NCBI RefSeq assembly: GCF_030815145.1
Contig: NZ_JAUSWJ010000001.1
Span: forward strand, 620,001-684,000
From: Kaistia geumhonensis
Lineage (GTDB): Bacteria > Pseudomonadota > Alphaproteobacteria > Rhizobiales > Kaistiaceae
Direction: 5' to 3'
Length of the DNA: 64,000 nt
Positions within the stretch are counted from its first letter, which is position 1, and every line of letters begins with the position of its first letter. Below, piece after piece: positions 1-64,000 of this stretch. A model generated the notes under the pieces. The model had not been told where the DNA came from. It made no database searches and was given only the letters and a program-made list of their open reading frames with translations. The position numbers were made by a program, and so were the translations under genes.

Positions 1-1245
1 GAGGCCTTCGAACCTGTCGAAGGCGGTTCGCTCGACGTCCTGCGCCGCCTGATCGCGGAATCGCATATCGACCTTCCCGAGGGGCTGCCGCCGATGTCGG
101 CCGGCATCTTCGGCTATCTCGGCTATGACATGGTCCGCCAGATGGAGGATCTGGGGCCGCCCAATCCGGACGCGCTCGGCCTGCCGGACGCGATCATGAT
201 GCGCCCGACGGTCATGGTCATCTTCGATGCCGTGAAGGACGAGATCACCGTCGTCACGCCGGTGCGCCCCGCTGCCGGTGTCAGCGCGGCGCAAGCCCAT
301 GCCCGAGCCGTCGAGCGGCTGACCGGGGTCGTGGACACGCTCGAAGGGCCCTTGCATCGTGCCTTCGAGCCGGCTGAGGTCGATCTCGACATCGACGTCG
401 TCTCGAACACGCCGCATGAGCGCTATCTCGAGATCGTGGCGCGGGCGAAGGAGTACATCGCGGCCGGCGACATCTTCCAGGTTGTGCTGTCGCAGCGCTT
501 CGAGGCGCCTTTCACACTGCCGCCCTTCTCGCTCTACCGGGCGCTTCGGCGCACCAACCCCTCGCCCTTCCTCTACTTCCTCGATTTCGGCAGCTTCGCG
601 GTCGCCGGATCGAGCCCGGAAATCCTGGTGCGTGTGCGCGACGGCGAGGTCACGATCCGGCCGATCGCCGGCACGCGACGTCGCGGGGCGACCAGCGAGC
701 AGGACAAGGCGCTGGCCGCCGAGCTACTCGCCGATCCCAAGGAACTCGCCGAGCATCTGATGCTGCTCGATCTCGGGCGCAACGATGTCGGCCGCGTCGC
801 CGAGATCGGCTCGGTGAAGGTCACCGACAAGTTCTTCCTGGAATATTACAGCCAGGTCATGCACATCGTCTCCAACGTCGTCGGACGGCTCGCCGCGCCG
901 AACGACATGCTGGACGCGCTCGCCGCGGGCTTCCCGGCCGGCACCGTCTCCGGCGCGCCGAAGGTGCGCGCGATGGAGATCATCGACGAGCTGGAGCTGG
1001 AGAAGCGCGGAATCTATGCGGGCTGCGTCGGCTATTTCTCCGCCGACGGCGCCATGGACACGTGTATCGTGTTGCGCACGTCCATCGTGAAGGATGGGCG
1101 CATGTATGCGCAGGCCGGAGCCGGCATCGTTGCCGACTCGGTGCCGGAGAGCGAGCACCAGGAATGCATCGCCAAGGCGCGGGCCCTGTTCCGCGCCGCC
1201 GAGGAAGCGGTAAAGTTCGCTTCGCAGGCCGGACGCGGGCAGTAG
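1..1245 (+). CDS. trpE: Anthranilate synthase component I (5' truncated)
   Basis: Makes anthranilate from chorismate and ammonia, the first committed step of tryptophan synthesis, together with TrpG encoded just downstream. The frame is open from base 1 with no start codon that fits the family, so 414 residues of a protein usually near 500 are present. The internal Met at 94 is not the start, because the residues before it continue the family sequence. The chorismate-binding domain is intact: PIAGTRRRG near residue 221, DLGRNDVGRV, the PAGTVSGAPK stretch and a C-terminal GAGIVADSVPE. TrpG starts 12 bases after the stop. Any trp leader or attenuator would lie left of the window. Confidence 0.97.
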   Translation, partial: EAFEPVEGGSLDVLRRLIAESHIDLPEGLPPMSAGIFGYLGYDMVRQMEDLGPPNPDALGLPDAIMMRPTVMVIFDAVKDEITVVTPVRPAAGVSAAQAHARAVERLTGVVDTLEGPLHRAFEPAEVDLDIDVVSNTPHERYLEIVARAKEYIAAGDIFQVVLSQRFEAPFTLPPFSLYRALRRTNPSPFLYFLDFGSFAVAGSSPEILVRVRDGEVTIRPIAGTRRRGATSEQDKALAAELLADPKELAEHLMLLDLGRNDVGRVAEIGSVKVTDKFFLEYYSQVMHIVSNVVGRLAAPNDMLDALAAGFPAGTVSGAPKVRAMEIIDELELEKRGIYAGCVGYFSADGAMDTCIVLRTSIVKDGRMYAQAGAGIVADSVPESEHQECIAKARALFRAAEEAVKFASQAGRGQ

Positions 1246-1257
1246 GGAGAAGCGGCC

Positions 1258-1869
1258 ATGTCCTTTCTCGTCATCGATAACTACGACAGCTTCACCTACA
1301 ATCTCGTCCATTACCTCGGCGAGCTCGGCGCCGATCTCATGGTTCGCCGCAACGACAAGATCACCGTCGACGAGGTGGTGGCGCTCGACCCCGAGGGAAT
1401 CGTTCTCTCGCCGGGGCCCTGCACCCCGAACGAGGCGGGCATCTGCCTCGATCTCATCGAGCAGGTGGGCGACACGATCCCGATCTTCGGTGTATGCCTC
1501 GGCCATCAGGCCATCGGCCAGGCGATGGGCGGCGACGTCGTGCGGGCGCCGAGCCAGATGCACGGCAAGATCTCGACCATCCGCCACACCGGCCGCAGCG
1601 TCTTTCGGGGCATCAACGGCCCGTTCCAGGCGACGCGCTACCATTCGCTGCAGGTTCGCCGCGAGACGATGCCCGAGGTGCTGGAAATCACGGCCGAGTC
1701 GGACGACGGGGTCGTGATGGGTGCCATGCACAAGACGCTGCCGATGCACGGGGTGCAGTTCCATCCCGAGAGCATCGCCTCGGAGCATGGCCACCGCATG
1801 CTCAAGAACTTCATCGACCTCGCGCGCGACTGGAACGCCCGTCATCGCCAGGCGCGGTCGGTGGCCTGA
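1258..1869 (+). CDS. trpG: Anthranilate synthase component II (glutamine amidotransferase)
   Basis: The class I glutamine amidotransferase subunit, which releases ammonia from glutamine for TrpE. At 203 residues it is the normal single-domain size. The nucleophile is Cys80 in GVCLGHQ, and the His/Glu of the triad are His169 and Glu171 in VQFHPES. The N-terminus ([12 protein letters not shown]) is typical, which supports the ATG at 1258. The gene lies between trpE and trpD with 12- and 4-base gaps, so the three are almost certainly co-transcribed. A trpE directly joined to trpGDC is tighter than in many rhizobia, where trpE or a trpEG fusion lies elsewhere. Confidence 0.97.
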
Positions 1870-1873
1870 CGCC

Positions 1874-2887
1874 ATGAGCGAGTTCAAGGTTCACATCGCG
1901 AAGGTGGCCGCCGGACAGGCGCTCACCCGCGCAGAGGCCGAAGCGGCATTCGACATCATCATGTCGGGCAACGCGACGCCGGCGCAGATCGGCGGCTTCC
2001 TGATGGCGCTGCGCGTCCGCGGCGAGACCGTCGACGAGATCGCCGGTGCTGTCGCGACCATGCGCTCGAAGATGCTGACGGTCGAGGCGCCGGCGGATGC
2101 GGTCGATGTCGTCGGGACAGGCGGCGACGGCTCGCACACGCTGAACATCTCGACCGCCTCGGCCTTCGTGGTGGCTGGCGCCGGTGTGCCCGTCGCCAAG
2201 CACGGCAACCGCGCCCTCTCCTCGAAATCCGGCGCCGCCGATGTGTTGATGGCGCTCGGTGTCAATGTCGATGTGCCGCCCGCCGTCATCTCGGCGGCGA
2301 TCCGCGAGGCCGGGATCGGCTTCATGTTCGCTCCGGCCCACCACGCTGCGATGAAGCATGTCGGACCGGCCCGCGTCGAACTCGGCACGCGCACGATCTT
2401 CAACCTTCTGGGCCCGCTCTCCAATCCGGCCGGCGTCCGCCGCCAGCTGGTCGGCGTCTTCGCGGCCGAATGGCTGGAGCCACTCGCCTTGGTCCTCGCC
2501 GCGCTCGGCTCGGAACGGGCGTGGATCGTGCACGGCGCCGGCGGCGTCGACGAGATCACCTCGACGGGGCCGACCCGAGTCGCGGCGCTCGACAATGGCA
2601 CTGTCGAGACCTTCGTCATCACGCCGGAAGAGGTCGGCCTGCCCGTCTCGCCGGCCGAAGCCATCCGCGGCAGCGACGCCGCCCACAACGCCGCGGCGCT
2701 GCGCGCCCTGCTCGGCGGAGCGTCGGGCGCCTATCGCGACACGGTTCTGCTCAACGCTGGCGCGACCCTCGTCGTCGCCGGCAAGGCGGCGACGATCGCG
2801 GAAGGCGTCGCGCGCGCCGCGCAGTCGATCGACACCGGCGCTGCCCTGGCCCGTCTCGACAAGCTCGTCGCCGTCACAACAGGCTGA
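1874..2887 (+). CDS. trpD: Anthranilate phosphoribosyltransferase
   Basis: Transfers the phosphoribosyl group of PRPP to anthranilate. The predicted protein has 337 residues, the usual length. The PRPP/Mg loop GTGGDG followed by NISTASAF is near residue 80, and [15 protein letters not shown] follows. The ATG at 1874 is chosen because the sequence upstream in this frame runs antisense to the trpG reading and shows no family similarity. It starts 4 bases after trpG and stops 4 bases before trpC. Confidence 0.96.
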
Positions 2888-2891
2888 ACCG

Positions 2892-3689
2892 ATGACCGAC
2901 ATCCTGAAGAAGATCGAGGCGACGAAGCGCGACGAGATCGAGCTCGCCAAGGAGCGAATTCGCCCCACCGAGATGGAGGCGCGCGCGCTGGATGCGCCGC
3001 CTTCGCGCGGCTTCGCCGATGCCATCCGGCGCAAGCATGCCGAGGGCAGGCCGGCGCTCATCGCCGAGATCAAGAAGGCTAGCCCGTCCAAGGGGTTGAT
3101 ACGGCCCGACTTTGACCCGCCGGCACTGGCCAGGGCCTATGCCGAAGGCGGCGCGGCCTGTCTCTCGGTGCTGACCGACGGGCCGTGGTTCCAGGGGGCG
3201 CCGGAATATCTCGCGGCGGCGCGCGAGGCGGTCGATCTGCCGGCGCTGCGCAAGGATTTCATCTACGAGCCCTACCAGGTGTTCGAATCGAAGGTCTGGG
3301 GCGCCGACTGCATCCTGATCATCATGGCGGCCCTTCCCGATGCGATGGCCCGCGAGATCGAGGACGCGGCGATCGCCAACGGGCTCGACGTGCTGGTCGA
3401 GGTGCATGACGACGAGGAGCTCGACCGCGCGCTCCAGCTGCGCTCGCCACTCATCGGCATCAACAACCGCAACCTCCGCACCTTCGAGACGACGCTGGAG
3501 ACCTCGGAGCGGCTTGCCCCCCGCATTCCCAAGGACCGCGTGATCGTCGGCGAAAGCGCGATCTTCACCCCCGCGGATGTCGCGCGTCTCAAGGCAGCGG
3601 GCATCGACACCTATCTCGTCGGCGAAAGCCTGATGCGCCAGCAGGACGTGGCGGAGGCGACCCGCACCCTCCTGACCCCGGTCGCGTGA
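2892..3689 (+). CDS. trpC: Indole-3-glycerol phosphate synthase
   Basis: Converts carboxyphenylamino-deoxyribulose phosphate to indole-3-glycerol phosphate. The 265-residue TIM barrel matches the single-function TrpC, with no fused TrpF. Visible signatures are [15 protein letters not shown] (catalytic Lys and phosphate site), [21 protein letters not shown] and VGESLM at the C-terminus. The ATG at 2892 follows the trpD stop closely. The stop codon overlaps the GTG of the next gene, indicating translational coupling. Confidence 0.96.
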
Positions 3690-4207
3690 CCATGGCAGTC
3701 ACGATCCGTGCCCTCCGGCCGGACGATGTGGCGCTGGTCCCGGCGATCGAGCGCGACGCCGCCGCGCGGTTTCGAGAGGTCGGCCTGGATTCGATCGCAG
3801 AAGGCGACGTGTCGTCGGAGGCGTTCATCCGCGCCATAGCCGCGAAGGGTGTCGCCCTCGGCGCAGAAGCGGATGGGACGCTCATCGGCTTCGCGCTGGC
3901 CGGTGTGCTGGACGACGGCCTGCATCTCTACGAACTGTCGGTGGCGACTGCCCATCATGGTCGCGGCGCCGGTGGCGCGCTGCTCGCGGCACTCGGCATC
4001 GAGGCCGGACGGCGCAATCTCCCCGCCGTTACCCTGTCCACCTTCGCCGATGTCCCCTTCAACGCGCCCTTCTATGCGCGGCGCGGTTTCACGCCGGTCG
4101 AGCAGGGCGACTGGGGCCCGGCCTTTCATCTGCTGCGCGGGGCGGAGCAGGCGGCCGGCGTTCCCGTCGAACGTCGCGTCTTCATGCGCAAGGAGATCGT
4201 TCGATGA
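3686..4207 (+). CDS. GNAT family N-acetyltransferase
   Basis: A predicted acetyl-CoA-dependent N-acetyltransferase of unknown substrate, about 173 residues. The core GNAT motif is seen as [20 protein letters not shown], where the Q/RxxGxG/A pyrophosphate loop is HGRGAGG. A C-terminal APFYARRGF follows the fold. Two starts are possible: GTG at 3686, overlapping the trpC stop, or ATG at 3692, six bases later. Its stop overlaps the moaC ATG (ATGA), so it sits inside the trp-moa operon. No role in tryptophan or molybdopterin synthesis is known for this family, and the substrate cannot be read from sequence. Confidence 0.85.
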
Positions 4208-4683
4208 CCAGGCTCACCCATCTCGACGAGACCGGCGCTGCCCAGATGGTCGACGTGTCGGACAAGCCCGTCACCCATCGCACCGCCATCGCCGAAGGCG
4301 CCGTGCGCATGGAGGCCGAGACGCTGCGGCTCATCATGCGCGGCATGACCGCCAAGGGCGATGTCATCGCCACGGCCCGGATCGCCGGGATCATGGCCGC
4401 CAAGAAGACGCATGAACTCGTGCCGCTCTGCCATCCGATCATGCTGGCCAAGGTCGCGATCGACATCGAGGCCGACGAGGACCTGCCGGGGCTCGTCGTG
4501 CGGGCGACGACCAAGGTGGCGGACCGGACCGGCGTCGAGATGGAGGCGCTCACCGCCGTTTCGGTCGCCTGCCTCACGATCTACGACATGGCCAAGGCGG
4601 TCGACCGCGGCATGACGATCGGCCCGATCCGTCTGGTCGAGAAGCAGGGTGGACGGTCCGGCCACTGGAAGGCAGAGCCGTGA
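4204..4683 (+). CDS. moaC: Cyclic pyranopterin monophosphate synthase MoaC
   Basis: Acts with MoaA in the first stage of molybdenum cofactor synthesis, forming cyclic pyranopterin monophosphate. The 159-residue length is normal. Signatures are [12 protein letters not shown] near residue 60 and the C-terminal [18 protein letters not shown], which carries a conserved active-site Asp/Lys pair. It overlaps the GNAT gene by 4 bases upstream and the moeA GTG downstream. A trpC-moaC-moeA arrangement is common in alphaproteobacteria and is a reliable context for the call. Confidence 0.97.
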
Positions 4684-5891
4684 AGCCGCTGCTCCCGGTC
4701 GAGGAAGCGATCCGCCGGGTTCTCGACGGCGTGGAGCCTTTGGCCGCCGAAGAGGTTCCGCTCGCCGCGGCAGTCGGGCGCGTGTTGGCCGAGCCGCTCC
4801 ATGCGCTCAGGACTCAGCCGCCGCACGACGTTTCGGCCATGGACGGCTATGCGCTGCGCGCCGCCGACATAGCTTCCACAGCCCTCCCCGCGACGCTCCG
4901 CGTCATCGGCTCCGCTCCGGCCGGACATGCCTTCGCAGGCCTGGTCGGCCCCGGCGAGGCGGTGCGCATCTTCACTGGCGCCGGTGTCCCGGATGGCGCC
5001 GACGCCATTCTGCTGCAGGAAGACGCCGCTGTCCTTCCCGATGGCCGGATCGAAGCGCGAGAGGCCGTCCGACCGGGACAGCATATCCGGCGGCGTGGTC
5101 TCGATTTCTGCGCCGGCGATCGCGTGATCGAGCCGGGCATCCGCCTGGGCATGCGCCAGCTTGCCCTCGCCGCGGCGCTGGATCACGCCAAGGTCCCCGT
5201 TCGCCGCAAGCCGGTCGTCGCGATCATCGCCACGGGGGACGAGCTGGTCCCTCCCGGCTCCGGCGACGGCGGGTCGGGGATCGTGGCGTCCAACGGATAC
5301 GGCATCGGAGCACTCGTCGAAAGCCTCGGCGGATTGGTCCGCGATCTCGGCATCGTCCGCGACGATCGCGCCGCGCTGGCCGCGGCCATCGATGCCGCGA
5401 TGGGCGCCGATGTGCTGGTCACGATCGGCGGCGCCTCGGTCGGCGATCACGATCTCGTGCGTGACGTGCTTCAAGATCGCGGGATGACGCTCGATTTCTG
5501 GCGCATCGCCATGCGGCCGGGCAAGCCGCTGCTTTTCGGGCGGCTGAAGGCGACCCGCGTTCTCAGTCTCCCGGGCAATCCGGTTTCGAGCCTCGTCTGC
5601 GCCCTGCTGTTCCTGCGGCCGCTTGTCGAAGCTCTTCTCGGAATGCCGTTTGTCGATCCCACCGTCGGAGCCCGGCTCGGCAGCCAGGTGCGCGCCAACG
5701 ATGTCCGGCAGGACTACATCCGCGCGCGGCTCACCATCGACGACGACGGCGGCCGCGTCGCCACGCCGCTGGAACGGCAGGATAGCGCGATGCTCTCCGC
5801 CTTCCACCGGGCCGAATGCCTCATCGTCCGCCCGCCTCATGCCGACGCCGAAGCGAAAGGGGCGAGATGCCGCGTCGTCATCTTGCCATGA
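4680..5891 (+). CDS. moeA: Molybdopterin molybdenumtransferase MoeA
   Basis: Inserts molybdate into adenylylated molybdopterin. The predicted protein has 403 residues with the usual domain order. The N-terminal domain carries [14 protein letters not shown]. The central MoCF-binding domain has [12 protein letters not shown] and [11 protein letters not shown], followed by RPGKPLLFG and SLPGNPVSS. The start is GTG at 4680, overlapping the moaC stop. In many alphaproteobacteria lexA follows moeA; here there is none. Confidence 0.96.
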
Positions 5892-6048
5892 TTTGAGTAA
5901 AAAAGAGGCGAAGCTGGTTCCTGTTAATAAAGCATTCACTTTTGACGGGAGCGGGCGTATTGATAACTGGCCACCCGCATCGCATCGCCTGGAACGAATC
6001 CTGCATCGGAGCGTTGGACGACGAGCGTCGTACGCCGGGAGGGAGATC

Positions 6049-6315
6049 ATGGATCGCACGACTGGAAATGCCGCCAAGGGTTCGCCCAAGGGTTCGCGCA
6101 ACCTCGGGCTCGGATCGAGCTTCGCCGCCGGCGCACTCATGCTTTGCCACATGAACAGTTCCGGCCTCGGCCGCTATGAGCAGCTGATGGCGGATCTGAG
6201 CCGGTTCAACAACGCGCCACTGCCCCAGCCCCCGCTTCGCCGTGCACCCGAGCGGAAGTTGCGTTCCCTGCCCGTCCGTGCCCGGCTGATCAGCTGGTTT
6301 ACCCGCGGCGCGTGA
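6049..6315 (+). CDS. Small hypothetical protein
   Basis: An 88-residue basic protein that I do not recognise. A strong purine-rich ribosome binding site (GGGAGGGAG) sits 4 bases before the ATG at 6049, which is the main reason to call it. The N-terminal third is Gly/Ser/Lys-rich, followed by a short hydrophobic patch (FAAGALMLC) and a Pro/Arg-rich C-terminus. It occupies the place after moeA where lexA is often found but shares nothing visible with LexA. The 157 bases before it are AT-rich by local standards, so it may have its own promoter. Confidence 0.5.
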   Translation: MDRTTGNAAKGSPKGSRNLGLGSSFAAGALMLCHMNSSGLGRYEQLMADLSRFNNAPLPQPPLRRAPERKLRSLPVRARLISWFTRGA

Positions 6316-6358
6316 AAGCGCGCGCCGCCGTTTTCGCCAACCCGCGCTGCCGCGATCG

Positions 6359-7147
6359 TCAGCGGCCGCGCTTCTTGTGGCCGCCATGATGGCGCGCTTC
6401 GGCTGATGCCACGTCGATGTCGACGACGATCGGCAGATGGTCGGAGGCGACGCGGGAAAGCGGCGTCCGAACCACTTCGACATTTTCGATATGCGCCTTG
6501 CCGCGCAGCCAGACATGGTCGATGCGCAGCGTCGGCATGCGGCCGGGGAAGGTCGGCTTCGCCTTCCGCGCACCCCACTCCTTCTGCACATCGGTAAACT
6601 CCGACGCCAGGCGACGATAGGGCATGAGTCCCGGCGGAGCGTTGAAATCGCCGACAAAGACCACCGGATCGCGGCATTCCGGATGACCGAGCCATTCGGG
6701 CCCGAGCAGGGTCGTCAACTGAAGCATCTGTTCATGCGGCCAGACGCCGAGATGCGTGTTCACGATCTGCACCTCGGCCCCGCCGACATCGACCGACGCC
6801 CAGAGGGCGCCGCGCGGCTCGACCTTGATACGGTCATGAAAGCCCGGCAGGCGGCCGGTCCTGATGCGCCGGATCGGCAATGCGGTCAAAATCGCATCGC
6901 CATAGTGCTCGTGACCATTCTGTGTCGACGGGTTGAAATGCGCCTTCATGCCGAGAAGCTGCGCCAGCGTATGCGCCTGATCGATGCCGCCCGAGCGCGC
7001 CCGTCCGACGTCGATCTCCTGCAAGGCGACGATGTCCGGCTTGCAGGCCGCAATGACATGCGCGACCCGGTCCGGAGCGTGGAGCTTGTCTATGCCGATG
7101 CAGGCATGGACATTGTAGGAGAGAATCCGGAATCGACCCATTTTCAA
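6359..7147 (-). CDS. Endonuclease/exonuclease/phosphatase (EEP) family protein
   Basis: A predicted metal-dependent phosphodiesterase of the EEP superfamily, 262 residues, with no obvious signal peptide or membrane segment. Superfamily motifs appear in order: LSYNVHACIG at the N-terminus (metal/phosphate Asn), VALQEID (metal Glu), VFVGDFNAPPG (Asp-x-Asn) and ASDHLPIVVD at the C-terminus (catalytic Asp-His). Some bacterial relatives act on phospholipids or nucleotides, so the substrate is open. The first Met (7147) and the Met two codons later are both possible starts. It is followed upstream on the same strand by the amidohydrolase, 45 bases away. Confidence 0.88.
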   Translation of the reverse strand: MKMGRFRILSYNVHACIGIDKLHAPDRVAHVIAACKPDIVALQEIDVGRARSGGIDQAHTLAQLLGMKAHFNPSTQNGHEHYGDAILTALPIRRIRTGRLPGFHDRIKVEPRGALWASVDVGGAEVQIVNTHLGVWPHEQMLQLTTLLGPEWLGHPECRDPVVFVGDFNAPPGLMPYRRLASEFTDVQKEWGARKAKPTFPGRMPTLRIDHVWLRGKAHIENVEVVRTPLSRVASDHLPIVVDIDVASAEARHHGGHKKRGR

Positions 7148-7192
7148 GCACCTTCCCAGCCGGGCAACCCTGCTCCGGCGCGGCGGGTTCCC

Positions 7193-8488
7193 TCAGTGCG
7201 GCGCATGAGGCCGATAGGATGCAGGATCGAGCGTCGACGGTCGCCCGGCGATGTCGAGCCGCGTCAACCGCGGCGGCGCCTCCGCGATGACCTTGCCCCG
7301 GCGAACAACCGCCAGCCGGGCAGCGCGCATGCGAACCGCCTCGATCGGATCGGAGGCCTGGAGGAGCACGAAATCGGCATTGCGACCCGGGGCGAGGCCG
7401 TAATTCTCAAGCCCTAGGATGCGCGCCGGCACTGTAGTGACGGCGTCGAAAGACCAGCGGATCGCCTCGCGACTGGTCATCGGCACGGCATGGACGGCCA
7501 TGTTGGCGACATCGAGCATGTCCGCCTGGCCGAGCCCATACCAGGGATCCATGCAGCAGTCCTGCCCGAGCGCGACCGGAATGCCCAGCGCGCGCATCTC
7601 GGGGATACGCGTCAGACCACGGCGGCGCGGATAGGTGTCGTGACGGCCCTGCAACGTGATGTTGATGAGCGGATTGGCGATCGCCGCGACGCCCGCCTCC
7701 TGCATCAGCGGCAGCAGCTTCGAGACGTAATAGTTGTCCATCGAATGCATCGAGGTCAGGTGCGATCCGGCTACGCGCCCGTGAAGGCCGAGCCGCTGCG
7801 TCTCCGCCGCCAGAGTCTCGATATGGCGCGACATCGGGTCGTCGCTCTCGTCGCAGTGAAGATCGACCATCAGGCCGCGTTCAGCCGCGATCTCACAGAG
7901 CGCTCGCACTGACGCCGCACCATCCGCCATGGTGCGCTCGAAGTGCGGGATGCCGCCGACCACGTCCACCCCCATATCGAGCGCCCGCTCGAGATTCTTC
8001 GCGGCGGTGGGCGATCGGTAGTAGCCGTCCTGCGGGAAAGCGACGAGCTGCAGGTCGACATAGGGCTTCACCTTCTCGCGCACCTCGACCAGCGCCTCGA
8101 CCGCAAGCAACCGATCGTCGCAGACATCGACATGGCTACGCACCGCTAGAAGGCCCTGCGAGACTGCGAGGTCGCAATAGCGCAGCGCCCGCTCGATCAC
8201 AGCCTCATGTGTCAAAAGGGGCTTCAGTTCGCCCCAAAGAGCAATGCCCTCGAGCAGCGTGCCCGACTGGTTCATCCGCGGCAGGCCGAGCGACAGCGTC
8301 GCGTCCATGTGGAAGTGGCAGTCGACGAAAGGCGGAGCGACCAGATAGCCCTGCGCATCGATGATGCGGCCTGCCTCCGCCTCGATCGACGGCGCGATCG
8401 CGGCGATGCGGTCGCCCTCGACCGCGATATCGAGCCCCGGACGACTATCGGGAAGCGTCGCGTTCCGGACGATGAGATCGAATGCCAT
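7193..8488 (-). CDS. Cytosine-deaminase-like amidohydrolase
   Basis: A metal-dependent amidohydrolase (COG0402/CodA-like), 431 residues. Zinc/iron ligand motifs are FVDCHFHMD near residue 60, VDLHCDES (His and proton-shuttling Glu), AGSHLTSMHSM, and the Asp in LGQDCCMDPW. This is the CodA/AtzC pattern, so likely substrates are cytosine, creatinine-like compounds or ring amino groups. The ATG at 8488 is chosen because the family N-terminus (DLIVRNATL) starts there, although the frame stays open further upstream. Nothing in the neighbourhood identifies the substrate. Confidence 0.85.
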   Translation of the reverse strand: MAFDLIVRNATLPDSRPGLDIAVEGDRIAAIAPSIEAEAGRIIDAQGYLVAPPFVDCHFHMDATLSLGLPRMNQSGTLLEGIALWGELKPLLTHEAVIERALRYCDLAVSQGLLAVRSHVDVCDDRLLAVEALVEVREKVKPYVDLQLVAFPQDGYYRSPTAAKNLERALDMGVDVVGGIPHFERTMADGAASVRALCEIAAERGLMVDLHCDESDDPMSRHIETLAAETQRLGLHGRVAGSHLTSMHSMDNYYVSKLLPLMQEAGVAAIANPLINITLQGRHDTYPRRRGLTRIPEMRALGIPVALGQDCCMDPWYGLGQADMLDVANMAVHAVPMTSREAIRWSFDAVTTVPARILGLENYGLAPGRNADFVLLQASDPIEAVRMRAARLAVVRRGKVIAEAPPRLTRLDIAGRPSTLDPASYRPHAPH

Positions 8489-8572
8489 GGAATCCCTGCA
8501 TGTCTCTGACCCGCCTATCGGATCAGGACATGCAGGCCATTGCAAGCGCCCGCCCGAGGCGGGCGGCCGCGT

Positions 8573-9013
8573 TCACTGAGGATTGTAGGGCGCCGTCGTC
8601 GCGGCATAGGCGGAGCTGAAGGCAGCACCGGCATCCGCGCCGAGCGAGGTGGTCACCTGCTCGCCGATCGCGGTCGCCTCCGCCTTCGGCAGCGTGGCCG
8701 CTGCGTTTGCGAGAGCCGCCGCGAGCTGGGTGGCGTCGGAGGCGCCGAGCTTCGGATCGCCGCCGAACTTCGGATCGGTGCGATACTTCGCCATCATCTG
8801 CTCGATGAGCGGCTTGCAGCCCGACTGGCACTGTTCGAGCTTCGCGAGATCGTCCTGGAAGCCGAGTGCGCCCATGTCGATGGTCGCGTTCGAATCGAGC
8901 TTCTGCTCCATTGTCTCGATCTGCTGGTTGGTCGACTGCGCGATGGCGGGCGCGGACGCCAGCAGCGCGACCAAGAGCAATGCCGAGCCGGCAAAGACCC
9001 GCACAGGCGCCAT
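8573..9013 (-). CDS. Small exported hypothetical protein downstream of RND pump
   Basis: A predicted secreted or periplasmic protein of 146 residues. The ATG at 9013 gives a textbook signal peptide (Lys/Arg-poor n-region, LLLVALLA core, cleavage after APAIA). Earlier Mets in frame would add a non-signal extension. The mature part is helical, Ala/Gln-rich and contains one CxxxC pair (CQSGC) that could form a disulphide or bind metal. It begins 74 bases after the RND permease stop on the same strand, suggesting co-transcription. I do not recognise the family. Confidence 0.6.
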   Translation of the reverse strand: MAPVRVFAGSALLLVALLASAPAIAQSTNQQIETMEQKLDSNATIDMGALGFQDDLAKLEQCQSGCKPLIEQMMAKYRTDPKFGGDPKLGASDATQLAAALANAAATLPKAEATAIGEQVTTSLGADAGAAFSSAYAATTAPYNPQ

Positions 9014-9087
9014 AGGCCCGGCGCGCCAGATTTCGTCACGACACATCACGCGATCCTCCCCGTATCCCGTTACCCCGCCGTACTGCG

Positions 9088-12000
9088 TCATTCCGCTGCC
9101 GCGATCGGTTCCTGCGGCGGCAGGGCCGCCGGCTTCCCCTTCTTGCCGCGTTCGGCGAGCCGCTGGATCACCACATAGAAGGACGGCACGAACAGGACGG
9201 CAAGACAGGTCGAGGCGAGCATGCCGCTGACCACCGAGATGCCGATCGAGCGGCGCGAGGCAGCTCCGGCGCCCGTTGCGAAGACGAGCGGCATGACGCC
9301 CAGGATGAAGGCGAAGGACGTCATCAGGATCGGCCGGAAGCGGAGCCTCGCCGCCTGCACCGCGGCTTCAACGATCTCCATGCCCTCGTTTCGCTGGTCG
9401 CGGGCATATTCGACGATCAGGATCGCGTTCTTCGCCGCCAGGGCTATCAGCAAGATGATGCCGATCTGCGTGTAGAGGTTGTTGGCCGCTCCCACCGCCG
9501 TCAGCGCGATCACCGTGCCGAGCAGCGCCAGCGGCACCGCTAGCAGCACTGCGAAGGGCAGCAGCCAGCTCTCATACTGGCCCGCCAGCACGAAATAGAC
9601 GAGCACGATGGCGAGGCCAAAGGCGAAGTAGAGATCGTTGCCGACGATCTTCTCCTGATACGACATCGCGGTCCAGTCGATGCCGTACCCGGGCGGCAGG
9701 GTTTCCTCGGCGATCTGCTCCATGAGGCTCATGGCCTGCCCGGACGAGAAGCCCGGCGCCGCGCCGCCCGCCAGCGTCGCCGCCGGATAGAGATTGTAGA
9801 GCGTGATCAGCGGCGGGCCGTCGGTGTCCTCGAACGAGACGAGCGTGCCGAGCGGCACCATCTCGCCCGTCTTGGTCTGGACCTTCAGGTTCATCACGTC
9901 CTGCGGCGAGACGCGGCTCTCGGGCGCGGCCTGAACATAGACCTGGAAGACGTTGTTGAACTTGGTGAACTGGTTGACATAGGTCGAGCCGAGATAGGCC
10001 TCGATGGTGGAGAACACCTGTCCCACCGTGACGCCGAGCGTCTCCGCGAGAATGCGGTTCACCTTCAGCGTCAGCTGCGGCGTGGTGGCGCTGAAGCTCG
10101 AATTGACGCGCTGAAGCCCGGTCTGCGTCGCCGCCCGCTGCTCGAGCGCGGTGACGGCCGCCTGGAGCTGGTGGAAGTCCGAGCTGCCGTTCTTGACGAG
10201 GACTTCCATCGTGAAGCCGCCGGTATTGCCGATGCCCTGGATGGGCGGCGGCACCAGCACATAGCCGGTGGCTTCCTGAAGCCCGCTCAGTTGCTCCGTG
10301 AGCTTCTCGTAGATGACCTTGAGGCTCTCGTCCGGCCCTCGCACCGACCAGTCCTTGAGCACGACATAGAGCACTGCCGAATTGAACAGCGTCGCGCTGT
10401 TGTCGAGAACCGAGACGCCGCTGATGGCGATGACGTTCTCGACGCCCGGCGTCGCCTTGGCTTCGGCCGAGACCTGCTTCATCACCGCGTCGGTCCGCTG
10501 GAGCGATGCGCCTTCCGGCAGCTGGACGGCGATCACGACATAGCCCTGGTCCTCGATCGGGAGGAAGGCGGTCGGAATACGCGACATGCCCCAGAAGGCC
10601 GTGCCTACGAGGATGAGCGCGGCGAGGACCATGAGATAGGACACCTTCACCATATGCCGGATCAGGCCGACATATCTCTGCTCGCACCAGTCGAAGACCC
10701 GGTTGAAGCCGCGGAAGAAGATGTTGCGCTTTTCACGAGGCGTCGGCGCCCGCAGCCAGAGCGCGCACTGGGTCGGCTTGAGCGTCGCCGCGTTGATGGC
10801 CGAGATGAACGCTGTCGCCGCGATGACGAGCGCGAACTGCTTGTACATCTGCCCGGTCAAGCCCGGCAGGAAGGACGACGGCAGGAACACAGCCATCAGC
10901 ACGAGCGTGATTCCGATGATCGGCCCGAACAGCTCGTCCATCGCCTTGATGGCCGCGTCGTGTCCGCTTTTCCCCTCCTCGATATGTCGTGACACGCCTT
11001 CGACGATGACGATCGCGTCGTCGACCACGATGCCGATGGCCAGCACGATGGCGAACAGCGTCGCCGTGTTGACACTGAATCCGAGCGCCGCCATCGCCGC
11101 GAAGGCGCCGATGATGGTCACCGGCACGGTCGTCGCCGGCACAAGCACGGCGCGCCAATCCTGCAGGAAGACGAGAATAACGATCAGGACGAGGATCGCC
11201 GCCTCGATCAGCGTCTTGTAGACCTCGTCAATCGAGGCCGAGACGAAGCGGGTGGTATCGAACGGAATCTCGTATTGGAGGCCGGGCGGGAAGGCCTTCG
11301 AGAGTTCTTCCATCTTCGCCCTCACCGCCTCGGCGACGCCGAGCGCATTGGCCTCCGGCAGCTGGAAGATGCCGATCGCGGCGGTCGGAGCGTTGTTGAA
11401 GGTCGAGGTATGGCTGTAGCTCTGCGAGCCCAGCTCGACACGTCCGATGTCACGGACGCGGACGATCTGGCCGCCATTGGTGTTGTTGACCTTGACGATG
11501 ATATTCTCGAAGTCCGGCGCGTCGTTGAAGCGGCCGTTGACGTTCACCGTGTACTGGAAATTGAGGCCCTTCGGCGCTGGCGGCATGCCGGTCATGCCGG
11601 CGGTGACTTCCTGGCTCTGTTTGCGGATCGCGTCGACGACATCCGTCGGCGTCAGGCCGAAGGCCTGAAGCTTGTCCGGGTCCATCCAGATGCGCATGGC
11701 ATAGGGACCGGCGCCGTTGACGATGACATTGCCGACGCCGGGAATGCGCGCCAGCTCGTTCTGGATGTTGATGACGCCGTAGTTGGAAAGATAGAGCCCG
11801 TCATAGGTATTGTCGGGCGAGAAGAGCGTGATGAACTGCAGGACGGCCGTCGACTTCTTCTGCACGTTCACGCCCTGAACCTGGACGGATTCTGGAAGCG
11901 AGGCGAGCGCGATCGCGACACGGTTCTGAACCAGAACCTGCGCCTGGTCCGGGTCCGTGCCGATGTCGAACGTGACGGTGAGGTTGTAGGTGCCGTCGCT

Positions 12001-12252
12001 CGCGCTCGTCGACTGCATGTAGATCATGCCCTGGACGCCGTTCACCTGCTCCTCGATGGGCAGGGCGACGGTATCCATGATCGTGCGAGCGCTCGCGCCG
12101 GGATAGGTCGTCGTCACGACGACCGTCGGGGGCACAACGTTGGGATATTGCGCGATCGGCAGCGTGAACACGGCGACTGCGCCGATCAGCACGATGACGA
12201 GCGCCAGCACGTTCGAGAGAACGGGCCGCTCGATGAAGAACTTGGAAATCAT
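9088..12252 (-). CDS. RND multidrug efflux transporter permease (AcrB/MexB type)
   Basis: Inner-membrane proton-driven HAE1-family drug exporter, 1054 residues, the expected length. The N-terminus (FFIERPVLSNVLALV) is the first transmembrane helix. Porter-domain residues include VNGVQGMIYMQS. Transmembrane helix 4 carries the proton relay GIVVDDAIVIVE (paired acidic residues), and helix 10 has the usual AKNAILIVEYA. It is encoded 56 bases after the periplasmic adaptor. No outer membrane factor gene is present, so a TolC-like partner must be encoded elsewhere. No TetR- or MarR-type repressor is adjacent, which is unusual for such pumps. Confidence 0.96.
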   Translation of the reverse strand: MISKFFIERPVLSNVLALVIVLIGAVAVFTLPIAQYPNVVPPTVVVTTTYPGASARTIMDTVALPIEEQVNGVQGMIYMQSTSASDGTYNLTVTFDIGTDPDQAQVLVQNRVAIALASLPESVQVQGVNVQKKSTAVLQFITLFSPDNTYDGLYLSNYGVINIQNELARIPGVGNVIVNGAGPYAMRIWMDPDKLQAFGLTPTDVVDAIRKQSQEVTAGMTGMPPAPKGLNFQYTVNVNGRFNDAPDFENIIVKVNNTNGGQIVRVRDIGRVELGSQSYSHTSTFNNAPTAAIGIFQLPEANALGVAEAVRAKMEELSKAFPPGLQYEIPFDTTRFVSASIDEVYKTLIEAAILVLIVILVFLQDWRAVLVPATTVPVTIIGAFAAMAALGFSVNTATLFAIVLAIGIVVDDAIVIVEGVSRHIEEGKSGHDAAIKAMDELFGPIIGITLVLMAVFLPSSFLPGLTGQMYKQFALVIAATAFISAINAATLKPTQCALWLRAPTPREKRNIFFRGFNRVFDWCEQRYVGLIRHMVKVSYLMVLAALILVGTAFWGMSRIPTAFLPIEDQGYVVIAVQLPEGASLQRTDAVMKQVSAEAKATPGVENVIAISGVSVLDNSATLFNSAVLYVVLKDWSVRGPDESLKVIYEKLTEQLSGLQEATGYVLVPPPIQGIGNTGGFTMEVLVKNGSSDFHQLQAAVTALEQRAATQTGLQRVNSSFSATTPQLTLKVNRILAETLGVTVGQVFSTIEAYLGSTYVNQFTKFNNVFQVYVQAAPESRVSPQDVMNLKVQTKTGEMVPLGTLVSFEDTDGPPLITLYNLYPAATLAGGAAPGFSSGQAMSLMEQIAEETLPPGYGIDWTAMSYQEKIVGNDLYFAFGLAIVLVYFVLAGQYESWLLPFAVLLAVPLALLGTVIALTAVGAANNLYTQIGIILLIALAAKNAILIVEYARDQRNEGMEIVEAAVQAARLRFRPILMTSFAFILGVMPLVFATGAGAASRRSIGISVVSGMLASTCLAVLFVPSFYVVIQRLAERGKKGKPAALPPQEPIAAAE

Positions 12253-12308
12253 GGGCGCCGCCCCCTCGGTCCGTCCATTGGTCGCCGAACGTCGATGTCG
12301 GCCTCGCC

Positions 12309-13586
12309 TCAGGGATTTGCGATCGCAGCCGGCGCCGCGGCCGGGGCGGAAGCCGCCGGCGCAGGGCTCTTCGCGTCCGCCGCAGCCGGCTTCGCCGCGG
12401 AAGTCGGCGTAAGGTCCGGAGGCGGCGCGGCGGCCATCTGGCCGTCCTGCACATCGACGACATTGCCCGGCACGGCGCGCATGCCGCCGCCGATGATCAC
12501 CTGATCATCCTTGGTGAGGCCCTCGGTAATCACGCGCAGCTGCCCTTCGAGCTGGCCCGTCTTCACGAGACGCTGCTCGACCTTCTTCTCTGAATTCACC
12601 ACGAGGACGTAGCTGCCAGCCTGGCTGGAAGCGATCGCCGTATCGTTGACGAGAATGGCATCCGGCTGCTGCTGCAGCGGCACGCGGACCCTGGCGAACA
12701 GGCCAGGGAGAAGCGCCGAGTTCGCGTTGTCGAAAACGCCGCGCGCCGTCAGCGTGCCGGTATTCTGGTCGACGGCAGGCGCGATGTAGTCGATCACGCC
12801 CTTGTAGGGATAATCGCTGTCGACGGTGAGGCCGATCTCGACAGGGAAATCGTGCACGTCGCGGAGCGTTCGGCCCTGTTTGGCCAGCGCCTCCTTGATG
12901 AGAAGCACCTGACGCTCGTTGACGGTGAAATAGGTATAGATCGGGTGGATCTGCACGATGGTCGCGAGCTTGGTCGGGCCGGTATATCCAACCAGCGCAC
13001 CCACATCCTGCAGGTGGTTCGTGACGATGCCGTCGAAGGGCGCGGTGACGCTGGTGTAGCCGAGATTGATCTGCGCCACCTCGACGTCGGCCTGGGCCTG
13101 CTGCGTCGCCGCGATCGCCTGATCAAGCTGCGCCTTGGCGTCGTCGGCCTTCGCGACCGAAGTGACCTGCTGCTGTACGAGCGTATTCTGGCGGTTGAAC
13201 TCGAGTTGCTTGTTTTCCTGGGCCGCCTTGGCCGAGGCAAGCGCGCCCTGCGCCTGGTCGAGCTGCGCCTGATAGGTGTCCTTCTGGATCGTGAACAGAA
13301 GGTCGCCCGCCTTTACCGCCTGGCCGTCGGTATATTTGATACCGGTCAGGAAGCCCTGCACGCGGGCCTCGAGATCGACCTGATTGACCGCTTCGGTATT
13401 GCCCGTCAGCTCCATGTAGAGCGTAACCGGCTGTTGCACCGGCTTGGCCACCGTGACCTTCGTGGGCGGCGGCGGCACATAGGCGTTCTTGTCGTTGCAG
13501 CCGACCAGGGCCAGGAGGGCGACGCCAGCGGCGCCGGCAAGCGCCGCGCGGCCGGGACCCGATACAGTTCTTCCCGCAACGATCAT
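12309..13586 (-). CDS. RND efflux periplasmic adaptor (membrane fusion lipoprotein)
   Basis: Links the RND permease to an outer membrane channel. The ATG at 13586 gives a 425-residue protein with a lipoprotein signal: hydrophobic AALAGAAGVALLALVGC, with the lipobox Cys near residue 30. Barrel-sandwich (lipoyl) halves are visible as VDLEARVQGFL and YTSVTAPFDGIVTN, with an alpha-hairpin rich in Gln/Ala between them. The C-terminus is an Ala/Pro-rich low-complexity tail. Earlier Mets in frame would put the lipobox too far in. An 8-base tandem repeat lies about 40 bases upstream of the start. Confidence 0.94.
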   Translation of the reverse strand: MIVAGRTVSGPGRAALAGAAGVALLALVGCNDKNAYVPPPPTKVTVAKPVQQPVTLYMELTGNTEAVNQVDLEARVQGFLTGIKYTDGQAVKAGDLLFTIQKDTYQAQLDQAQGALASAKAAQENKQLEFNRQNTLVQQQVTSVAKADDAKAQLDQAIAATQQAQADVEVAQINLGYTSVTAPFDGIVTNHLQDVGALVGYTGPTKLATIVQIHPIYTYFTVNERQVLLIKEALAKQGRTLRDVHDFPVEIGLTVDSDYPYKGVIDYIAPAVDQNTGTLTARGVFDNANSALLPGLFARVRVPLQQQPDAILVNDTAIASSQAGSYVLVVNSEKKVEQRLVKTGQLEGQLRVITEGLTKDDQVIIGGGMRAVPGNVVDVQDGQMAAAPPPDLTPTSAAKPAAADAKSPAPAASAPAAAPAAIANP

Positions 13587-13626
13587 TCCGCCCCCACACT
13601 CCACAGCCCGGACCCGCGGCCGACAC

Positions 13627-13648
13627 CCGGCATTCCGGCATTCCGGCA
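13627..13648. repeat. Tandem CCGGCATT repeat upstream of efflux adaptor gene
   Basis: The 8-base unit CCGGCATT occurs 2.75 times head to tail. It ends 41 bases upstream of the adaptor start codon (13586, minus strand), inside the only promoter region for the efflux genes. It could be a regulator binding site or simply a slippage repeat. Confidence 0.6.
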
Positions 13649-13843
13649 CGATACGTGAACTCCACGCTCCGGGCGAGCGATTCCCCGCCTGTTGGTGGCG
13701 GAGCCGTTTATACCGCCGGGATTACGAAGGAAACATGCACAGGCTCGCGAATCCGGGCTGCGTATCACAAAACAGGCCGCCGGCTGGAAAGCGCGGCGGC
13801 CCGATCGATGCAACAGGGATGAACGCCTCTCGGCGACGACGCC

Positions 13844-14563
13844 TCAGAAGGCGTTTGCGTGCAGCAGAGACGTCGGCGTCAGCAGAAGGATCTTGACGTC
13901 GTAGAGCGGCGTCCACTTGCGGATATAGGCGCGGTCACACCGCAGGCGCATCTGGATCTTGTTCATCGCATCCGTCGGTCCGCGATGACCCTCGATCTGC
14001 GCGAGGCCCGTGAGGCCGGGGCGAACGAGGTGCCGGTCGGCATAGTTCGGCAGGATGCGTCCGAAGGTGTCGTCCATCGGCACCGCATGCGGACGCGGCC
14101 CGACCAGAGACATGTCGCCCTTCAGCACATTGAAGAGCTGCGGGAGTTCGTCGAGGCTGGTGCGACGCAGGAAGGCGCCGACGCGCGTAATGCGGTTGTC
14201 GCCAGCCGAAACCTGCTTGAAGGCGCCGTGCGTCTCCATCACGGACATCGACCGGAACTTCAGGAGAGTGAAAATCTCCCGACCGACGCCGTAGCGCTTC
14301 TGCCGGAAAAGCACCGGCCCCTTGCTTTCCAGTTTGACCGCGATCGCGATCATGACCAGCACCGGGGCCAGCACGAGGAGAAGGCCGGCAGCACCAACGA
14401 TGTCCAGCAGCCTCTTGAAGGTGGAGGCATTGATATCGGCCGCCTTCTTGGCCAGCCTTGCGCTGGGCACCGCCTCCTGATCAGCGATATTTTCCGCGCC
14501 GCGGAAGAGACCAACGGCCGGTACGTCCTGAGCAAGCGCCTGAGCGGAATCGTCAAAATACAT
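13844..14563 (-). CDS. Exopolysaccharide sugar transferase (ExoY/PssY type)
   Basis: A bacterial sugar transferase that would load the first sugar phosphate onto undecaprenyl phosphate to start an exopolysaccharide repeat unit. The ATG at 14563 follows a GGGGA ribosome binding site and gives 239 residues. After an acidic N-terminal tail there is one transmembrane segment ([16 protein letters not shown]). The family motifs follow: [33 protein letters not shown] and [12 protein letters not shown]. This is the short, single-TM form, not the long WcaJ form. No other polysaccharide genes are near, so it is an orphan initiating enzyme. Confidence 0.92.
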
Positions 14564-15413
14564 CGGTAGTCCCCGCGGATCGCCCGATTTTGCGATGCAC
14601 CATTTTCGGTGCAGAGCAGCATGGACGTTTTGTAACCCCAGCTCCACGAGCGGGCAAGCGCCTTTTTTCGGCTTCCGAAGTGGAGTCGTGCCCGTTCTCG
14701 AGGCAGACACCCCGCGCCGGAGCGCAAAGACTATGAGCTGGATAAGGCCTTAATGCGGCTGGCATTCCGACTTCCGTCCCGAGTCACGGCGAGCAGTATT
14801 GCCCGACCTGATCTGAAGCCGCCCCTCGCAGCTCCAGACATTCCCACGCGACGAACCGGAGGTCCGCTCGTCGTCGATCCACAGATCGCCGCCAAGCCGA
14901 CCGTTCAATCACCCACGCCGACTGGCCGCGGATTTCCCTGCTCCCGAAATCCGCCTGCCCGTCGCAACATGATTTGTTCAGCATTATCGAGATTTTGCAA
15001 GTGGCTGCGGTGTCACACAGGCCACTTTGGAAGCTGTGGTCGACGCCAGGCGGAAGCTCGCCCAAAACGAGCAACAACCCGACGCTGGTTGTATGAGTCT
15101 TGTATCGTTAACCGGCTTGTCGTTTTACTGTCATTTTCGCCGCCAGACGCGCTGAGACATTTGCGCCACAGAGCCTTGTCGTAAGATGAGGACGGAGATT
15201 GTGACACGTTCTTCACATGCCGAAGACGGAAGCTGTGGCTAGTCTCCCGGCAACCCGATGCGAGGGGTCGCAACGGGCGACGGCTTCTAAAAAGGCCGGT
15301 GAATACAGCAAATGGGGGCACCCGGCCTACGGATAAGCTTGGACGGCGGAAGACTTCCGCTTTCCGGCGTGTTTCGGTTCGTGCCGAGGGTCTTCCTCAG
15401 GAAGAGGTCAGAC
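14564..15413. other. 850-base non-coding region between sugar transferase and porin
   Basis: No convincing gene is visible; the short frames here have no ribosome binding site or family features. It must hold the divergent promoters. A perfect 6-bp inverted repeat with a 6-base loop (TGCACC/GGTGCA, 14596-14613) lies in the sugar transferase leader. The part from about 14960 to 15150 is locally AT-rich and is the likeliest promoter area for the porin. AGAGG precedes the porin start by about 10 bases. Confidence 0.6.
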
Positions 15414-16664
15414 ATGAATTTCAAGCATCTGCTTCTCGGCTCCGCCGCGGCGATCTTCGCCGCCGGCAGCGCGCAGGCCGCGGATCTCACGGTCGCCGAG
15501 CCGGTGGACTACGTGAAGGTGTGCGACGCCTTCGGCAAGGGCTTCTTCTACTCGCCCGGCACTGACACCTGCATCAAGGTCGGTGGCTATGTGAAGTTCG
15601 GCACCGCCTTCGGCGACACCGATTTCGGCATCTACAACTCGATCTATCCGAACAGCAACTGGTCGAACTTCTACACCGAGGCCTCGGTCCAGTTGACCGC
15701 GTCGTCGGTCACCGAGTTCGGCAACCTCACCGGTTTCCTGGACTATCGCGCCAAGACGGGCAATGCCGGCAACTTCTCGCAGTCGGCGACGCAGATCATC
15801 AACTCGGCCACCAATTCGGCCTATGTTGACAGCGCCTGGCTCTCGATCGGCCCGGTCAAGGCCGGCCGCTTCACCTCGCTGTTCGATTTCGGCCGGGGCT
15901 ACACCGACACCGGCGCCTTCGGTTCCGACACCAAGACCGACCACATCCAGTTCACCTACGCCATCAACGGGGTCGGCCTCGCGCTCTCCATCGAGGACCA
16001 GCGCGACCGTGGCGCCGCACCGGGCGACCTGACCCTCGGCGGCCAGGACAATATCCCCGACATCGTCGGCGCCCTGACCTATGCTTCGGGTATCTTCTCC
16101 GCGAAGATCGCCGCCGCCTATGTCAACGACGCTATCGACCGCACCGGCACCGGCACGGCCCTCAATCCCTATTTCTACGATGCGCAGGATGGCTGGGCGG
16201 TCGGCGGCAGCGCCGAATTCTCGCTCGACAGCTTCTCGAAGGGCGACAAGTTCTTCGTCACGGCTTCGTATGGCGACAACGCCAACTCCTACACCGGCAT
16301 CGCCGGCGGCACCTCGGTGGCCGGCATCGTGGGCAACGGCGCCAACTCGATCGACGCGAATTTCTTCGCGGCCGTGGCGCCTGGTTCGAGCTGGTCGGCT
16401 CTCGCTTCCTACAAGCATGTCTGGACCCCGGCCGTCTGGTCGGCGGTTTCGGGCGGTTACGCCTCCTATGATGGCGACGGCTATTTCGACAACACCACGA
16501 TCGACGCCTATCGTCTCGTCGCGTCGACCGGCTGGACCCCGGTCAACGGACTCGACCTGATGCTCGACGGCCAGTATTCGCATGCCGACATCGATCGCGG
16601 CGTCGCCGACGATACCGACGGCGACATCTGGGCCGTGAACCTCTGGATGAAGCGCTCCTGGTAA
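15414..16664 (+). CDS. Outer membrane porin (Porin_2 / Omp2b family)
   Basis: A general diffusion porin of the alphaproteobacterial Porin_2 family, 416 residues. The ATG at 15414 gives a clear Sec signal peptide ending AAGSAQA, then the typical mature start (ADLTVAEPVDYVKVCDAFGKG). An early Cys pair (VCDAF and DTCIKVGGYVKFG) is a family hallmark. The rest shows alternating aromatic/polar beta strands with Gly/Asn/Asp-rich loops and ends in an aromatic-basic WMKRSW, close to the terminal aromatic outer-membrane signal. It is flanked by a long upstream region and a terminator-like hairpin, so it is probably monocistronic and highly expressed. Confidence 0.93.
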   Translation: MNFKHLLLGSAAAIFAAGSAQAADLTVAEPVDYVKVCDAFGKGFFYSPGTDTCIKVGGYVKFGTAFGDTDFGIYNSIYPNSNWSNFYTEASVQLTASSVTEFGNLTGFLDYRAKTGNAGNFSQSATQIINSATNSAYVDSAWLSIGPVKAGRFTSLFDFGRGYTDTGAFGSDTKTDHIQFTYAINGVGLALSIEDQRDRGAAPGDLTLGGQDNIPDIVGALTYASGIFSAKIAAAYVNDAIDRTGTGTALNPYFYDAQDGWAVGGSAEFSLDSFSKGDKFFVTASYGDNANSYTGIAGGTSVAGIVGNGANSIDANFFAAVAPGSSWSALASYKHVWTPAVWSAVSGGYASYDGDGYFDNTTIDAYRLVASTGWTPVNGLDLMLDGQYSHADIDRGVADDTDGDIWAVNLWMKRSW

Positions 16665-16706
16665 GCGCATCGAGGCCGCGCCTTTTGCGCACCTCGTGAC
16701 ACAATG

Positions 16707-16748
16707 CGGCCGGCGGGACGATCCAGTTCCGCCGGCCGTTCGTTTCTC
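16707..16748 (+). terminator. Rho-independent-type terminator after porin
   Basis: A 12-bp stem (one G-T pair) with an 8-base loop. The left arm is 16707-16718 and the right arm 16727-16738 (CGGCCGGCGG paired with CCGCCGGCCG). It is followed by TTCGTTTCT. It lies 42 bases after the porin stop. The T-run is interrupted, so efficiency is uncertain. Confidence 0.65.
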
Positions 16749-16771
16749 GTGGGAACTCCAGAGAGGATCCC

Positions 16772-17191
16772 ATGCTTTATCCCGTCTCCTATGTCGTCAC
16801 GCTCGTGATCTTCGCCGCCATCGACAGCGTCTGGCTCGGAACGATGGCGGCGCGAATCTACCGGCCCCTGCTCGGCGACCTTCTGATCGACGGTTTCCGT
16901 CCGGTGCCGGCGATCATCTTCTACCTGCTCTATGCCGCCGGTCTCGCCTGGTTCGCGGTGCTGCCGGCGCTGCGGAGCGGCGAAACGGCGAGCGTGTTCG
17001 TCACGGGCGCCCTGCTCGGCCTCTTCGCCTACGGCACCTACGACCTCACCAACTACGCGACCATGCGCGGCTGGGGGACGACCATCACCGTCATCGACAT
17101 GGCCTGGGGAACGCTGCTCAGCGGCGTGACGGCCCTGCTCGCGGTTCTCGCGGTGCGGATGATCGGCCGCTGGACGGGAATGGCGATCTAG
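16772..17191 (+). CDS. DUF2177 family membrane protein
   Basis: A 139-residue integral membrane protein matching the DUF2177 pattern: about four transmembrane helices, an early AAIDSVWLG motif and LFAYGTYDLTNYATMRGW in the middle. The function is unknown. A GGAG-type ribosome binding site lies just before the ATG at 16772. Its stop overlaps the stop of the convergent DUF1295 gene by three bases (CTAG). Relatives often sit near DUF1295, DUF1365 and cyclopropane-synthase-like genes, as here, which suggests a membrane lipid or oxidative-stress role. That is inference from context. Confidence 0.82.
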   Translation: MLYPVSYVVTLVIFAAIDSVWLGTMAARIYRPLLGDLLIDGFRPVPAIIFYLLYAAGLAWFAVLPALRSGETASVFVTGALLGLFAYGTYDLTNYATMRGWGTTITVIDMAWGTLLSGVTALLAVLAVRMIGRWTGMAI

Positions 17192-18012
17192 CTCGTCCGC
17201 CGCGGACGACGAGGAAAGAAGGCCGGCACGCGTTCCGCATAGCGACGGAATGCGTCCGGCCTGCTGGCGGCGAGATGCTGTTCCAGGAGCGGAATGCCGG
17301 AGACATGGACCAGCAGCCAATACATGAGCAGCGGTCCGACCAGCGACAGCCATCCGAGAGGGTAGCCGAGCCCGATCGCCATCGCCGGATAGGCGCACCA
17401 GCCCAGCCACTCGAAGAAATAGTTGGGATGTCGCGACCAGGCCCACAGCCCGGTATCGCAGATGCGGCCGTGCTCGCCTGCATGCGCCTCGCGGAAGGCG
17501 CGCATCTGCCGGTCGGCGACCGACTCGCCCAACACGGCGGCGGCGAAGACGACGATCGCAAGGCCGTCTTGCCAGGTAAGGCCCGGCCGCGGATTCTGGG
17601 CCGCGGCCAGCACCGGAAGCGTCAGCAGCCAGCCGGCGCCGGCCTGAATCAGCAGGAAAACATAGAGGCGGCGCTGGAAGTCCGCGCCCCATTCGCGCCG
17701 GAGCGCCGCATAGCGGGCATCCTCCTCCGTCGCCGCGCGCGAGCGCGCCGCGATATGGCTCCCGAGCCGGATCGACCAGACCGCCACGGCGAGGGCGACG
17801 ATGAGTTGGCGCGTCGTCGGCCATCCCGTCCCGGCGACCGGCAGCAAAGCCACCACGAGGCAGGCCGCGCCCGTTCCGAACGACCAGAACGCGTCAGACC
17901 ATCCGGCATTGCCGGTGCGGCGTTGCACCAGCCATGCAGAAGTCATGGCAGCGACGAGAACGATCGCGGCAGCGATCAGTCCGACAAAAAGCGTCGCGAG
18001 GTTGGCCGACAT
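17188..18012 (-). CDS. DUF1295 membrane protein (steroid 5-alpha-reductase-like)
   Basis: A 274-residue polytopic membrane protein with about six to seven helices. The C-terminal half carries the isoprenylcysteine-methyltransferase/5-alpha-reductase-like motif (CDTGLWAWSRHPNYFFEW), in which RHPNYF binds cofactor. The start at 18012 is chosen because the first transmembrane helix begins there; the longer frame adds an Arg/Pro-rich shadow of chrR. It begins 38 bases after the chrR stop on the same strand and is probably the third gene of rpoE-chrR. DUF1295 genes recur in RpoE/ChrR-type regulons of alphaproteobacteria. The reaction is unknown. Confidence 0.87.
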   Translation of the reverse strand: MSANLATLFVGLIAAAIVLVAAMTSAWLVQRRTGNAGWSDAFWSFGTGAACLVVALLPVAGTGWPTTRQLIVALAVAVWSIRLGSHIAARSRAATEEDARYAALRREWGADFQRRLYVFLLIQAGAGWLLTLPVLAAAQNPRPGLTWQDGLAIVVFAAAVLGESVADRQMRAFREAHAGEHGRICDTGLWAWSRHPNYFFEWLGWCAYPAMAIGLGYPLGWLSLVGPLLMYWLLVHVSGIPLLEQHLAASRPDAFRRYAERVPAFFPRRPRRTS

Positions 18013-18050
18013 GGCTGGAAGCTCCGAGAGGAGCCCCGTCCGACCCCTTG

Positions 18051-18692
18051 CTAGAGCCGGACGAAGGGCTGGATCATGCGGCCGACGAGGCCGGACAGGC
18101 GGATCTGGCCGTCGAGCGCGACAAGGCAAAGGCAGGGGATGTCCGAGTCGACGACAGGCTGATGGTCCGTCGCCGTATCGGCCTCCTCGAAATCGCCAGG
18201 GCCGAAATGGCCGCTCTCGTCGCGATAGGAGCCTTCGAGGACCAGGGTCATCTCGACGCCGTCATGCGTGTGCTGCGGCATCTTGCGACCGGGCCCGATG
18301 CTGAACATGAGAACGCGGCAATCCCCGTCCTTCGGCACGCCGACGCTGCGCACGCGTGTACCCGGACCGAGCCAGCGCCAGGGGCCGAGCGGATAGCGCC
18401 GCAGCGGCTCCGGCAGGTCGGACATGTCGTTCATCGGCAACTCGGCGCCGGCCTCGCCGCCATCGGCGTCGATGCGGGCCATCATCCGGCCGAGCGAGTC
18501 GGCGGAGAGCGCCGTCGGCGAAAGGCTGCCGAGAAGAGCGCCTCCGAGCGCCTGAAGATCGGCGACGAAACGCTCCGACTCGGGGCAGAGCGCGATATGG
18601 GCAGCAACGACGGCCGCTTCGGGCGCGCGCAGCGTCCCGGCCGCATAGGCCAGAAGGGTTTCCTCGGCGGGAATATGGACAATCCTCGTCAT
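18051..18692 (-). CDS. chrR: Zinc-dependent anti-sigma factor ChrR family
   Basis: Cytoplasmic anti-sigma factor that holds RpoE until singlet oxygen or peroxide triggers release. It has 213 residues in two domains. The N-terminal anti-sigma domain has His6, His32 and Cys36; the C-terminal cupin has QHTHDGVEMTLVLEGS and a later His. In the Rhodobacter sphaeroides protein zinc is held by two His and two Cys (CxxC). Here the second Cys position is Ser39 (CPES), so one zinc ligand is missing. The gene overlaps the rpoE stop (ATGA), as usual for sigma/anti-sigma pairs, and this fixes the ATG at 18692. Confidence 0.92.
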   Translation of the reverse strand: MTRIVHIPAEETLLAYAAGTLRAPEAAVVAAHIALCPESERFVADLQALGGALLGSLSPTALSADSLGRMMARIDADGGEAGAELPMNDMSDLPEPLRRYPLGPWRWLGPGTRVRSVGVPKDGDCRVLMFSIGPGRKMPQHTHDGVEMTLVLEGSYRDESGHFGPGDFEEADTATDHQPVVDSDIPCLCLVALDGQIRLSGLVGRMIQPFVRL

Positions 18693-19243
18693 TGCGTCTC
18701 GCTCAGCAGGCTCCGGAGCTTGATCACGGCCAGACGCAGACGCGATTTGACCGTTCCAAGCGGAATGCCGAGTTCGCGCGCGATCTCGGCATGAGCCTTC
18801 TCGTGGAAATAGGACAGTTTGATCAGCCGGGCCTGATCGTCGGATAGGGCCGAGAGCGCCGATCCGACCCGGATCGTATCGTCCGCACCGGCAAGGATCG
18901 CGTCCGGCGTCAGCGGATCGTCCGGCAGCTCCGTGATGTCTGGCTCGCGACTGTCGAGCTTCTCGCGGCGGAGCGCGTCGATGCGCAGATTGCGGGCGAT
19001 GGTGAACACCCAGGTCGATGCGCCGGCGCGACGCGGATCGAACAGGCTGGCCTTTCGCCAGACCGTCAACATCGCTTCCTGCGCGAAATCCTCGGCCGCC
19101 GAGGGAGCTGCCCCGGCGCGCATGAGATAGGTCTTCAGCCGCGGCGCGAAATGCTCGAAGAGCCGGGCGAAGGCCGCGCGGTCGCGGTTCAACCCCACAG
19201 CCTCGATAAGGCGCCCAAGCTCGGCCGAGTCGGGTTGCTGCAT
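18689..19243 (-). CDS. rpoE: RNA polymerase ECF sigma factor RpoE (ChrR-controlled group)
   Basis: Directs transcription of singlet-oxygen and lipid stress genes. Region 2 is seen as DFAQEAMLTVWRKASLFDP followed by WVFTIARNLRIDALR, and region 4 as KLSYFHEKAHAEIARELGIPLG with TVKSRLRLA. Two starts are possible. The ATG at 19300 lies only 7 bases from the -10 box of the likely autoregulated promoter, so it would need a leaderless transcript. The ATG at 19243 has a GGGGG ribosome binding site 8 bases upstream and gives 184 residues, like Rhodobacter RpoE, so it is preferred here. It is co-translated with chrR. Confidence 0.9.
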   Translation of the reverse strand: MQQPDSAELGRLIEAVGLNRDRAAFARLFEHFAPRLKTYLMRAGAAPSAAEDFAQEAMLTVWRKASLFDPRRAGASTWVFTIARNLRIDALRREKLDSREPDITELPDDPLTPDAILAGADDTIRVGSALSALSDDQARLIKLSYFHEKAHAEIARELGIPLGTVKSRLRLAVIKLRSLLSETQ

Positions 19244-19306
19244 CAGCAACGCCCCCTGCTCCACCTGCCGTCTCGTTCTTCGACCGACATCCTGGTTCAT
19301 GCCCCC

Positions 19307-19335
19307 TCTTACGGACGGATATCGCGTTCGGATCA
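19307..19335 (-). promoter_or_regulatory. RpoE-type promoter of rpoE-chrR
   Basis: Reading the minus strand: TGATCC (19335-19330), 18 bases, then TAAGA (19311-19307). Both boxes and the spacing match the Rhodobacter RpoE consensus as I know it, so rpoE is very likely autoregulated. The predicted transcription start is near 19300, which decides against the upstream rpoE start codon unless the message is leaderless. Confidence 0.85.
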
Positions 19336-19336
19336 T

Positions 19337-19365
19337 GCATCCAATCCTCGATCGCGACCGTATGT
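19337..19365 (+). promoter_or_regulatory. Candidate divergent RpoE promoter for FAD oxidoreductase operon
   Basis: GCATCC at 19337-19342, 18 bases, then TATGT at 19361-19365. This matches 4 of 6 and 3 of 5 positions of the RpoE boxes with the right spacing, 37 bases before the GTG at 19402. It is weaker than the rpoE promoter, so it is only a candidate. Confidence 0.45.
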
Positions 19366-19401
19366 GTCATCACCAGCAACGATGGCGATGGAGCATCAAG
19401 C

Positions 19402-20727
19402 GTGAGCGAAGGACGGCGCCTCAGGATAGCGGTGATCGGCTCGGGTATTTCCGGGCTTTCCGCCGCGTGGCTGCTGTCGAGCCGTCACGAGGTCACGCTG
19501 TATGAGCGCGGCGACCGGCTCGGTGGCCATTCCAATACGGTGACGGCCAGGCTCGGCGACACTTCGGTGCCGGTCGATACCGGCTTCATCGTCTACAACG
19601 AGCCGGCCTATCCGAACCTCACGGCGCTGTTCGAACATCTCAATATTGCGACCAAGCCGTCCGACATGTCCTTCGCGGTCTCGCTGCGGGGCGGCGGCCT
19701 CGAATATTCCGGGACCGGCCTCGGCGGCATCTTCGCGCAGAAGACGAACCTGGTGCGGCCGGCCTATTGGTCGATGCTGCGCGACATCCTGCGATTCTAC
19801 CGCGAGGCGCCGAAGGATCTTTCGGCCGTAGCCGACGGCCCGACGATCGGTGACTATCTCGCCATGAAGGGCTACAGCACGGCGTTCCGTGACGATCACC
19901 TGCTGCCGATGGCGGCCGCCATCTGGTCGGCGCCCGCCGACCGCATCCTCGATTATCCCGCCGCAGGCTTCGTCCGTTTCTGCATCAATCACGGACTGCT
20001 CCTCGTCAGGGGCCGCCCCGAATGGCGCACCGTCGACGGTGGCAGCCGCCGCTACGTCGAGGCCTTCGCGTCGCTGCTCGCCGGCTCGCTGCGGCTCGGC
20101 TGCGGGGTCCGGCGCATCACCCGCAGCGCAAACGCCGTGACCGTGCATGATTCGCGCGGCGGGTCGGAGAGTTTCGATCACGCCGTGCTGGCGACCCACG
20201 CAGACCAGGCGCTCGCGCTCATCGACAATCCCGACCGCGAGGAAACGGCGCTGCTCGGCGCCTTCAAATACAGCCGCAACCTCGCGGCGCTCCATCTGGA
20301 CGAGAGCCTGATGCCGAAGCGCAAGGGCGTCTGGTCGAGCTGGAACTATATCGAGCATGGAGACGCCCTCACAGTAACCTATTGGATGAACCAGCTTCAG
20401 GGCATCCCGGGGCGCAACCTCTTCGTCACCCTCAATCCGCCGCGTCCGCCGCGATCCGGAACGCTCGTTCACAGCGAAGTCTACGAGCATCCGATCCTCG
20501 ATGCTTCGGCGACGGCGGCCCAGGCGCCGCTCTGGGCGATGCAGGGTCGGCGGCGGCTCTGGTTCTGCGGCGCGCATTTCGGGGCCGGCTTCCACGAAGA
20601 CGGGCTCCAGTCGGGCCTTGCCGTCGCCGAACGTCTCGGCGGCGTCAGGCGGCCGTGGCGTGTCGCCAACGAGAACGGCCGGATTCCTGCCTCGCTGCCG
20701 ATCGTTCCGGCGGAGGCTGCCGAATGA
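19402..20727 (+). CDS. FAD-dependent oxidoreductase (COG2907 type)
   Basis: A flavin amine-oxidase-like enzyme of 441 residues. The dinucleotide-binding fold is at the very N-terminus (AVIGSGISGLSAAWLL), then YERGDRLGGHSNTV for FAD ribose and pyrophosphate binding. The C-terminus has LWFCGAHFGAGFHEDGLQSG, the second FAD contact. GTG at 19402 follows GGAG at the correct spacing. It heads an operon with DUF1365 (overlapping) and a cyclopropane-synthase-like enzyme, divergent from rpoE-chrR. In alphaproteobacteria this trio is tied to RpoE-dependent modification of unsaturated acyl chains (cyclopropane or methyl/furan fatty acids). The exact reaction is not proven by sequence. Confidence 0.9.
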   Translation: MSEGRRLRIAVIGSGISGLSAAWLLSSRHEVTLYERGDRLGGHSNTVTARLGDTSVPVDTGFIVYNEPAYPNLTALFEHLNIATKPSDMSFAVSLRGGGLEYSGTGLGGIFAQKTNLVRPAYWSMLRDILRFYREAPKDLSAVADGPTIGDYLAMKGYSTAFRDDHLLPMAAAIWSAPADRILDYPAAGFVRFCINHGLLLVRGRPEWRTVDGGSRRYVEAFASLLAGSLRLGCGVRRITRSANAVTVHDSRGGSESFDHAVLATHADQALALIDNPDREETALLGAFKYSRNLAALHLDESLMPKRKGVWSSWNYIEHGDALTVTYWMNQLQGIPGRNLFVTLNPPRPPRSGTLVHSEVYEHPILDASATAAQAPLWAMQGRRRLWFCGAHFGAGFHEDGLQSGLAVAERLGGVRRPWRVANENGRIPASLPIVPAEAAE

Positions 20728-21512
20728 GCGGCGCCTCGGCGCTCTTCACCGGAAAGGTGACGCATCGGCGCGCAAGGCCGCGCCGGCACGCGCTGAAATA
20801 CCGCGTATTCTGGATGCTGCTCGACCTCGACGAGATCGAGGCGCTAGACGCCCGGCTGCGCGTATTCTCCCGTAACCGCTTCAACCTCCTGTCCTTCCAC
20901 GATGCCGACCATGGATGGGATGGACGCGGCTCGCTGCGTCAGCAGATCGAGCGCCGGCTCGTCTCGGCGGGCATCGCGCCGCCCGCTGGACCGATGCGCC
21001 TCCTCACGATGCCCCGCGTGCTCGGATACGTATTCAACCCCATCAGCATTTTTTTCTGCCATCATGCAGACGGCCGGGTGGGAGCGATCGTTTACGAAGT
21101 GAACAACACCTTCGGACAGCGGCATTTCTATATTGCGCCGGCGGGCGAGGACGCGGCGGCCGGCGCCGTACTTCGCCATGGCTGCCGCAAGGAATTCTAC
21201 GTCTCCCCCTTCATGGGCATGGATCTCTCCTACGATTTCACCGTGCGCGTCCCCGATGATCAGGTGGCGCTCGGCGTGAACGGCTTCGACGCCGACGGAC
21301 TCGTGATCGCAACGGCGATGTCGGGCGTCCGGCGGCCGATGACCGATGCCGGCCTCTTCGGCGCGCTCGTGAGCCACCCTCTGCTGACGCTGAAGGTCAT
21401 CGCCGGCATTCATTACGAGGCGCTGAAGCTGTGGCTGAAGGGCGTTCCACTGACGCGCCGCCCTGCCCCGCCCGCCGACGCAGTCACCCTGATTCCCGAA
21501 AGACAAGCCTGA
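20724..21512 (+). CDS. DUF1365 domain protein
   Basis: A 262-residue protein of the DUF1365 family. Hallmarks are the N-terminal VTHRRARPRRHALKYRVFWMLLDL, then LLTMPRVLGYVFNPISIFFC and VYEVNNTFGQRHFY, and KEFYVSPFMGMDLSYDF. The family has no settled biochemical role and is almost always encoded between a COG2907 oxidoreductase and a Cfa-like methyltransferase, as here. The ATG at 20724 overlaps the oxidoreductase stop by 4 bases, so the two are translationally coupled. A part in modifying membrane fatty acids is inferred from this context only. Confidence 0.9.
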   Translation: MSGASALFTGKVTHRRARPRRHALKYRVFWMLLDLDEIEALDARLRVFSRNRFNLLSFHDADHGWDGRGSLRQQIERRLVSAGIAPPAGPMRLLTMPRVLGYVFNPISIFFCHHADGRVGAIVYEVNNTFGQRHFYIAPAGEDAAAGAVLRHGCRKEFYVSPFMGMDLSYDFTVRVPDDQVALGVNGFDADGLVIATAMSGVRRPMTDAGLFGALVSHPLLTLKVIAGIHYEALKLWLKGVPLTRRPAPPADAVTLIPERQA

Positions 21513-21520
21513 GAGGTCGC

Positions 21521-22747
21521 ATGTCGGTACGCGAGCGCATGATCGAATCGAGACCGGGCATCGGCGCGCGACTGCTGCCCGACTTCGCTGGGCCGCTGGT
21601 GCGCATGCTGACGCGGGGGCTCAGGCACGGCCGCCTCGTCGTCGTGACACCGGCCGGCAGCCGAGTCGAGCGCCAGGGCGCTCTCGACGGTCCCGAAGCC
21701 ACGATCTCGATCGCGAACATCCGGGCGCTGCGCCGCGTGCTCACCGGGGGAGCGACCGGCTTCGCCGAGGGCTACATAGCGGGCGACTGGTCGTCGCCAA
21801 ACCTGCCTGCTCTGATCGAGCTTCTCGCGCTCAACGAGGAATCGCTTGGATCGCCAGCAGAAGGCTTCTTCGCGTCGCGTCTCCGGCGCCGCCTCGAGCA
21901 CCGCGGGCGGAGAAACACCCGAGAAGGAAGCCGGCGAAATATCAGCTTCCACTATGATCTCGGCAACGATTTCTACGAGCGCTGGCTTGATCGCGGCATG
22001 CAGTATTCCTCTGCGATCCGCGCGGACGGTGACACGCTCGAGACGGCGCAGCAGCGCAAGCTCGACCGGATCGTCGATCTTCTCGACCTTGCCGGCGGCG
22101 AGCGTGTGCTCGAGATCGGTTGTGGCTGGGGGGCCGTCGCGGAGCGGCTCGCGGCGGAGAAATCCTGTGCCGTGACCGGCGTCACGCTCTCGACCGAGCA
22201 GCTCTCCTATGCGCGGGCGAGACTGGCCGGCGCCGCGCTTTTGGCCGATCTGCGCCTCCAGGACTATCGTGACGTCGACGGCGTGTTCGACCGCATCGTG
22301 TCGGTCGAGATGATCGAGGCGGTGGGCGAGGAATACTGGCCCTCCTACTTCGAGACGCTCTGGAGGCGACTCGCGCCGGGTGGCAAGGCGGTGATCCAGT
22401 CGATCCTCATCGACGAGAACCGGTTCGAGGCCTATCGGCGCAATCCCGATTTCATCCAGACCTACATCTTCCCGGGCGGAATGCTGCCCACCCCCGCCAT
22501 GCTGAAGGCGCAGGCCCGCGCGGCCGGTCTCGTGCTCGCACATGAGGAACTGCATGGCGCGAGCTATGCATGGACGCTCGCCGAATGGCGGACACGCTTC
22601 CACGCCGCCTGGCCGCAGATCGAGAAGATGAAGTTCGACACGCGTTTCCGCCGGCTGTGGGACTACTACCTCGCCTATTGTGAGGGCGGGTTCCGGGCCG
22701 GAGCGATCGATGTCGGCATCTATGTCCTCGAGAAGCCGGCCGCCTGA
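21521..22747 (+). CDS. Cyclopropane-fatty-acyl-phospholipid synthase family methyltransferase
   Basis: SAM-dependent methyltransferase acting on double bonds of phospholipid acyl chains, 408 residues. A non-catalytic N-terminal domain is followed by FHYDLGNDFYERWLD, the SAM site VLEIGCGWGAVAERLA, VSVEMIEAVGEEYW (catalytic Glu region) and FIFPGG-like YIFPGGMLPT. The ATG at 21521 starts 8 bases after DUF1365 with GAGAGG before it. Paralogs in RpoE regulons may make methylated or furan fatty acids instead of cyclopropane rings, so the specific gene symbol is left open. Confidence 0.92.
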   Translation: MSVRERMIESRPGIGARLLPDFAGPLVRMLTRGLRHGRLVVVTPAGSRVERQGALDGPEATISIANIRALRRVLTGGATGFAEGYIAGDWSSPNLPALIELLALNEESLGSPAEGFFASRLRRRLEHRGRRNTREGSRRNISFHYDLGNDFYERWLDRGMQYSSAIRADGDTLETAQQRKLDRIVDLLDLAGGERVLEIGCGWGAVAERLAAEKSCAVTGVTLSTEQLSYARARLAGAALLADLRLQDYRDVDGVFDRIVSVEMIEAVGEEYWPSYFETLWRRLAPGGKAVIQSILIDENRFEAYRRNPDFIQTYIFPGGMLPTPAMLKAQARAAGLVLAHEELHGASYAWTLAEWRTRFHAAWPQIEKMKFDTRFRRLWDYYLAYCEGGFRAGAIDVGIYVLEKPAA

Positions 22748-22981
22748 GGCAGCGTTGCCGGCGCGCAACGCCGGCCCGCGGTCGGACCGAAGCAGCCTCC
22801 ATGTCCTTGCGCAGCGCGGCAACGCTCGCTAGATGACTGCTGTCCGACAGGAGTTTGGATGTTTACCACGTCAGAGTCCCGCTGATCCCCTGCCCGTGCG
22901 GCAGGGAAAGAAGCCCGAGAGCGATGCGCTCCCGGCCCGCTGACACGCGGCTTCGATCACCGGCACTTCGACGTTTCCATC

Positions 22982-23239
22982 ATGAACATTTCCAAACGCG
23001 AGCAGCGCGTGCTGCACGCACTCGCTCAGGGCGGCCTCATCCAGCATCTAAAGGGCGAGGACGGCCGCATCATAGAGGTCGATTGCATCACTCGTGACGG
23101 CTGGCGGCTCGCCGATGTCACGCTCGACCTCTTCCAGAGGCTGCGCCGACGCAGCTTCATCGCGTCAAGCAGCGGCGGACCCTATCGCATCACGCGGCAG
23201 GGCCTGTTCGCCGTCAGGGCGCAGCTCGACAACAGATGA
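22982..23239 (+). CDS. yjhX: YjhX family protein (putative toxin)
   Basis: An 85-residue protein closely following the YjhX/UPF0386 pattern: [17 protein letters not shown] at the start, a central [15 protein letters not shown], then [20 protein letters not shown] at the C-terminus, with the terminal RAQ-DNR conserved. E. coli YjhX is annotated as the toxin of a YjhX-YjhQ pair, where YjhQ is a GNAT protein. No GNAT gene is adjacent here, so it is a solitary copy. Its role is uncertain. The 234 bases upstream hold only a hairpin at 22888-22906. Confidence 0.85.
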
Positions 23240-23259
23240 CGCAAGAATGCCGGCGGTGC

Positions 23260-23568
23260 TCAGGCGCCGCCGGTCCTCTGGGCGATCGCCTCGCGCTCAT
23301 ACTCGATGTTCCAATCGATGAGCGTTGTCCACAGCGATCGGGCGAGACCAGGATCGAGCCCCAGATCGGTCGCGCGTTCAGCGACCCGCGCGAGCACTTC
23401 CTCGACGCGGGCCGGAACCAGCGCCTCGTCGGGTGACGTCTTGAGCTCGGCCATGCGCCGCACATAGCCGAAACGCCGCGCGAGCAGGATCACCAGTTCC
23501 GTGTCCAGGCGATCGATCTCGGTGCGGATGTCAGCTTTGGTCTGGCACTCTGCCGGAGACTTCGCCAT
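23260..23568 (-). CDS. Chorismate mutase (AroQ class)
   Basis: A 102-residue, all-helical chorismate mutase converting chorismate to prephenate for Phe/Tyr synthesis. The AroQ pattern is seen in RTEIDRLDTELVILLARRF near the N-terminus (the active-site Arg is expected in helix 1), VRRMAELKTS, and a C-terminal LWTTLIDWNIEYE. It is convergent with the YjhX gene and lies 6 bases after the start-proximal end of the gatA region (gatA ends at 23575 on the same strand). It probably shares a transcript with gatCA. Confidence 0.9.
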   Translation of the reverse strand: MAKSPAECQTKADIRTEIDRLDTELVILLARRFGYVRRMAELKTSPDEALVPARVEEVLARVAERATDLGLDPGLARSLWTTLIDWNIEYEREAIAQRTGGA

Positions 23569-23574
23569 GGCCGA

Positions 23575-25059
23575 TCACCACCAACGGGTCGGCGAGAAGG
23601 TGCCGGCCGCGTCCTCGATGACATGGCCGAGGCGGAACAGCGTCTCCTCCTCGAACGGACGGCCGATCAGTTGCAGTCCGAGCGGCAACCCACTCTTGTC
23701 GAGACCGCCCGGCACCGCGATGCCCGGCAGGCCGGCCATGTTCACCGTCACCGTGAAGACGTCGTTCAGATACATCTCGACAGGCGAGGCCATCGCCATC
23801 TCGGCGAGGCCGAAGGCGGCCGACGGTGTTGCAGGCGTCAGCACCGCATCGACTCCGGCGGCGAAGGCGACGTCAAAATCGTTCTTGATCAGCGTGCGGA
23901 TCTTCTGCGCTCTGACGTAGTAGGCGTCGTAATAGCCGGCCGAGAGGACATAGGTGCCGATCAGGATGCGGCGCTTCACCTCGCGGCCAAAGCCGGCAGC
24001 GCGGGTGTTCTCGTACATGCCGACGATATCCTCGCCCGGCACGCGAAGCCCGTAGCGAACGCCGTCATAGCGCGCGAGATTGGACGAAGCCTCGGCCGGA
24101 GCCACGATGTAGTAGGCCGGCAGAGCATATTTCGTGTGCGGCAGCGAGATGTCGACGATCTCGGCGCCGGCGGCCTTGAGCCAGTCGATGCCCTGCTGCC
24201 AGAGCGCCTCGATCTCGGCCGGCATGCCGTCGATGCGATACTCGCGCGGAATGCCGATCCGCAGCCCTTTCACCGACTGGCCGACCGATCCCTCGTAGTC
24301 GCCGACCGGAAGATCGACCGAAGTCGTGTCCTTGGGATCGACGGAGGCCATCGACTTCAGCAGGATCGCTGCGTCGCGGACATTGCGGGCGATCGGTCCG
24401 GCCTGATCGAGCGACGAGGCGAAAGCAACGATGCCCCAGCGTGAGCAGCGCCCATAGGTCGGCTTGATGCCGACGGTGCCGGTGAAAGCCGCGGGCTGGC
24501 GGATGGAGCCGCCAGTGTCGGTCGCCGTCGCGCCGGCGCAAAGCCGCGCCGCGACCGCCGCCGCGGAACCGCCAGAGGAGCCACCCGGAACGAGCGGAAG
24601 GTTCGATCCCTCCTTGCGCCAGGGATTGGTGACGGGGCCGTAATAGGAACTCTCGTTGGACGAGCCCATCGCGAACTCGTCCATGTTAAGCTTGCCGAGC
24701 ATGACCGCGCCGTCGGCCCAGAGATTGGCGGTGACGGTCGACTCGTAGGTTGGCTTGAAGGCGGAGAGGACGTTGGACGCCGCCTGGGTGTGCACGCCTT
24801 CGGTCGCGAACAGGTCCTTGACGCCGATCGGCACGCCCTCGAGCGGGCGCTGCTCGCCGGCCGCGAGACGAGCGTCGGAGGCCTCGGCCATCGCCAGCGC
24901 CTTCTCCGGCGTCTCGACGATATAGGCATTGAGCGAGCGCGCGGCCTCGATTGCCGCGATATAGGCCTTGGTGAGCTCGACCGCGGAGAAGGACCGGGCC
25001 GCGAGGCCGTCGCGGATCTCGGCTATGGAAAGGGCGGTCAGGTCGTCGGCACGGGTCAT
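23575..25059 (-). CDS. gatA: Asp-tRNA(Asn)/Glu-tRNA(Gln) amidotransferase subunit A
   Basis: Amidase subunit of the GatCAB complex that converts mischarged Glu-tRNA(Gln) or Asp-tRNA(Asn). It has 494 residues, the normal length. The amidase Ser-cisSer-Lys triad is visible as GVKDLF (Lys), [14 protein letters not shown] (cis-Ser) and [10 protein letters not shown] (nucleophile Ser). A further family signature is [17 protein letters not shown]. gatC lies 48 bases upstream on the same strand; gatB is not in the window, as often in rhizobia. Confidence 0.96.
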
Positions 25060-25107
25060 CGGTATCGCCTTGCAGAAATCGGTTCGGGTCGCGGGCGGCG
25101 GTGACGC

Positions 25108-25395
25108 CTATTCGATGACCTTGGGCACCATGAAGAAGCCGTCGTCGGACGCGGGCGCGTTGGCGACAACCTTCTCCGCATAGAAGCCGTCCGTCACGAC
25201 GTCGTCGCGCATCTTCATGCGTTGTGCGACGACCGAGTTGAGCGGCTCGACATTGGCGACATCGACCTCGTTCAATTGCTCGACAAAGCCGAGGATCGCG
25301 TTCAGCTCCGACTGGAACGACACCGCCTCCTCCTCCGAGATGGCAATGCGGGCGAGTCGGGCGACGCGCTTGACGGTGGCGATGTCGACGGACAT
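25108..25395 (-). CDS. gatC: Asp-tRNA(Asn)/Glu-tRNA(Gln) amidotransferase subunit C
   Basis: Small stabilising subunit of GatCAB, 95 residues. Typical features are the start [20 protein letters not shown], the central [14 protein letters not shown], and the C-terminal FMVPKVIE that wraps onto GatA. It is first in the gatC-gatA-chorismate mutase direction and divergent from the DNA polymerase IV gene, with the promoter region in the 147 bases between them. Confidence 0.95.
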
Positions 25396-25542
25396 GGTCG
25401 GTTCCCTGCGGTGGACGGGGCCGCCCGGAGCGGCCGGACCCGCTATATCACCGCCGCTTGCCGCGCCGCAACCAAGTGCGGGAATTGTGGGCGGACGGAC
25501 GGTCGTCTAGGCTCGCGGGCTGCGCCGAAGCTTCCGACCGCG

Positions 25543-26820
25543 ATGATGAACGCCGCACCTCAGCCAGCCTTCTGTCGCGACTGTTTCACCCCGGCGGGCC
25601 TCGGGCGACGCTGCCGCGCCTGCGGTTCGCCGCGCATCCTCGGTCATGACGAACTGTTCGCGCTCTCGGTCGCACATATCGACTGCGATGCCTTCTATGC
25701 CTCGATCGAGAAGCGCGACGATCCGAGCCTCGCCGACAAGCCTGTGATCATCGGCGGCGCGCGGCGCGGCGTCGTCTCGACCGCCTGCTACATCGCGCGC
25801 ATCAAGGGCGTGCGCTCGGCGATGCCGATGTTCCAGGCGCTGAAGCTCTGCCCTGACGCGGTCGTCATTCGGCCGAACATGGAGAAATACGTCGCCGTCG
25901 GGCGGGAAATCCGCGAGCGGATGCTGAGGATGACGCCACTCGTCGAGCCGATCTCGATCGACGAGGCATTCCTCGACCTCTCGGGCACCGAGAAGCTGCA
26001 CGGCGCGCCGCCGGCCGTCTTGCTCGCCCGCTTCGCACGGAGCATCGAGAAGGAGATCGGCATCACCGTGTCGGTCGGCCTCTCCTTCAACAAGTTCCTC
26101 GCCAAGATCGCCTCGGACCAGGACAAGCCGCGCGGCTTCTCTGTCATCGGTCGCGCCGAGGCCGTCGGGTTTCTCGCGCCGCAGCCGGTTTCGCTGATCT
26201 GGGGCGTCGGCAAGGCGTTCGAGCGGCGGCTGGCCGAGGACGGCATCCGCACGATCGGCCAATTGCAGCGGATGGAAGAAACGGAGCTCGCGCGGCGCTA
26301 TGGCTCGATGGGCCTCCGCCTTGCCCGTCTCGCCCGCGCCGACGACCGCCGGGCTGTGGATCCCCGCCACGACGCCAAGTCGATAGGCGCCGAGACGACC
26401 TTCAACGACGACATCGCCGAGCTTGCCGACCTCCGCCCGATCCTGCGCCGGCTCTGCGAAAAGGCGGCCGGGCGGCTGAAGCGCGCCGGCCTCGCCGCGC
26501 ACACGGTGACGCTGAAGCTGAAGAGCGCGGACTTCAAGCTGCGCACCCGCGCGCGTCATCTTTCCGATCCGACAAAGCTGGCGGACCGGATCTTCCGTTC
26601 GGCCGAGGAACTCCTCGCCCGCGAGATCGACGGCACCGCCTATCGGCTGATCGGCGTCTCGCTTTCGCAGTTCGCCGACCCGGTCCTGGCCGACCCCGAC
26701 GATCTCCTCGACCCGGCCGCCGCCAAGCGCGCGGCGGCGGAGGCGGCGATCGACAAGGTCAGAGACCGCTTCGGCCGCGGGGCGGTGGAACACGGCCTAA
26801 CGTTCCGTCGCGAGACCTGA
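25543..26820 (+). CDS. dinB: DNA polymerase IV (DinB) with N-terminal CxxC pair
   Basis: Y-family translesion polymerase, about 425 residues (ATG at 25543, or the adjacent ATG at 25546). An N-terminal extension carries CRDC and CRAC nine residues apart, a small zinc-ribbon-like motif. The palm follows with [18 protein letters not shown] (catalytic Asp), [11 protein letters not shown] (catalytic Asp-Glu) and [16 protein letters not shown]. Then come the thumb helix-hairpin-helix and little finger domains. I see no alphaproteobacterial LexA box (GTTC-N7-GTTC) in the upstream 147 bases, so SOS control is not evident. Confidence 0.94.
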
Positions 26821-26832
26821 GCCCCAGGGCCC

Positions 26833-28050
26833 TCAGAGACCGTCGAACCAGCTCTTCCAGAGCGGCACCGACTTGGCATAGGTGCCGCGATGGGTCGTCT
26901 CGCCGGTCGAGACGGCCTCGACCGCCGTGTTGCCGCTGCCGATCGCCTGCTGATAGGTCATCGCGAGCCGGCCGAGATTGGTCGGAATGGCCTCATCGGA
27001 CTCACCATAGAAGTTGCGGACCGGCGTGCGGATGATCCAGCGATAGACATCGTTTCCCGCGGCCAGACGGCCAAGCACGGAACGACCGAAGAAAGTCGGA
27101 TCGAAATAATCCTTCCGCACCAGTTCGCTGACCTTGGTCGGGATATCCTTCGCCTCCACCGGCTCCCGCTCGTAAAGCTTGCGCGCCGCCTCGTAGTATT
27201 CGTCCTTGATGAGCGACCGGGCGAGGCCGGGAACGCCGTAGTAGTTCTCGTAGGAGAAGGCGGCGAGGATGAAGATGGTCGGCATCCAGGTCGCGTCGTT
27301 CTCGCGCGGGAAATCGAGATTACCGCTGAGCAGCGCATAGACGTCGACCGGCGCGCTGGCCGTTGCCGCGGCGTCGACCTTGACGCCGCTTTCTTCCAGC
27401 CTCTGAAGGAAGGCCATGGTGACGTAGCCGCCCTGCGACCAGCCGCCGAGGAAGAGCTTCGTCGTCTCGATCCCGAGGTGCTCGAGCACGGCGTTCGATG
27501 CCAGCAGCATGTCGAAGGGCGCCTGCTGCTGGCTCGCCTTCACGACATAGCCCTCCGGCTCGGTTGACGCGCCCATGCCGAAATAGTCGGCGCCGATCAC
27601 GACATATCCCTGGCCGGCGAACTGGGCGAGGGCTAGCTGCGTCTCGGTCGATTGCTCCGGGAAGGAGGGAACCTGCTCTTTCCCGTACACCGTCCCGTGC
27701 TGGTAGGAGAGCAGCGGGAAGCTCTTGCCCCCCGTATCGGGGACGGCAAGGAGACCGGTCGCGACGATCGGCTGGTTGCCCTTCTCCGGAACCACCGAGC
27801 CGTAGGTGATCCGATAGAGCCGGACCGCGTTCACGGCGGGCGTATAGGTCACGTCGATGCCGAAAAAGGCCGGCGCGTCCTTGGTGAGGATGCCGTTCAG
27901 CTTCGCCGCATCCCAGCGGCCGATCTCCTCATAGCTGACGGTAGACGAGACCCTCACAGGGGCGCCGGAGGCGCCGGCCGGCGCTGGCCCGCCCAAGATC
28001 AGGAATGCCATGGCCGCAAGAACGGCGGCGAGGCGCGCGACAGACGTCAT
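26833..28050 (-). CDS. Secreted lipase-family alpha/beta hydrolase
   Basis: A predicted exported esterase or lipase of 405 residues. A signal peptide covers about residues 1-27 (LAAVLAAMAFLILGG core, ending PAGASG). The nucleophile elbow is GWSQGGYV near residue 198. Likely acid and base are the Asp in YGESDEAIP and the His in GETTHRGTY near the C-terminus, in the correct order for a Ser-Asp-His triad. The architecture resembles the secretory lipase (LIP) group, but short acyl esters are equally possible substrates. It converges on dinB (12-base gap) and is preceded on its own strand by the XRE-cupin regulator. Confidence 0.85.
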   Translation of the reverse strand: MTSVARLAAVLAAMAFLILGGPAPAGASGAPVRVSSTVSYEEIGRWDAAKLNGILTKDAPAFFGIDVTYTPAVNAVRLYRITYGSVVPEKGNQPIVATGLLAVPDTGGKSFPLLSYQHGTVYGKEQVPSFPEQSTETQLALAQFAGQGYVVIGADYFGMGASTEPEGYVVKASQQQAPFDMLLASNAVLEHLGIETTKLFLGGWSQGGYVTMAFLQRLEESGVKVDAAATASAPVDVYALLSGNLDFPRENDATWMPTIFILAAFSYENYYGVPGLARSLIKDEYYEAARKLYEREPVEAKDIPTKVSELVRKDYFDPTFFGRSVLGRLAAGNDVYRWIIRTPVRNFYGESDEAIPTNLGRLAMTYQQAIGSGNTAVEAVSTGETTHRGTYAKSVPLWKSWFDGL

Positions 28051-28146
28051 CTCGATGTCTCCGGATAGCGGCGGACGGGATCGATTGGAGCACCGGACGA
28101 TGATCGGTCCGCCGTTCCGTCACGGTCAAGCGATCCCTGGTGGTGG

Positions 28147-28764
28147 TCAGGGCGCGGCGCCGTTCCGCGCGGCGCCGTCGCGCTGGAAGATCTGCGGCAT
28201 GATGCGGTGATACTCGTCGAAGAGCTGCTGCGTGCTGACGACGAGCAGTTCGAGCAGCGCACCGCTCTCGTTCAGCAGCCGATGCGGACGAGCGGTGGAG
28301 AAATGCAGCGAGTCGCCCGGCTGGAGCTCGAAGATGACGCCCTCGATGACGTAACGGGCGGTGCCGGCGAGGGTATAGGTGAGTTGCTCGCCCGGGAAAG
28401 CGAAGGTCCGTGACTGGAAAGGCGCCGGCAGGGTCAGCTTGATGGCCGTCAGCATCTGGCCGGGATAGCTCGTCGACAGCCGCTCATAGGCCGCGGCGCT
28501 GTCGCGCACCTGATGCGCCACCCGACCCTCGCTACGCGAGACGGCGATCGGAAGATCGGGCTGGTGCAGGATGGATCCAATCGTGGTGTCGAGCGCCCCG
28601 GCGATTTCGGTCAGCGAATCGAGCGACGGGCGGGTGATGTTCCGCTCGACCTGGCTGAGGAAGCCGACGGAGAGTCCGCAGAGCTGGGCGACGCGCTGCA
28701 GGGTCAGCCGCCGCTGGCGGCGCATGTCGCGAATGCGCTGCCCAATGTCGGGGCTCTGGCTCAT
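28147..28764 (-). CDS. XRE-family regulator with C-terminal cupin domain
   Basis: A one-component transcription regulator, 205 residues. The N-terminal helix-turn-helix covers residues 8-65 (IRDMRRQRRLTLQRVAQLCG then LSVGFLSQVERNITRPS). The C-terminal cupin covers about 110-190 (FPGEQLTYTLAGTARYVIE, then LQPGDSLHFSTARPHRLLN). This is the PuuR-like HTH-cupin layout, which senses small ligands such as polyamines or amino acids. The target is unknown; the downstream lipase (97 bases away) is one candidate. CGACA-TG-TGTCG at 28818-28829, 54 bases before the start, has dyad symmetry and might be its operator. Confidence 0.87.
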   Translation of the reverse strand: MSQSPDIGQRIRDMRRQRRLTLQRVAQLCGLSVGFLSQVERNITRPSLDSLTEIAGALDTTIGSILHQPDLPIAVSRSEGRVAHQVRDSAAAYERLSTSYPGQMLTAIKLTLPAPFQSRTFAFPGEQLTYTLAGTARYVIEGVIFELQPGDSLHFSTARPHRLLNESGALLELLVVSTQQLFDEYHRIMPQIFQRDGAARNGAAP

Positions 28765-28913
28765 ACGACGGCGCGTCCGCCGCTCGGCGCGGGATACTCC
28801 GCGATCATCCGCTCACCCGACATGTGTCGTCCGGGCGGACATCGGTGGTCAGACGGCACGGCCGTTGCCGTGCCGTGATCTAGCCGCGGAAATGCGCGAT
28901 ACGTGTCCGCAGC

Positions 28914-28944
28914 GACTCGCGTCCCGGTAGATGAGACGCGAGTC
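28914..28944. repeat. Perfect inverted repeat between enolase and XRE-cupin genes
   Basis: GACTCGCGTC (28914-28923) and GACGCGAGTC (28935-28944) form a 10-bp stem with an 11-base loop, 39 bases after the enolase stop. A second perfect hairpin (8 bp, 28854-28875) follows. Neither has a U-tract on either strand, so they may slow the 3' end of the eno message or be protein sites. Confidence 0.55.
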
Positions 28945-28982
28945 TAGGCACAACCGACGCGCTTGTCACCGTCGCGGCGGCG

Positions 28983-30449
<1,467 letters not shown>

Positions 30450-30476
30450 TTACACTCTTGGCCAACTACGCACTCG

Positions 30477-31850
30477 ATGAGCCGCGCGCCGGACGGTTTC
30501 CGCGCCGCAGCGGCTGAGGATCTTGAAGTGACGATATCGGGCGAGGAACCGCTTCACGCGGATTCCGGGGCGCCCGCAAGGGGTGCGCCGGCTGGCGCCG
30601 ACCCTGTGGTGTCCCGTGACGGACACGGACCGGCTGCCGGTCCGGCTCCGTCGAAGAAGAAGGGCCGCCGCCGCAAGAAGCGGCGACCCGTCTATGCAGC
30701 GGGCGCCGAGGCGCGCGTCGGGCAGACACCAGGGCCTCGCGCAGCCGAGCGCAGGCCTGCCGTGCCGCCTCAACCCATTCAGAAGCCGTCCCCTCCCCGG
30801 CCCACCGCGCCGCCGATTGCGTCGCGCAGCCAGGGGGACGGCCTTTACGCCGCGCTCGATCTCGGCACCAACAACTGCCGGCTCCTCATCGCGCGGCCGC
30901 GCGATCGCGGCTTCCATGTCGTCGATGCCTTCTCGCGCATCGTGCGCCTCGGCGAAGGCGTCGGACGCAGCGGGCGGCTCGGCGACGCGGCGATGGACCG
31001 GGCCGTCGAAGCTCTCCGCATCTGCGAATCCAAGCTTCGTGACCGCGGCGTCTCGCGGCGGCGCCTGATCGCGACCGAGGCCTGCCGCGCCGCCGAGAAC
31101 GGCGCGCATTTCCTCGATCGCGTCCAGTCCGAGACCGGCCTTTCGCTCGAGATCGTCAGCCGCGAGACCGAGGCCCGACTCGCCGTTGCCGGCTGCGCCT
31201 CCCTGATCGACCCGAACACCAGCGGTGCGCTGCTGTTCGATATCGGCGGCGGCTCGTCGGAACTCGTGTGGATCGACCTGACCCGCCCGGCCGACCGCAA
31301 CCGCCGCCGCATGTCGGACCGGATCCGTACCTGGGTGTCGCTACCGGTCGGCGTGGTCACGCTCAGCGAGCGCCATGGCGGCGAGCTGGTCGACGAGCGC
31401 GTGTTCGAGGCTATGGTGGCCGAGGTCGCGGCGATGCTCGCCGCCTTTCCAGAGGCGGCGGCGCTCGACAAGGCAATCGCCGGGGGCAACCTCCACATGC
31501 TCGGCACTTCGGGCACCGTCACGACGCTGGCCGGCGTGCATCTCGGCCTGCCGCGCTACGACCGCCGCAAGGTCGACGGAACCTGGCTGTCGGCCGACGA
31601 GGTCAACCGCATGATGGCGGTGATCACCGGCATGGACTACGCCGCGCGTGTGGCCAATCCTTGCATCGGTCGTGAGCGCGCCGATCTCGTTCTCGCCGGC
31701 TGCGCGATTCTGGAGGCGATCCGCCGGCGTTGGCCCTGCCAGCGCCTGCGCGTCGCCGATCGCGGCCTGCGCGAGGGCATCCTCGTTGAAATGATGTCGG
31801 AGGACGGCGTCTGGCGCCGCGCGGCACGACAGGGCGGGCGGACGCAATGA
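30477..31850 (+). CDS. Ppx/GppA family exopolyphosphatase with basic N-terminal extension
   Basis: Hydrolyses polyphosphate and/or pppGpp. The ATG at 30477 gives 457 residues. The first ~115 are low-complexity: acidic, then a Lys/Arg cluster ([13 protein letters not shown]), then Pro-rich. The ASKHA core follows: [18 protein letters not shown] (phosphate 1), [13 protein letters not shown] (phosphate 2), and [13 protein letters not shown]. In-frame Mets upstream are possible, but the region there looks non-coding. It overlaps rlmE by 4 bases. Rhizobial relatives share the ppx-rlmE pairing. The basic tail may bind polyphosphate or RNA (inference). Confidence 0.9.
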
Positions 31851-32620
31851 AGACTCCTGGGGGCAAAGGCACGGGCAAGGGACCGGGTGGGCGCGAACTG
31901 ACGGTTCGTGTGAAGACGGCGCGTGGCCGCACGGCTTCTTCCACCCGTTGGCTCGAACGCCAGCTCAACGATCCCTATGTCGCCCGCTCGAAGCGCGAGG
32001 GCTATCGATCGCGCGCCGCCTACAAGCTGATCGAGATCGACGACAAGCATCACATCCTGGCGCCCGGCATGAAGGTCGTCGACCTTGGGGCAGCGCCCGG
32101 CGGCTGGTCGCAGGTCGCGGTCGAACGCGTCCGTTCGTCGGACACCGATCCGCATGTCGTCGCCATCGACTATCTGGAGATGGACCAGCTTCCGGGCGTC
32201 ATCCTGTTCCAGAAGGACTTTCTCGACGAGGACGCACCCGCCGCGCTCAAGGCGGCGCTGGGCGGCCCGGCCGATGTCGTGCTTTCCGACATGGCGGCGC
32301 CGACGACCGGCCACCAGCAGACCGATCACCTGCGTACCACCTACCTCTGCGAGGTCGCCGCCGACTTCGCGCTCGATGTGCTGAAACCGGGCGGCTCGTT
32401 CCTGTCGAAGGTCTTTCGCGGTGGCGCCGAGAGTTCGCTGCTGACGACGCTCAAGCAGAACTTCGCGACCGTCCATCACCTGAAGCCGCCGGCGAGCCGA
32501 GCCGGCTCGGTGGAACTCTTCATCCTTGCCAAGGGCTTCAAGGGTCGCCGCGCCGCACAGGCCGACGAGCCGGAAGGTCACGACGACGGCCCCGGCGAGG
32601 ACGAGAGCTGGCGCCCCTGA
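31847..32620 (+). CDS. rlmE: 23S rRNA (uridine2552-2'-O)-methyltransferase
   Basis: Methylates the A-loop of 23S rRNA. The 257-residue protein has an N-terminal basic extension, then [20 protein letters not shown] (catalytic Lys), the SAM site [28 protein letters not shown] (catalytic Asp) and [11 protein letters not shown] (catalytic Lys). A C-terminal acidic tail follows. It is translationally coupled to the Ppx/GppA gene (ATGA). Its stop abuts the stop of the convergent MFS gene with no gap. Confidence 0.95.
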
Positions 32621-34069
32621 TCAGGCGCGCTCGCGCATCGCCGTCACCGGATCCGGGGCGAGCGGCTTCGGCTTCAGTTTGCGGCCGGCCATCTCCTCGC
32701 CGGCATTGCGCGGCATGCGCATGAAGAAGATCGCCGAACTCATTGATATCAGGCCGATGGCGATGAAGGCCGGGTGGAAGGTACCGACCTCAATCGTTCC
32801 ATCGGTGCCGGCCAGCGAAAGCTCCAGCGCAATGGCGCCGACCGAGACGCCGATCGACATGGCGAGCTGCTGAAAGACGCTGGTGAGGCTGGTCGCGCGG
32901 CTCATGCGCGCCTGAGGCACATCCGCGAAGGACAAGGCATTGGCGCTCGTGAATTGCAGCGAGCGGAAGAAACCGCCGATGAACAGCAGCGCCGTGATGA
33001 GATGCAGCGGCGTGCCAATGTCGAAGGCGGCTGGCATGCCGATGAAGATTGCCGCGATGAAGGAATTGGCGATGAGCACGCTGCGGAAGCCGAACCGGCG
33101 CAGGAGCGGCGGCGCAACGAACTTCATCGCGATGGCGCCAATGGCCGAGACGAACGTGATCGAGCCCGACTGGAACGGCGTCAGCCCGTATCCCAGCTGC
33201 AGCATCAGCGGTAGCAGGAAGGGCATGGCGCCGATGCCGATGCGGAACAGCAGGCCGCCGATGACGCTGGCCCGAAAGCTCGGAATGGCGAACAGCGACA
33301 GGTCGAGGATCGGGTTGGCGAGGCGCCGGCTGTAGACGACATAGGCGACCAGCAGCCCGCCTCCGCCCAGCAGCAGCGCCAGCACATAGGGCAGCGGCAT
33401 GAGGTTGAGACCGAGCGAGGTCGAGCCCGTGACGAAGCCGGCGATGCCGAAGCTGGACAGCACGAAGCCCGGATAATCGAACGGCACGCGCTCCTCGCCG
33501 CGGATGTCGGGAATGTAGAGTGTCGCAAGGAAGAGACCGAGGATGCCGATCGGCACGTTGATCCAGAAGATCCAGCGCCAGTCGAAATAGGTCGTGATGA
33601 AGCCGCCGAGCGGCGGTCCGACGACCGGACCGATCAGCGCCGGAACGGTCAGCCAGGCGAGCGCGCCGACGAGTTCGGACTTCTGCACCGAGCGCAGGAT
33701 CACCAGCCGTCCGACCGGAACCATCATGGCACCGCCGAGGCCCTGCAGGATTCGGTATGCGACGATCTCCTCGATCGAGTTGGATAGGCCGCAGCAGATC
33801 GAGCCGAGCGTGAACAGGACGATCGCGACGCGGAAGACGGTTCGGGCGCCAAAGCGATCAGCCACCCAGCCGGATGCTGGGATGAAGACCGCGATGGTGA
33901 GGAGATAGGAAGTCAGCGCGAGCTTCAGGTTGATGGGACTGATGCCGAAGTCTCGCGCGATCGTCGGCAGGGCCGTGGCGAGAACGGTCGAATCCAGATT
34001 CTCCATGAACAGCGCGCAGGCGACGATCAGCGGAAGGAGAATGCGGTCAGGCAGCAGGCGGGCGGGCAT
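32621..34069 (-). CDS. MFS multidrug transporter, DHA2 family
   Basis: A proton-coupled exporter with about 14 transmembrane helices, 482 residues, typical of DHA2 (EmrB/QacA). Motif D1 is near the N-terminus (MENLDSTVLATALPTIARDFG), motif A is WVADRFGARTVFR between helices 2 and 3, and motif C is VPALIGPVVGPPLGGFI in helix 5. The substrate cannot be predicted. It is convergent with rlmE and divergent from the CysRS-C/cimA unit. Confidence 0.92.
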   Translation of the reverse strand: MPARLLPDRILLPLIVACALFMENLDSTVLATALPTIARDFGISPINLKLALTSYLLTIAVFIPASGWVADRFGARTVFRVAIVLFTLGSICCGLSNSIEEIVAYRILQGLGGAMMVPVGRLVILRSVQKSELVGALAWLTVPALIGPVVGPPLGGFITTYFDWRWIFWINVPIGILGLFLATLYIPDIRGEERVPFDYPGFVLSSFGIAGFVTGSTSLGLNLMPLPYVLALLLGGGGLLVAYVVYSRRLANPILDLSLFAIPSFRASVIGGLLFRIGIGAMPFLLPLMLQLGYGLTPFQSGSITFVSAIGAIAMKFVAPPLLRRFGFRSVLIANSFIAAIFIGMPAAFDIGTPLHLITALLFIGGFFRSLQFTSANALSFADVPQARMSRATSLTSVFQQLAMSIGVSVGAIALELSLAGTDGTIEVGTFHPAFIAIGLISMSSAIFFMRMPRNAGEEMAGRKLKPKPLAPDPVTAMRERA

Positions 34070-34352
34070 TGCATGGCGTCCGGGCGTTCGCAGGCCGGCG
34101 CATGGCGTGGCTGCTGCGGAAGGATGATGCCGGACTCGCTTGTCGGGCGGGTCGTGATACGGCGGGGAAGTAATGGAGCCTTACGAAGATGCAAGGCTTT
34201 CGGGTTTCAACGATCGCGTGATCGGCTTCCGTCGCGAAGACCGTAACAAATTCCGGTTGGCCTGCCGCGGCCACGAGAGTATGACCGTCCACCTTCCGCA
34301 CGGTGCGGAAACCGGCCGCAAATCCGCGCCGGCCCTTTCGAAAGACTCTGCC

Positions 34353-34574
34353 ATGACCACCCCGCATCTCGATGAAGCGCTGATCGAACGCCTGATCGAG
34401 GACCGTATCGACGCCCGCCGCGCCCGCGATTTCGCGAAGGCCGACAGCATTCGCAAGGCGCTCGACGGCATGGGTCTGGTCATTATCGACGGCAAGGACG
34501 AGGAAACGGGTGCCCTCTGGACCACCTGGGATGTCCGCTCCGAAGCCGACGACGAGGCAGGGCCGAAAGAATGA
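34353..34574 (+). CDS. Stand-alone CysRS C-terminal-domain-like protein
   Basis: A 73-residue protein matching the extreme C-terminus of alphaproteobacterial cysteinyl-tRNA synthetase: RIDARRARDFAKADSIRKAL, then GLVIIDGKDEETG and TTWDV. No catalytic HIGH or KMSKS part is present in the 280 bases upstream. The frame extends to an ATG at 34173 that has GGGGAAG before it, so a 133-residue form is possible, but the added segment has no recognisable similarity. Its stop overlaps the cimA ATG. It could be a remnant of a cysS gene that once sat beside cimA, or a retained tRNA-binding domain. A full cysS must exist elsewhere. Confidence 0.65.
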   Translation: MTTPHLDEALIERLIEDRIDARRARDFAKADSIRKALDGMGLVIIDGKDEETGALWTTWDVRSEADDEAGPKE

Positions 34575-36169
34575 GCCGGGAACGCATCACCCTTTTCGAT
34601 ACCACGCTGCGCGATGGCGCCCAGACCAACGGCGTCGACTTTTCCGTCGCCGACAAGATCCTGATTGCAGGCCTCCTGGACGAGCTCGGGGTCGACTATG
34701 TCGAGGGCGGCTATCCTGGAGCCAATCCGACCGACACCCGCTTCTTCACCGAGAAGCGCACGGCGCGTGCCCGCTTCACCGCCTTCGGCATGACCAAGCG
34801 CGCCGGCGTCAGCCTCTCCAACGACCCCGGCATCGCGGCGCTGCTCGCCTCGCAATCGGACGCGATCTGCTTCGTTGCCAAGACTTGGGACCACCAGGTG
34901 AGGCTCGCGCTCGGCGCGACGCTCGAGGAGAACGTCGAGGGCATTCGCCAGTCAGTCGAGGCGGCGATCGGCGCCGGAAAGGAAGCGCTCGTCGATTGCG
35001 AGCACTTCTTCGACGGCTACAAGGCCAATCCTGCCTATGCCCTCGCCTGCGCCCGCGCCGCCTTTGAGGCCGGCGCGCGCTGGATCGTGCTCTGCGACAC
35101 CAATGGCGGCAGCCAGCCGGAGGAGATCGAGGCGATCGTCCGCGCGGTGAGCGAGCATGTTCCGGGCGACCATCTGGGAATTCATGCCCATAACGACACC
35201 GAGCAGGCGGTCGCCAATTCGCTCGCGGCCGTCCGCGGCGGTGCCCGCCAGATCCAGGGCACGCTCAACGGCATCGGCGAGCGCTGCGGCAATGCCAACC
35301 TCACCTCGATCATCCCTACGCTGATGTTGAAGCCGCTCTATGCCGGCCGCTTCGAGACGGGCATCAGCGAAGCGGCACTGACAGGGCTGACGCAGCTGTC
35401 GCATCGGTTCGACGAGATCGTGAACCGCGCGCCAAACCGGCAGGCCCCCTATGTCGGCGCTTCCGCCTTCGCGACCAAGGCCGGCATCCACGCCTCGGCG
35501 ATCGTCAAGGATCCGAGCACCTACGAGCATGTGCGGCCCGAACAGGTCGGCAATCATCGCCGCGTGCTCGTCTCCGACCAGGCGGGCCGTTCCAACCTTC
35601 TCGCCGAACTGGCGCGACTCGGCATCAGCGTCGAGAAGGGCGACCGCCGTCTCGATGCGCTGCTCGCCGAGGTCAAGGAGCGCGAGGCGATCGGCTATTC
35701 CTACGAAGGCGCCGATGCCTCCTTCGAGCTTCTCGCGCGTCGAACGCTCGGCGGCGTCCCGGACTATTTCACCGTCGAGAGCTTCCACGTCACGGTCGAA
35801 CGCCGTCACAATGCGCTCGGCGAGCAGGTGTCGGTCTCCGAGGCGGTGGTGAAGCTCATCGTCGGCGGTGAGCGGCTCCTGACGGTCGCCGAGGGCAACG
35901 GTCCGGTCAATGCGCTCGACCGAGCCCTGCGCAAGGATCTCGGCGTCTATCAGGACGTGATCGCCGACCTCGAGCTGGTCGACTACAAGGTCCGTATCCT
36001 CAATGGCGGCACCGAGGCGGTCACCCGCGTTCTGATCGAGAGCCGCGACGACACCGGCGAGAGCTGGATGACCATCGGCGTCTCGGAGAACGTCGTCGAC
36101 GCGTCGTTCGAGGCGCTGATCGATTCGATCATCTACAAGCTGGTGCGGTCCGGCATCCGCAGCGGCTGA
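34571..36169 (+). CDS. cimA: Citramalate synthase
   Basis: Condenses acetyl-CoA and pyruvate to (R)-citramalate, a route to 2-ketobutyrate and isoleucine. It has 532 residues, as expected for the LeuA-related CimA group. The N-terminal TIM barrel has FDTTLRDGAQTNGVDFS, HAHNDTEQAVANSLAAVRGG and GTLNGIGERCGNANL. A C-terminal LeuA-type regulatory domain follows from about residue 390. The length and the YVEGGYPGANPTD segment fit CimA better than 2-isopropylmalate synthase. The ATG overlaps the upstream small gene. Confidence 0.92.
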   Translation: MSRERITLFDTTLRDGAQTNGVDFSVADKILIAGLLDELGVDYVEGGYPGANPTDTRFFTEKRTARARFTAFGMTKRAGVSLSNDPGIAALLASQSDAICFVAKTWDHQVRLALGATLEENVEGIRQSVEAAIGAGKEALVDCEHFFDGYKANPAYALACARAAFEAGARWIVLCDTNGGSQPEEIEAIVRAVSEHVPGDHLGIHAHNDTEQAVANSLAAVRGGARQIQGTLNGIGERCGNANLTSIIPTLMLKPLYAGRFETGISEAALTGLTQLSHRFDEIVNRAPNRQAPYVGASAFATKAGIHASAIVKDPSTYEHVRPEQVGNHRRVLVSDQAGRSNLLAELARLGISVEKGDRRLDALLAEVKEREAIGYSYEGADASFELLARRTLGGVPDYFTVESFHVTVERRHNALGEQVSVSEAVVKLIVGGERLLTVAEGNGPVNALDRALRKDLGVYQDVIADLELVDYKVRILNGGTEAVTRVLIESRDDTGESWMTIGVSENVVDASFEALIDSIIYKLVRSGIRSG

Positions 36170-36174
36170 CGCGA

Positions 36175-36789
36175 TTACATATCGCCGATCGGGATCGCGT
36201 CGCCGGCGCCTGGCGCCGGCTTCGCCCGCGGAGTCGACGCGATGGCGGCGCGCAGCTTCGGGACGACCTCCTCGACCCGGTCCGCCACGAGATAGCGGAC
36301 CTCGAAACCGTCGCGGATGAAGCCTTCGTCGGCCATATGGCGGAGGAGCAGGACCAGCGGGTCCCAGAACCCGTTGATATTGGCGATCAGCACCGGCTTC
36401 TTGTGCTGGCCGAGCTGCGCCCAGGTCAGGATTTCGACGAGTTCCTCCAGCGTGCCGATGCCACCCGGCAGCGCGACGAAGGCGTCGGCGCGATCGAACA
36501 TCGTCCGCTTGCGCTCGTGCATGTCGGCGGTCACGACCAGTTCGTGCGCCGTCTCGAGCATGACCTCGCGTTCCTTCAGGAACTGCGGGATGATTCCGGT
36601 GACGTGGCCGCCTGCTTCCATGACCGAGCGCGCGACGATGCCCATGAGGCCGATCGAGCCGCCGCCATAGACGAGGCCGATACCCTCCTGGCCCATGGCC
36701 CGGCCGAGGGCCATCGCGGAGGCGGCATATTCCGGATCGCCGCCCGCCGAAGAGCCGCAATAGACGCAGATCGAACGAAGTTGGGTCAT
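36175..36789 (-). CDS. LOG family (TIGR00730) nucleoside 5'-monophosphate phosphoribohydrolase
   Basis: A Rossmann-like enzyme of 204 residues from the LOG/lysine-decarboxylase-like family, which releases bases from nucleoside monophosphates, including cytokinin precursors. Signatures are CVYCGSSAGGDPEYAASA, GLVYGGGSIGLMG, MHERKRTMFDRADAF and the PGGIGTLEE loop. The ATG at 36789 begins at the family N-terminus. It converges on cimA (5-base gap). The physiological substrate is not clear from context. Confidence 0.92.
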   Translation of the reverse strand: MTQLRSICVYCGSSAGGDPEYAASAMALGRAMGQEGIGLVYGGGSIGLMGIVARSVMEAGGHVTGIIPQFLKEREVMLETAHELVVTADMHERKRTMFDRADAFVALPGGIGTLEELVEILTWAQLGQHKKPVLIANINGFWDPLVLLLRHMADEGFIRDGFEVRYLVADRVEEVVPKLRAAIASTPRAKPAPGAGDAIPIGDM

Positions 36790-36873
36790 GCGACCTTCCT
36801 CGCATCCGCAACCCGAGGCGTCAAGCGGTCCGGAATGGCGGCGTCCCAAGGGAAAATGCCGCTTCCGGGCGGC

Positions 36874-36901
36874 TTGTGAGCAGAGCGAAAGCGCGTATAA
36901 A
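36874..36901 (+). promoter_or_regulatory. Candidate sigma-70 promoter of LysM gene
   Basis: TTGTGA (36874-36879), 16 bases, then TATAAA (36896-36901). This is 4/6 and 5/6 to the standard boxes and lies 112 bases before the LysM start. It predicts a leader of roughly 105 bases beginning just before the hairpin at 36913. Confidence 0.5.
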
Positions 36902-36912
36902 AGGCCATGAAA

Positions 36913-36961
36913 AGCCCGTTCCGCAGGCAGTAGAATGCCTGCCGGCAAAGGAAAACGGGCT
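36913..36961 (+). promoter_or_regulatory. Nested hairpin in LysM gene leader
   Basis: The outer arms AGCCCGTT (36913-36920) and AACGGGCT (36954-36961) enclose a perfect 7-bp inner hairpin, GCAGGCA/TGCCTGC (36923-36929 and 36936-36942, loop GTAGAA). With the promoter upstream it would form a stable 5' leader structure. It does not match a riboswitch I recognise. Confidence 0.5.
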
Positions 36962-37012
36962 CATGGGGCAGCGGAGTCGAGTCTCCGTCCGGTAGAGCAG
37001 GTCCTTTCGTCA

Positions 37013-38221
37013 ATGGCTGAACAGGGTAACGCGGGTCAGAGCTGGGCGGGCCGCATCGCAGCGGTCATCGTCATCGTGGTCCTCATCATCGGCGGCTACT
37101 ATGCTCTGTCATCTCGGCCGGACCAGAAGGCTGGAGAGACCGTTGAGGTCTCGGTGGTACCGCCGGCTGCGGACGGCGCCGCAAAACCAGCCGCCCCATC
37201 CGATTCCGCCCCCGCTGAGACTGCCGCCGCGCCTGCACCGACGTCTCCCTCGTCCAACGCCACGGCCACCGCTCCGGCTTCGGAGTCCGCCGCTTCCGCA
37301 CCGGCAACTCCGGCCCCTAACGCCTCGGCATCCGCGAACGCTGCCCCGAGCTTCGACGTTGTGCGCGTCGAGCCGAGCGGCGAGGCGGTCGTCGCGGGAA
37401 CGGCCGAGCCGAACGCCAGTGTCCAGATCATGGACGGCGCGAAGACGATCGCGGAGGGCACGGCCAACGATCGCGGCGAGTGGGCGATGACGCTCGACGC
37501 ACCTCTCGAACCGGGTTCGCACGACCTGACGATCCGCACGACCTCGCCGGACAAGAAGACCGAGACACTGTCCGAACAGAGCGTCGCCGTCAGCGTTCCC
37601 GAAAAGCCGGGCAGCAGCCCCCTCGTCGTGCTCGACGAGCCGGGCGGCGCCACCAAGGTGCTGCAGACGCCCCAGCCCTCTGACGGCACGGCTTCGGGCC
37701 CGAAGCCCGACGTCACTGTCGATGCCGTCGCCTTCCAGGACGGCAAGCTCTTCATCTCCGGCTCGGCGGCGATCGGCGGCATCGTCCGCATCTATGTCGA
37801 CGGCGTCGTGGTGGGTGATGCGACGGCGGACGAGGACGGCCGCTGGCAGATCGCGACCGATCGTGCCGTCGGCTCCGGCCAGCATACGATCCGCGCCGAC
37901 AGGATCGAGAAAGACACCGGCAAGGTGATCGCTCGCGCCGAGGTCCCCTTCCAGCAGACGGGCGACGTCGCGACGCTGATGGGCGTCGGAACCGCAGGTG
38001 GCGGCTCGGCCGGCGTCGCAAGCACGGGGAGCGCCGACCTTCAAAAGGTCGTCATCAAGCGCGGCGACAATCTGTGGACCATCTCGCGCAAGCTCTATGG
38101 CAAGGGTGTCCGCTTCTCGACCATTTACGAGGCCAATAACGATCAGATCCGCAATCCGGACCTGATCTATCCCGGCCAGGTCTTCCTCCTCCCCGCCGGC
38201 GATACCCGCTGGACGGAATGA
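37013..38221 (+). CDS. LysM-domain membrane-anchored protein with Ig-like repeats
   Basis: A 402-residue envelope protein. After a short cytoplasmic tail there is one transmembrane helix (about residues 14-33, AAVIVIVVLIIGGYYAL) and an Ala/Pro/Ser-rich linker to about 110. Two bacterial Ig-like modules follow (each with a GEAVVAGTAEPNASVQI- or GKLFISGSAAIGGIVRIY-type start and GEW or GRW). A C-terminal LysM is the last module (VVIKRGDNLWTISRKLYGKG then IRNPDLIYPGQVFLLP). The LysM should bind peptidoglycan in the periplasm. The ATG at 37013 is chosen because the membrane anchor begins shortly after it. Confidence 0.88.
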   Translation: MAEQGNAGQSWAGRIAAVIVIVVLIIGGYYALSSRPDQKAGETVEVSVVPPAADGAAKPAAPSDSAPAETAAAPAPTSPSSNATATAPASESAASAPATPAPNASASANAAPSFDVVRVEPSGEAVVAGTAEPNASVQIMDGAKTIAEGTANDRGEWAMTLDAPLEPGSHDLTIRTTSPDKKTETLSEQSVAVSVPEKPGSSPLVVLDEPGGATKVLQTPQPSDGTASGPKPDVTVDAVAFQDGKLFISGSAAIGGIVRIYVDGVVVGDATADEDGRWQIATDRAVGSGQHTIRADRIEKDTGKVIARAEVPFQQTGDVATLMGVGTAGGGSAGVASTGSADLQKVVIKRGDNLWTISRKLYGKGVRFSTIYEANNDQIRNPDLIYPGQVFLLPAGDTRWTE

Positions 38222-38348
38222 GGCTGCATCCCCACATGTAATGAAATTTCGCGAAAAGCGCCGTCCGGCGGTGTCGCAGGTGCCCTGAAGGGCCCGGCGC
38301 CCCGGACCGCTTCGCGCCGTCCGGCGGCGCCTTTGAAGGAGATCGGGC

Positions 38349-40304
38349 GTGAGCACCAGCGCCGAGACGAGCGGCCCTTCCGCCGCGGGCAAGGCCGGAG
38401 CGTCAGGCGCGATCAAGCGTCCCGACGAACGCCCGGCCATCCACACCATTCGCCAGCTCTGGCCCTATATCTGGCCGGCCGATCGGCCCGACCTTCGCGC
38501 CCGCGTCGTCGGCGCGCTGGTCGTCCTCGTGATCGCCAAGCTGATCACGGTCATGGTGCCGTTCTTCTACAAGTGGGCGACGAACGCGCTGAGCGGCAAC
38601 CCCGCCGCCGGTGCGGCCGCCACGGGGACCGCCGCGCTCCTCACGGTCCCCATCATGCTGGTCGTCGCCTATGGCGGCGGTCGCATCATGCTCAACGTCT
38701 TCAACCAGTTACGCGATGCGCTCTTCGCGCGCGTCTCGGAGCATGCGATCCGCCAGCTCGGCCATCGCGCCTTCGTGCACATGCACCGCCTGTCGCTTCG
38801 CTTTCACCTCCAGCGCCACACCGGCGGCCTGTCGCGGACGATGGACCACGGGATGAAGGGCGTCGATGCCATCGTCGACCACATCATCCTCAACACGGCG
38901 CCGACGCTGCTTGAATTCGTGCTGGCGGCGATCGTGATCGCCTGGCAGTTCAACCTCACCTATCTCGGCGTCATCGTCGCGACGATCGTCGCCTATGTCT
39001 GGTTCACGATCGTCGCCTCGAACTGGCGCATCGCGCTGCGCCGCACGATGAACGCTTCGGACACCGAGGCCAACTCGAAGGCCGTCGACTCGCTGCTCAA
39101 CTACGAGACGGTCAAGTACTTCGGCAACGAGGACATGGAATCGGCGCGCTACGACGTGTCGCTGGCCCGCTACGAGGCTGCGTCGGTCAAGACCTGGACC
39201 TCGCTCGCCTGGCTCAATATCGGCCAGACGGTGATCTTCACCACCGGAATGACCGTTTGCATGGTGCTGTCCGCTGTCGCGATCCTGAACGGCACGCAGT
39301 CGCTCGGCGACTTCGTGATGATCAACGCGCTGCTGATCCAGCTCTCTTTCCCGCTCAACTTCATCGGCACCATCTATCGCGAGCTGAAGCAGGGCCTCGC
39401 TGATGTCGAGGCGATGTTCGACCTGCTCGAAGTGCCGGAAGAGGTGCAGGACAAGCCGGGCGCGCCAGCTCTCGCGGTGAGCGAAGGCACGGTGCGGTTC
39501 GAGGACGTCACCTTCCACTACGATGTCGAGCGGCCGATCCTGAAGGGCGTCAGCTTCACGGTCCCCGCCGGGCAGACGGTCGCGATCGTCGGACCATCGG
39601 GCGCGGGCAAGTCGACCATCTCGCGGCTCCTGTTCCGCTTCTACGACGTGACCGGCGGTCGGATCACCATCGACGGCACCGATATCCGCGACGTGACGCA
39701 GAAGAGCGTCCGGGCGGCTATCGGCATGGTTCCGCAGGATACTGTCCTCTTCAATGACACCATTGCCTACAACATTCGCTACGGCCGGCCCGGCGCGAGC
39801 GAGGAGGAAGTTCGCGAGGCGGCGCGCATGGCCCAGATCGCCGGCTTCATCGAGACGCTGCCCAAGGGCTACGACACCGAGGTCGGCGAGCGCGGACTGA
39901 AGCTCTCGGGCGGCGAGAAGCAGCGCATCGCCATCGCGCGGACCATCCTGAAGGCGCCACCGATCCTGGTGCTCGACGAGGCCACCTCGGCGCTCGACAC
40001 GCACACGGAGCGCGAAATCCAGGGCGCTCTCGACCGCGTCTCGAAGGGGCGCACTACCCTCGTCATCGCGCATCGGCTTTCGACAGTGGTGAATGCCGAC
40101 GAGATCATCGTTCTCGAGGGCGGGCGCATCGTCGAGCGCGGTCGCCACGAGGCGTTGATCCGCGAGGACGGACTCTACGCATCGATGTGGAACCGCCAGC
40201 GCGAGGCCGCCGAGGCCGCCGAAAGGCTGCGGCAGGTCGAGGAGAGCGATACGCTCGGCATCGTCGTGCGCGGCCCGCGACCGGCGCCCGAGGTTGTTTC
40301 GTGA
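38349..40304 (+). CDS. Atm1/HMT1-type ABC exporter (fused permease-ATPase)
   Basis: A 651-residue half-transporter of the ABCB7/HMT1/Atm1 group, which exports glutathione-linked metal or sulfur species. An N-terminal polar tail is followed by six transmembrane helices (about 45-345) and an ATPase domain: Walker A GPSGAGKST, signature LSGGEKQRIAIAR, Walker B ILVLDEATSALD and H-loop IAHRLST. The N-terminal TIRQLWPYIWPADRPDLRAR and PFFYKWATNAL agree with bacterial Atm1. GTG at 38349 follows AAGGAG. A 14-base direct repeat (38258-38271 and 38314-38327) lies upstream. Confidence 0.93.
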   Translation: MSTSAETSGPSAAGKAGASGAIKRPDERPAIHTIRQLWPYIWPADRPDLRARVVGALVVLVIAKLITVMVPFFYKWATNALSGNPAAGAAATGTAALLTVPIMLVVAYGGGRIMLNVFNQLRDALFARVSEHAIRQLGHRAFVHMHRLSLRFHLQRHTGGLSRTMDHGMKGVDAIVDHIILNTAPTLLEFVLAAIVIAWQFNLTYLGVIVATIVAYVWFTIVASNWRIALRRTMNASDTEANSKAVDSLLNYETVKYFGNEDMESARYDVSLARYEAASVKTWTSLAWLNIGQTVIFTTGMTVCMVLSAVAILNGTQSLGDFVMINALLIQLSFPLNFIGTIYRELKQGLADVEAMFDLLEVPEEVQDKPGAPALAVSEGTVRFEDVTFHYDVERPILKGVSFTVPAGQTVAIVGPSGAGKSTISRLLFRFYDVTGGRITIDGTDIRDVTQKSVRAAIGMVPQDTVLFNDTIAYNIRYGRPGASEEEVREAARMAQIAGFIETLPKGYDTEVGERGLKLSGGEKQRIAIARTILKAPPILVLDEATSALDTHTEREIQGALDRVSKGRTTLVIAHRLSTVVNADEIIVLEGGRIVERGRHEALIREDGLYASMWNRQREAAEAAERLRQVEESDTLGIVVRGPRPAPEVVS

Positions 40305-40378
40305 GCAGCGACGCGCGCTTCACACTGCCGCCGATCCGTGATTTATCGGGGCTCTATCGCGGCTCCAAGGCAGGGTGA
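40301..40378 (+). CDS. Possible 25-codon ORF between ABC exporter and psd
   Basis: GTG at 40301 overlaps the exporter stop codon (GTGA), and the frame ends 2 bases before the psd ATG. The 25-residue product is basic and unremarkable and includes a TTA codon. The only support is position: perfect packing between two coupled genes. It may equally be non-coding linker. Confidence 0.2.
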
Positions 40379-40380
40379 GC

Positions 40381-41079
40381 ATGGATTCCATTCTGAAATC
40401 GATCCGCGCGGCGCTCGTCCCGATTCACCGCGAGGGTTATCCGTTTATCGCGATCTTCGCGTTTCTGGCGCTGTTTCTCGGCTGGCTGTGGACGCCGCTC
40501 TTCTGGATCGGCCTCGTCGCCACCGTCTGGTGCATCTATTTCTTCCGCGATCCGCCGCGCGTCACGCCGCTCGGCGCTGACATCGTCGTGAGCCCGGCCG
40601 ACGGCCGCATTTCGCAGGTCGGCCCGGCCACGCCGCCGCCGGAGCTCGAGCTCGGGCCGGCACCGCGGACGCGCATCTCCATCTTCATGAACGTTTTCAA
40701 CTGCCATGTGAATCGCGCACCGGTCAGCGGCAGGATCCTGCGCATCGCCTATCGGCCGGGGAAGTTCCTGAATGCGGAGCTCGACAAGGCCAGCGACGAC
40801 AACGAGCGCAACGGCGTTGTGATCGACACCAGCCATGGCAAGGTCGGCGTCGTCCAGATCGCCGGCCTCGTCGCGCGTCGCATCGTGTGCTTCAGCCGCG
40901 AGGATGAAACCCTGACGGCCGGTCAGCGTTTCGGACTCATCCGCTTCGGCTCGCGGCTGGATGTCTATCTGCCCGACGGCTATGTCGCGCTCGTTGCCGA
41001 AGGGCAGACCGCGATCGCGGGCGAATCCGTGATCGCGCGTTTCGGCGGCCCGTCCGACCGCACGATCAGGATCGACTGA
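40381..41079 (+). CDS. psd: Phosphatidylserine decarboxylase proenzyme
   Basis: Makes phosphatidylethanolamine from phosphatidylserine. It is the short (type II, PSD-A-like) form of 232 residues with two N-terminal transmembrane helices (about 20-60). [21 protein letters not shown] is split here by the catalytic region, and the self-cleavage site is [10 protein letters not shown], giving the pyruvoyl Ser at residue 191. A GTG two codons upstream is an alternative start. Its stop overlaps the pssA ATG (TGATG), so substrate supply and decarboxylation are co-expressed. Confidence 0.95.
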
Positions 41080-41885
41080 TGGAAACCATCTTTCCGCCCT
41101 TCGACCCCGACGAGAGTTCGAACCGACCGCGCCTGCGACAGGTCCGCCAGATTCCGATCCGCGTGATCCTGCCAAATCTCATCACCCTGCTCGGTCTCTG
41201 CGCCGGGTTGACGGCGATCCGCATGGCGATCGAGAGCCGCTATGGCGAGGCGATCGGGCTCATCGTCATCGCCGCGGTTCTGGATGCGGTCGATGGGCGC
41301 GTGGCACGTCTTCTGCGATCCACTTCCCGCTTCGGCGCCGAACTCGATTCCCTCGCCGATTTCGTGAATTTCGGCGTCGCGCCGGCGCTCATCCTTTATG
41401 TCTGGGCGCTCGATCAGGTGCACTCGCTCGGCTGGATCGCCGCCCTCGTCTTCGCGATCTGCGCGGCGCTGCGCCTTGCGCGCTTCAACGTCGCCATCGA
41501 CGGACCGACCAAGCCGGACTGGCACGGCAATTTCTTCACCGGCGTACCGGCGCCGGCAGGGGCGCTCATCGTCATGCTGCCGGTCTATCTCGAGAATCTC
41601 GAGATTCCGGTGGCCTCGGTCGGCGTTCCGATCGTTTTCATCTACACGCTGGCCATCGGGCTCCTGATGGTCAGCAAGCTGCCGACATGGTCCGGCAAGA
41701 AGATGGGATCGCGGGTCCCGCGCGAGATCGTGCTGCCGCTCTTCGTGGTCGTCGTGGTCGTAGCGGCCTCGCTGCTCAGCTACCCCTGGCATGTTCTGGC
41801 CTTCGGTGCCACGGCCTACCTCGTCGCCCTGCCCTTCGGCTGGCGACATTTCAGGCGGCTCGAAGAGGCCGACAGACACGCCTGA
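41079..41885 (+). CDS. pssA: CDP-diacylglycerol-serine O-phosphatidyltransferase
   Basis: Produces phosphatidylserine for Psd. It is a 268-residue integral membrane enzyme with about eight helices. The CDP-alcohol phosphotransferase signature DG-x2-AR-x8-G-x3-D-x3-D is present in DGRVARLLRSTSRFGAELDS followed by LAD. Starting directly on the psd stop is the standard rhizobial psd-pssA arrangement. Confidence 0.96.
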   Translation: METIFPPFDPDESSNRPRLRQVRQIPIRVILPNLITLLGLCAGLTAIRMAIESRYGEAIGLIVIAAVLDAVDGRVARLLRSTSRFGAELDSLADFVNFGVAPALILYVWALDQVHSLGWIAALVFAICAALRLARFNVAIDGPTKPDWHGNFFTGVPAPAGALIVMLPVYLENLEIPVASVGVPIVFIYTLAIGLLMVSKLPTWSGKKMGSRVPREIVLPLFVVVVVVAASLLSYPWHVLAFGATAYLVALPFGWRHFRRLEEADRHA

Positions 41886-41910
41886 ATCGGGCGGAGAACG
41901 GGGGAAGTTC

Positions 41911-43452
41911 TTGGGCGCTCAACCACATTTCGTGATTGTCGGCGGCGGCACCGCCGGCTGGCTAGCGGCATTCATCATCAACGACAAGGCGCGGCGGCTG
42001 AAGCTCGACGCGCGCGTGACCGTGGTCGAATCCTCGAAGATCCCGACCGTCGGCGTCGGCGAGGGATCGACCGCTGCGCTTCGCGTCTTGATGCAGTATT
42101 TCAACCTCAACGAGCTCGAGTTCTTCCGCGAGACCGGCGCGACCTTCAAGCTCGGCATCCGGCACAAGGATTGGCGCCGCGTCGGCTTCACCTATGACGG
42201 GCCGATCGACGATCCGCATCAGGTTGTGAAGCCACCGCAGGGGGCCCCCTCCGACTATCTCAACGTCTATGCCGTCGCGGCTGGCCGAAAGCTGCAGGAC
42301 ATGCACCTGTTCGGGCCGCTGCTGGAACAGAAGAAGGCGCCCTACGCCGTCAAGGATGACGGCACACTGCTGCCACTCGGCCCCTTTCACCACGCCTTCC
42401 ACTTCGATCAGGCGCGGGTAGGCAAGTTCCTCAAGGAGCGCTCACGCGGCGTCGCCACGGTCGATGCCACCATCGCGGGGGTCGAGCGCGACGGCGAGAC
42501 AGGGTTCATTCGCGCACTCTCGCTCGACGACGGCAGCCGGCTCGAAGGCGACTTCTTCGTCGACGCCACCGGCTTCCGCAAACGCATCATCGTCAAGGAA
42601 CTCGAAGCGCCCTGGGTGTCCTATGCCCGGGAACTGCCCGTCAACCGCGCCCTGCCCTTCTGGATCGACATCAAGGAAGGCGACGAGATCGCCAACTATA
42701 CCCTCGCCTGGGCGCTCGAGGCCGGGTGGATGTGGCAGATCCCGACACAGGGACGCTATGGCTGCGGCTATGTCTTCTCGGACGAATTCAAGACGCCCGA
42801 CGAGGCCCATGCCGAGATCGAGCGCGTGCTCGGCCATCCCGTCGAAGTGCGCGACGACATCCGCTTCCAGATCGGCCGCCTTGCGACGCCCTGGCTCGGC
42901 AACTGCCTCGCCGTCGGCCTAGCGTCTTCCTTCCTGGAGCCGCTCGAGGCGACGTCGATCCACGGCTCGATCGTTCAGCTCATGCTGTTCGCCGACAATT
43001 ACCTGAAGCATCCGGGCGACATGAACGACGCCGACAGGGCCGACTACAACCGCAGAATCGGACGTCAGGTCGACGATTTCCGGACATTTATCAACACGCA
43101 TTACGTTACAGAACGTGAGGACACCGCGTTCTGGAGCAATGTCAGCGCCGAGCGGCTGCACCCCGAGACGAAGCAGCGGCTGGCACTGTGGAAAAAGGAG
43201 ATGCCACGCCGCGAGCATTTCCCGTCCTTCCTCGGCGGGCTGCCGCATGTCGAGACGCAGCTTCATTACCCGGTGCTCGACGGGCTCGGACTGCTGGATC
43301 CGCAGCTGGCGCGAGCCGAGATGGCTCGTGATCCGAAGCTGCGCCAGTTCGCCCGCGAGACCTATGAGGGCCTGGTGCGCGAATATCGCGCAGCGGCGGC
43401 GAAGGCACTCGGACATGGCGACTTCCTTCGTCATGTGAACGCCCTCGGCTGA
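41911..43452 (+). CDS. Flavin-dependent tryptophan-type halogenase
   Basis: FADH2-dependent halogenase-like protein, 513 residues. Key sites known from PrnA/RebH are present at matching positions: the GGGTAGWLAA flavin loop (residues 11-20), active-site Lys80 in GATFKLGIRHKDW, WMWQIP at 273-278 (W-x-W-x-I-P, which blocks monooxygenation) and FLEPLEATSI with the putative active-site Glu. The likely start is TTG at 41911, after a GGGGGAAG ribosome binding site; in-frame codons further up overlap pssA. It lies 25 bases after pssA and 7 before a LysE exporter. No flavin reductase gene is near. The true substrate may not be free tryptophan. Confidence 0.9.
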   Translation: MGAQPHFVIVGGGTAGWLAAFIINDKARRLKLDARVTVVESSKIPTVGVGEGSTAALRVLMQYFNLNELEFFRETGATFKLGIRHKDWRRVGFTYDGPIDDPHQVVKPPQGAPSDYLNVYAVAAGRKLQDMHLFGPLLEQKKAPYAVKDDGTLLPLGPFHHAFHFDQARVGKFLKERSRGVATVDATIAGVERDGETGFIRALSLDDGSRLEGDFFVDATGFRKRIIVKELEAPWVSYARELPVNRALPFWIDIKEGDEIANYTLAWALEAGWMWQIPTQGRYGCGYVFSDEFKTPDEAHAEIERVLGHPVEVRDDIRFQIGRLATPWLGNCLAVGLASSFLEPLEATSIHGSIVQLMLFADNYLKHPGDMNDADRADYNRRIGRQVDDFRTFINTHYVTEREDTAFWSNVSAERLHPETKQRLALWKKEMPRREHFPSFLGGLPHVETQLHYPVLDGLGLLDPQLARAEMARDPKLRQFARETYEGLVREYRAAAAKALGHGDFLRHVNALG

Positions 43453-43459
43453 CGCGGCG

Positions 43460-44044
43460 ATGGACGCGCCGCTCACCTTCGTCCTTGCGGTTTTCGCGCT
43501 GCTCGCCGTGCCGGGGCCGACCAATGCGCTGCTCGCGGCGGCGGGTGCCGAACGCGGCATCGGCGCGGTTCGCCTGATCGGAATAGTCCTCCTCGGCTAC
43601 GGCTTCGCCGTCTCGCTGCTCGTCGCGCTGTTCGGGCCGCTCAGCGGAGCGGACCCGCGCGCTGCCGCCGCGCTGAGGCTGGCGGCGGCCATCTGGCTGC
43701 TGTGGTCGGCCGTCGGGCTTTGGCGGCACGCCGCAAGGCCGGGAGCGGCACGGGCCGTCACGGCCGGGCGCCTGCTCGTGACGACGATGCTCAATCCGAA
43801 GACGCTGGTCCTCGCCTTCGCGATCTTCCCGCCGCTGTCGCCCGCCGCCCTTCTTCCCTATGGTCTCGCCTTTCTGGGACTGGCGAGCCTCACCTCCCTC
43901 GGGTGGGCCCTCGCGGGCGTCTTTCTCGCCCGATCGGCCGGCAGCCTCGCGACGCCGGCCCGCATCAGCCGCGCCACGGCGGCGACGCTCGCGCTCTTCG
44001 CGCTCTGGGTCGGTAGCGTCGGGATCACCGCGCTGGTGGCGTGA
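43460..44044 (+). CDS. LysE family amino-acid exporter
   Basis: A 194-residue membrane protein with about six transmembrane helices from the LysE/RhtB superfamily. The N-terminal AVFALLAVPGPTNALLAAAG carries the family PGP motif, and the LVTTMLNPKTLVLAFAIFP segment is the conserved NPK loop. It starts 7 bases after the halogenase stop, so the two are very likely co-transcribed. Export of the halogenase product is a reasonable but untested inference. The family normally exports amino acids or derivatives. Confidence 0.9.
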   Translation: MDAPLTFVLAVFALLAVPGPTNALLAAAGAERGIGAVRLIGIVLLGYGFAVSLLVALFGPLSGADPRAAAALRLAAAIWLLWSAVGLWRHAARPGAARAVTAGRLLVTTMLNPKTLVLAFAIFPPLSPAALLPYGLAFLGLASLTSLGWALAGVFLARSAGSLATPARISRATAATLALFALWVGSVGITALVA

Positions 44045-44077
44045 GGCGCATAGGCCCACCTCACCGGTCCACGACCG

Positions 44078-44536
44078 TCAGAACGTCGTGCCCTTCGACA
44101 GCAGCCAGCGAAGCATGCGGGCGGTGTCGCGCGCGATCCAGCCCGCGTTGAGGCCGGACGGTGCCCCGAGATCCATGCCCTCGAAGAAGCAGACGACGCA
44201 GCGCGGGTCGACCCAGTGGTACGTCCAGCCAATCTTCTGCGCGCCCACCGTCGTCGCCGCGATCTTGTCCGCGAGCTGACTTTCCGGCGCCTCGGCCGGC
44301 ATCAGGATGACGACATTGCAGCGATTGGTGTTGCAGTAGACCTGGAGGAGCGCGGGGACAGCATCGCTGCGAGCGACGGAGAACCAGCGCTCGTCCCGGG
44401 CGACGTCGCCGACATGGGCCGGAGGCGCGGAGTGGACGAGCGGCAGACCGGCATCGATGCAGGCCTGCGGGAAGACCGTGTCGAGCCAGCTTTCGATCAG
44501 CCGGTACTCCGCCTCATAGGCCGAAATGAGATTCAA
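44078..44536 (-). CDS. Hypothetical protein
   Basis: A 152-residue soluble protein that I do not recognise. It has no signal peptide or membrane segment. It contains four Cys, two Trp-rich stretches (GWTYHWVDPRCVVCF) and an acidic N-terminal helix (AYEAEYRLIESWLDTVF). It lies downstream of the agp operon on the same strand but beyond a strong terminator hairpin (44604-44642), so it is probably expressed on its own. It converges on the LysE gene. Confidence 0.65.
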   Translation of the reverse strand: MNLISAYEAEYRLIESWLDTVFPQACIDAGLPLVHSAPPAHVGDVARDERWFSVARSDAVPALLQVYCNTNRCNVVILMPAEAPESQLADKIAATTVGAQKIGWTYHWVDPRCVVCFFEGMDLGAPSGLNAGWIARDTARMLRWLLSKGTTF

Positions 44537-44603
44537 TCCCGCCGCCTCCGCCCGAATGGCAAAGAGTTTCCCCGAAGCATCGCCGGCGGATCAAGCGGAC
44601 ATG

Positions 44604-44642
44604 AAGAAGCCCGGCCGCCGGGAGGGGCGGCCGGGCCTTCTG
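44604..44642 (-). terminator. Terminator of the alpha-galactoside operon
   Basis: A GC-rich hairpin (GGCGGCCGGGC pairs with GCCCGGCCGCC) about 20 bases beyond the agaL2 stop. Read on the minus strand it is followed by TTCTTC. The match is strong enough to end the operon before the hypothetical gene at 44536. Confidence 0.7.
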
Positions 44643-44662
44643 GAAGGCGCAGCGCTGGGGGA

Positions 44663-46030
44663 TCAGGCCGCAACCTTCCGCCGCGGACCACGCGCCCAGG
44701 CCGGGAGCCAGTCGCCGTGAGCTTCGATCAGCTCGTCGACGAGGGCCCAGATCTGGTCGAGATCGAGCTCGGCCGCCGTATGCGGGTCGAGCATCGCCGC
44801 GTGATAGATGTGCTCCTTGTTCTCGGTCATGAGGGCCGAGACGGTCAGCTCCTGCACGTTGATGTTGGTGCGCATCATGGCGGTGAGCTGCGGTGGCAGC
44901 GTGCCGATATGGGTCGGCTGGATGCCGGAGCGGTCGACGAGGCACGGCACCTCGACGGCGCAGCCCTCGGGCAGCGAAGTGATCAGGCCGGTGTTGCGGA
45001 CATTGCCGTAGATGACTTCCGGCTGACCGGTCCAGGCCGCGTTGACGATCGCCGAAGCATATTCCTTCGACTCCTTCACCTCGATGCGATTGGCCTTGCG
45101 GTACTCCTCGGCCGTCGCATTCCAGCGCTCGATCTGCTCGATGCAACGCTTCGGATATTCGTCGAGCGGGATGCCGAACTTCTCGATGAGGTCCTCGCGG
45201 CCGCGCTTGATGAAATAGGGCGTGTATTCGGAGAAGTGCTCCGAGCTCTCGGTCACGAAATAGCCGAGGCGCGTCATCATCTCGTAGCGCACCTTGTTGG
45301 GGCAGCGCGGGTTCCAGCCCGGCTTCGGCGCCCGGCCCTCGCGATAGGCGGCGAAGAGATCGGGATAGAGATTGCGGTAGCTGCCGTCCGCCTGGCGATG
45401 CTCGAACTCGAGATAGAACGCCATGTGGTTGATGCCGGCGGCGCGGTAGCGGATTTCCTCGTAGGGAATGCCGAGATCGTCTGCCAGCTCGTGCGCCGTG
45501 CCCTGCACCGAATGGCAGAGGCCGACCTGCTTGATCGTCGGATACTTGGCCGAGATCGCCCAGGTATTGATCGCCATCGGGTTCACATACTGGAGCATGA
45601 TGGCGTTCGGGCAGACCGCCAGCATGTCCTCGCAGATGCTCCACAGATGCGGAACGGTGCGGAGGCCGCGCATGATGCCGCCGACGCCAAGCGTATCGGC
45701 GATCGTCTGCCGCAGACCGTACTTCTTCGGGATCTCGAAATCGACCACCGTCGAGGGCTGATAGCCGCCGATCTGGAAGCAGACGACGACGAAGTCGGCC
45801 CCGTCCAGCGCCTCGCGCTGGTTGCTGAAGCTGGTGACCGTCGCCGGCACGCCGAGCGTCTGCACGAGCTTCCTGGCGATGACCTCGCTCATCTCGAGGC
45901 GCTCGGCATTGATGTCCATGAGCGCGATCTCGGCGCCGGCGAGCGCCGGACGCTGGAGGATGTCGCCGACGATGTTCTTCATGAAGACGGAAGAACCGGC
46001 GCCGATGAAGGTTATCTTGGGATGGGGCAT
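44663..46030 (-). CDS. agaL2: GH4 alpha-galactosidase (AgaL2-like)
   Basis: NAD- and metal-dependent glycosidase of family GH4, 455 residues, MelA/AgaL type. The NAD-binding fold is at the N-terminus (KITFIGAGSSVFMKNIVGDIL), the metal-binding Cys and His lie in VGLCHSVQG, and the second His in AAGINHMAFYLEF. Last gene of a six-gene minus-strand operon, 38 bases after the ATPase gene. The order matches S. meliloti agaL1-agpABCD-agaL2. It cleaves imported alpha-galactosides such as melibiose or raffinose in the cytoplasm. Confidence 0.9.
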   Translation of the reverse strand: MPHPKITFIGAGSSVFMKNIVGDILQRPALAGAEIALMDINAERLEMSEVIARKLVQTLGVPATVTSFSNQREALDGADFVVVCFQIGGYQPSTVVDFEIPKKYGLRQTIADTLGVGGIMRGLRTVPHLWSICEDMLAVCPNAIMLQYVNPMAINTWAISAKYPTIKQVGLCHSVQGTAHELADDLGIPYEEIRYRAAGINHMAFYLEFEHRQADGSYRNLYPDLFAAYREGRAPKPGWNPRCPNKVRYEMMTRLGYFVTESSEHFSEYTPYFIKRGREDLIEKFGIPLDEYPKRCIEQIERWNATAEEYRKANRIEVKESKEYASAIVNAAWTGQPEVIYGNVRNTGLITSLPEGCAVEVPCLVDRSGIQPTHIGTLPPQLTAMMRTNINVQELTVSALMTENKEHIYHAAMLDPHTAAELDLDQIWALVDELIEAHGDWLPAWARGPRRKVAA

Positions 46031-46068
46031 GTTCGACTCCAGTCAGATATGCGCTTGCCGACTGCTGC

Positions 46069-47733
46069 TCAGGCGGCGATCTCGAAGGCGGCGCGGACGA
46101 GCCGTGCCGTGTAGTCGTTCTTGGGATGGGTCAGGACGTCCGCGACCGGGCCTTGTTCGACGATCTTGCCGTGCTGCATGACGATCACGCGGTGGCAGAG
46201 CGCCCGCACGACCTTGAGGTCGTGCGAGATGAAGAGATAGCTCAATCCCTTCTCGTCCTGCAGCTTGCGCAGGAGATCGATGATCTGCGCCTGCACCGAG
46301 AGATCGAGCGCCGAGGTCGGCTCGTCGAGCAGGATGAACTCCGGCTCCATGGCGATGGCGCGGGCGATCGCGATGCGCTGGCGCTGGCCGCCGGAGAACT
46401 CGTGCGGGAAGCGCGAGAGGATCGTGTCCGGCATGCCCGCGTCGCGCAGCGCCTTCCTGACGCGCTCCAGCCGGTCGCGCCGATCCGAGCCGATATCGTT
46501 GACGATCAGCCCTTCCTCGATGATCTGCCCGATCGACATGCGCGGATTGAGCGAGGCGAAGGGATCCTGGAAGACGATCTGCATGCGCGATCGCAGGGGG
46601 CGCATCTCGGCGCGGCTGCGGGTTTCGATGCGCTCGCCGTCGAAGGTGATCTCGCCGCCATTGTTGGGGATGAGCCGAAGCAGCGCCTGGCCGAAGGTCG
46701 TCTTGCCCGAGCCGCTCTCGCCGACGAGGCCGAGGGTCTCGTGGCGGCGAAGGTCGAGGCTCAGATTGTCGACGGCGATCAGCGGGAAATATTCCGGCTT
46801 GAAGAAGCCGCCGCGCTTCAGCGTGAAGGCGACGCGGACATCCTTGCCTTCGAGGATCACCGGCGTCCCGGCCGGCAGCGGATTGGCGGCGCCCTTCGGC
46901 TCCGAAGCCAGGAGGTGGCGGGTATAGGTGTGGCGCGGCGCGCGGAAGATCTCCTCCGTGCGATTGTGCTCCTTCACCTCGCCATTCTGCATCACATAGA
47001 CATAGTCCGAGAACTGGCGGACGATCGTCAGGTCATGCGTGATCAGGATCACCGCCATGCCGTGGCGGGCCTGCAGATCCTTGATGAGATTGAGGATCTG
47101 CGCCTGCACGGTGACGTCGAGCGCCGTCGTCGGCTCGTCGGCGATGAGCACGTCGGGATTGTTGGCGAGCGCCATGGCGATCATGACGCGCTGGCGCTGG
47201 CCGCCCGAAAGCTGGTGCGGATACTGCTTCAACCGCGCCGCCGGCTCGGGGATCTTCACCTCGGCGAGCAGTGCCTCGGCGCGCTTCATCGCCTCGCCCC
47301 GGCTCACCTTGTTGTGCAGGTGGATGACCTCGCAGATCTGCTGGCCGATCGTATAGACCGGATTCAGCGAGCTCATCGGCTCCTGGAAGATCATCGCGAA
47401 GCGGTCGCCGCGAAGGCGCCGGCGCTGCGTCGAGGAGAACTCCAGGATGTTCTTGCCTTCGAACAGGATGCGGGCGCCGGGAGTGATCTTCGCGCGCTTC
47501 GAGAGAAGGCCCATGATGGTGCGCGCGGTCACCGATTTGCCGGAACCGCTCTCGCCGACGACCGCGATCGTCTCACCGCGATGAAGCTGGAAGGACACGT
47601 CGCGCACCGCCTGGACGGTGCCACCCTCGACCTTGAAGGTGACGCCGATATTGCGGGCATCGACGATGAGCTCGCGACCATGCTGATTGAGGTCGGTACG
47701 CTCGGGCGGGCAGAAAGTCTCCGTCTCGGCCAT
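46069..47733 (-). CDS. agpD: ABC transporter dual ATP-binding protein (AgpD-like)
   Basis: Energises the alpha-galactoside importer. The 554-residue protein carries two complete ATPase domains of the oligopeptide type in one chain, fusing the DppD- and DppF-like parts. Domain 1 (about 20-285) has GESGSGKSVT, LSGGQRQRVMIAMA and LIADEPTTALD. Domain 2 (about 300-550) has GESGSGKTTF, FSGGQRQRIAIARA and ILLDEPTSALD. The ATG at 47733 is preferred because GAGG lies 8 bases before it. It is 10 bases from the upstream permease. Confidence 0.93.
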   Translation of the reverse strand: MAETETFCPPERTDLNQHGRELIVDARNIGVTFKVEGGTVQAVRDVSFQLHRGETIAVVGESGSGKSVTARTIMGLLSKRAKITPGARILFEGKNILEFSSTQRRRLRGDRFAMIFQEPMSSLNPVYTIGQQICEVIHLHNKVSRGEAMKRAEALLAEVKIPEPAARLKQYPHQLSGGQRQRVMIAMALANNPDVLIADEPTTALDVTVQAQILNLIKDLQARHGMAVILITHDLTIVRQFSDYVYVMQNGEVKEHNRTEEIFRAPRHTYTRHLLASEPKGAANPLPAGTPVILEGKDVRVAFTLKRGGFFKPEYFPLIAVDNLSLDLRRHETLGLVGESGSGKTTFGQALLRLIPNNGGEITFDGERIETRSRAEMRPLRSRMQIVFQDPFASLNPRMSIGQIIEEGLIVNDIGSDRRDRLERVRKALRDAGMPDTILSRFPHEFSGGQRQRIAIARAIAMEPEFILLDEPTSALDLSVQAQIIDLLRKLQDEKGLSYLFISHDLKVVRALCHRVIVMQHGKIVEQGPVADVLTHPKNDYTARLVRAAFEIAA

Positions 47734-47743
47734 GACCATTGCC

Positions 47744-48925
47744 TCAATAGGGATCGATCGCATCGCGCAGGCCATCGCCGAGCGCGTTGAACGCGAACAC
47801 CGTGACCAGCACGAAGCCGACCGGCGACAGGATCCAGGGATAGGACCCGATCACCGAGAAGGAGCCGGTATCCTGCAGCATCAAGCCCCAGGAGATCAGC
47901 GGCGGCTTCACGGCGAAGCCGAGGAAGCCGAGGAAGGATTCGAGCAGCACGATCGCCGGGATCGCCAGCGTGACCGAGACGATCACATGGCTCAGCACGT
48001 TCGGCAGGATATGCCGCGCGATGATGCGGCCATCGCCCGCCCCGACCGCCATGGCAGCCCGGACATAATCCACGCGGGCGAGCGCCAGTGTCTTGCCGCG
48101 AACCTCGCGCGAGAGCTGCGCCCAGCCGAGCGCCGCCATCACGCCGATCACGAAGGCGATGAAGACGTTGGACGGCGCGGTGATCGGGATCAGCGAGGTC
48201 AGCGCCAGATAGAGCGGCAATTGCGGGAAGGCGAGGACCATATCGACGAAGCGCTGCATCCAGGTATCGAACCGTCCTCCGAGATAGCCGGAGGTGATGC
48301 CGATGCCCGTGCCGACCGTCGTGGTCAGGAACACGACGATGAGCGCGATGGTGAGCGAGATGCGCGAACCGACGATGGCGCGCGAAAGGATGTCGCGGCC
48401 AAACTTGTCGGTGCCGAGCAGATGGACGGGCTTCCCGTCCAGTCCACCGAAGAAGTGGATATTGGACGGGATCAGCCAGAAGATCTTGTAATCGTAGCCG
48501 CGCACGAAGAAGCCGATCTCGTGCGGGTTGTCGTAGTCCGGGCCGGTGAGCGGCTGGAAGGTGACCGGATCAAACTCGCCATTCTCGATGATCGGATAGA
48601 CGCGCGGCCACAGCGTGAAGCTGCCATCCTTCGTGAAGAAGGACAGCGTCTCGGGCGGCGCGAAGGCGACGCCGTTCTCCTTCGGGTTCACCGGCGCGAA
48701 GAAGTCCGCGAACACCGCCATCAGCAGCAGCGCCAGCACCATGACCAGACCGATCATGCCGACGACCGAGCGGCGGAAGCGCCGCCAGACGAGCGCCAGA
48801 TAGGTCTCGTTGCCATGGGCGAAGCGTCCGCCCTGCGCTTTCGCCGCCGCCTCGCGCTCATGCTCCTTGCGCACGGCCTCCTCGGCATGCGCAGTGGCCT
48901 CGGCCGCCGAATTCGTGTCGGTCAT
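47744..48925 (-). CDS. agpC: ABC transporter permease (AgpC-like, DppC family)
   Basis: Second membrane subunit of the importer, 393 residues. The N-terminus is a charged coiled segment (about 1-45, Glu/Lys/Ala-rich), then one helix (VGMIGLVMVLALLLMAVF), a long periplasmic insert, and the DppC-type core with LLGTDKFGRDILSRAIVGSR. The EAA loop is MAVGAGDGRIIARHILPNVL. The ATG at 48925 overlaps the agpB stop. The long periplasmic loop (about 70-160) is typical of this alpha-galactoside subfamily. Confidence 0.92.
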   Translation of the reverse strand: MTDTNSAAEATAHAEEAVRKEHEREAAAKAQGGRFAHGNETYLALVWRRFRRSVVGMIGLVMVLALLLMAVFADFFAPVNPKENGVAFAPPETLSFFTKDGSFTLWPRVYPIIENGEFDPVTFQPLTGPDYDNPHEIGFFVRGYDYKIFWLIPSNIHFFGGLDGKPVHLLGTDKFGRDILSRAIVGSRISLTIALIVVFLTTTVGTGIGITSGYLGGRFDTWMQRFVDMVLAFPQLPLYLALTSLIPITAPSNVFIAFVIGVMAALGWAQLSREVRGKTLALARVDYVRAAMAVGAGDGRIIARHILPNVLSHVIVSVTLAIPAIVLLESFLGFLGFAVKPPLISWGLMLQDTGSFSVIGSYPWILSPVGFVLVTVFAFNALGDGLRDAIDPY

Positions 48926-49932
48926 TCTTTTCCTCCGCCGAGCCGGACGCGGGGATCGAGCAGGGCCAAGAGCATGTCGGCGATGATGTTGCCGACGATC
49001 AGCGTCGCCGCGAGAACCATCATGAAGGTCGCGCTGACATAGACGTCGCCGACGCCCATCGACTGAACGATGGCCGGGCCGACGGTCGCGAGCGAGAACA
49101 CGATCGCGACCTCGATCTCGCCGGTGAGCATGTAGGGGAGCACCACGCCCTGATACATGATGAGCGGATGCAGGGCATTGGGCACGGCGTGGCGCATGAC
49201 CACGGCGCCTTCGGAGAGCCCCTTCGCCCGCGCCGTCTCGACATATTGCGCGTTCAGCGTGTCGAGCAGATTGGCCCGCATCACGCGCATGTTGTAGGCG
49301 AGGCCGCCGAAGGTCGCGATCGCGACGACCGGCCAGACATGCTTCACGAGATCGACGAACTTGGCCCAGGACCAGGGCGCGCCGCCATATTGCGGCGAGA
49401 AGAACGAGCCGATCTCCTGCACGTTCAGGCGGAAGGCGAGGATGTAGACGATGACGATCGCGATCAGGAAGCGCGGGATCGTCGTGCCGAGGAACGAGAC
49501 GAAGGCGAGGACCGAGTCGATCCAGCTGTATTGCCGCGTCGCCGCGATGATGCCGAAGGCGATGCCGATGAGCGATGCCAGGATGTGGCACACGAGCGCC
49601 AGCAGCAGGGTGCGCGGCAACCGCTCCGCGACGACGGTCGCGACGGGCTTGTTGTAGAAATAGCTCTGGCCGAAGTCGCCGCGCGTGACGATACCGCTGA
49701 TCCAGTTGAAATACTGGACGATCATCGGCTGATCGAGGCCATGCGCCTTGCGGTAGGCATCCGCCTGCGCCTCGGCGACGACGGCCGACGCGCCGCCCTG
49801 GTTCATCAGCTGCGAGCGGATGAAATCGCCATAGTCGCCGGGCGGCGCCTGGATGATGGCGAAGGTGACGATGCTCAAGACCAGCAGGACCGGGATCGCC
49901 GAGAGAATTCTGATCGCGAGGAAGCGCAACAT
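48922..49932 (-). CDS. agpB: ABC transporter permease (AgpB-like, DppB family)
   Basis: First membrane subunit, 336 residues with about six helices, DppB type. The N-terminus LRFLAIRILSAIPVLLVLS is the first helix, and the EAA loop is seen as ARAKGLSEGAVVMRHAVPNAL. It overlaps agpC by 4 bases (ATGA) and lies 78 bases after agpA, a spacing often associated with lower expression of permeases than of the binding protein. Confidence 0.92.
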   Translation of the reverse strand: MLRFLAIRILSAIPVLLVLSIVTFAIIQAPPGDYGDFIRSQLMNQGGASAVVAEAQADAYRKAHGLDQPMIVQYFNWISGIVTRGDFGQSYFYNKPVATVVAERLPRTLLLALVCHILASLIGIAFGIIAATRQYSWIDSVLAFVSFLGTTIPRFLIAIVIVYILAFRLNVQEIGSFFSPQYGGAPWSWAKFVDLVKHVWPVVAIATFGGLAYNMRVMRANLLDTLNAQYVETARAKGLSEGAVVMRHAVPNALHPLIMYQGVVLPYMLTGEIEVAIVFSLATVGPAIVQSMGVGDVYVSATFMMVLAATLIVGNIIADMLLALLDPRVRLGGGKE

Positions 49933-50010
49933 CGGCTTCGGTCTCCGTGATCGGGTGGGAGGACAAGGGGGCCGGAGCCTCCTTGTCCGATTGCGATAGC
50001 GATCGCGGGA

Positions 50011-52095
50011 TCAGTTCACCGGGCCGGCGGAACCGGGCGCACCCGGCAGAGTATCCGCATGCAGCTCGTACTTGCCCTGCTTGTCGGTCGGGACAAAGAC
50101 GCGCTCACGAATGATCGAATCCTCGGCCCAGTTGAACAGGTTGATCGGCGTGCCCTTCGGGATGTTGGCGAAGCGCTTGTTGATGATCAGCGCGCCAGGA
50201 TACTGCACGAGACCGACGCCATAGACGTTGTCCGTGTAGATCTTCTGGTACTGCTTCATCAGATCCTTGCGCTCGACATTGTCGCTGGAGGCGATGAACT
50301 TGTTCACGATGTCGACCAGCTGCTGTTCGAAGGGCAGCAGGTCGAGCTGGCCGTCCTTGCCGGCGCGGTGGAAGGCGCTGGTCTGCGGGCCGACGGGAGC
50401 AAGGTTCACGGTCTTCTGGACGACCGAGGTCAGTTCTTCCTGGTTGCGGAGAACCATCCAGTCGAACTTGCCGGCCTGGGCGAGCGCGTCGCGCTGCTTG
50501 CCGTCGACGGTGTTCAGGATGACACGGATGCCAAGCGGCTCCATCATCTGAACGATGCCGTCGGCGAGGCTCTTGTCCGTCTGGTAGTCGCCGTTCACCA
50601 GCAGCGTGACCTCGACATCCTTGCCGCCGGCGGTGCCGGCCGGGAAGTTGACGATGCCATTACCGTCCGTGTCCTTGAGACCGGCTTCGGCGAGTTCCGC
50701 CTTGGCGCTCTCGAGGTTGAACGGATAGTAGGCGGTCGAGTCCTTGTCGTAGTAGGTCGTGCCGGAATAGATGCCGCCCGGATAGATGGCCGTGAACGGC
50801 CCCTTCACCAGCGACTGTCCGAGACGCGCCCGGTCGACAGCTTCGGTCACCGCCTTGCGGAAGTGATCGTTGCGATTCAGATCGCGCACGGCCTGCCCGC
50901 GCTCGTCCGGCTCGCCCCAGCCATTGGCCGAGTAGTTCGGATAGAGCGAGTAGCCGATGATGCGCGGTCCGAATTCGAGGCGGGCCGGCGCGTCGGGGCT
51001 CGCCGAACGCTTCAGGGCCTCGACGAAGCTCTCGGGCTGCTCGAGATTCGAGAAGTCGCCCGAGCCGGCCACGGCCTGCACGTCGCGGTCCGCCCAGGTC
51101 GAGAGCTTGTAGTGCATCTCGTTGAGATAGGGCAGCTGGTTACCCTTCTCGTCGACCTTCCAGTAATAGGGATTGCGGCGCATGACGATGATGTCGTCAG
51201 GACGATACTCGACCGGCACCCAGGCGCCCATGACCGGAATGTTCATGTATTCCGGCGGGAAGGCGTTCTTGTACTGCTCGTAGGTGTTCTTCGAGTATTT
51301 GGGATGCTGCGGCTTCAGGATGTGAGCCGGGCCGGGGCAGAAGGTGCCATAGGCCATCTGGTAGAGATACTGCTTGGCGAAGGGCTGCTTGAAGGTCCAG
51401 ACGACCGTGTAGTCGTCGATCTTCTCGAGCGTCGTGCCCTCGCCGAACGTGCCCGGCGTCGCCCCGTTGAGCGGCGTCACGTTCGGGTCGTTGACGTTGT
51501 CCTGCCAGTAGAACATCAGGTCGTCGGCACCGAAGGGCGCACCATCCGACCACTTGGCACCCTCGATGAGGTGCATGGTCAGCTTGTGGCCGTCCTCGGA
51601 CCATTCCCAGCTCTTGGCGAGGTTGGGCAGCGGCTCGAGCTCGTCGGCCTTGATCTGGAAGAGCGGACCCGAGCGGGTCAGGCACTCCGACAGGCCGATG
51701 TCGATGCCGCCCCAGCCCTGCGACTGGCCGCCGATATAGTTCCAGCCTTCCGGCCGGCCGCCGATGACATGGCGCATCGTGTCGCCATAGACGCCGACGC
51801 CGTCGACCATGTTGCCGGTCTTGTAGACCATCGGCTCCTTGGGAAGGCGATCCTTGACCGGGGGCAGCTTGCCCTTGTCGACGAAGTTCTTCGTGACCCA
51901 GTCGGGCTCGTGATACTCGGGCAGCGCCTTGAACTCGAGGATGTCCGCGACACCGACATAGTCGACCTGGCCCTGCGCGTCGAACTTCGGCGGATCGGGC
52001 GGCACGGTCGGCGATTCCGTCTGGGCGAGAGCCGCCGCGACGGACACGCCGAGAAGCAGGCCCGCTCCTCCGAGCGCCATCATATAGGTCTTCAT
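50011..52095 (-). CDS. agpA: ABC transporter substrate-binding protein (AgpA-like)
   Basis: Periplasmic receptor of the alpha-galactoside importer, 694 residues, family 5 (oligopeptide-type) fold. The ATG at 52095 has a strong GGGAGG ribosome binding site and a signal peptide ending AAALAQ (about residue 25). Family features include LAKSWEWSEDGHKLTMHL, GAKWSDGAPFGADD and a late DWMVLRNQEE. Its length, above the ~530 usual for dipeptide receptors, is typical of the AgpA subgroup. The frame stays open far upstream, overlapping the GH4 gene, but this is a shadow. Confidence 0.92.
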   Translation of the reverse strand: MKTYMMALGGAGLLLGVSVAAALAQTESPTVPPDPPKFDAQGQVDYVGVADILEFKALPEYHEPDWVTKNFVDKGKLPPVKDRLPKEPMVYKTGNMVDGVGVYGDTMRHVIGGRPEGWNYIGGQSQGWGGIDIGLSECLTRSGPLFQIKADELEPLPNLAKSWEWSEDGHKLTMHLIEGAKWSDGAPFGADDLMFYWQDNVNDPNVTPLNGATPGTFGEGTTLEKIDDYTVVWTFKQPFAKQYLYQMAYGTFCPGPAHILKPQHPKYSKNTYEQYKNAFPPEYMNIPVMGAWVPVEYRPDDIIVMRRNPYYWKVDEKGNQLPYLNEMHYKLSTWADRDVQAVAGSGDFSNLEQPESFVEALKRSASPDAPARLEFGPRIIGYSLYPNYSANGWGEPDERGQAVRDLNRNDHFRKAVTEAVDRARLGQSLVKGPFTAIYPGGIYSGTTYYDKDSTAYYPFNLESAKAELAEAGLKDTDGNGIVNFPAGTAGGKDVEVTLLVNGDYQTDKSLADGIVQMMEPLGIRVILNTVDGKQRDALAQAGKFDWMVLRNQEELTSVVQKTVNLAPVGPQTSAFHRAGKDGQLDLLPFEQQLVDIVNKFIASSDNVERKDLMKQYQKIYTDNVYGVGLVQYPGALIINKRFANIPKGTPINLFNWAEDSIIRERVFVPTDKQGKYELHADTLPGAPGSAGPVN

Positions 52096-52238
52096 GGTTC
52101 CTCCCTTGATCGCGGCAGGTGAGTTTCGCTCGACCCGCCCGACTTCCCACAACAGGCCGCCGCCACCGTCATCCCCACGACGACGACCATCCGAGAACGG
52201 CGCGGCCAAGACACCGCCGCGCCGGACGATTCCGAGCC

Positions 52239-53732
52239 TCAGAGCGACGGACGCGCCGCCTCGTCCAGCTCGACCGCACGCTTCTTCGCGCTTTCCGCGC
52301 GGACGACATCGACGGAGCGCACCTCGCGGCGCGCCGCGCCCTGCCAGTCCCGCGTCTTGACCGTGGACTTCGCGAGCCGGGCCTTGGCGCCCTCGATCTC
52401 GCCGGCGAATTGCGGCAGCCACCTGGCCTGCGCCACCACCATCTCGTCGACCATCTGCCACACCTCGTCGGGCGAGCAGATCGCGCCGACCAGCGGGTCG
52501 TGCAGCACGGCGAGCTTCAGGAGATCGAGATCGCCGTTTACAGCCGCGTGCACCGACATGCGCTGGACGTTGATCGAGGAAATGCAGGTCGCCGCGCAGG
52601 CCTCGGGCAAGGTGATGCCGGCGGCCATGTTCAGGCCGAAGCGATCGACGAAGCCGGGCGACTCGATGATCGCATCGGACGGCAGATTGGTGATGACGCC
52701 GTCGTTCTTGACGTTGAAATGGCCGCGATAGACGCGCCCGGTCTCCAGCGCCTCGAGGATGTGGCTCGCATGCTCGCTCGAGCGCTTGCCGTGGTCGAGC
52801 GGCTTGCCGGCGTCCTCCAGGAAGCGCGGGAAATCGGTCTCGAACCAGTTGCGGCTCTCGGTCGAGTAGCGGAGATAGCCGCCCGTCTCGCCATGGATCC
52901 AGTCGGACATGTCGATCCAGCGCTCGATCTCGTCGGGGCGCTTGCGATACCAGGGCAGGTATTCGGAGAGATGGCCGTTCGATTCCGTCGAGTAGACGCC
53001 GAAGCGCTTCAGGACGTCGATGCGCACCTTCTCCTGCTGCGAATAGACCGGATGCGCCTCGAAGGCGGCGACCAGTTCGTCCTTGCCGACCTTGCGGCCC
53101 TTGAAGCGGACGTCGATGAACCAGGTCTGATGGTTGATGCCCGAGCAGATATAGTCGAGCTCGCCCGGCTTCGCTCCGAGCACCGCCGCGATCTGCTCGC
53201 CGCCATGCTGCACGCCGTGGCAGAGGCCGATCGTGTCCACCTTGCCATATTCGATGGCGGCCCAGGTGTTCATGGCCATCGGGTTGGCATAGTTCAGGAA
53301 CTTGGCGCCCGGCGCGCCGACCTCGCGGATATCCTTGCAGAAGTCGAGGATCGCCGGGATGTTGCGCTGGCCGTAGAGGATGCCGCCCGCGCAGATCGTG
53401 TCGCCGACGCACTGGTCGACGCCGTATTTCAGCGGGATGCGGATATCGTCGGCATAGGCCTCGAGCCCGCCGATGCGCACGCAGCTGATGATGTATTTCG
53501 CGCCTTCGATCGCGCGACGGCGATCGGTCGTCGCGGTGATGCGGGTCGGCAGGCCGTTGGCTTCGACGATCTTGTCGAGGATCTGCTTGATCATCGAAAG
53601 ATTGTGCTCACTGACATCGGTGAGCGCGAACTCGACGTCACGCAGCTCCGGCACCGATACGATGTCTGTCATCAGCTTCTTGGTGAAGCCGACGCTTCCA
53701 GCGCCGATGATGGCGATCTTCAAACCGGACAT
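52239..53732 (-). CDS. agaL1: GH4 alpha-galactosidase (AgaL1-like)
   Basis: First gene of the operon, 497 residues. GH4 features: IAIIGAGSVGFTKKLMTDIV at the N-terminus (NAD), YANPMAMNTWA, the metal-binding IGLCHGVQHGGEQ and the CSGINHQTWFIDV segment. The ATG at 53732 follows GAGGGAG. It is only distantly similar to the second GH4 gene in the same operon, so the two probably differ in substrate. The divergent AraC gene starts 184 bases away, and regulation is expected from that gap. Confidence 0.9.
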   Translation of the reverse strand: MSGLKIAIIGAGSVGFTKKLMTDIVSVPELRDVEFALTDVSEHNLSMIKQILDKIVEANGLPTRITATTDRRRAIEGAKYIISCVRIGGLEAYADDIRIPLKYGVDQCVGDTICAGGILYGQRNIPAILDFCKDIREVGAPGAKFLNYANPMAMNTWAAIEYGKVDTIGLCHGVQHGGEQIAAVLGAKPGELDYICSGINHQTWFIDVRFKGRKVGKDELVAAFEAHPVYSQQEKVRIDVLKRFGVYSTESNGHLSEYLPWYRKRPDEIERWIDMSDWIHGETGGYLRYSTESRNWFETDFPRFLEDAGKPLDHGKRSSEHASHILEALETGRVYRGHFNVKNDGVITNLPSDAIIESPGFVDRFGLNMAAGITLPEACAATCISSINVQRMSVHAAVNGDLDLLKLAVLHDPLVGAICSPDEVWQMVDEMVVAQARWLPQFAGEIEGAKARLAKSTVKTRDWQGAARREVRSVDVVRAESAKKRAVELDEAARPSL

Positions 53733-53902
53733 TCGCTCCCTCGATCCGTGCCGACCGCGACAGCGGCCGAATTCCGCTCCGCCCGCATGATGGCGTCGCC
53801 CTCGGGCATCGGCATGACCATGCGTCACCGCCCGGGCCAAGGTGGCCGCAGCCGACGGTTCGTGGCATTAGTTATTCCGAAGCGCGGAACCGCGACCAGA
53901 GA

Positions 53903-53933
53903 GATTTTGTGCTTTCATGGGTGAAATTGTGCT
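53903..53933. promoter_or_regulatory. Direct repeat overlapping agpT start (candidate AraC operator)
   Basis: GATTTTGTGCT (53903) and GAAATTGTGCT (53923) agree at 9 of 11 positions and are spaced exactly 20 bases apart, two helical turns, as expected for an AraC-type dimer. The second copy lies inside the coding region just past the start codon, suggesting autorepression. Confidence 0.4.
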
Positions 53934-54819
53934 CCAGAAACTGCGTGCCTACGCGCCGGTGATGAAGACCGTCTCGCTGCCGCGCGGCCGTCATCACCTG
54001 CACACGATGCCGACCAGTTCGGGCTACGAGATCCGCACGGAACCGCCCTATGAATGGGATGGCATGCAGCGCGGCCAGACGCCGTTCACGGTGCTTCAGC
54101 ACACGATTTCCGGCGTCGGGCAGCTTCGCTACGAGCGGCGGCGCTACCGCATCCGTCCGGGCGAGACGATGCTGGTGATGATCCCGCACAATCACCGCTA
54201 CTGGCTCGAGGCCGGGGACCGCTGGGAATATTTCTGGATATCCATGCATGGTCGCGAGGCCCTCAGGATCCATCGCGAGATCCTGGCCGCCAACGGGCCG
54301 GTGCTGCGGCTGCGCCCCGAGACCATCGAACATCTCGCGCGCTGCACGCTGCGCTTCGTGGAGGGCGAAGGCGAGACGCCCGGTGCGGCATCGGCGATCG
54401 CCTATGAGGCCGCCATGGCGCTGTTCGACGACGTGTTCGGCTCCCACACGGTGTTGCCGACCGAGGACGACGCGATCTCGCGCGCCATCCGCTTCATCCT
54501 GTCCAATCTCGACAAGCCGCTCGCAGTACCGGACCTCGCCGAGGTCGCCGGCTTCACGCGGGCGCATTTCACCCGCGTCTTCACCGAACACGAGGGGCTG
54601 CCGCCGGCCGAGTTCGTGCTGCAGCAGCGCATGCGCCGCGCCGCGTCGCTGCTCGCCAGCGACGCCTCGGTCTCGGTGAAGGATGTGGCGGTGCTGGTCG
54701 GCTTCGACGACCCCAACTATTTCGCCAAGGTCTTCCGCCGCGTGTTCGGCACGAGCCCGACGGAGTTCCGCACGACCGGCATGTACGCGACCTCGGCCGC
54801 CGGCGAGCGCCCCGGCTGA
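53917..54819 (+). CDS. agpT: AraC family regulator (AgpT-like)
   Basis: Likely activator of the divergent alpha-galactoside operon, 300 residues. The N-terminal cupin sensor covers about 20-150 (YRIRPGETMLVMIPHNHRYW). The C-terminal double helix-turn-helix starts near 190 (LDKPLAVPDLAEVAGFTRAH) and continues with ASDASVSVKDVAVLVGFDD and the AraC signature PNYFAKVFRRVFGTSPTEFR. Position and domain layout match S. meliloti agpT. No good ribosome binding site precedes the ATG at 53917 (AGAGAG is about 14 bases off), so the start is less sure than the gene. Confidence 0.88.
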   Translation: MGEIVLQKLRAYAPVMKTVSLPRGRHHLHTMPTSSGYEIRTEPPYEWDGMQRGQTPFTVLQHTISGVGQLRYERRRYRIRPGETMLVMIPHNHRYWLEAGDRWEYFWISMHGREALRIHREILAANGPVLRLRPETIEHLARCTLRFVEGEGETPGAASAIAYEAAMALFDDVFGSHTVLPTEDDAISRAIRFILSNLDKPLAVPDLAEVAGFTRAHFTRVFTEHEGLPPAEFVLQQRMRRAASLLASDASVSVKDVAVLVGFDDPNYFAKVFRRVFGTSPTEFRTTGMYATSAAGERPG

Positions 54820-54894
54820 CCGCATTTTCGGCACGACGCCTAAAGACCGGTCAGCGAAGGGGCGATTGTATACGCCAAACCATGCCCGGCACGC

Positions 54895-54910
54895 TGGCAC
54901 GCGCCTTGCT
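54895..54910 (+). promoter_or_regulatory. Sigma-54 (RpoN) promoter of the guanidine operon
   Basis: TGGCAC (54895-54900), five bases, TTGCT (54906-54910). This is the -24/-12 consensus with correct spacing. The predicted transcription start, about 12 bases past the -12 element (near 54921), falls just before the riboswitch. It implies NtrC-type nitrogen control. I do not see a clear NtrC site upstream; a dyad (GGCG/CGCC, 54861-54876) is the only candidate. Confidence 0.75.
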
Positions 54911-54929
54911 TTTCATTCTGCATTGAGTT

Positions 54930-55036
54930 GGTGGCTAGGGTTCCGGTTCCCCTCCGAGGGAATGCTGGTCCGAGAGCTGCCGCCGGCGCGGGAGACATCC
55001 GCGCCGGGCACGGCGGGATAAAATCCCGGGAGACCT
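54930..55036 (+). ncRNA. Guanidine-I (ykkC) riboswitch
   Basis: The aptamer consensus is recognisable along its whole length: CTAGGGTTCCG near 54935, CTGGTCCGAGAG at 54965-54976, a variable GC-rich stem (about 54982-55007), then ACGGCGGGATAAAATCCCGG and GAGA ending near 55033. This class binds guanidinium and turns on downstream genes. The genes that follow (ABC importer, DUF1989 pair, carboxylase, allophanate hydrolase) are its classical regulon, which makes the call firm. Confidence 0.95.
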
Positions 55037-55045
55037 CAGTGGCCA

Positions 55046-55111
55046 GGAATTGGCGACGCTCAGGTCTTTGCCAATTCCCGGTTCCAGCGAAACCTTGACC
55101 GGAGTTGGCAA
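55046..55111 (+). promoter_or_regulatory. Riboswitch expression platform: competing hairpins at the ribosome binding site
   Basis: GGAATTGGC (55046-55054) is perfectly complementary to GCCAATTCC (55070-55078). The same middle segment (55068-55081) also pairs with 55099-55111, which contains the GGAG ribosome binding site and the A of the start codon: 11 bp including one G-T, then a bulge and 2 bp more. The two folds are mutually exclusive. No U-run follows either hairpin, which argues for translational control. Confidence 0.65.
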
Positions 55112-56193
55112 TGCACGTGACGAAAGCTCTGAGACGCAGCCTCGCCGCCGGCCTGATGGCCACGGCCCTCGCCTTCTCCTTCGCCGGCTCCGCCGATGCC
55201 GCGCCCAAGAAGGACTTCAAGCTCGCCTGGTCGATCTATGTCGGCTGGATGCCATGGCAGTGGGCTGCCGAGCAGCGCATCGTCAAGAAATGGGCCGACA
55301 AATACGGCATCAGCATCGATGTCGTGCAGGTCAACGACTATGTCGAATCGATCAACCAGTACACGGCCGGCGGCTTCGATGCCGTCACGCTGACCAATAT
55401 GGACGGGCTTTCGATCCCGGCCGCGGGCGGCATCGACACGACCGCGCTCCTCGTGGGCGACTTCTCCAACGGCAATGACGCGGTCATCCTCAAGGACAAG
55501 ACGGCGCTGGCGGACATCAAGGGCCAGAAGGTCAACCTCGTCGAGTTCTCGGTCTCGCACTACCTGCTCGCCCGCGCCCTCGCCTCGATCGGCCTCACCG
55601 AGCGCGATCTCAGCGTCGTCTCGACTTCCGATGCCGACATGGTGGCAGCCTGGGCGACGCCGGAGGTGACCGCCGTCGTCACCTGGAACCCGCTGGTCGC
55701 CGAGATCATAGCGACGCCGGGCGCCAACAAGGTGTTCGATTCCTCGCAGATCCCCGGCGAGATCATCGACCTCACGGCCGTCAACACCGAGACGCTGAAG
55801 GACAATCCCGCCTTCGGCAAGGCGCTCGCCGGCGCCTGGTACGAGACCATGGCGATCATGTCGTCGGACACGCCCGAAGGTAAGGCGGCCCGCGAGGCGA
55901 TGGGCAAGGCTTCCGGCACCGATCTCGCCGGCTACGAAGCGCAGCTCAAGGCGACGCGCATGTTCTTCAAGCCGGACGAGGCCGCCGCCTTCGCCAAGAG
56001 CCCGGAGATCGGCGCCACGATGGACCATGTGCGCAGCTTCCTGTTCGACCATGGCCTGCTCGGCAACGGCGCCGACTCGGCCGACGTCGTCGGCATCGAG
56101 CTCGCCGACGGCAAGGTGCTCGGCGACACGGGCAATGTGAAGTTCCGCTTCACGGACGCATACATGGCCGACGCCGCAGCCGGAAAGCTCTGA
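55111..56193 (+). CDS. Guanidine/urea-carboxylase-region ABC transporter substrate-binding protein
   Basis: Periplasmic receptor of the importer encoded in the riboswitch operon, 360 residues. It matches the group annotated as the urea carboxylase region binding protein (NMT1/TauA-like fold). The signal peptide covers about 1-30 (LMATALAFSFAGSADA). Mature start features are FKLAWSIYVGWMPWQWA and VNDYVESINQYTAGGFDAVT, the latter aromatic/acidic as expected for a cationic ligand. The ATG at 55111 is six bases after GGAG; a TTG two codons upstream overlaps that site. Given the riboswitch, guanidinium is the likeliest ligand. Confidence 0.9.
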   Translation: MHVTKALRRSLAAGLMATALAFSFAGSADAAPKKDFKLAWSIYVGWMPWQWAAEQRIVKKWADKYGISIDVVQVNDYVESINQYTAGGFDAVTLTNMDGLSIPAAGGIDTTALLVGDFSNGNDAVILKDKTALADIKGQKVNLVEFSVSHYLLARALASIGLTERDLSVVSTSDADMVAAWATPEVTAVVTWNPLVAEIIATPGANKVFDSSQIPGEIIDLTAVNTETLKDNPAFGKALAGAWYETMAIMSSDTPEGKAAREAMGKASGTDLAGYEAQLKATRMFFKPDEAAAFAKSPEIGATMDHVRSFLFDHGLLGNGADSADVVGIELADGKVLGDTGNVKFRFTDAYMADAAAGKL

Positions 56194-56310
56194 GCGTGGT
56201 TCCGGGCGGGTCGCGCATGATGTGGGATGCCACGGCCTGCGGGAGCTCGGTCCGGGCGGCCGCCCATGGCGGTCGTCCAGGCTTGGACGCTGCCCCATCA
56301 TTTCCGCCGC

Positions 56311-56352
56311 GCCCCCTCCCCAACCCTCCCCCGATTCGCGGGAGAGGGAGTT
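56311..56352. repeat. Dispersed palindromic repeat, intergenic copy
   Basis: CCCTCCCC followed by CTCCC-CCGATTCGCGGGAG-type pairing (CCCTCCCCCG, loop ATT, CGCGGGAGAGGGAG) forms an imperfect hairpin between the binding protein and permease genes. The sequence resembles the segment at 61885-61915 inside the carboxylase gene and looks like a short mobile palindromic repeat. Confidence 0.55.
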
Positions 56353-56434
56353 GCCCCTCGCCCGGCTGCGCGCTCGATGACGGGCGGGTTCGGCTGTCGC
56401 CGCGCGGGGCGAACGGACCAGGGGAGCGCTCGTC

Positions 56435-57256
56435 ATGCGGCTGATCAATCGTCGGCCGAACGCGGGTGCCGGGCGCATTCTCGCGCTGCTGCCCTTCATC
56501 GTCGTGCTCGGCGCCTATCTCGTCGGTTCGGCGGCGCGGCTTGCCGAGAACCCGAACGACAAGCTGTTGCCGAGCCTCTCGTCGCTCGGCGCGGCGCTGC
56601 AGCGCATGGCCTTCTCGACCGACCCGCGCACCGGCGACATCCTGATGCTGGTCGATACCGAGGCGAGCCTCTACCGCCTCGCCGCGGCGCTGGCGATCGC
56701 CGTCGCGATCGGCCTCGTCCTCGGCATCGCGATCGGCCTGCTGCCCTATTTCCGCGCCGGCCTCGGCGCGTTCGTCGCCGTGGTGTCGATGGTGCCGCCG
56801 CTAGCGCTGCTGCCGATCCTCTTCATCACCATGGGCCTCGGCGAGGCATCGAAGATCGCGCTGATCGTCATCGGCGTCGCGCCCTGCCTCGTCCGCGACG
56901 TGGCGCTCAGGGTCGGCGACCTGCCGCCGCAGCAGATGATCAAGGCGCAGACGCTCGGCGCCTCGACCTGGCAGATCGTGCTGCGCGTGGTGCTGCCGCA
57001 GACCCTGCCGCGGCTCATCGATTCGCTCCGCCTGCAGATCGGGCCGGCCTGGCTGTTCCTGATCGCCGCCGAAGCCATCGCCTCCGAGTCGGGCCTCGGC
57101 TACCGCATCTTCCTCGTGCGGCGCTATCTCGCGATGGACGTGATCCTCACCTATGTCATCTGGATCACGCTGCTCGCCTTCCTGATGGACCGCGGGCTCG
57201 CGCTCTTGCAGCGACGCGCCTTCCCCTGGTTCGCAGCCGCCCGTGCGACGGGCTGA
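56435..57256 (+). CDS. ABC transporter permease, guanidine operon
   Basis: Membrane subunit of the importer, 273 residues with about six helices, of the SsuC/TauC family. The EAA loop is seen as KAQTLGASTWQIVLRVVLPQ. A longer than usual periplasmic loop occurs after helix 1 (GSAARLAENPNDKLLPSLSS). GGGGAG precedes the ATG by about 8 bases. It is separated from the binding protein gene by 241 bases containing a palindromic repeat, and 9 bases from the ATPase gene. Confidence 0.92.
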   Translation: MRLINRRPNAGAGRILALLPFIVVLGAYLVGSAARLAENPNDKLLPSLSSLGAALQRMAFSTDPRTGDILMLVDTEASLYRLAAALAIAVAIGLVLGIAIGLLPYFRAGLGAFVAVVSMVPPLALLPILFITMGLGEASKIALIVIGVAPCLVRDVALRVGDLPPQQMIKAQTLGASTWQIVLRVVLPQTLPRLIDSLRLQIGPAWLFLIAAEAIASESGLGYRIFLVRRYLAMDVILTYVIWITLLAFLMDRGLALLQRRAFPWFAAARATG

Positions 57257-57265
57257 GGGGCGGCG

Positions 57266-58102
57266 ATGAGCGTCATCAGCGTCAAGGACGTCTGGAAAGA
57301 GTACGACGACCGTGTCGTGCTGGAGGCGATCAGCCTCGAGATCGAGCCTCGCGCGTTCGTCGCGCTGGTCGGGCCGTCCGGCTGCGGCAAGACCACCTTC
57401 CTGCGCATGCTTCTCTCCGAGGAGAGGCCGGACCGCGGCACCATCGCTATTGACGGTGCTCCGCTTCCGGACGAGCCGGATTCCGGACGTGGCGTCGTGT
57501 TCCAGCGCTATTCCGTGTTTCCGCATCTGACTGTGCTCGGCAATGTCGTGCTCGGGCTCGAGCTGAAGGCCGCGCCCCTCCTTGGCCGCCTTTTCGGAGG
57601 CGCCCGCCGCGCGGCGGAGACGGAGGCGCGCGAGGTTCTCGCCGCCGTCGGGCTCGGTGGCGCGGAGGCGAAATATCCCTCTCAGCTCTCGGGCGGCATG
57701 CAGCAGCGCCTCGCCCTGGCGCAGGCGCTCATCGCGAAGCCCAAGGTGCTGCTGCTTGACGAGCCTTTCGGCGCGCTCGACCCCGGAATCCGCGCCGAAA
57801 TCCATCTACTGATGCAGCGGCTCTGGCACGAGCGGCCGCTGACCGTCGTCATGGTGACGCACGACATGTCGGAAGCCTTCACCCTCGCGACCCGCGTCAT
57901 CGCCTTCGAGCGGCGGCGCAACGAGCCGTCCGACGGCGGGCGCTACGGCGCGACCATCACGCGCGACATCGAGGTCTGGCCGAGGCGGATCGCCGGCCAG
58001 CCGAGACCATCGCGGACATCATCCTTGCCCGGCCGGGACGACCCGGCGCCTCTGACGGGAGCCAACCGGGACGACCCGGCCATCGAGGGAGCCACGCCGT
58101 GA
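57266..58102 (+). CDS. ABC transporter ATP-binding protein, guanidine operon
   Basis: ATPase of the importer, 278 residues. Walker A is GPSGCGKTT (about residues 33-41), Q-loop VVFQRYSVFPHL, signature LSGGMQQRLALAQA, Walker B VLLLDEPFGALDPG, and H-loop MVTHDMSEAF. The C-terminal 40 residues are Arg/Pro/Asp-rich and not part of the core. Its stop overlaps the GTG start of the next gene. Confidence 0.93.
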   Translation: MSVISVKDVWKEYDDRVVLEAISLEIEPRAFVALVGPSGCGKTTFLRMLLSEERPDRGTIAIDGAPLPDEPDSGRGVVFQRYSVFPHLTVLGNVVLGLELKAAPLLGRLFGGARRAAETEAREVLAAVGLGGAEAKYPSQLSGGMQQRLALAQALIAKPKVLLLDEPFGALDPGIRAEIHLLMQRLWHERPLTVVMVTHDMSEAFTLATRVIAFERRRNEPSDGGRYGATITRDIEVWPRRIAGQPRPSRTSSLPGRDDPAPLTGANRDDPAIEGATP

Positions 58103-58935
58103 ACGAGGCGACAGACCCGGCCATCGACAAGGCCGCGACGATCGAGGCGCTGCGCAAGCGCTATGAAGAACTGAAGGCCGCAGGCGACAGCGCCGCGCCG
58201 CGCGCGCTGCCGCCGCCGACGGAGGCCGGCGCCGCACCGCTTTCCGACGCGGACATCATCCATCGCGAGACGATCCCCGGCGGCTGGTACACGACCTTCA
58301 CGATCGCCGCCGGCCACGGGCTGAGGCTCGTCAACACGTCCGCGACCGGGGGCGTCTCGCTCTTCGCCTGGAACGCGCGGGATACCAGCGAGCGCTACAA
58401 CAGCGCCGATACCGTCAAGATCCAGTGGACGGCGGAGCTTCGGAAGGGCCGCGTGCTCTTCTCCGACATGGGGCGGGTCCTGTTCTCGATCGTCGAGGAC
58501 ACGACCGGCGCGCATGACACGATCGTCGGCGGCTCGACACCGGCTTCCAATCTGCGGAAATATGGCCAGGCCGACCTGCGCTCGACGCGCGGGAACATGC
58601 TGCTCGCCGCCGCCAAGCACGGCCTCGGCCTCCGCGATCTCGCTCCGGTCATCACCTTCTTCGCGCCGGTCGCTGTCGGCGGGGAGGGCGCGCTCGTCTG
58701 GCGAGACGGCATCGTCAAGGCGGGCGACTTCGTCGATCTGCGCGCCGAGCTCGACCTCATCGTCGCCGTTTCCAACTGCCCGCATCCGCTGGCGCCCGAC
58801 GCCGCCTTCGCACCGGGGCCAATCGACGCGATCCTGCATCGCCTGCCGATGCCGGCTGCGGACGATCTCTGCCGCACGGCCACCGCCGAAGCCCGACGCG
58901 GCTTCGAGAACAACGCCGCCTATGCGCTGGCCTGA
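58099..58935 (+). CDS. cgdA: Carboxyguanidine deiminase subunit A (DUF1989, formerly UAAP1)
   Basis: One of the two DUF1989 proteins always paired in these operons, 278 residues. In Pseudomonas the pair was shown to deiminate carboxyguanidine to allophanate. Family features are VNTSATGGVSLFAWNARDTS and ERYNSADTVKIQW. Where subunit B has three Cys in its metal-binding segment, this protein has Thr136, Ser146 and Pro148 with only His139 kept (TTGAHDTIVGGSTP), so it probably cannot bind the metal alone. GTG at 58099 is coupled to the ATPase stop. Confidence 0.9.
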   Translation: MNEATDPAIDKAATIEALRKRYEELKAAGDSAAPRALPPPTEAGAAPLSDADIIHRETIPGGWYTTFTIAAGHGLRLVNTSATGGVSLFAWNARDTSERYNSADTVKIQWTAELRKGRVLFSDMGRVLFSIVEDTTGAHDTIVGGSTPASNLRKYGQADLRSTRGNMLLAAAKHGLGLRDLAPVITFFAPVAVGGEGALVWRDGIVKAGDFVDLRAELDLIVAVSNCPHPLAPDAAFAPGPIDAILHRLPMPAADDLCRTATAEARRGFENNAAYALA

Positions 58936-58944
58936 GGGACGATC

Positions 58945-59607
58945 ATGAACCAGCGCCCGAACTTCTCCGCCCTCCCCGTCGCCCTCGACCCGGCGAAAGC
59001 GATCTACGACTTCACCATTCCCGCCAACCAGCCCTGGACCGGCATCGTCCGCCGCGGCCAGGTGCTGCGCATCATCGATGTCGAGGGCCAGCAGGCCGTC
59101 GACACGCTGTTCTATTCGCTGGCCGACACCTCGGAGCGCTACAGCGCGCAGGACACGATCCTGGAACAGGGCGCGCCCTATGTGACGACCGGCACGCGGC
59201 TGATGTCGAATATCGGCAATGTGCTGGCGACCGTCGTCGCCGATACATGCGGGCGGCACGACACCTCGGCGGGGGCCTGCTCCTGCGAGGCGAACATCGT
59301 GCGCTTCGGCCATCACACCAAATACATGCATGCCTGCCGCGAGAACTTCATCGTCGCGATGAGCCGCCATGGCATGACGAAGCGCGACATCGTGCCGAAC
59401 ATCAACTTCTTCATGAATGTGCCGATCGAGCCGGACGGGAAGCTCGCCATCGTCGACGGCGTCTCGCGGCCGGGCGACCATGTCGACATCCTCGCGGCGA
59501 TGGACCTGATCTCCGCCATCTCCAACTGTCCGCAGGTCAACAATCCCTGCAACGGCTTCAATCCGACGCCGGTGCGCGTGATGATCTTCGACCCGGCGAT
59601 CGCCTGA
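58945..59607 (+). CDS. cgdB: Carboxyguanidine deiminase subunit B (DUF1989, formerly UAAP2)
   Basis: Partner of CgdA, 220 residues. The probable metal site is intact: Cys102, His105, Cys112 and Cys114 in TCGRHDTSAGACSCE. Other DUF1989 features are GQQAVDTLFYSLADTSERYS and FFMNVPIEPDG. It lies 9 bases after cgdA and 5 before the carboxylase gene. It is likely the catalytic or metal-bearing subunit. Confidence 0.92.
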   Translation: MNQRPNFSALPVALDPAKAIYDFTIPANQPWTGIVRRGQVLRIIDVEGQQAVDTLFYSLADTSERYSAQDTILEQGAPYVTTGTRLMSNIGNVLATVVADTCGRHDTSAGACSCEANIVRFGHHTKYMHACRENFIVAMSRHGMTKRDIVPNINFFMNVPIEPDGKLAIVDGVSRPGDHVDILAAMDLISAISNCPQVNNPCNGFNPTPVRVMIFDPAIA

Positions 59608-59612
59608 CAGCC

Positions 59613-62600
59613 ATGTTCAGCAAGGTTCTCATCGCCAACCGGGGCGAGATCGCCGGCCGGATCGTCCGGACTTTGCGCCGGATGGGCATCGCCTCCGTCG
59701 CCGTCCATTCCGAGGCCGACCGCTTCACGCGGCCGGTGCTCGATGCCGACGAGCGCGTCGCCATCGGTCCTTCGCCAGCGAAGGACAGCTATCTCAACAT
59801 CGACGCCATCGTCGCGGCCTGCCGTGCAACCGGCGCCGAGGCCGTGCATCCGGGCTATGGCTTCCTCTCCGAAAATGCAGGTTTCGCCGAGCGCCTCGCG
59901 GCCGAGGGCATCCGCTTCATCGGGCCGCGGCCTCAACATCTGACGGCGTTCGGGCTCAAGCACACCGCCCGCGCGCTGGCCGAGGCTTCGGGCGTCCCCC
60001 TCCTTCCCGGCAGCGGCCTGATCGCCTCGGCCGGGGAGGCGCTCGCGGCGGCCGAGGTGGTGGGTTATCCGGTGATGCTGAAGAGCACCGCCGGCGGCGG
60101 CGGCATCGGCATGCAGCTTTGCCGCGACGCGGCCGAGCTTTCCGCCCGCTTCGAGGCCGTGCAGCGCATGGCCGGCAGCAGCTTCGGCGATGCGCGCGTC
60201 TATCTCGAGCGCTTCGTGGCGCGTGCCCGCCATGTCGAGGTGCAGATCTTCGGCGACGGGCAGGGCCGCGTGGTGGCGCTCGGCGAGCGCGACTGCTCGC
60301 TGCAGCGGCGCAACCAGAAGGTGATCGAGGAGACGCCGGCCCCGGGCCTCCCCGACGAGGTACGCGCCACGCTGCACCGGGCCGCCATCGCCCTCGGCGA
60401 GAGCGTCGCCTATGAATCGGCCGGTACGGTCGAGTTCATCTATGACGTGGCGCGCGGAGACGTCTCGTTCCTCGAGGTCAATACGCGCCTGCAGGTCGAG
60501 CATCCGGTGACGGAGGCGGTGTTCGGCATCGACCTCGTCGAATGGATGATCCGCCAGGCGGCCGGCGAACTGACACTGCCGCTACAGGAGACGCTCGTTC
60601 CGCGCGGCGCGGCAATCGAGGCCCGGCTCTATGCCGAGAATCCGCAGGCCGATTTCCGGCCGTCGACGGGGCTTCTGACCGAGGTCCGGTTCCCGGAGGA
60701 TGTCCGGGTCGATCGCTGGATCGAGACCGGCACGGAGGTGACGCCCTATTACGATCCGCTGCTCGCCAAGGTGATCGTCGCGGCACCCGACCGCGCGAGC
60801 GCGATCGAGAAGCTCGAAGCCGCGCTCGCAGCCTCGCGGGTCGATGGCATCGAGACCAATCTCGACTATCTCGGCGCCATCGCGCGGTCGGAGATGTTCC
60901 GGAGCGGCGAGGTCTCGACGGCCGCGCTCAGGACCCTCCCCTTCGAGCCACGCGCGATCGAGGTGATCGCGCCGGGCGCCCAGACCAGCGTGCAGGACTG
61001 GCCCGGCCGCCTCGGCCTGTGGAATGTCGGCGTGCCGCCATCCGGACCGATGGACAGCCGCTCGCACCGCCTCGCCAACCGCATCGTCGGCAATGACGAG
61101 CGGGCGGCGGCGCTGGAGATGACGGTCGCAGGGCCGACGCTTCGCTTCCACCGCGCCGCCGTGATCGCCATCACCGGCGCCGACATGGCGCCGAAGCTGG
61201 ACGGAGCGCTGATCGCGGCCTTCGAGCCGGTCGCGGTCCCGGCCGGAGCCGTACTTTCCTTCGGGCCGGTCGGCGGTCCCGGCCAGCGCGCCTATCTGGC
61301 GGTCCGCGGCGGCATTGATGCTCCGCTCTTCCTGGGCTCGCGGGCGAATTTCAGCCTCGGCCGGTTCGGCGGCCACGCCACCGGCACACTGGTGGCCGGC
61401 GACGTGCTCAAGATCGGCGACCTCGCCGTGACGCAGCCCTTGGCCGTGTCCGAGGCCGAGCGGCCGGACCTGGTGCGGGAATGGGTGATCGGCGTCCGCT
61501 CCGGCCCCCACGGCGCGCCCGACTTCTTTACCGAAGACGACATCGGGACGCTGTTCTCGGCCCGGTACGAGGTTCACTTCAACTCCTCGCGCACCGGCGT
61601 CCGCCTGATCGGCCCGCAGCCGCGATGGGCACGCGCCGATGGCGGGGAAGCCGGGCTGCACCCCTCCAACATCCATGACAACGCCTATGCCATCGGCGCC
61701 ATCGACTTCACCGGCGACATGCCGATCATTCTCGGCCCGGACGGCCCCAGCCTCGGCGGCTTCGTCTGCCCGGCGGTGATCGCCCGCGACGAACTCTGGA
61801 AGATGGGGCAGCTGAAGCCCGGGGACGGCGTGAGGTTCGTCGAGGCTGAAGGCCAGGGCGCTCCGGCTGAAGACTCCCGTCCCCAGCCCTCCCCCGCTTC
61901 GCAGGAGTGGGAGCGGGCGGAGCCCGTCACCATCATCGATGCCAGCCGCGATCAGCCCTCTCCCCCCTTGTGGGGGAGAGAGCGTGCGGCGGGCCTTCCA
62001 CCGCACCCCGCCTCGCCTGTCCTCGCCACGCGCGATGACGGCCCGGTGCGCGTCGTCTATCGCCGCGCCGGCGACGACAATCTGTTGGTCGAGTTCGGCC
62101 CGATGGCGCTCGACATCGCGCTCCGTCTCCGCGTCCACCTGATGATGGAAGCCGTGTCGGCGGCGAAGCTGCCCGGCATCATCGACCTGACCCCCGGCAT
62201 CCGCTCGCTGCAGGTTCATTTCGACGGGACGAGCCTTTCGATGGCGCGTCTCATCGATGCGCTGCAGGCGATCGAAGCCGCGCTTCCGGCTGTCGACGAC
62301 GTGACCGTGCCGTCGCGCATCGTCCACCTGCCGCTCTCCTGGAACGATCCGTCGGTCCAGCTGGCAATGCGCAAGTACCAGGAACTGGTGCGGCCTGATG
62401 CGCCCTGGTGTCCGTCGAACATCGAATTCATCCGCCGCATCAACGGCCTCGACACGATCGAGGATGTGAAGCGCATCGTGTTCGACGCGGACTATCTCGT
62501 GCTCGGGCTCGGCGACGTCTATCTCGGCGCGCCGGTGGCGACGCCGCTCGATCCGCGACACCGCCTCGTGACGACCAAATACAATCCGGCCCGCACCTGG

Positions 62601-63266
62601 ACGCCGGAAAACGCGGTCGGCATCGGCGGCGCCTATCTCTGCATCTATGGCATGGAGGGGCCGGGCGGCTACCAGCTGTTCGGGCGGACGATCCAGATGT
62701 GGAACGCCTGGCGGCAGACGCCGGAGTTCACGCCGGGCCATCCCTGGCTGCTGCGCTTTTTCGACCGCATCCGCTTCTTCGAAGTGAGCGAGGCGGAGCT
62801 CGCGGAGGCGCGCGCCGCCTTCCCGCATGGGCGCTACCCCGTGCGCATCGAGGAGACGCGCTTCTCGCATGCCGACTATGCGAGGTCGCTCGCCGACAAT
62901 GCCGAAGGCATCGCGGCGTTCAAGGCGCGACAGCAGGCCGCCTTCGAGGCCGAGCGGCTCGACTGGAAGACGCGCGGGCTCGACAGCTTCGTCAGCGACG
63001 ACGGCGGGCCGGCGGCAGAGAGCGACACCGACATTCCGGACGGCCAGCAGGCCGTCGCCGCGCATATGACGGGCAATGTCTGGAAGATACTGGTGGATGA
63101 AGGCGCGATGGTGGAGGCCGGCCAGCCGGTCGTCATCGTCGAATCGATGAAGATGGAAATGGAAATCGCGACGCCCGTGGCGGGCCGTGTCGCCGGCCTG
63201 CGCTGTCAGGTCGGACGGACGGTGCGCGCCGGCGATATTGTCGCGCTGATTGAAGGAGCCCCGTGA
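59613..63266 (+). CDS. Biotin-dependent guanidine (urea) carboxylase
   Basis: ATP- and bicarbonate-dependent carboxylase, 1217 residues. Order: biotin carboxylase (1-450; [46 protein letters not shown]), then the AHS2/KipA-like part (from about 457, [18 protein letters not shown]), AHS1/KipI-like (from about 805) and the biotinyl domain with VESMKMEME, biotin on Lys1180. Commonly annotated as urea carboxylase, but behind a guanidine-I riboswitch and next to cgdAB it should act on guanidine. Residues about 745-805, between AHS2 and AHS1, are a low-complexity insert encoded by palindromic repeats. It starts 5 bases after cgdB; its stop overlaps the next ATG. Confidence 0.93.
61885..61980. repeat. 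Two palindromic repeats inserted in frame in the carboxylase gene
   Basis: A degenerate palindrome (61887-61913, CCCTCCCCCGCTTCGC core) and a perfect 9-bp hairpin (CTCTCCCCC at 61958-61966, GGGGGAGAG at 61972-61980, 5-base loop) lie 45 bases apart within the reading frame. They encode a Pro/Ser/Arg-rich linker ([11 protein letters not shown], then [12 protein letters not shown]). The first resembles the intergenic copy at 56311-56352. Confidence 0.6.
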
Positions 63267-64000
63267 TGCTGCCGACTTTTCTCGATATCGCGACGCTCTC
63301 GAAGGGCTATCGCAGCGGCGCCTTCACGCCGGTCGACGTCATCCGCGCCGTGATCGAGCGCATCGAAGCCTGGCCGGACCGCGCCGTCTGGATCTCGCGC
63401 TTCGACGACGCGGCGCTGGTCGCGGCGGCCGAGGCGCTCGTGGCGGCCGGAGCCCCCTCCGACGACCAGCCGCTCTGGGGAATCCCCTTCGCGGTGAAGG
63501 ACAATATCGACGTCGCCGGGCTCGAGACGACCGCCGCCTGCCCCGCCTTCGCCTATCGTCCGGACCGCGACGCGACGGTCGTAGCGCGGCTGAAGGCAGC
63601 CGGCGCCATCGTCGTCGGCAAGACCAATCTCGACCAGTTCGCGACCGGCCTCAACGGCACCCGCTCGCCTTATGGCGCGCCACGCTCCGTGTTCAACGAG
63701 GCCTATGTCTCGGGCGGCTCCTCCTCGGGCTCGGCGGTCGCCGTCGCCTCGGGACAGGTTGCCTTCGCGCTCGGGACGGATACGGCAGGATCCGGGCGCA
63801 TTCCTGCGGCCTTCAACAATCTCGTCGGGGTTAAGCCCTCGCGCGGCATGCTCTCGGGCAGCGGGCTGGTGCCGGCCTGCCGCAGCCTCGACTGCATCAC
63901 CGTGATGGCGGGGACGGCGGGCGATGCCGACCTCGTGCGCCGCGTCGCGGCCGGGTACGACGCGGCCGATCCCTATTCGCGCGATCTTCCGGCGGCGGCC
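63266..64000 (+). CDS. atzF: Allophanate hydrolase (3' end beyond window)
   Basis: Splits allophanate to ammonia and CO2, the last step of the pathway. The first 245 residues are present; the frame is open to the window edge. The amidase triad is visible: Lys78 in AVKDNID, cis-Ser in [13 protein letters not shown], and nucleophile Ser176 in DTAGSGR. The N-terminus and the neighbouring genes separate it from GatA, which it resembles. The ATG at 63266 overlaps the carboxylase stop. A C-terminal decarboxylation domain would lie outside the window if present. Confidence 0.93.

Follow-up and report, generated by a model that had tools for sequence, protein, structure and literature searches.

Does a guanidine assimilation operon answer to guanidine alone, or also to the nitrogen status of the cell? 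This question is raised by a 64,000-nucleotide stretch of the Kaistia geumhonensis genome (hereafter, the window), in which a sequence with the form of a sigma-54 promoter lies directly in front of a guanidine-I riboswitch, followed by genes for an ABC importer and a guanidine carboxylase pathway (Table 1). We give a probability of roughly four in five to the reading that an NtrC-dependent sigma-54 promoter and a guanidine-I riboswitch releasing translation act in series as an AND gate. Under nitrogen shortage NtrC would activate the sigma-54 promoter, and transcription would begin at about 54921, so that the aptamer would be the first part of the transcript made. Guanidine binding would then release the expression of the importer and of the guanidine carboxylase pathway.

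Table 1. Position of the control elements and genes of the operon within the window
Feature	Position	Strand	Basis
Candidate NtrC site 1, degenerate palindrome	54816-54834		10.7 bits; 79 nt before the -24 box
Candidate NtrC site 2, degenerate	54836-54854		9.4 bits; 59 nt before the -24 box
Sigma-54 -24/-12 promoter TGGCACGCGCCTTGCT	54895-54910	+	Exact match in a conserved place
Predicted transcription start (+1)	54921	+	12 nt past the -12 C (54909), by the spacing rule
Guanidine-I riboswitch aptamer (RF00442)	54924-55034	+	85.2 bits, cut-off 63
Segment a GGAATTGGC	55046-55054	+	Possible pairing partner of b; putative role, from sequence
Segment b GCCAATTCC	55070-55078	+	Could pair with either a or c; predicted folds show b-c pairing
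Segment c GGAGTTGGC	55101-55109	+	Holds the likely Shine-Dalgarno GGAG ahead of ATG 55111
ABC importer substrate-binding protein	55111-56193	+	TIGR03427, 543.5 bits, cut-off 333.9
ABC importer permease	56435-57256	+	PF00528
ABC importer ATPase	57266-58102	+	PF00005
Guanidine-II riboswitch aptamer (RF01068)	58030-58079	+	39.3 bits, cut-off 32
UAAP1, DUF1989, carboxyguanidine deiminase subunit	58099-58935	+	TIGR03425, 270.8 bits, cut-off 205.95
UAAP2, DUF1989, carboxyguanidine deiminase subunit	58945-59607	+	TIGR03424, 322.4 bits, cut-off 284.7
Guanidine carboxylase (family name urea carboxylase)	59613-63266	+	TIGR02712, 1858.5 bits; Asp698, Asp968
Allophanate hydrolase, truncated by the window end	63266-64000	+	Closest models are those of allophanate hydrolase; scores below cut-offs (partial)

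The promoter, the riboswitch and the operon

The box that a first-pass annotation of the sequence had read as TGGCAC-N5-TTGCT is present at 54895-54910, where TGGCACG-N4-TTGCT forms a perfect -24/-12 match: the GG of the -24 and the GC of the -12 element are correctly spaced, and the consensus is exact. TGGCACNNNNNTTGC without mismatch occurs once within the window, at 54895. With up to two mismatches, it gave 42 matches in the window against a shuffle mean of 53, which is not above chance, and hence the 54895 match is informative only by its quality and its place. For the stricter TGGCAYRNNNNTTGCW, the 4,587,821-base genome holds 5 exact matches over both strands, the 54895 site among them, and the reversed pattern, as a control, has 2 in the same 4.59 Mb. 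Sigma-54-dependent transcription starts about 12 nt after the -12 element; counted from the C at 54909, the predicted start is at about 54921, 3 nt ahead of the first base of the aptamer model, in agreement with the earlier placement directly before the aptamer. The genome also carries an intact rpoN (426.9 bits) together with an activator containing the GAFTGA motif. A simple scan of 54700-55200, which is a crude test for this bacterial group, found no sigma-70 promoter.

An AraC-like gene lies directly upstream of the promoter region, and its stop codon is overlapped by candidate NtrC site 1. This neighbor was considered as the regulator and rejected, as it was found upstream in only 4 loci of one genus when 600 or 1500 nt were searched. 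A TTGTATAC/TTGCATAC element, possibly an operator or a weak extended -10, stands downstream of the NtrC-like sites and upstream of the sigma-54 box in several same-genus loci (54863-54875 in the window); a GTATAC-type element was found in 11/113 alphaproteobacterial loci against 2.3 in shuffles, mainly within the genus.

The guanidine-I riboswitch that had been placed in front of the operon was recovered by the RF00442 covariance model over its gathering cut-off. Beside the carboxylase stand two DUF1989 proteins, a family that we take to be COG3665, and an allophanate hydrolase, which is the gene set of a guanidine carboxylase operon. Residues of the carboxylase were placed via an alignment with 3va7, whose offset against 5i8i, presumably the full-length K. 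lactis enzyme, is 593. Guanidine carboxylases are diagnosed by Asp at K. lactis positions 1330 and 1584 (PMC11410670), and both residues are present here as Asp698 and Asp968. Within the operon, the guanidine-II aptamer is nested in the coding end of the ATPase gene, ahead of UAAP1. Rhizobium leguminosarum 248, whose copy of the operon is preceded by an exact box, shows the same nesting (L354, aptamer at 5051-5100 inside the coding sequence 4299-5129), and in Agrobacterium tumefaciens B6 a guanidine-II aptamer (L292, 4207-4253) lies downstream of guanidine-I.

The genome contains a second guanidine-I riboswitch (L002/L090, G000:C1:3373350-3373463, minus strand), with a TGGCACGGTGCTTGC box 27 nt upstream. 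By eye, it precedes another ABC importer consisting of ATPase, permease and binding protein. Its aptamer has CTAGGGATCC and AGGACCGAGAG in place of the usual CTAGGGTTCC and TGGTCCGAGAG, and the best NtrC-like site lies 241 nt upstream, beyond the usual range.

Conservation of the box and the upstream motif

A search of 397 genomes of the order with RF00442 located 122 places, spread over 101 genomes; 92 of these places exceed the cut-off, among them both loci of the K. geumhonensis genome. The alignment of upstream regions in Hyphomicrobiales that the first-pass annotation had proposed as a check was run, and boxes were counted when they started 18-33 nt ahead of the aptamer. The box is exact at 39 of the 92 places, has at most one mismatch at 78 and at most two at 81; control windows elsewhere upstream gave 0/1840 and 5/1840 at one and two mismatches, respectively. 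When aligned, the 81 boxed stretches, which represent 20 families by hand count, were all distinct, with invariant or nearly invariant box cores and unconserved flanking bases. In all 81, the predicted start falls between -5 and +6 nt of the first aptamer base.

The arrangement is also found outside the order. Of 21 above-cut-off loci from the other orders of the class, 14 have the box at an equal distance (one mismatch or none in 13), and in the rest of the phylum 37/40 have it within 110 nt (one mismatch or none in 35), with shifted control windows in these outside-class loci giving 1, 0 and 0 of 40. One locus, L154, was left out of the box counts, since its aptamer lies at a contig end with the upstream DNA absent. 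Outside the class, the box stands 49-99 nt before the aptamer, with an additional leader in between. An Rfam scan of 12 longer-leader loci detected no additional RNA family in the stretch from box to aptamer; by eye, several outside-class leaders (e.g., L157, L164 and L165) have GTGC...GCAC around a CCGG-type hairpin. When named genomes were scanned with the pattern, at least 120 stretches matched, and among the matches listed are Rhizobium, Agrobacterium, Mesorhizobium, Bradyrhizobium, Azospirillum, Xanthobacter, Devosia, Thalassospira, Acinetobacter and Solimonas. One Mycobacterium-titled record and one Anaerolineae metagenome-assembled genome, also among the matches listed, are taken for mislabeled or mixed.

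Paired units were seen in two Burkholderia-type records. Paraburkholderia sprentiae (L353) has two divergent sigma-54/guanidine-I units with three genes between them, each aptamer with a one-mismatch box; UAAP1, UAAP2, carboxylase and allophanate hydrolase lie behind one unit and an ABC binding protein behind the other. An unannotated plasmid record of a Burkholderia cenocepacia strain other than H111 (L363) has two divergent guanidine-I aptamers, again each with a one-mismatch box, and these units are close together, facing apart.

A further element, CGTGCAG, recurs at +1 to +7 of many such promoters, with constant spacing from the -12 box. TGCAG starts exactly 14 nt past the -12 C in 29/96 alphaproteobacterial loci, 11/37 loci outside the class and 0/30 P-II promoters; the window reads CATTGAG instead at 54921-54927. 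The presence of CGTGCAG also in lineages with the aptamer further downstream hints at an additional leader function that has so far gone unrecognized.

Boxes precede 67/69 binding-protein-first loci in the order, 13/14 in the class set and 27/32 in the phylum set; UAAP1-first loci are boxed in 5/10 and 3/3 cases, and permease- or ATPase-first loci in 6/6 (order), 0/3 (class) and 5/5 (phylum). An agmatinase-like gene lies downstream of two box-less loci. In one family, two genomes have a boxed importer operon and a separate, box-less, UAAP1-first guanidine-I operon (L020/L045 in G193 and L051/L060 in G034); importer and enzymes may there follow different nitrogen rules. Below the cut-off, a box was found at 1/30 places in the order (L104, 61.9 bits), and the longest downstream frame was an EamA-type membrane protein in 24/30 by eye (L105-L133 group), with three of those frames matching PF00892 when checked. 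These below-cut-off aptamers may, we presume, form another ykkC subtype. In the class and phylum sets, 1/3 below-cut-off places (L153) has a two-mismatch match at -33.

The presence of rpoN was surveyed in the class and phylum genomes and in the box-less genomes of the order; as the latter had been picked as box-less, the statistic drew on the class and phylum part only. Loci in rpoN-deficient genomes (gene lacking, fragmentary or split, or represented by two full-length copies that score below the cut-off) were boxed in 0/4 cases versus 51/57 elsewhere (p 4e-4), or in 0/3 versus 51/58 (p 3e-3) when the two-copy genome was recounted as rpoN-positive. These cases, in which the box is absent where rpoN is missing or broken, agree with a sigma-54 promoter as first proposed; being few and partly related (3/4 from one family), and grouped post hoc, they are a hint and not a test. 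The 11 box-less loci of the order include 10 in genomes with rpoN over the cut-off and one, L027, in a genome with rpoN in three pieces. The best -35/-10 matches of 22 box-less loci were mostly 6-9 of 12, which is shuffle-like, with one at 10 of 12.

Which activator would serve these promoters was approached through their upstream DNA. A dyad search upstream of 133 boxes found TGCC-N9-GGCA in 16/96 alphaproteobacterial loci (0.75 expected) and GCAC-N7-GTGC in 10/37 loci outside the class (0.25 expected); L106, L149, L153 and L019, whose best box is out of place, were not part of this set. A palindromic alphaproteobacterial matrix trained on half of the genomes scored above 10 bits in 35/49, 37/49 and 38/48 held-out loci and in 2-3% of shuffles, and the held-out sites lie mostly 40-150 nt upstream of the box. 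In controls it exceeded 10 bits at 0/29 box-less places (29/30 used, with the boxed L104 at 61.9 bits left out) and in 5/96 far-upstream stretches; 17/96 alphaproteobacterial loci are without a copy above this score. A motif also emerged when training was repeated on shuffled sequence, but fewer loci exceeded 8 bits (29-41/96 versus 87/96 for real sequence). The seed and thresholds of the matrices were tuned on these data, and the results that are independent of the training loci are those of the split halves and of the P-II promoters. Outside the class, the alphaproteobacterial matrix found sites in only 3/37 loci, and a separately trained matrix found them in 7/17, 10/20 and 10/22 held-out loci (shuffles below 3%).

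P-II genes are NtrC targets, and none was included in the training of the alphaproteobacterial matrix. It nevertheless matched 28/30 P-II sigma-54 promoters of the order above 10 bits (shuffles 3%), 26 of the 28 lying 91-132 nt before the box; the 30 places are those that came with the loci, out of a longer list. Both P-II promoters of the K. geumhonensis genome were matched, at 10.8 and 17.5 bits. As the palindrome is common to guanidine-I boxes and P-II promoters, NtrC is the likely activator of the window promoter, to judge from the sequences. The NtrC of this genome (TIGR01818, 725 bits) has the GAFTGA motif, which matters because the motif is missing from Caulobacter NtrC (PMC12421884).

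In the window itself, the earlier view that no clear NtrC site is visible in the 75 bases upstream has to be modified, as two degenerate matches to the motif were found (Table 1). The score of site 1 was equaled in 4/2000 shuffles of the 150 nt upstream, and the site is kept in one same-genus locus, L047. The matrix that scored both sites had this locus in its training, and the whole 64-kb window holds 7 sites of at least 9.4 bits and 5 of at least 10.7 bits. Four further loci of the genus have sites scoring 10.9 to 15.4 bits, 58-79 nt before the box that precedes the same operon.

The guanidine step and other explanations

Binding of guanidine switches expression on in the guanidine-I class. 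In the window, the Shine-Dalgarno sequence at 55101-55104 would probably be freed from the segment 55070-55078 on guanidine binding, through the three segments a, b and c, a pattern kept by eye in several related loci (15 loci shown). The predicted fold of the full leader has the Shine-Dalgarno sequence paired and the 3' end of the aptamer paired to downstream bases (z -2.67). When the part 3' of the aptamer was folded alone, the Shine-Dalgarno sequence was still predicted to be paired, which would require a kinetic switch. From these models we prefer a translational on-switch of this kinetic kind. Nitrogen shortage would then set transcription and guanidine would set translation; as two controls in series on one transcript, they would make an AND gate.

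That guanidine acts instead on transcription elongation behind a genuine sigma-54 promoter, by attenuation of, for example, a Rho-dependent kind, is possible but doubtful. The energies do not make the translational model compelling, given the Shine-Dalgarno sequence sequestered even in the fold without the aptamer. Against attenuation, a simple scan of 54700-55200 found no intrinsic terminator after the aptamer, and the segments before the ATG resemble a translational switch that recurs in related loci. A published observation bears on the same point: in B. cenocepacia H111 the mRNA of a matching cluster depends on NtrC, and guanidine is not mentioned in the part of the study available to us (PMC5491218), and thus guanidine may act mainly on translation and not on the mRNA level. 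Should the mRNA prove to be NtrC-dependent in cultures given no guanidine, guanidine would be expected to act on translation or on a leaky transcript.

The promoter side has its own alternatives. An enhancer-binding protein other than NtrC may drive the sigma-54 promoter in this genus, which we consider unlikely. The genome has 6 strong Sigma54_activat matches, with GAFTGA in NtrC and 4 others (5 of the 6 read), and NtrC is therefore not the sole candidate; the degenerate state of the window's NtrC-like sites would also fit another activator. This is opposed by the motif common to the loci of many families and to P-II promoters, by the better sites in the four other loci of the genus and by the ntrC dependence published for B. 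cenocepacia (PMC5491218). Together, the shared motif and the ntrC-mutant RNA-seq of a matching cluster in another species support the NtrC involvement that the first-pass annotation had proposed. Still less probable is a riboswitch acting as the sole working control, with the sigma-54 box minor and transcription coming from an unrecognized sigma-70-type promoter or from read-through of the AraC-like gene. Other promoters can evidently drive the riboswitch, as 10/92 loci of the order are box-less despite rpoN; however, the box is kept in 81/92, the crude sigma-70 scan was negative, and the AraC-like gene is confined to the few loci noted above. A chance match of the box next to the riboswitch has a negligible probability and was rejected: the looser pattern forms are common, and nothing else speaks for it, whereas the position is conserved across order, class and phylum and the exact pattern has only 5 sites in the genome. 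We therefore retain NtrC-dependent transcription followed by guanidine-dependent translation as the preferred reading of the window.

Meaning and comparison with known systems

If this reading is true, the guanidine assimilation operons of Pseudomonadota are also under the general system for nitrogen starvation, which mostly does not extend to the related aptamers in front of EamA-type transporters. ATP would not be spent on guanidine when ammonium is plentiful, and guanidine induction tests in ammonium-rich media would miss the response. The operon would also represent a natural two-input switch made from well-known parts. We hold the chances to be even for a wider claim, namely that sigma-54/NtrC and guanidine-I form one conserved module of Pseudomonadota, with the riboswitch at the very start of the transcript in Hyphomicrobiales-type genomes, nitrogen being read by a protein and guanidine by an RNA, probably at translation. 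Searches of the open-licence literature, from which most subscription papers are missing, turned up no description of the link between sigma-54 and guanidine-I, of its position rule or of its breadth. As far as that literature shows, the parts were known already, and the combination, its position rule and its breadth are new.

In a review (PMC12186494), importer and deiminase genes are said to be preceded by guanidine-I, and carboxylase and allophanate hydrolase genes by guanidine-II; operons that begin with guanidine-I and carry guanidine-II at a later position are described as well. The guanidine carboxylase operons described there are like that of the window in aptamer family and gene set; the guanidine-II aptamer of the window precedes UAAP1, whereas that of the review precedes the carboxylase. 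Besides transporters and enzymes, riboswitches are the sole guanidine receptors named in the part of the review available to us, with no nitrogen regulator mentioned. Its main text has no mention of NtrC, RpoN, sigma, NtcA or nitrogen starvation or limitation, whereas here a promoter class and a likely activator are assigned.

Sigma-54 control was predicted in 2025 for 102 COG3665 genes of alpha-, beta- and gammaproteobacteria, 59% of which were called urea carboxylase (PMC12316311). That prediction for COG3665 gene clusters is in line with ours. In contrast to the present analysis, guanidine is absent from the main text of that paper, riboswitch appears once, in the title of a reference, and the link between promoter and aptamer is missing.

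The closest experimental counterpart is the NtrC regulon of B. cenocepacia H111, reported in 2017 (PMC5491218). In RNA-seq of an ntrC mutant under nitrogen limitation, urea carboxylase was strongly down, at a log2 ratio of -6.0, and the same list gives its ABC binding protein and a neighboring 'aminomethyltransferase' without a ratio, owing to read number. Judging from gene content, we infer that this cluster is the same locus as in the other B. cenocepacia strain described above. The part of the H111 study available to us does not mention a riboswitch, and the box with guanidine-I was seen here in that other strain. The urea carboxylase cluster of H111, NtrC-dependent as is predicted for that of the window, likewise includes an ABC binding protein.
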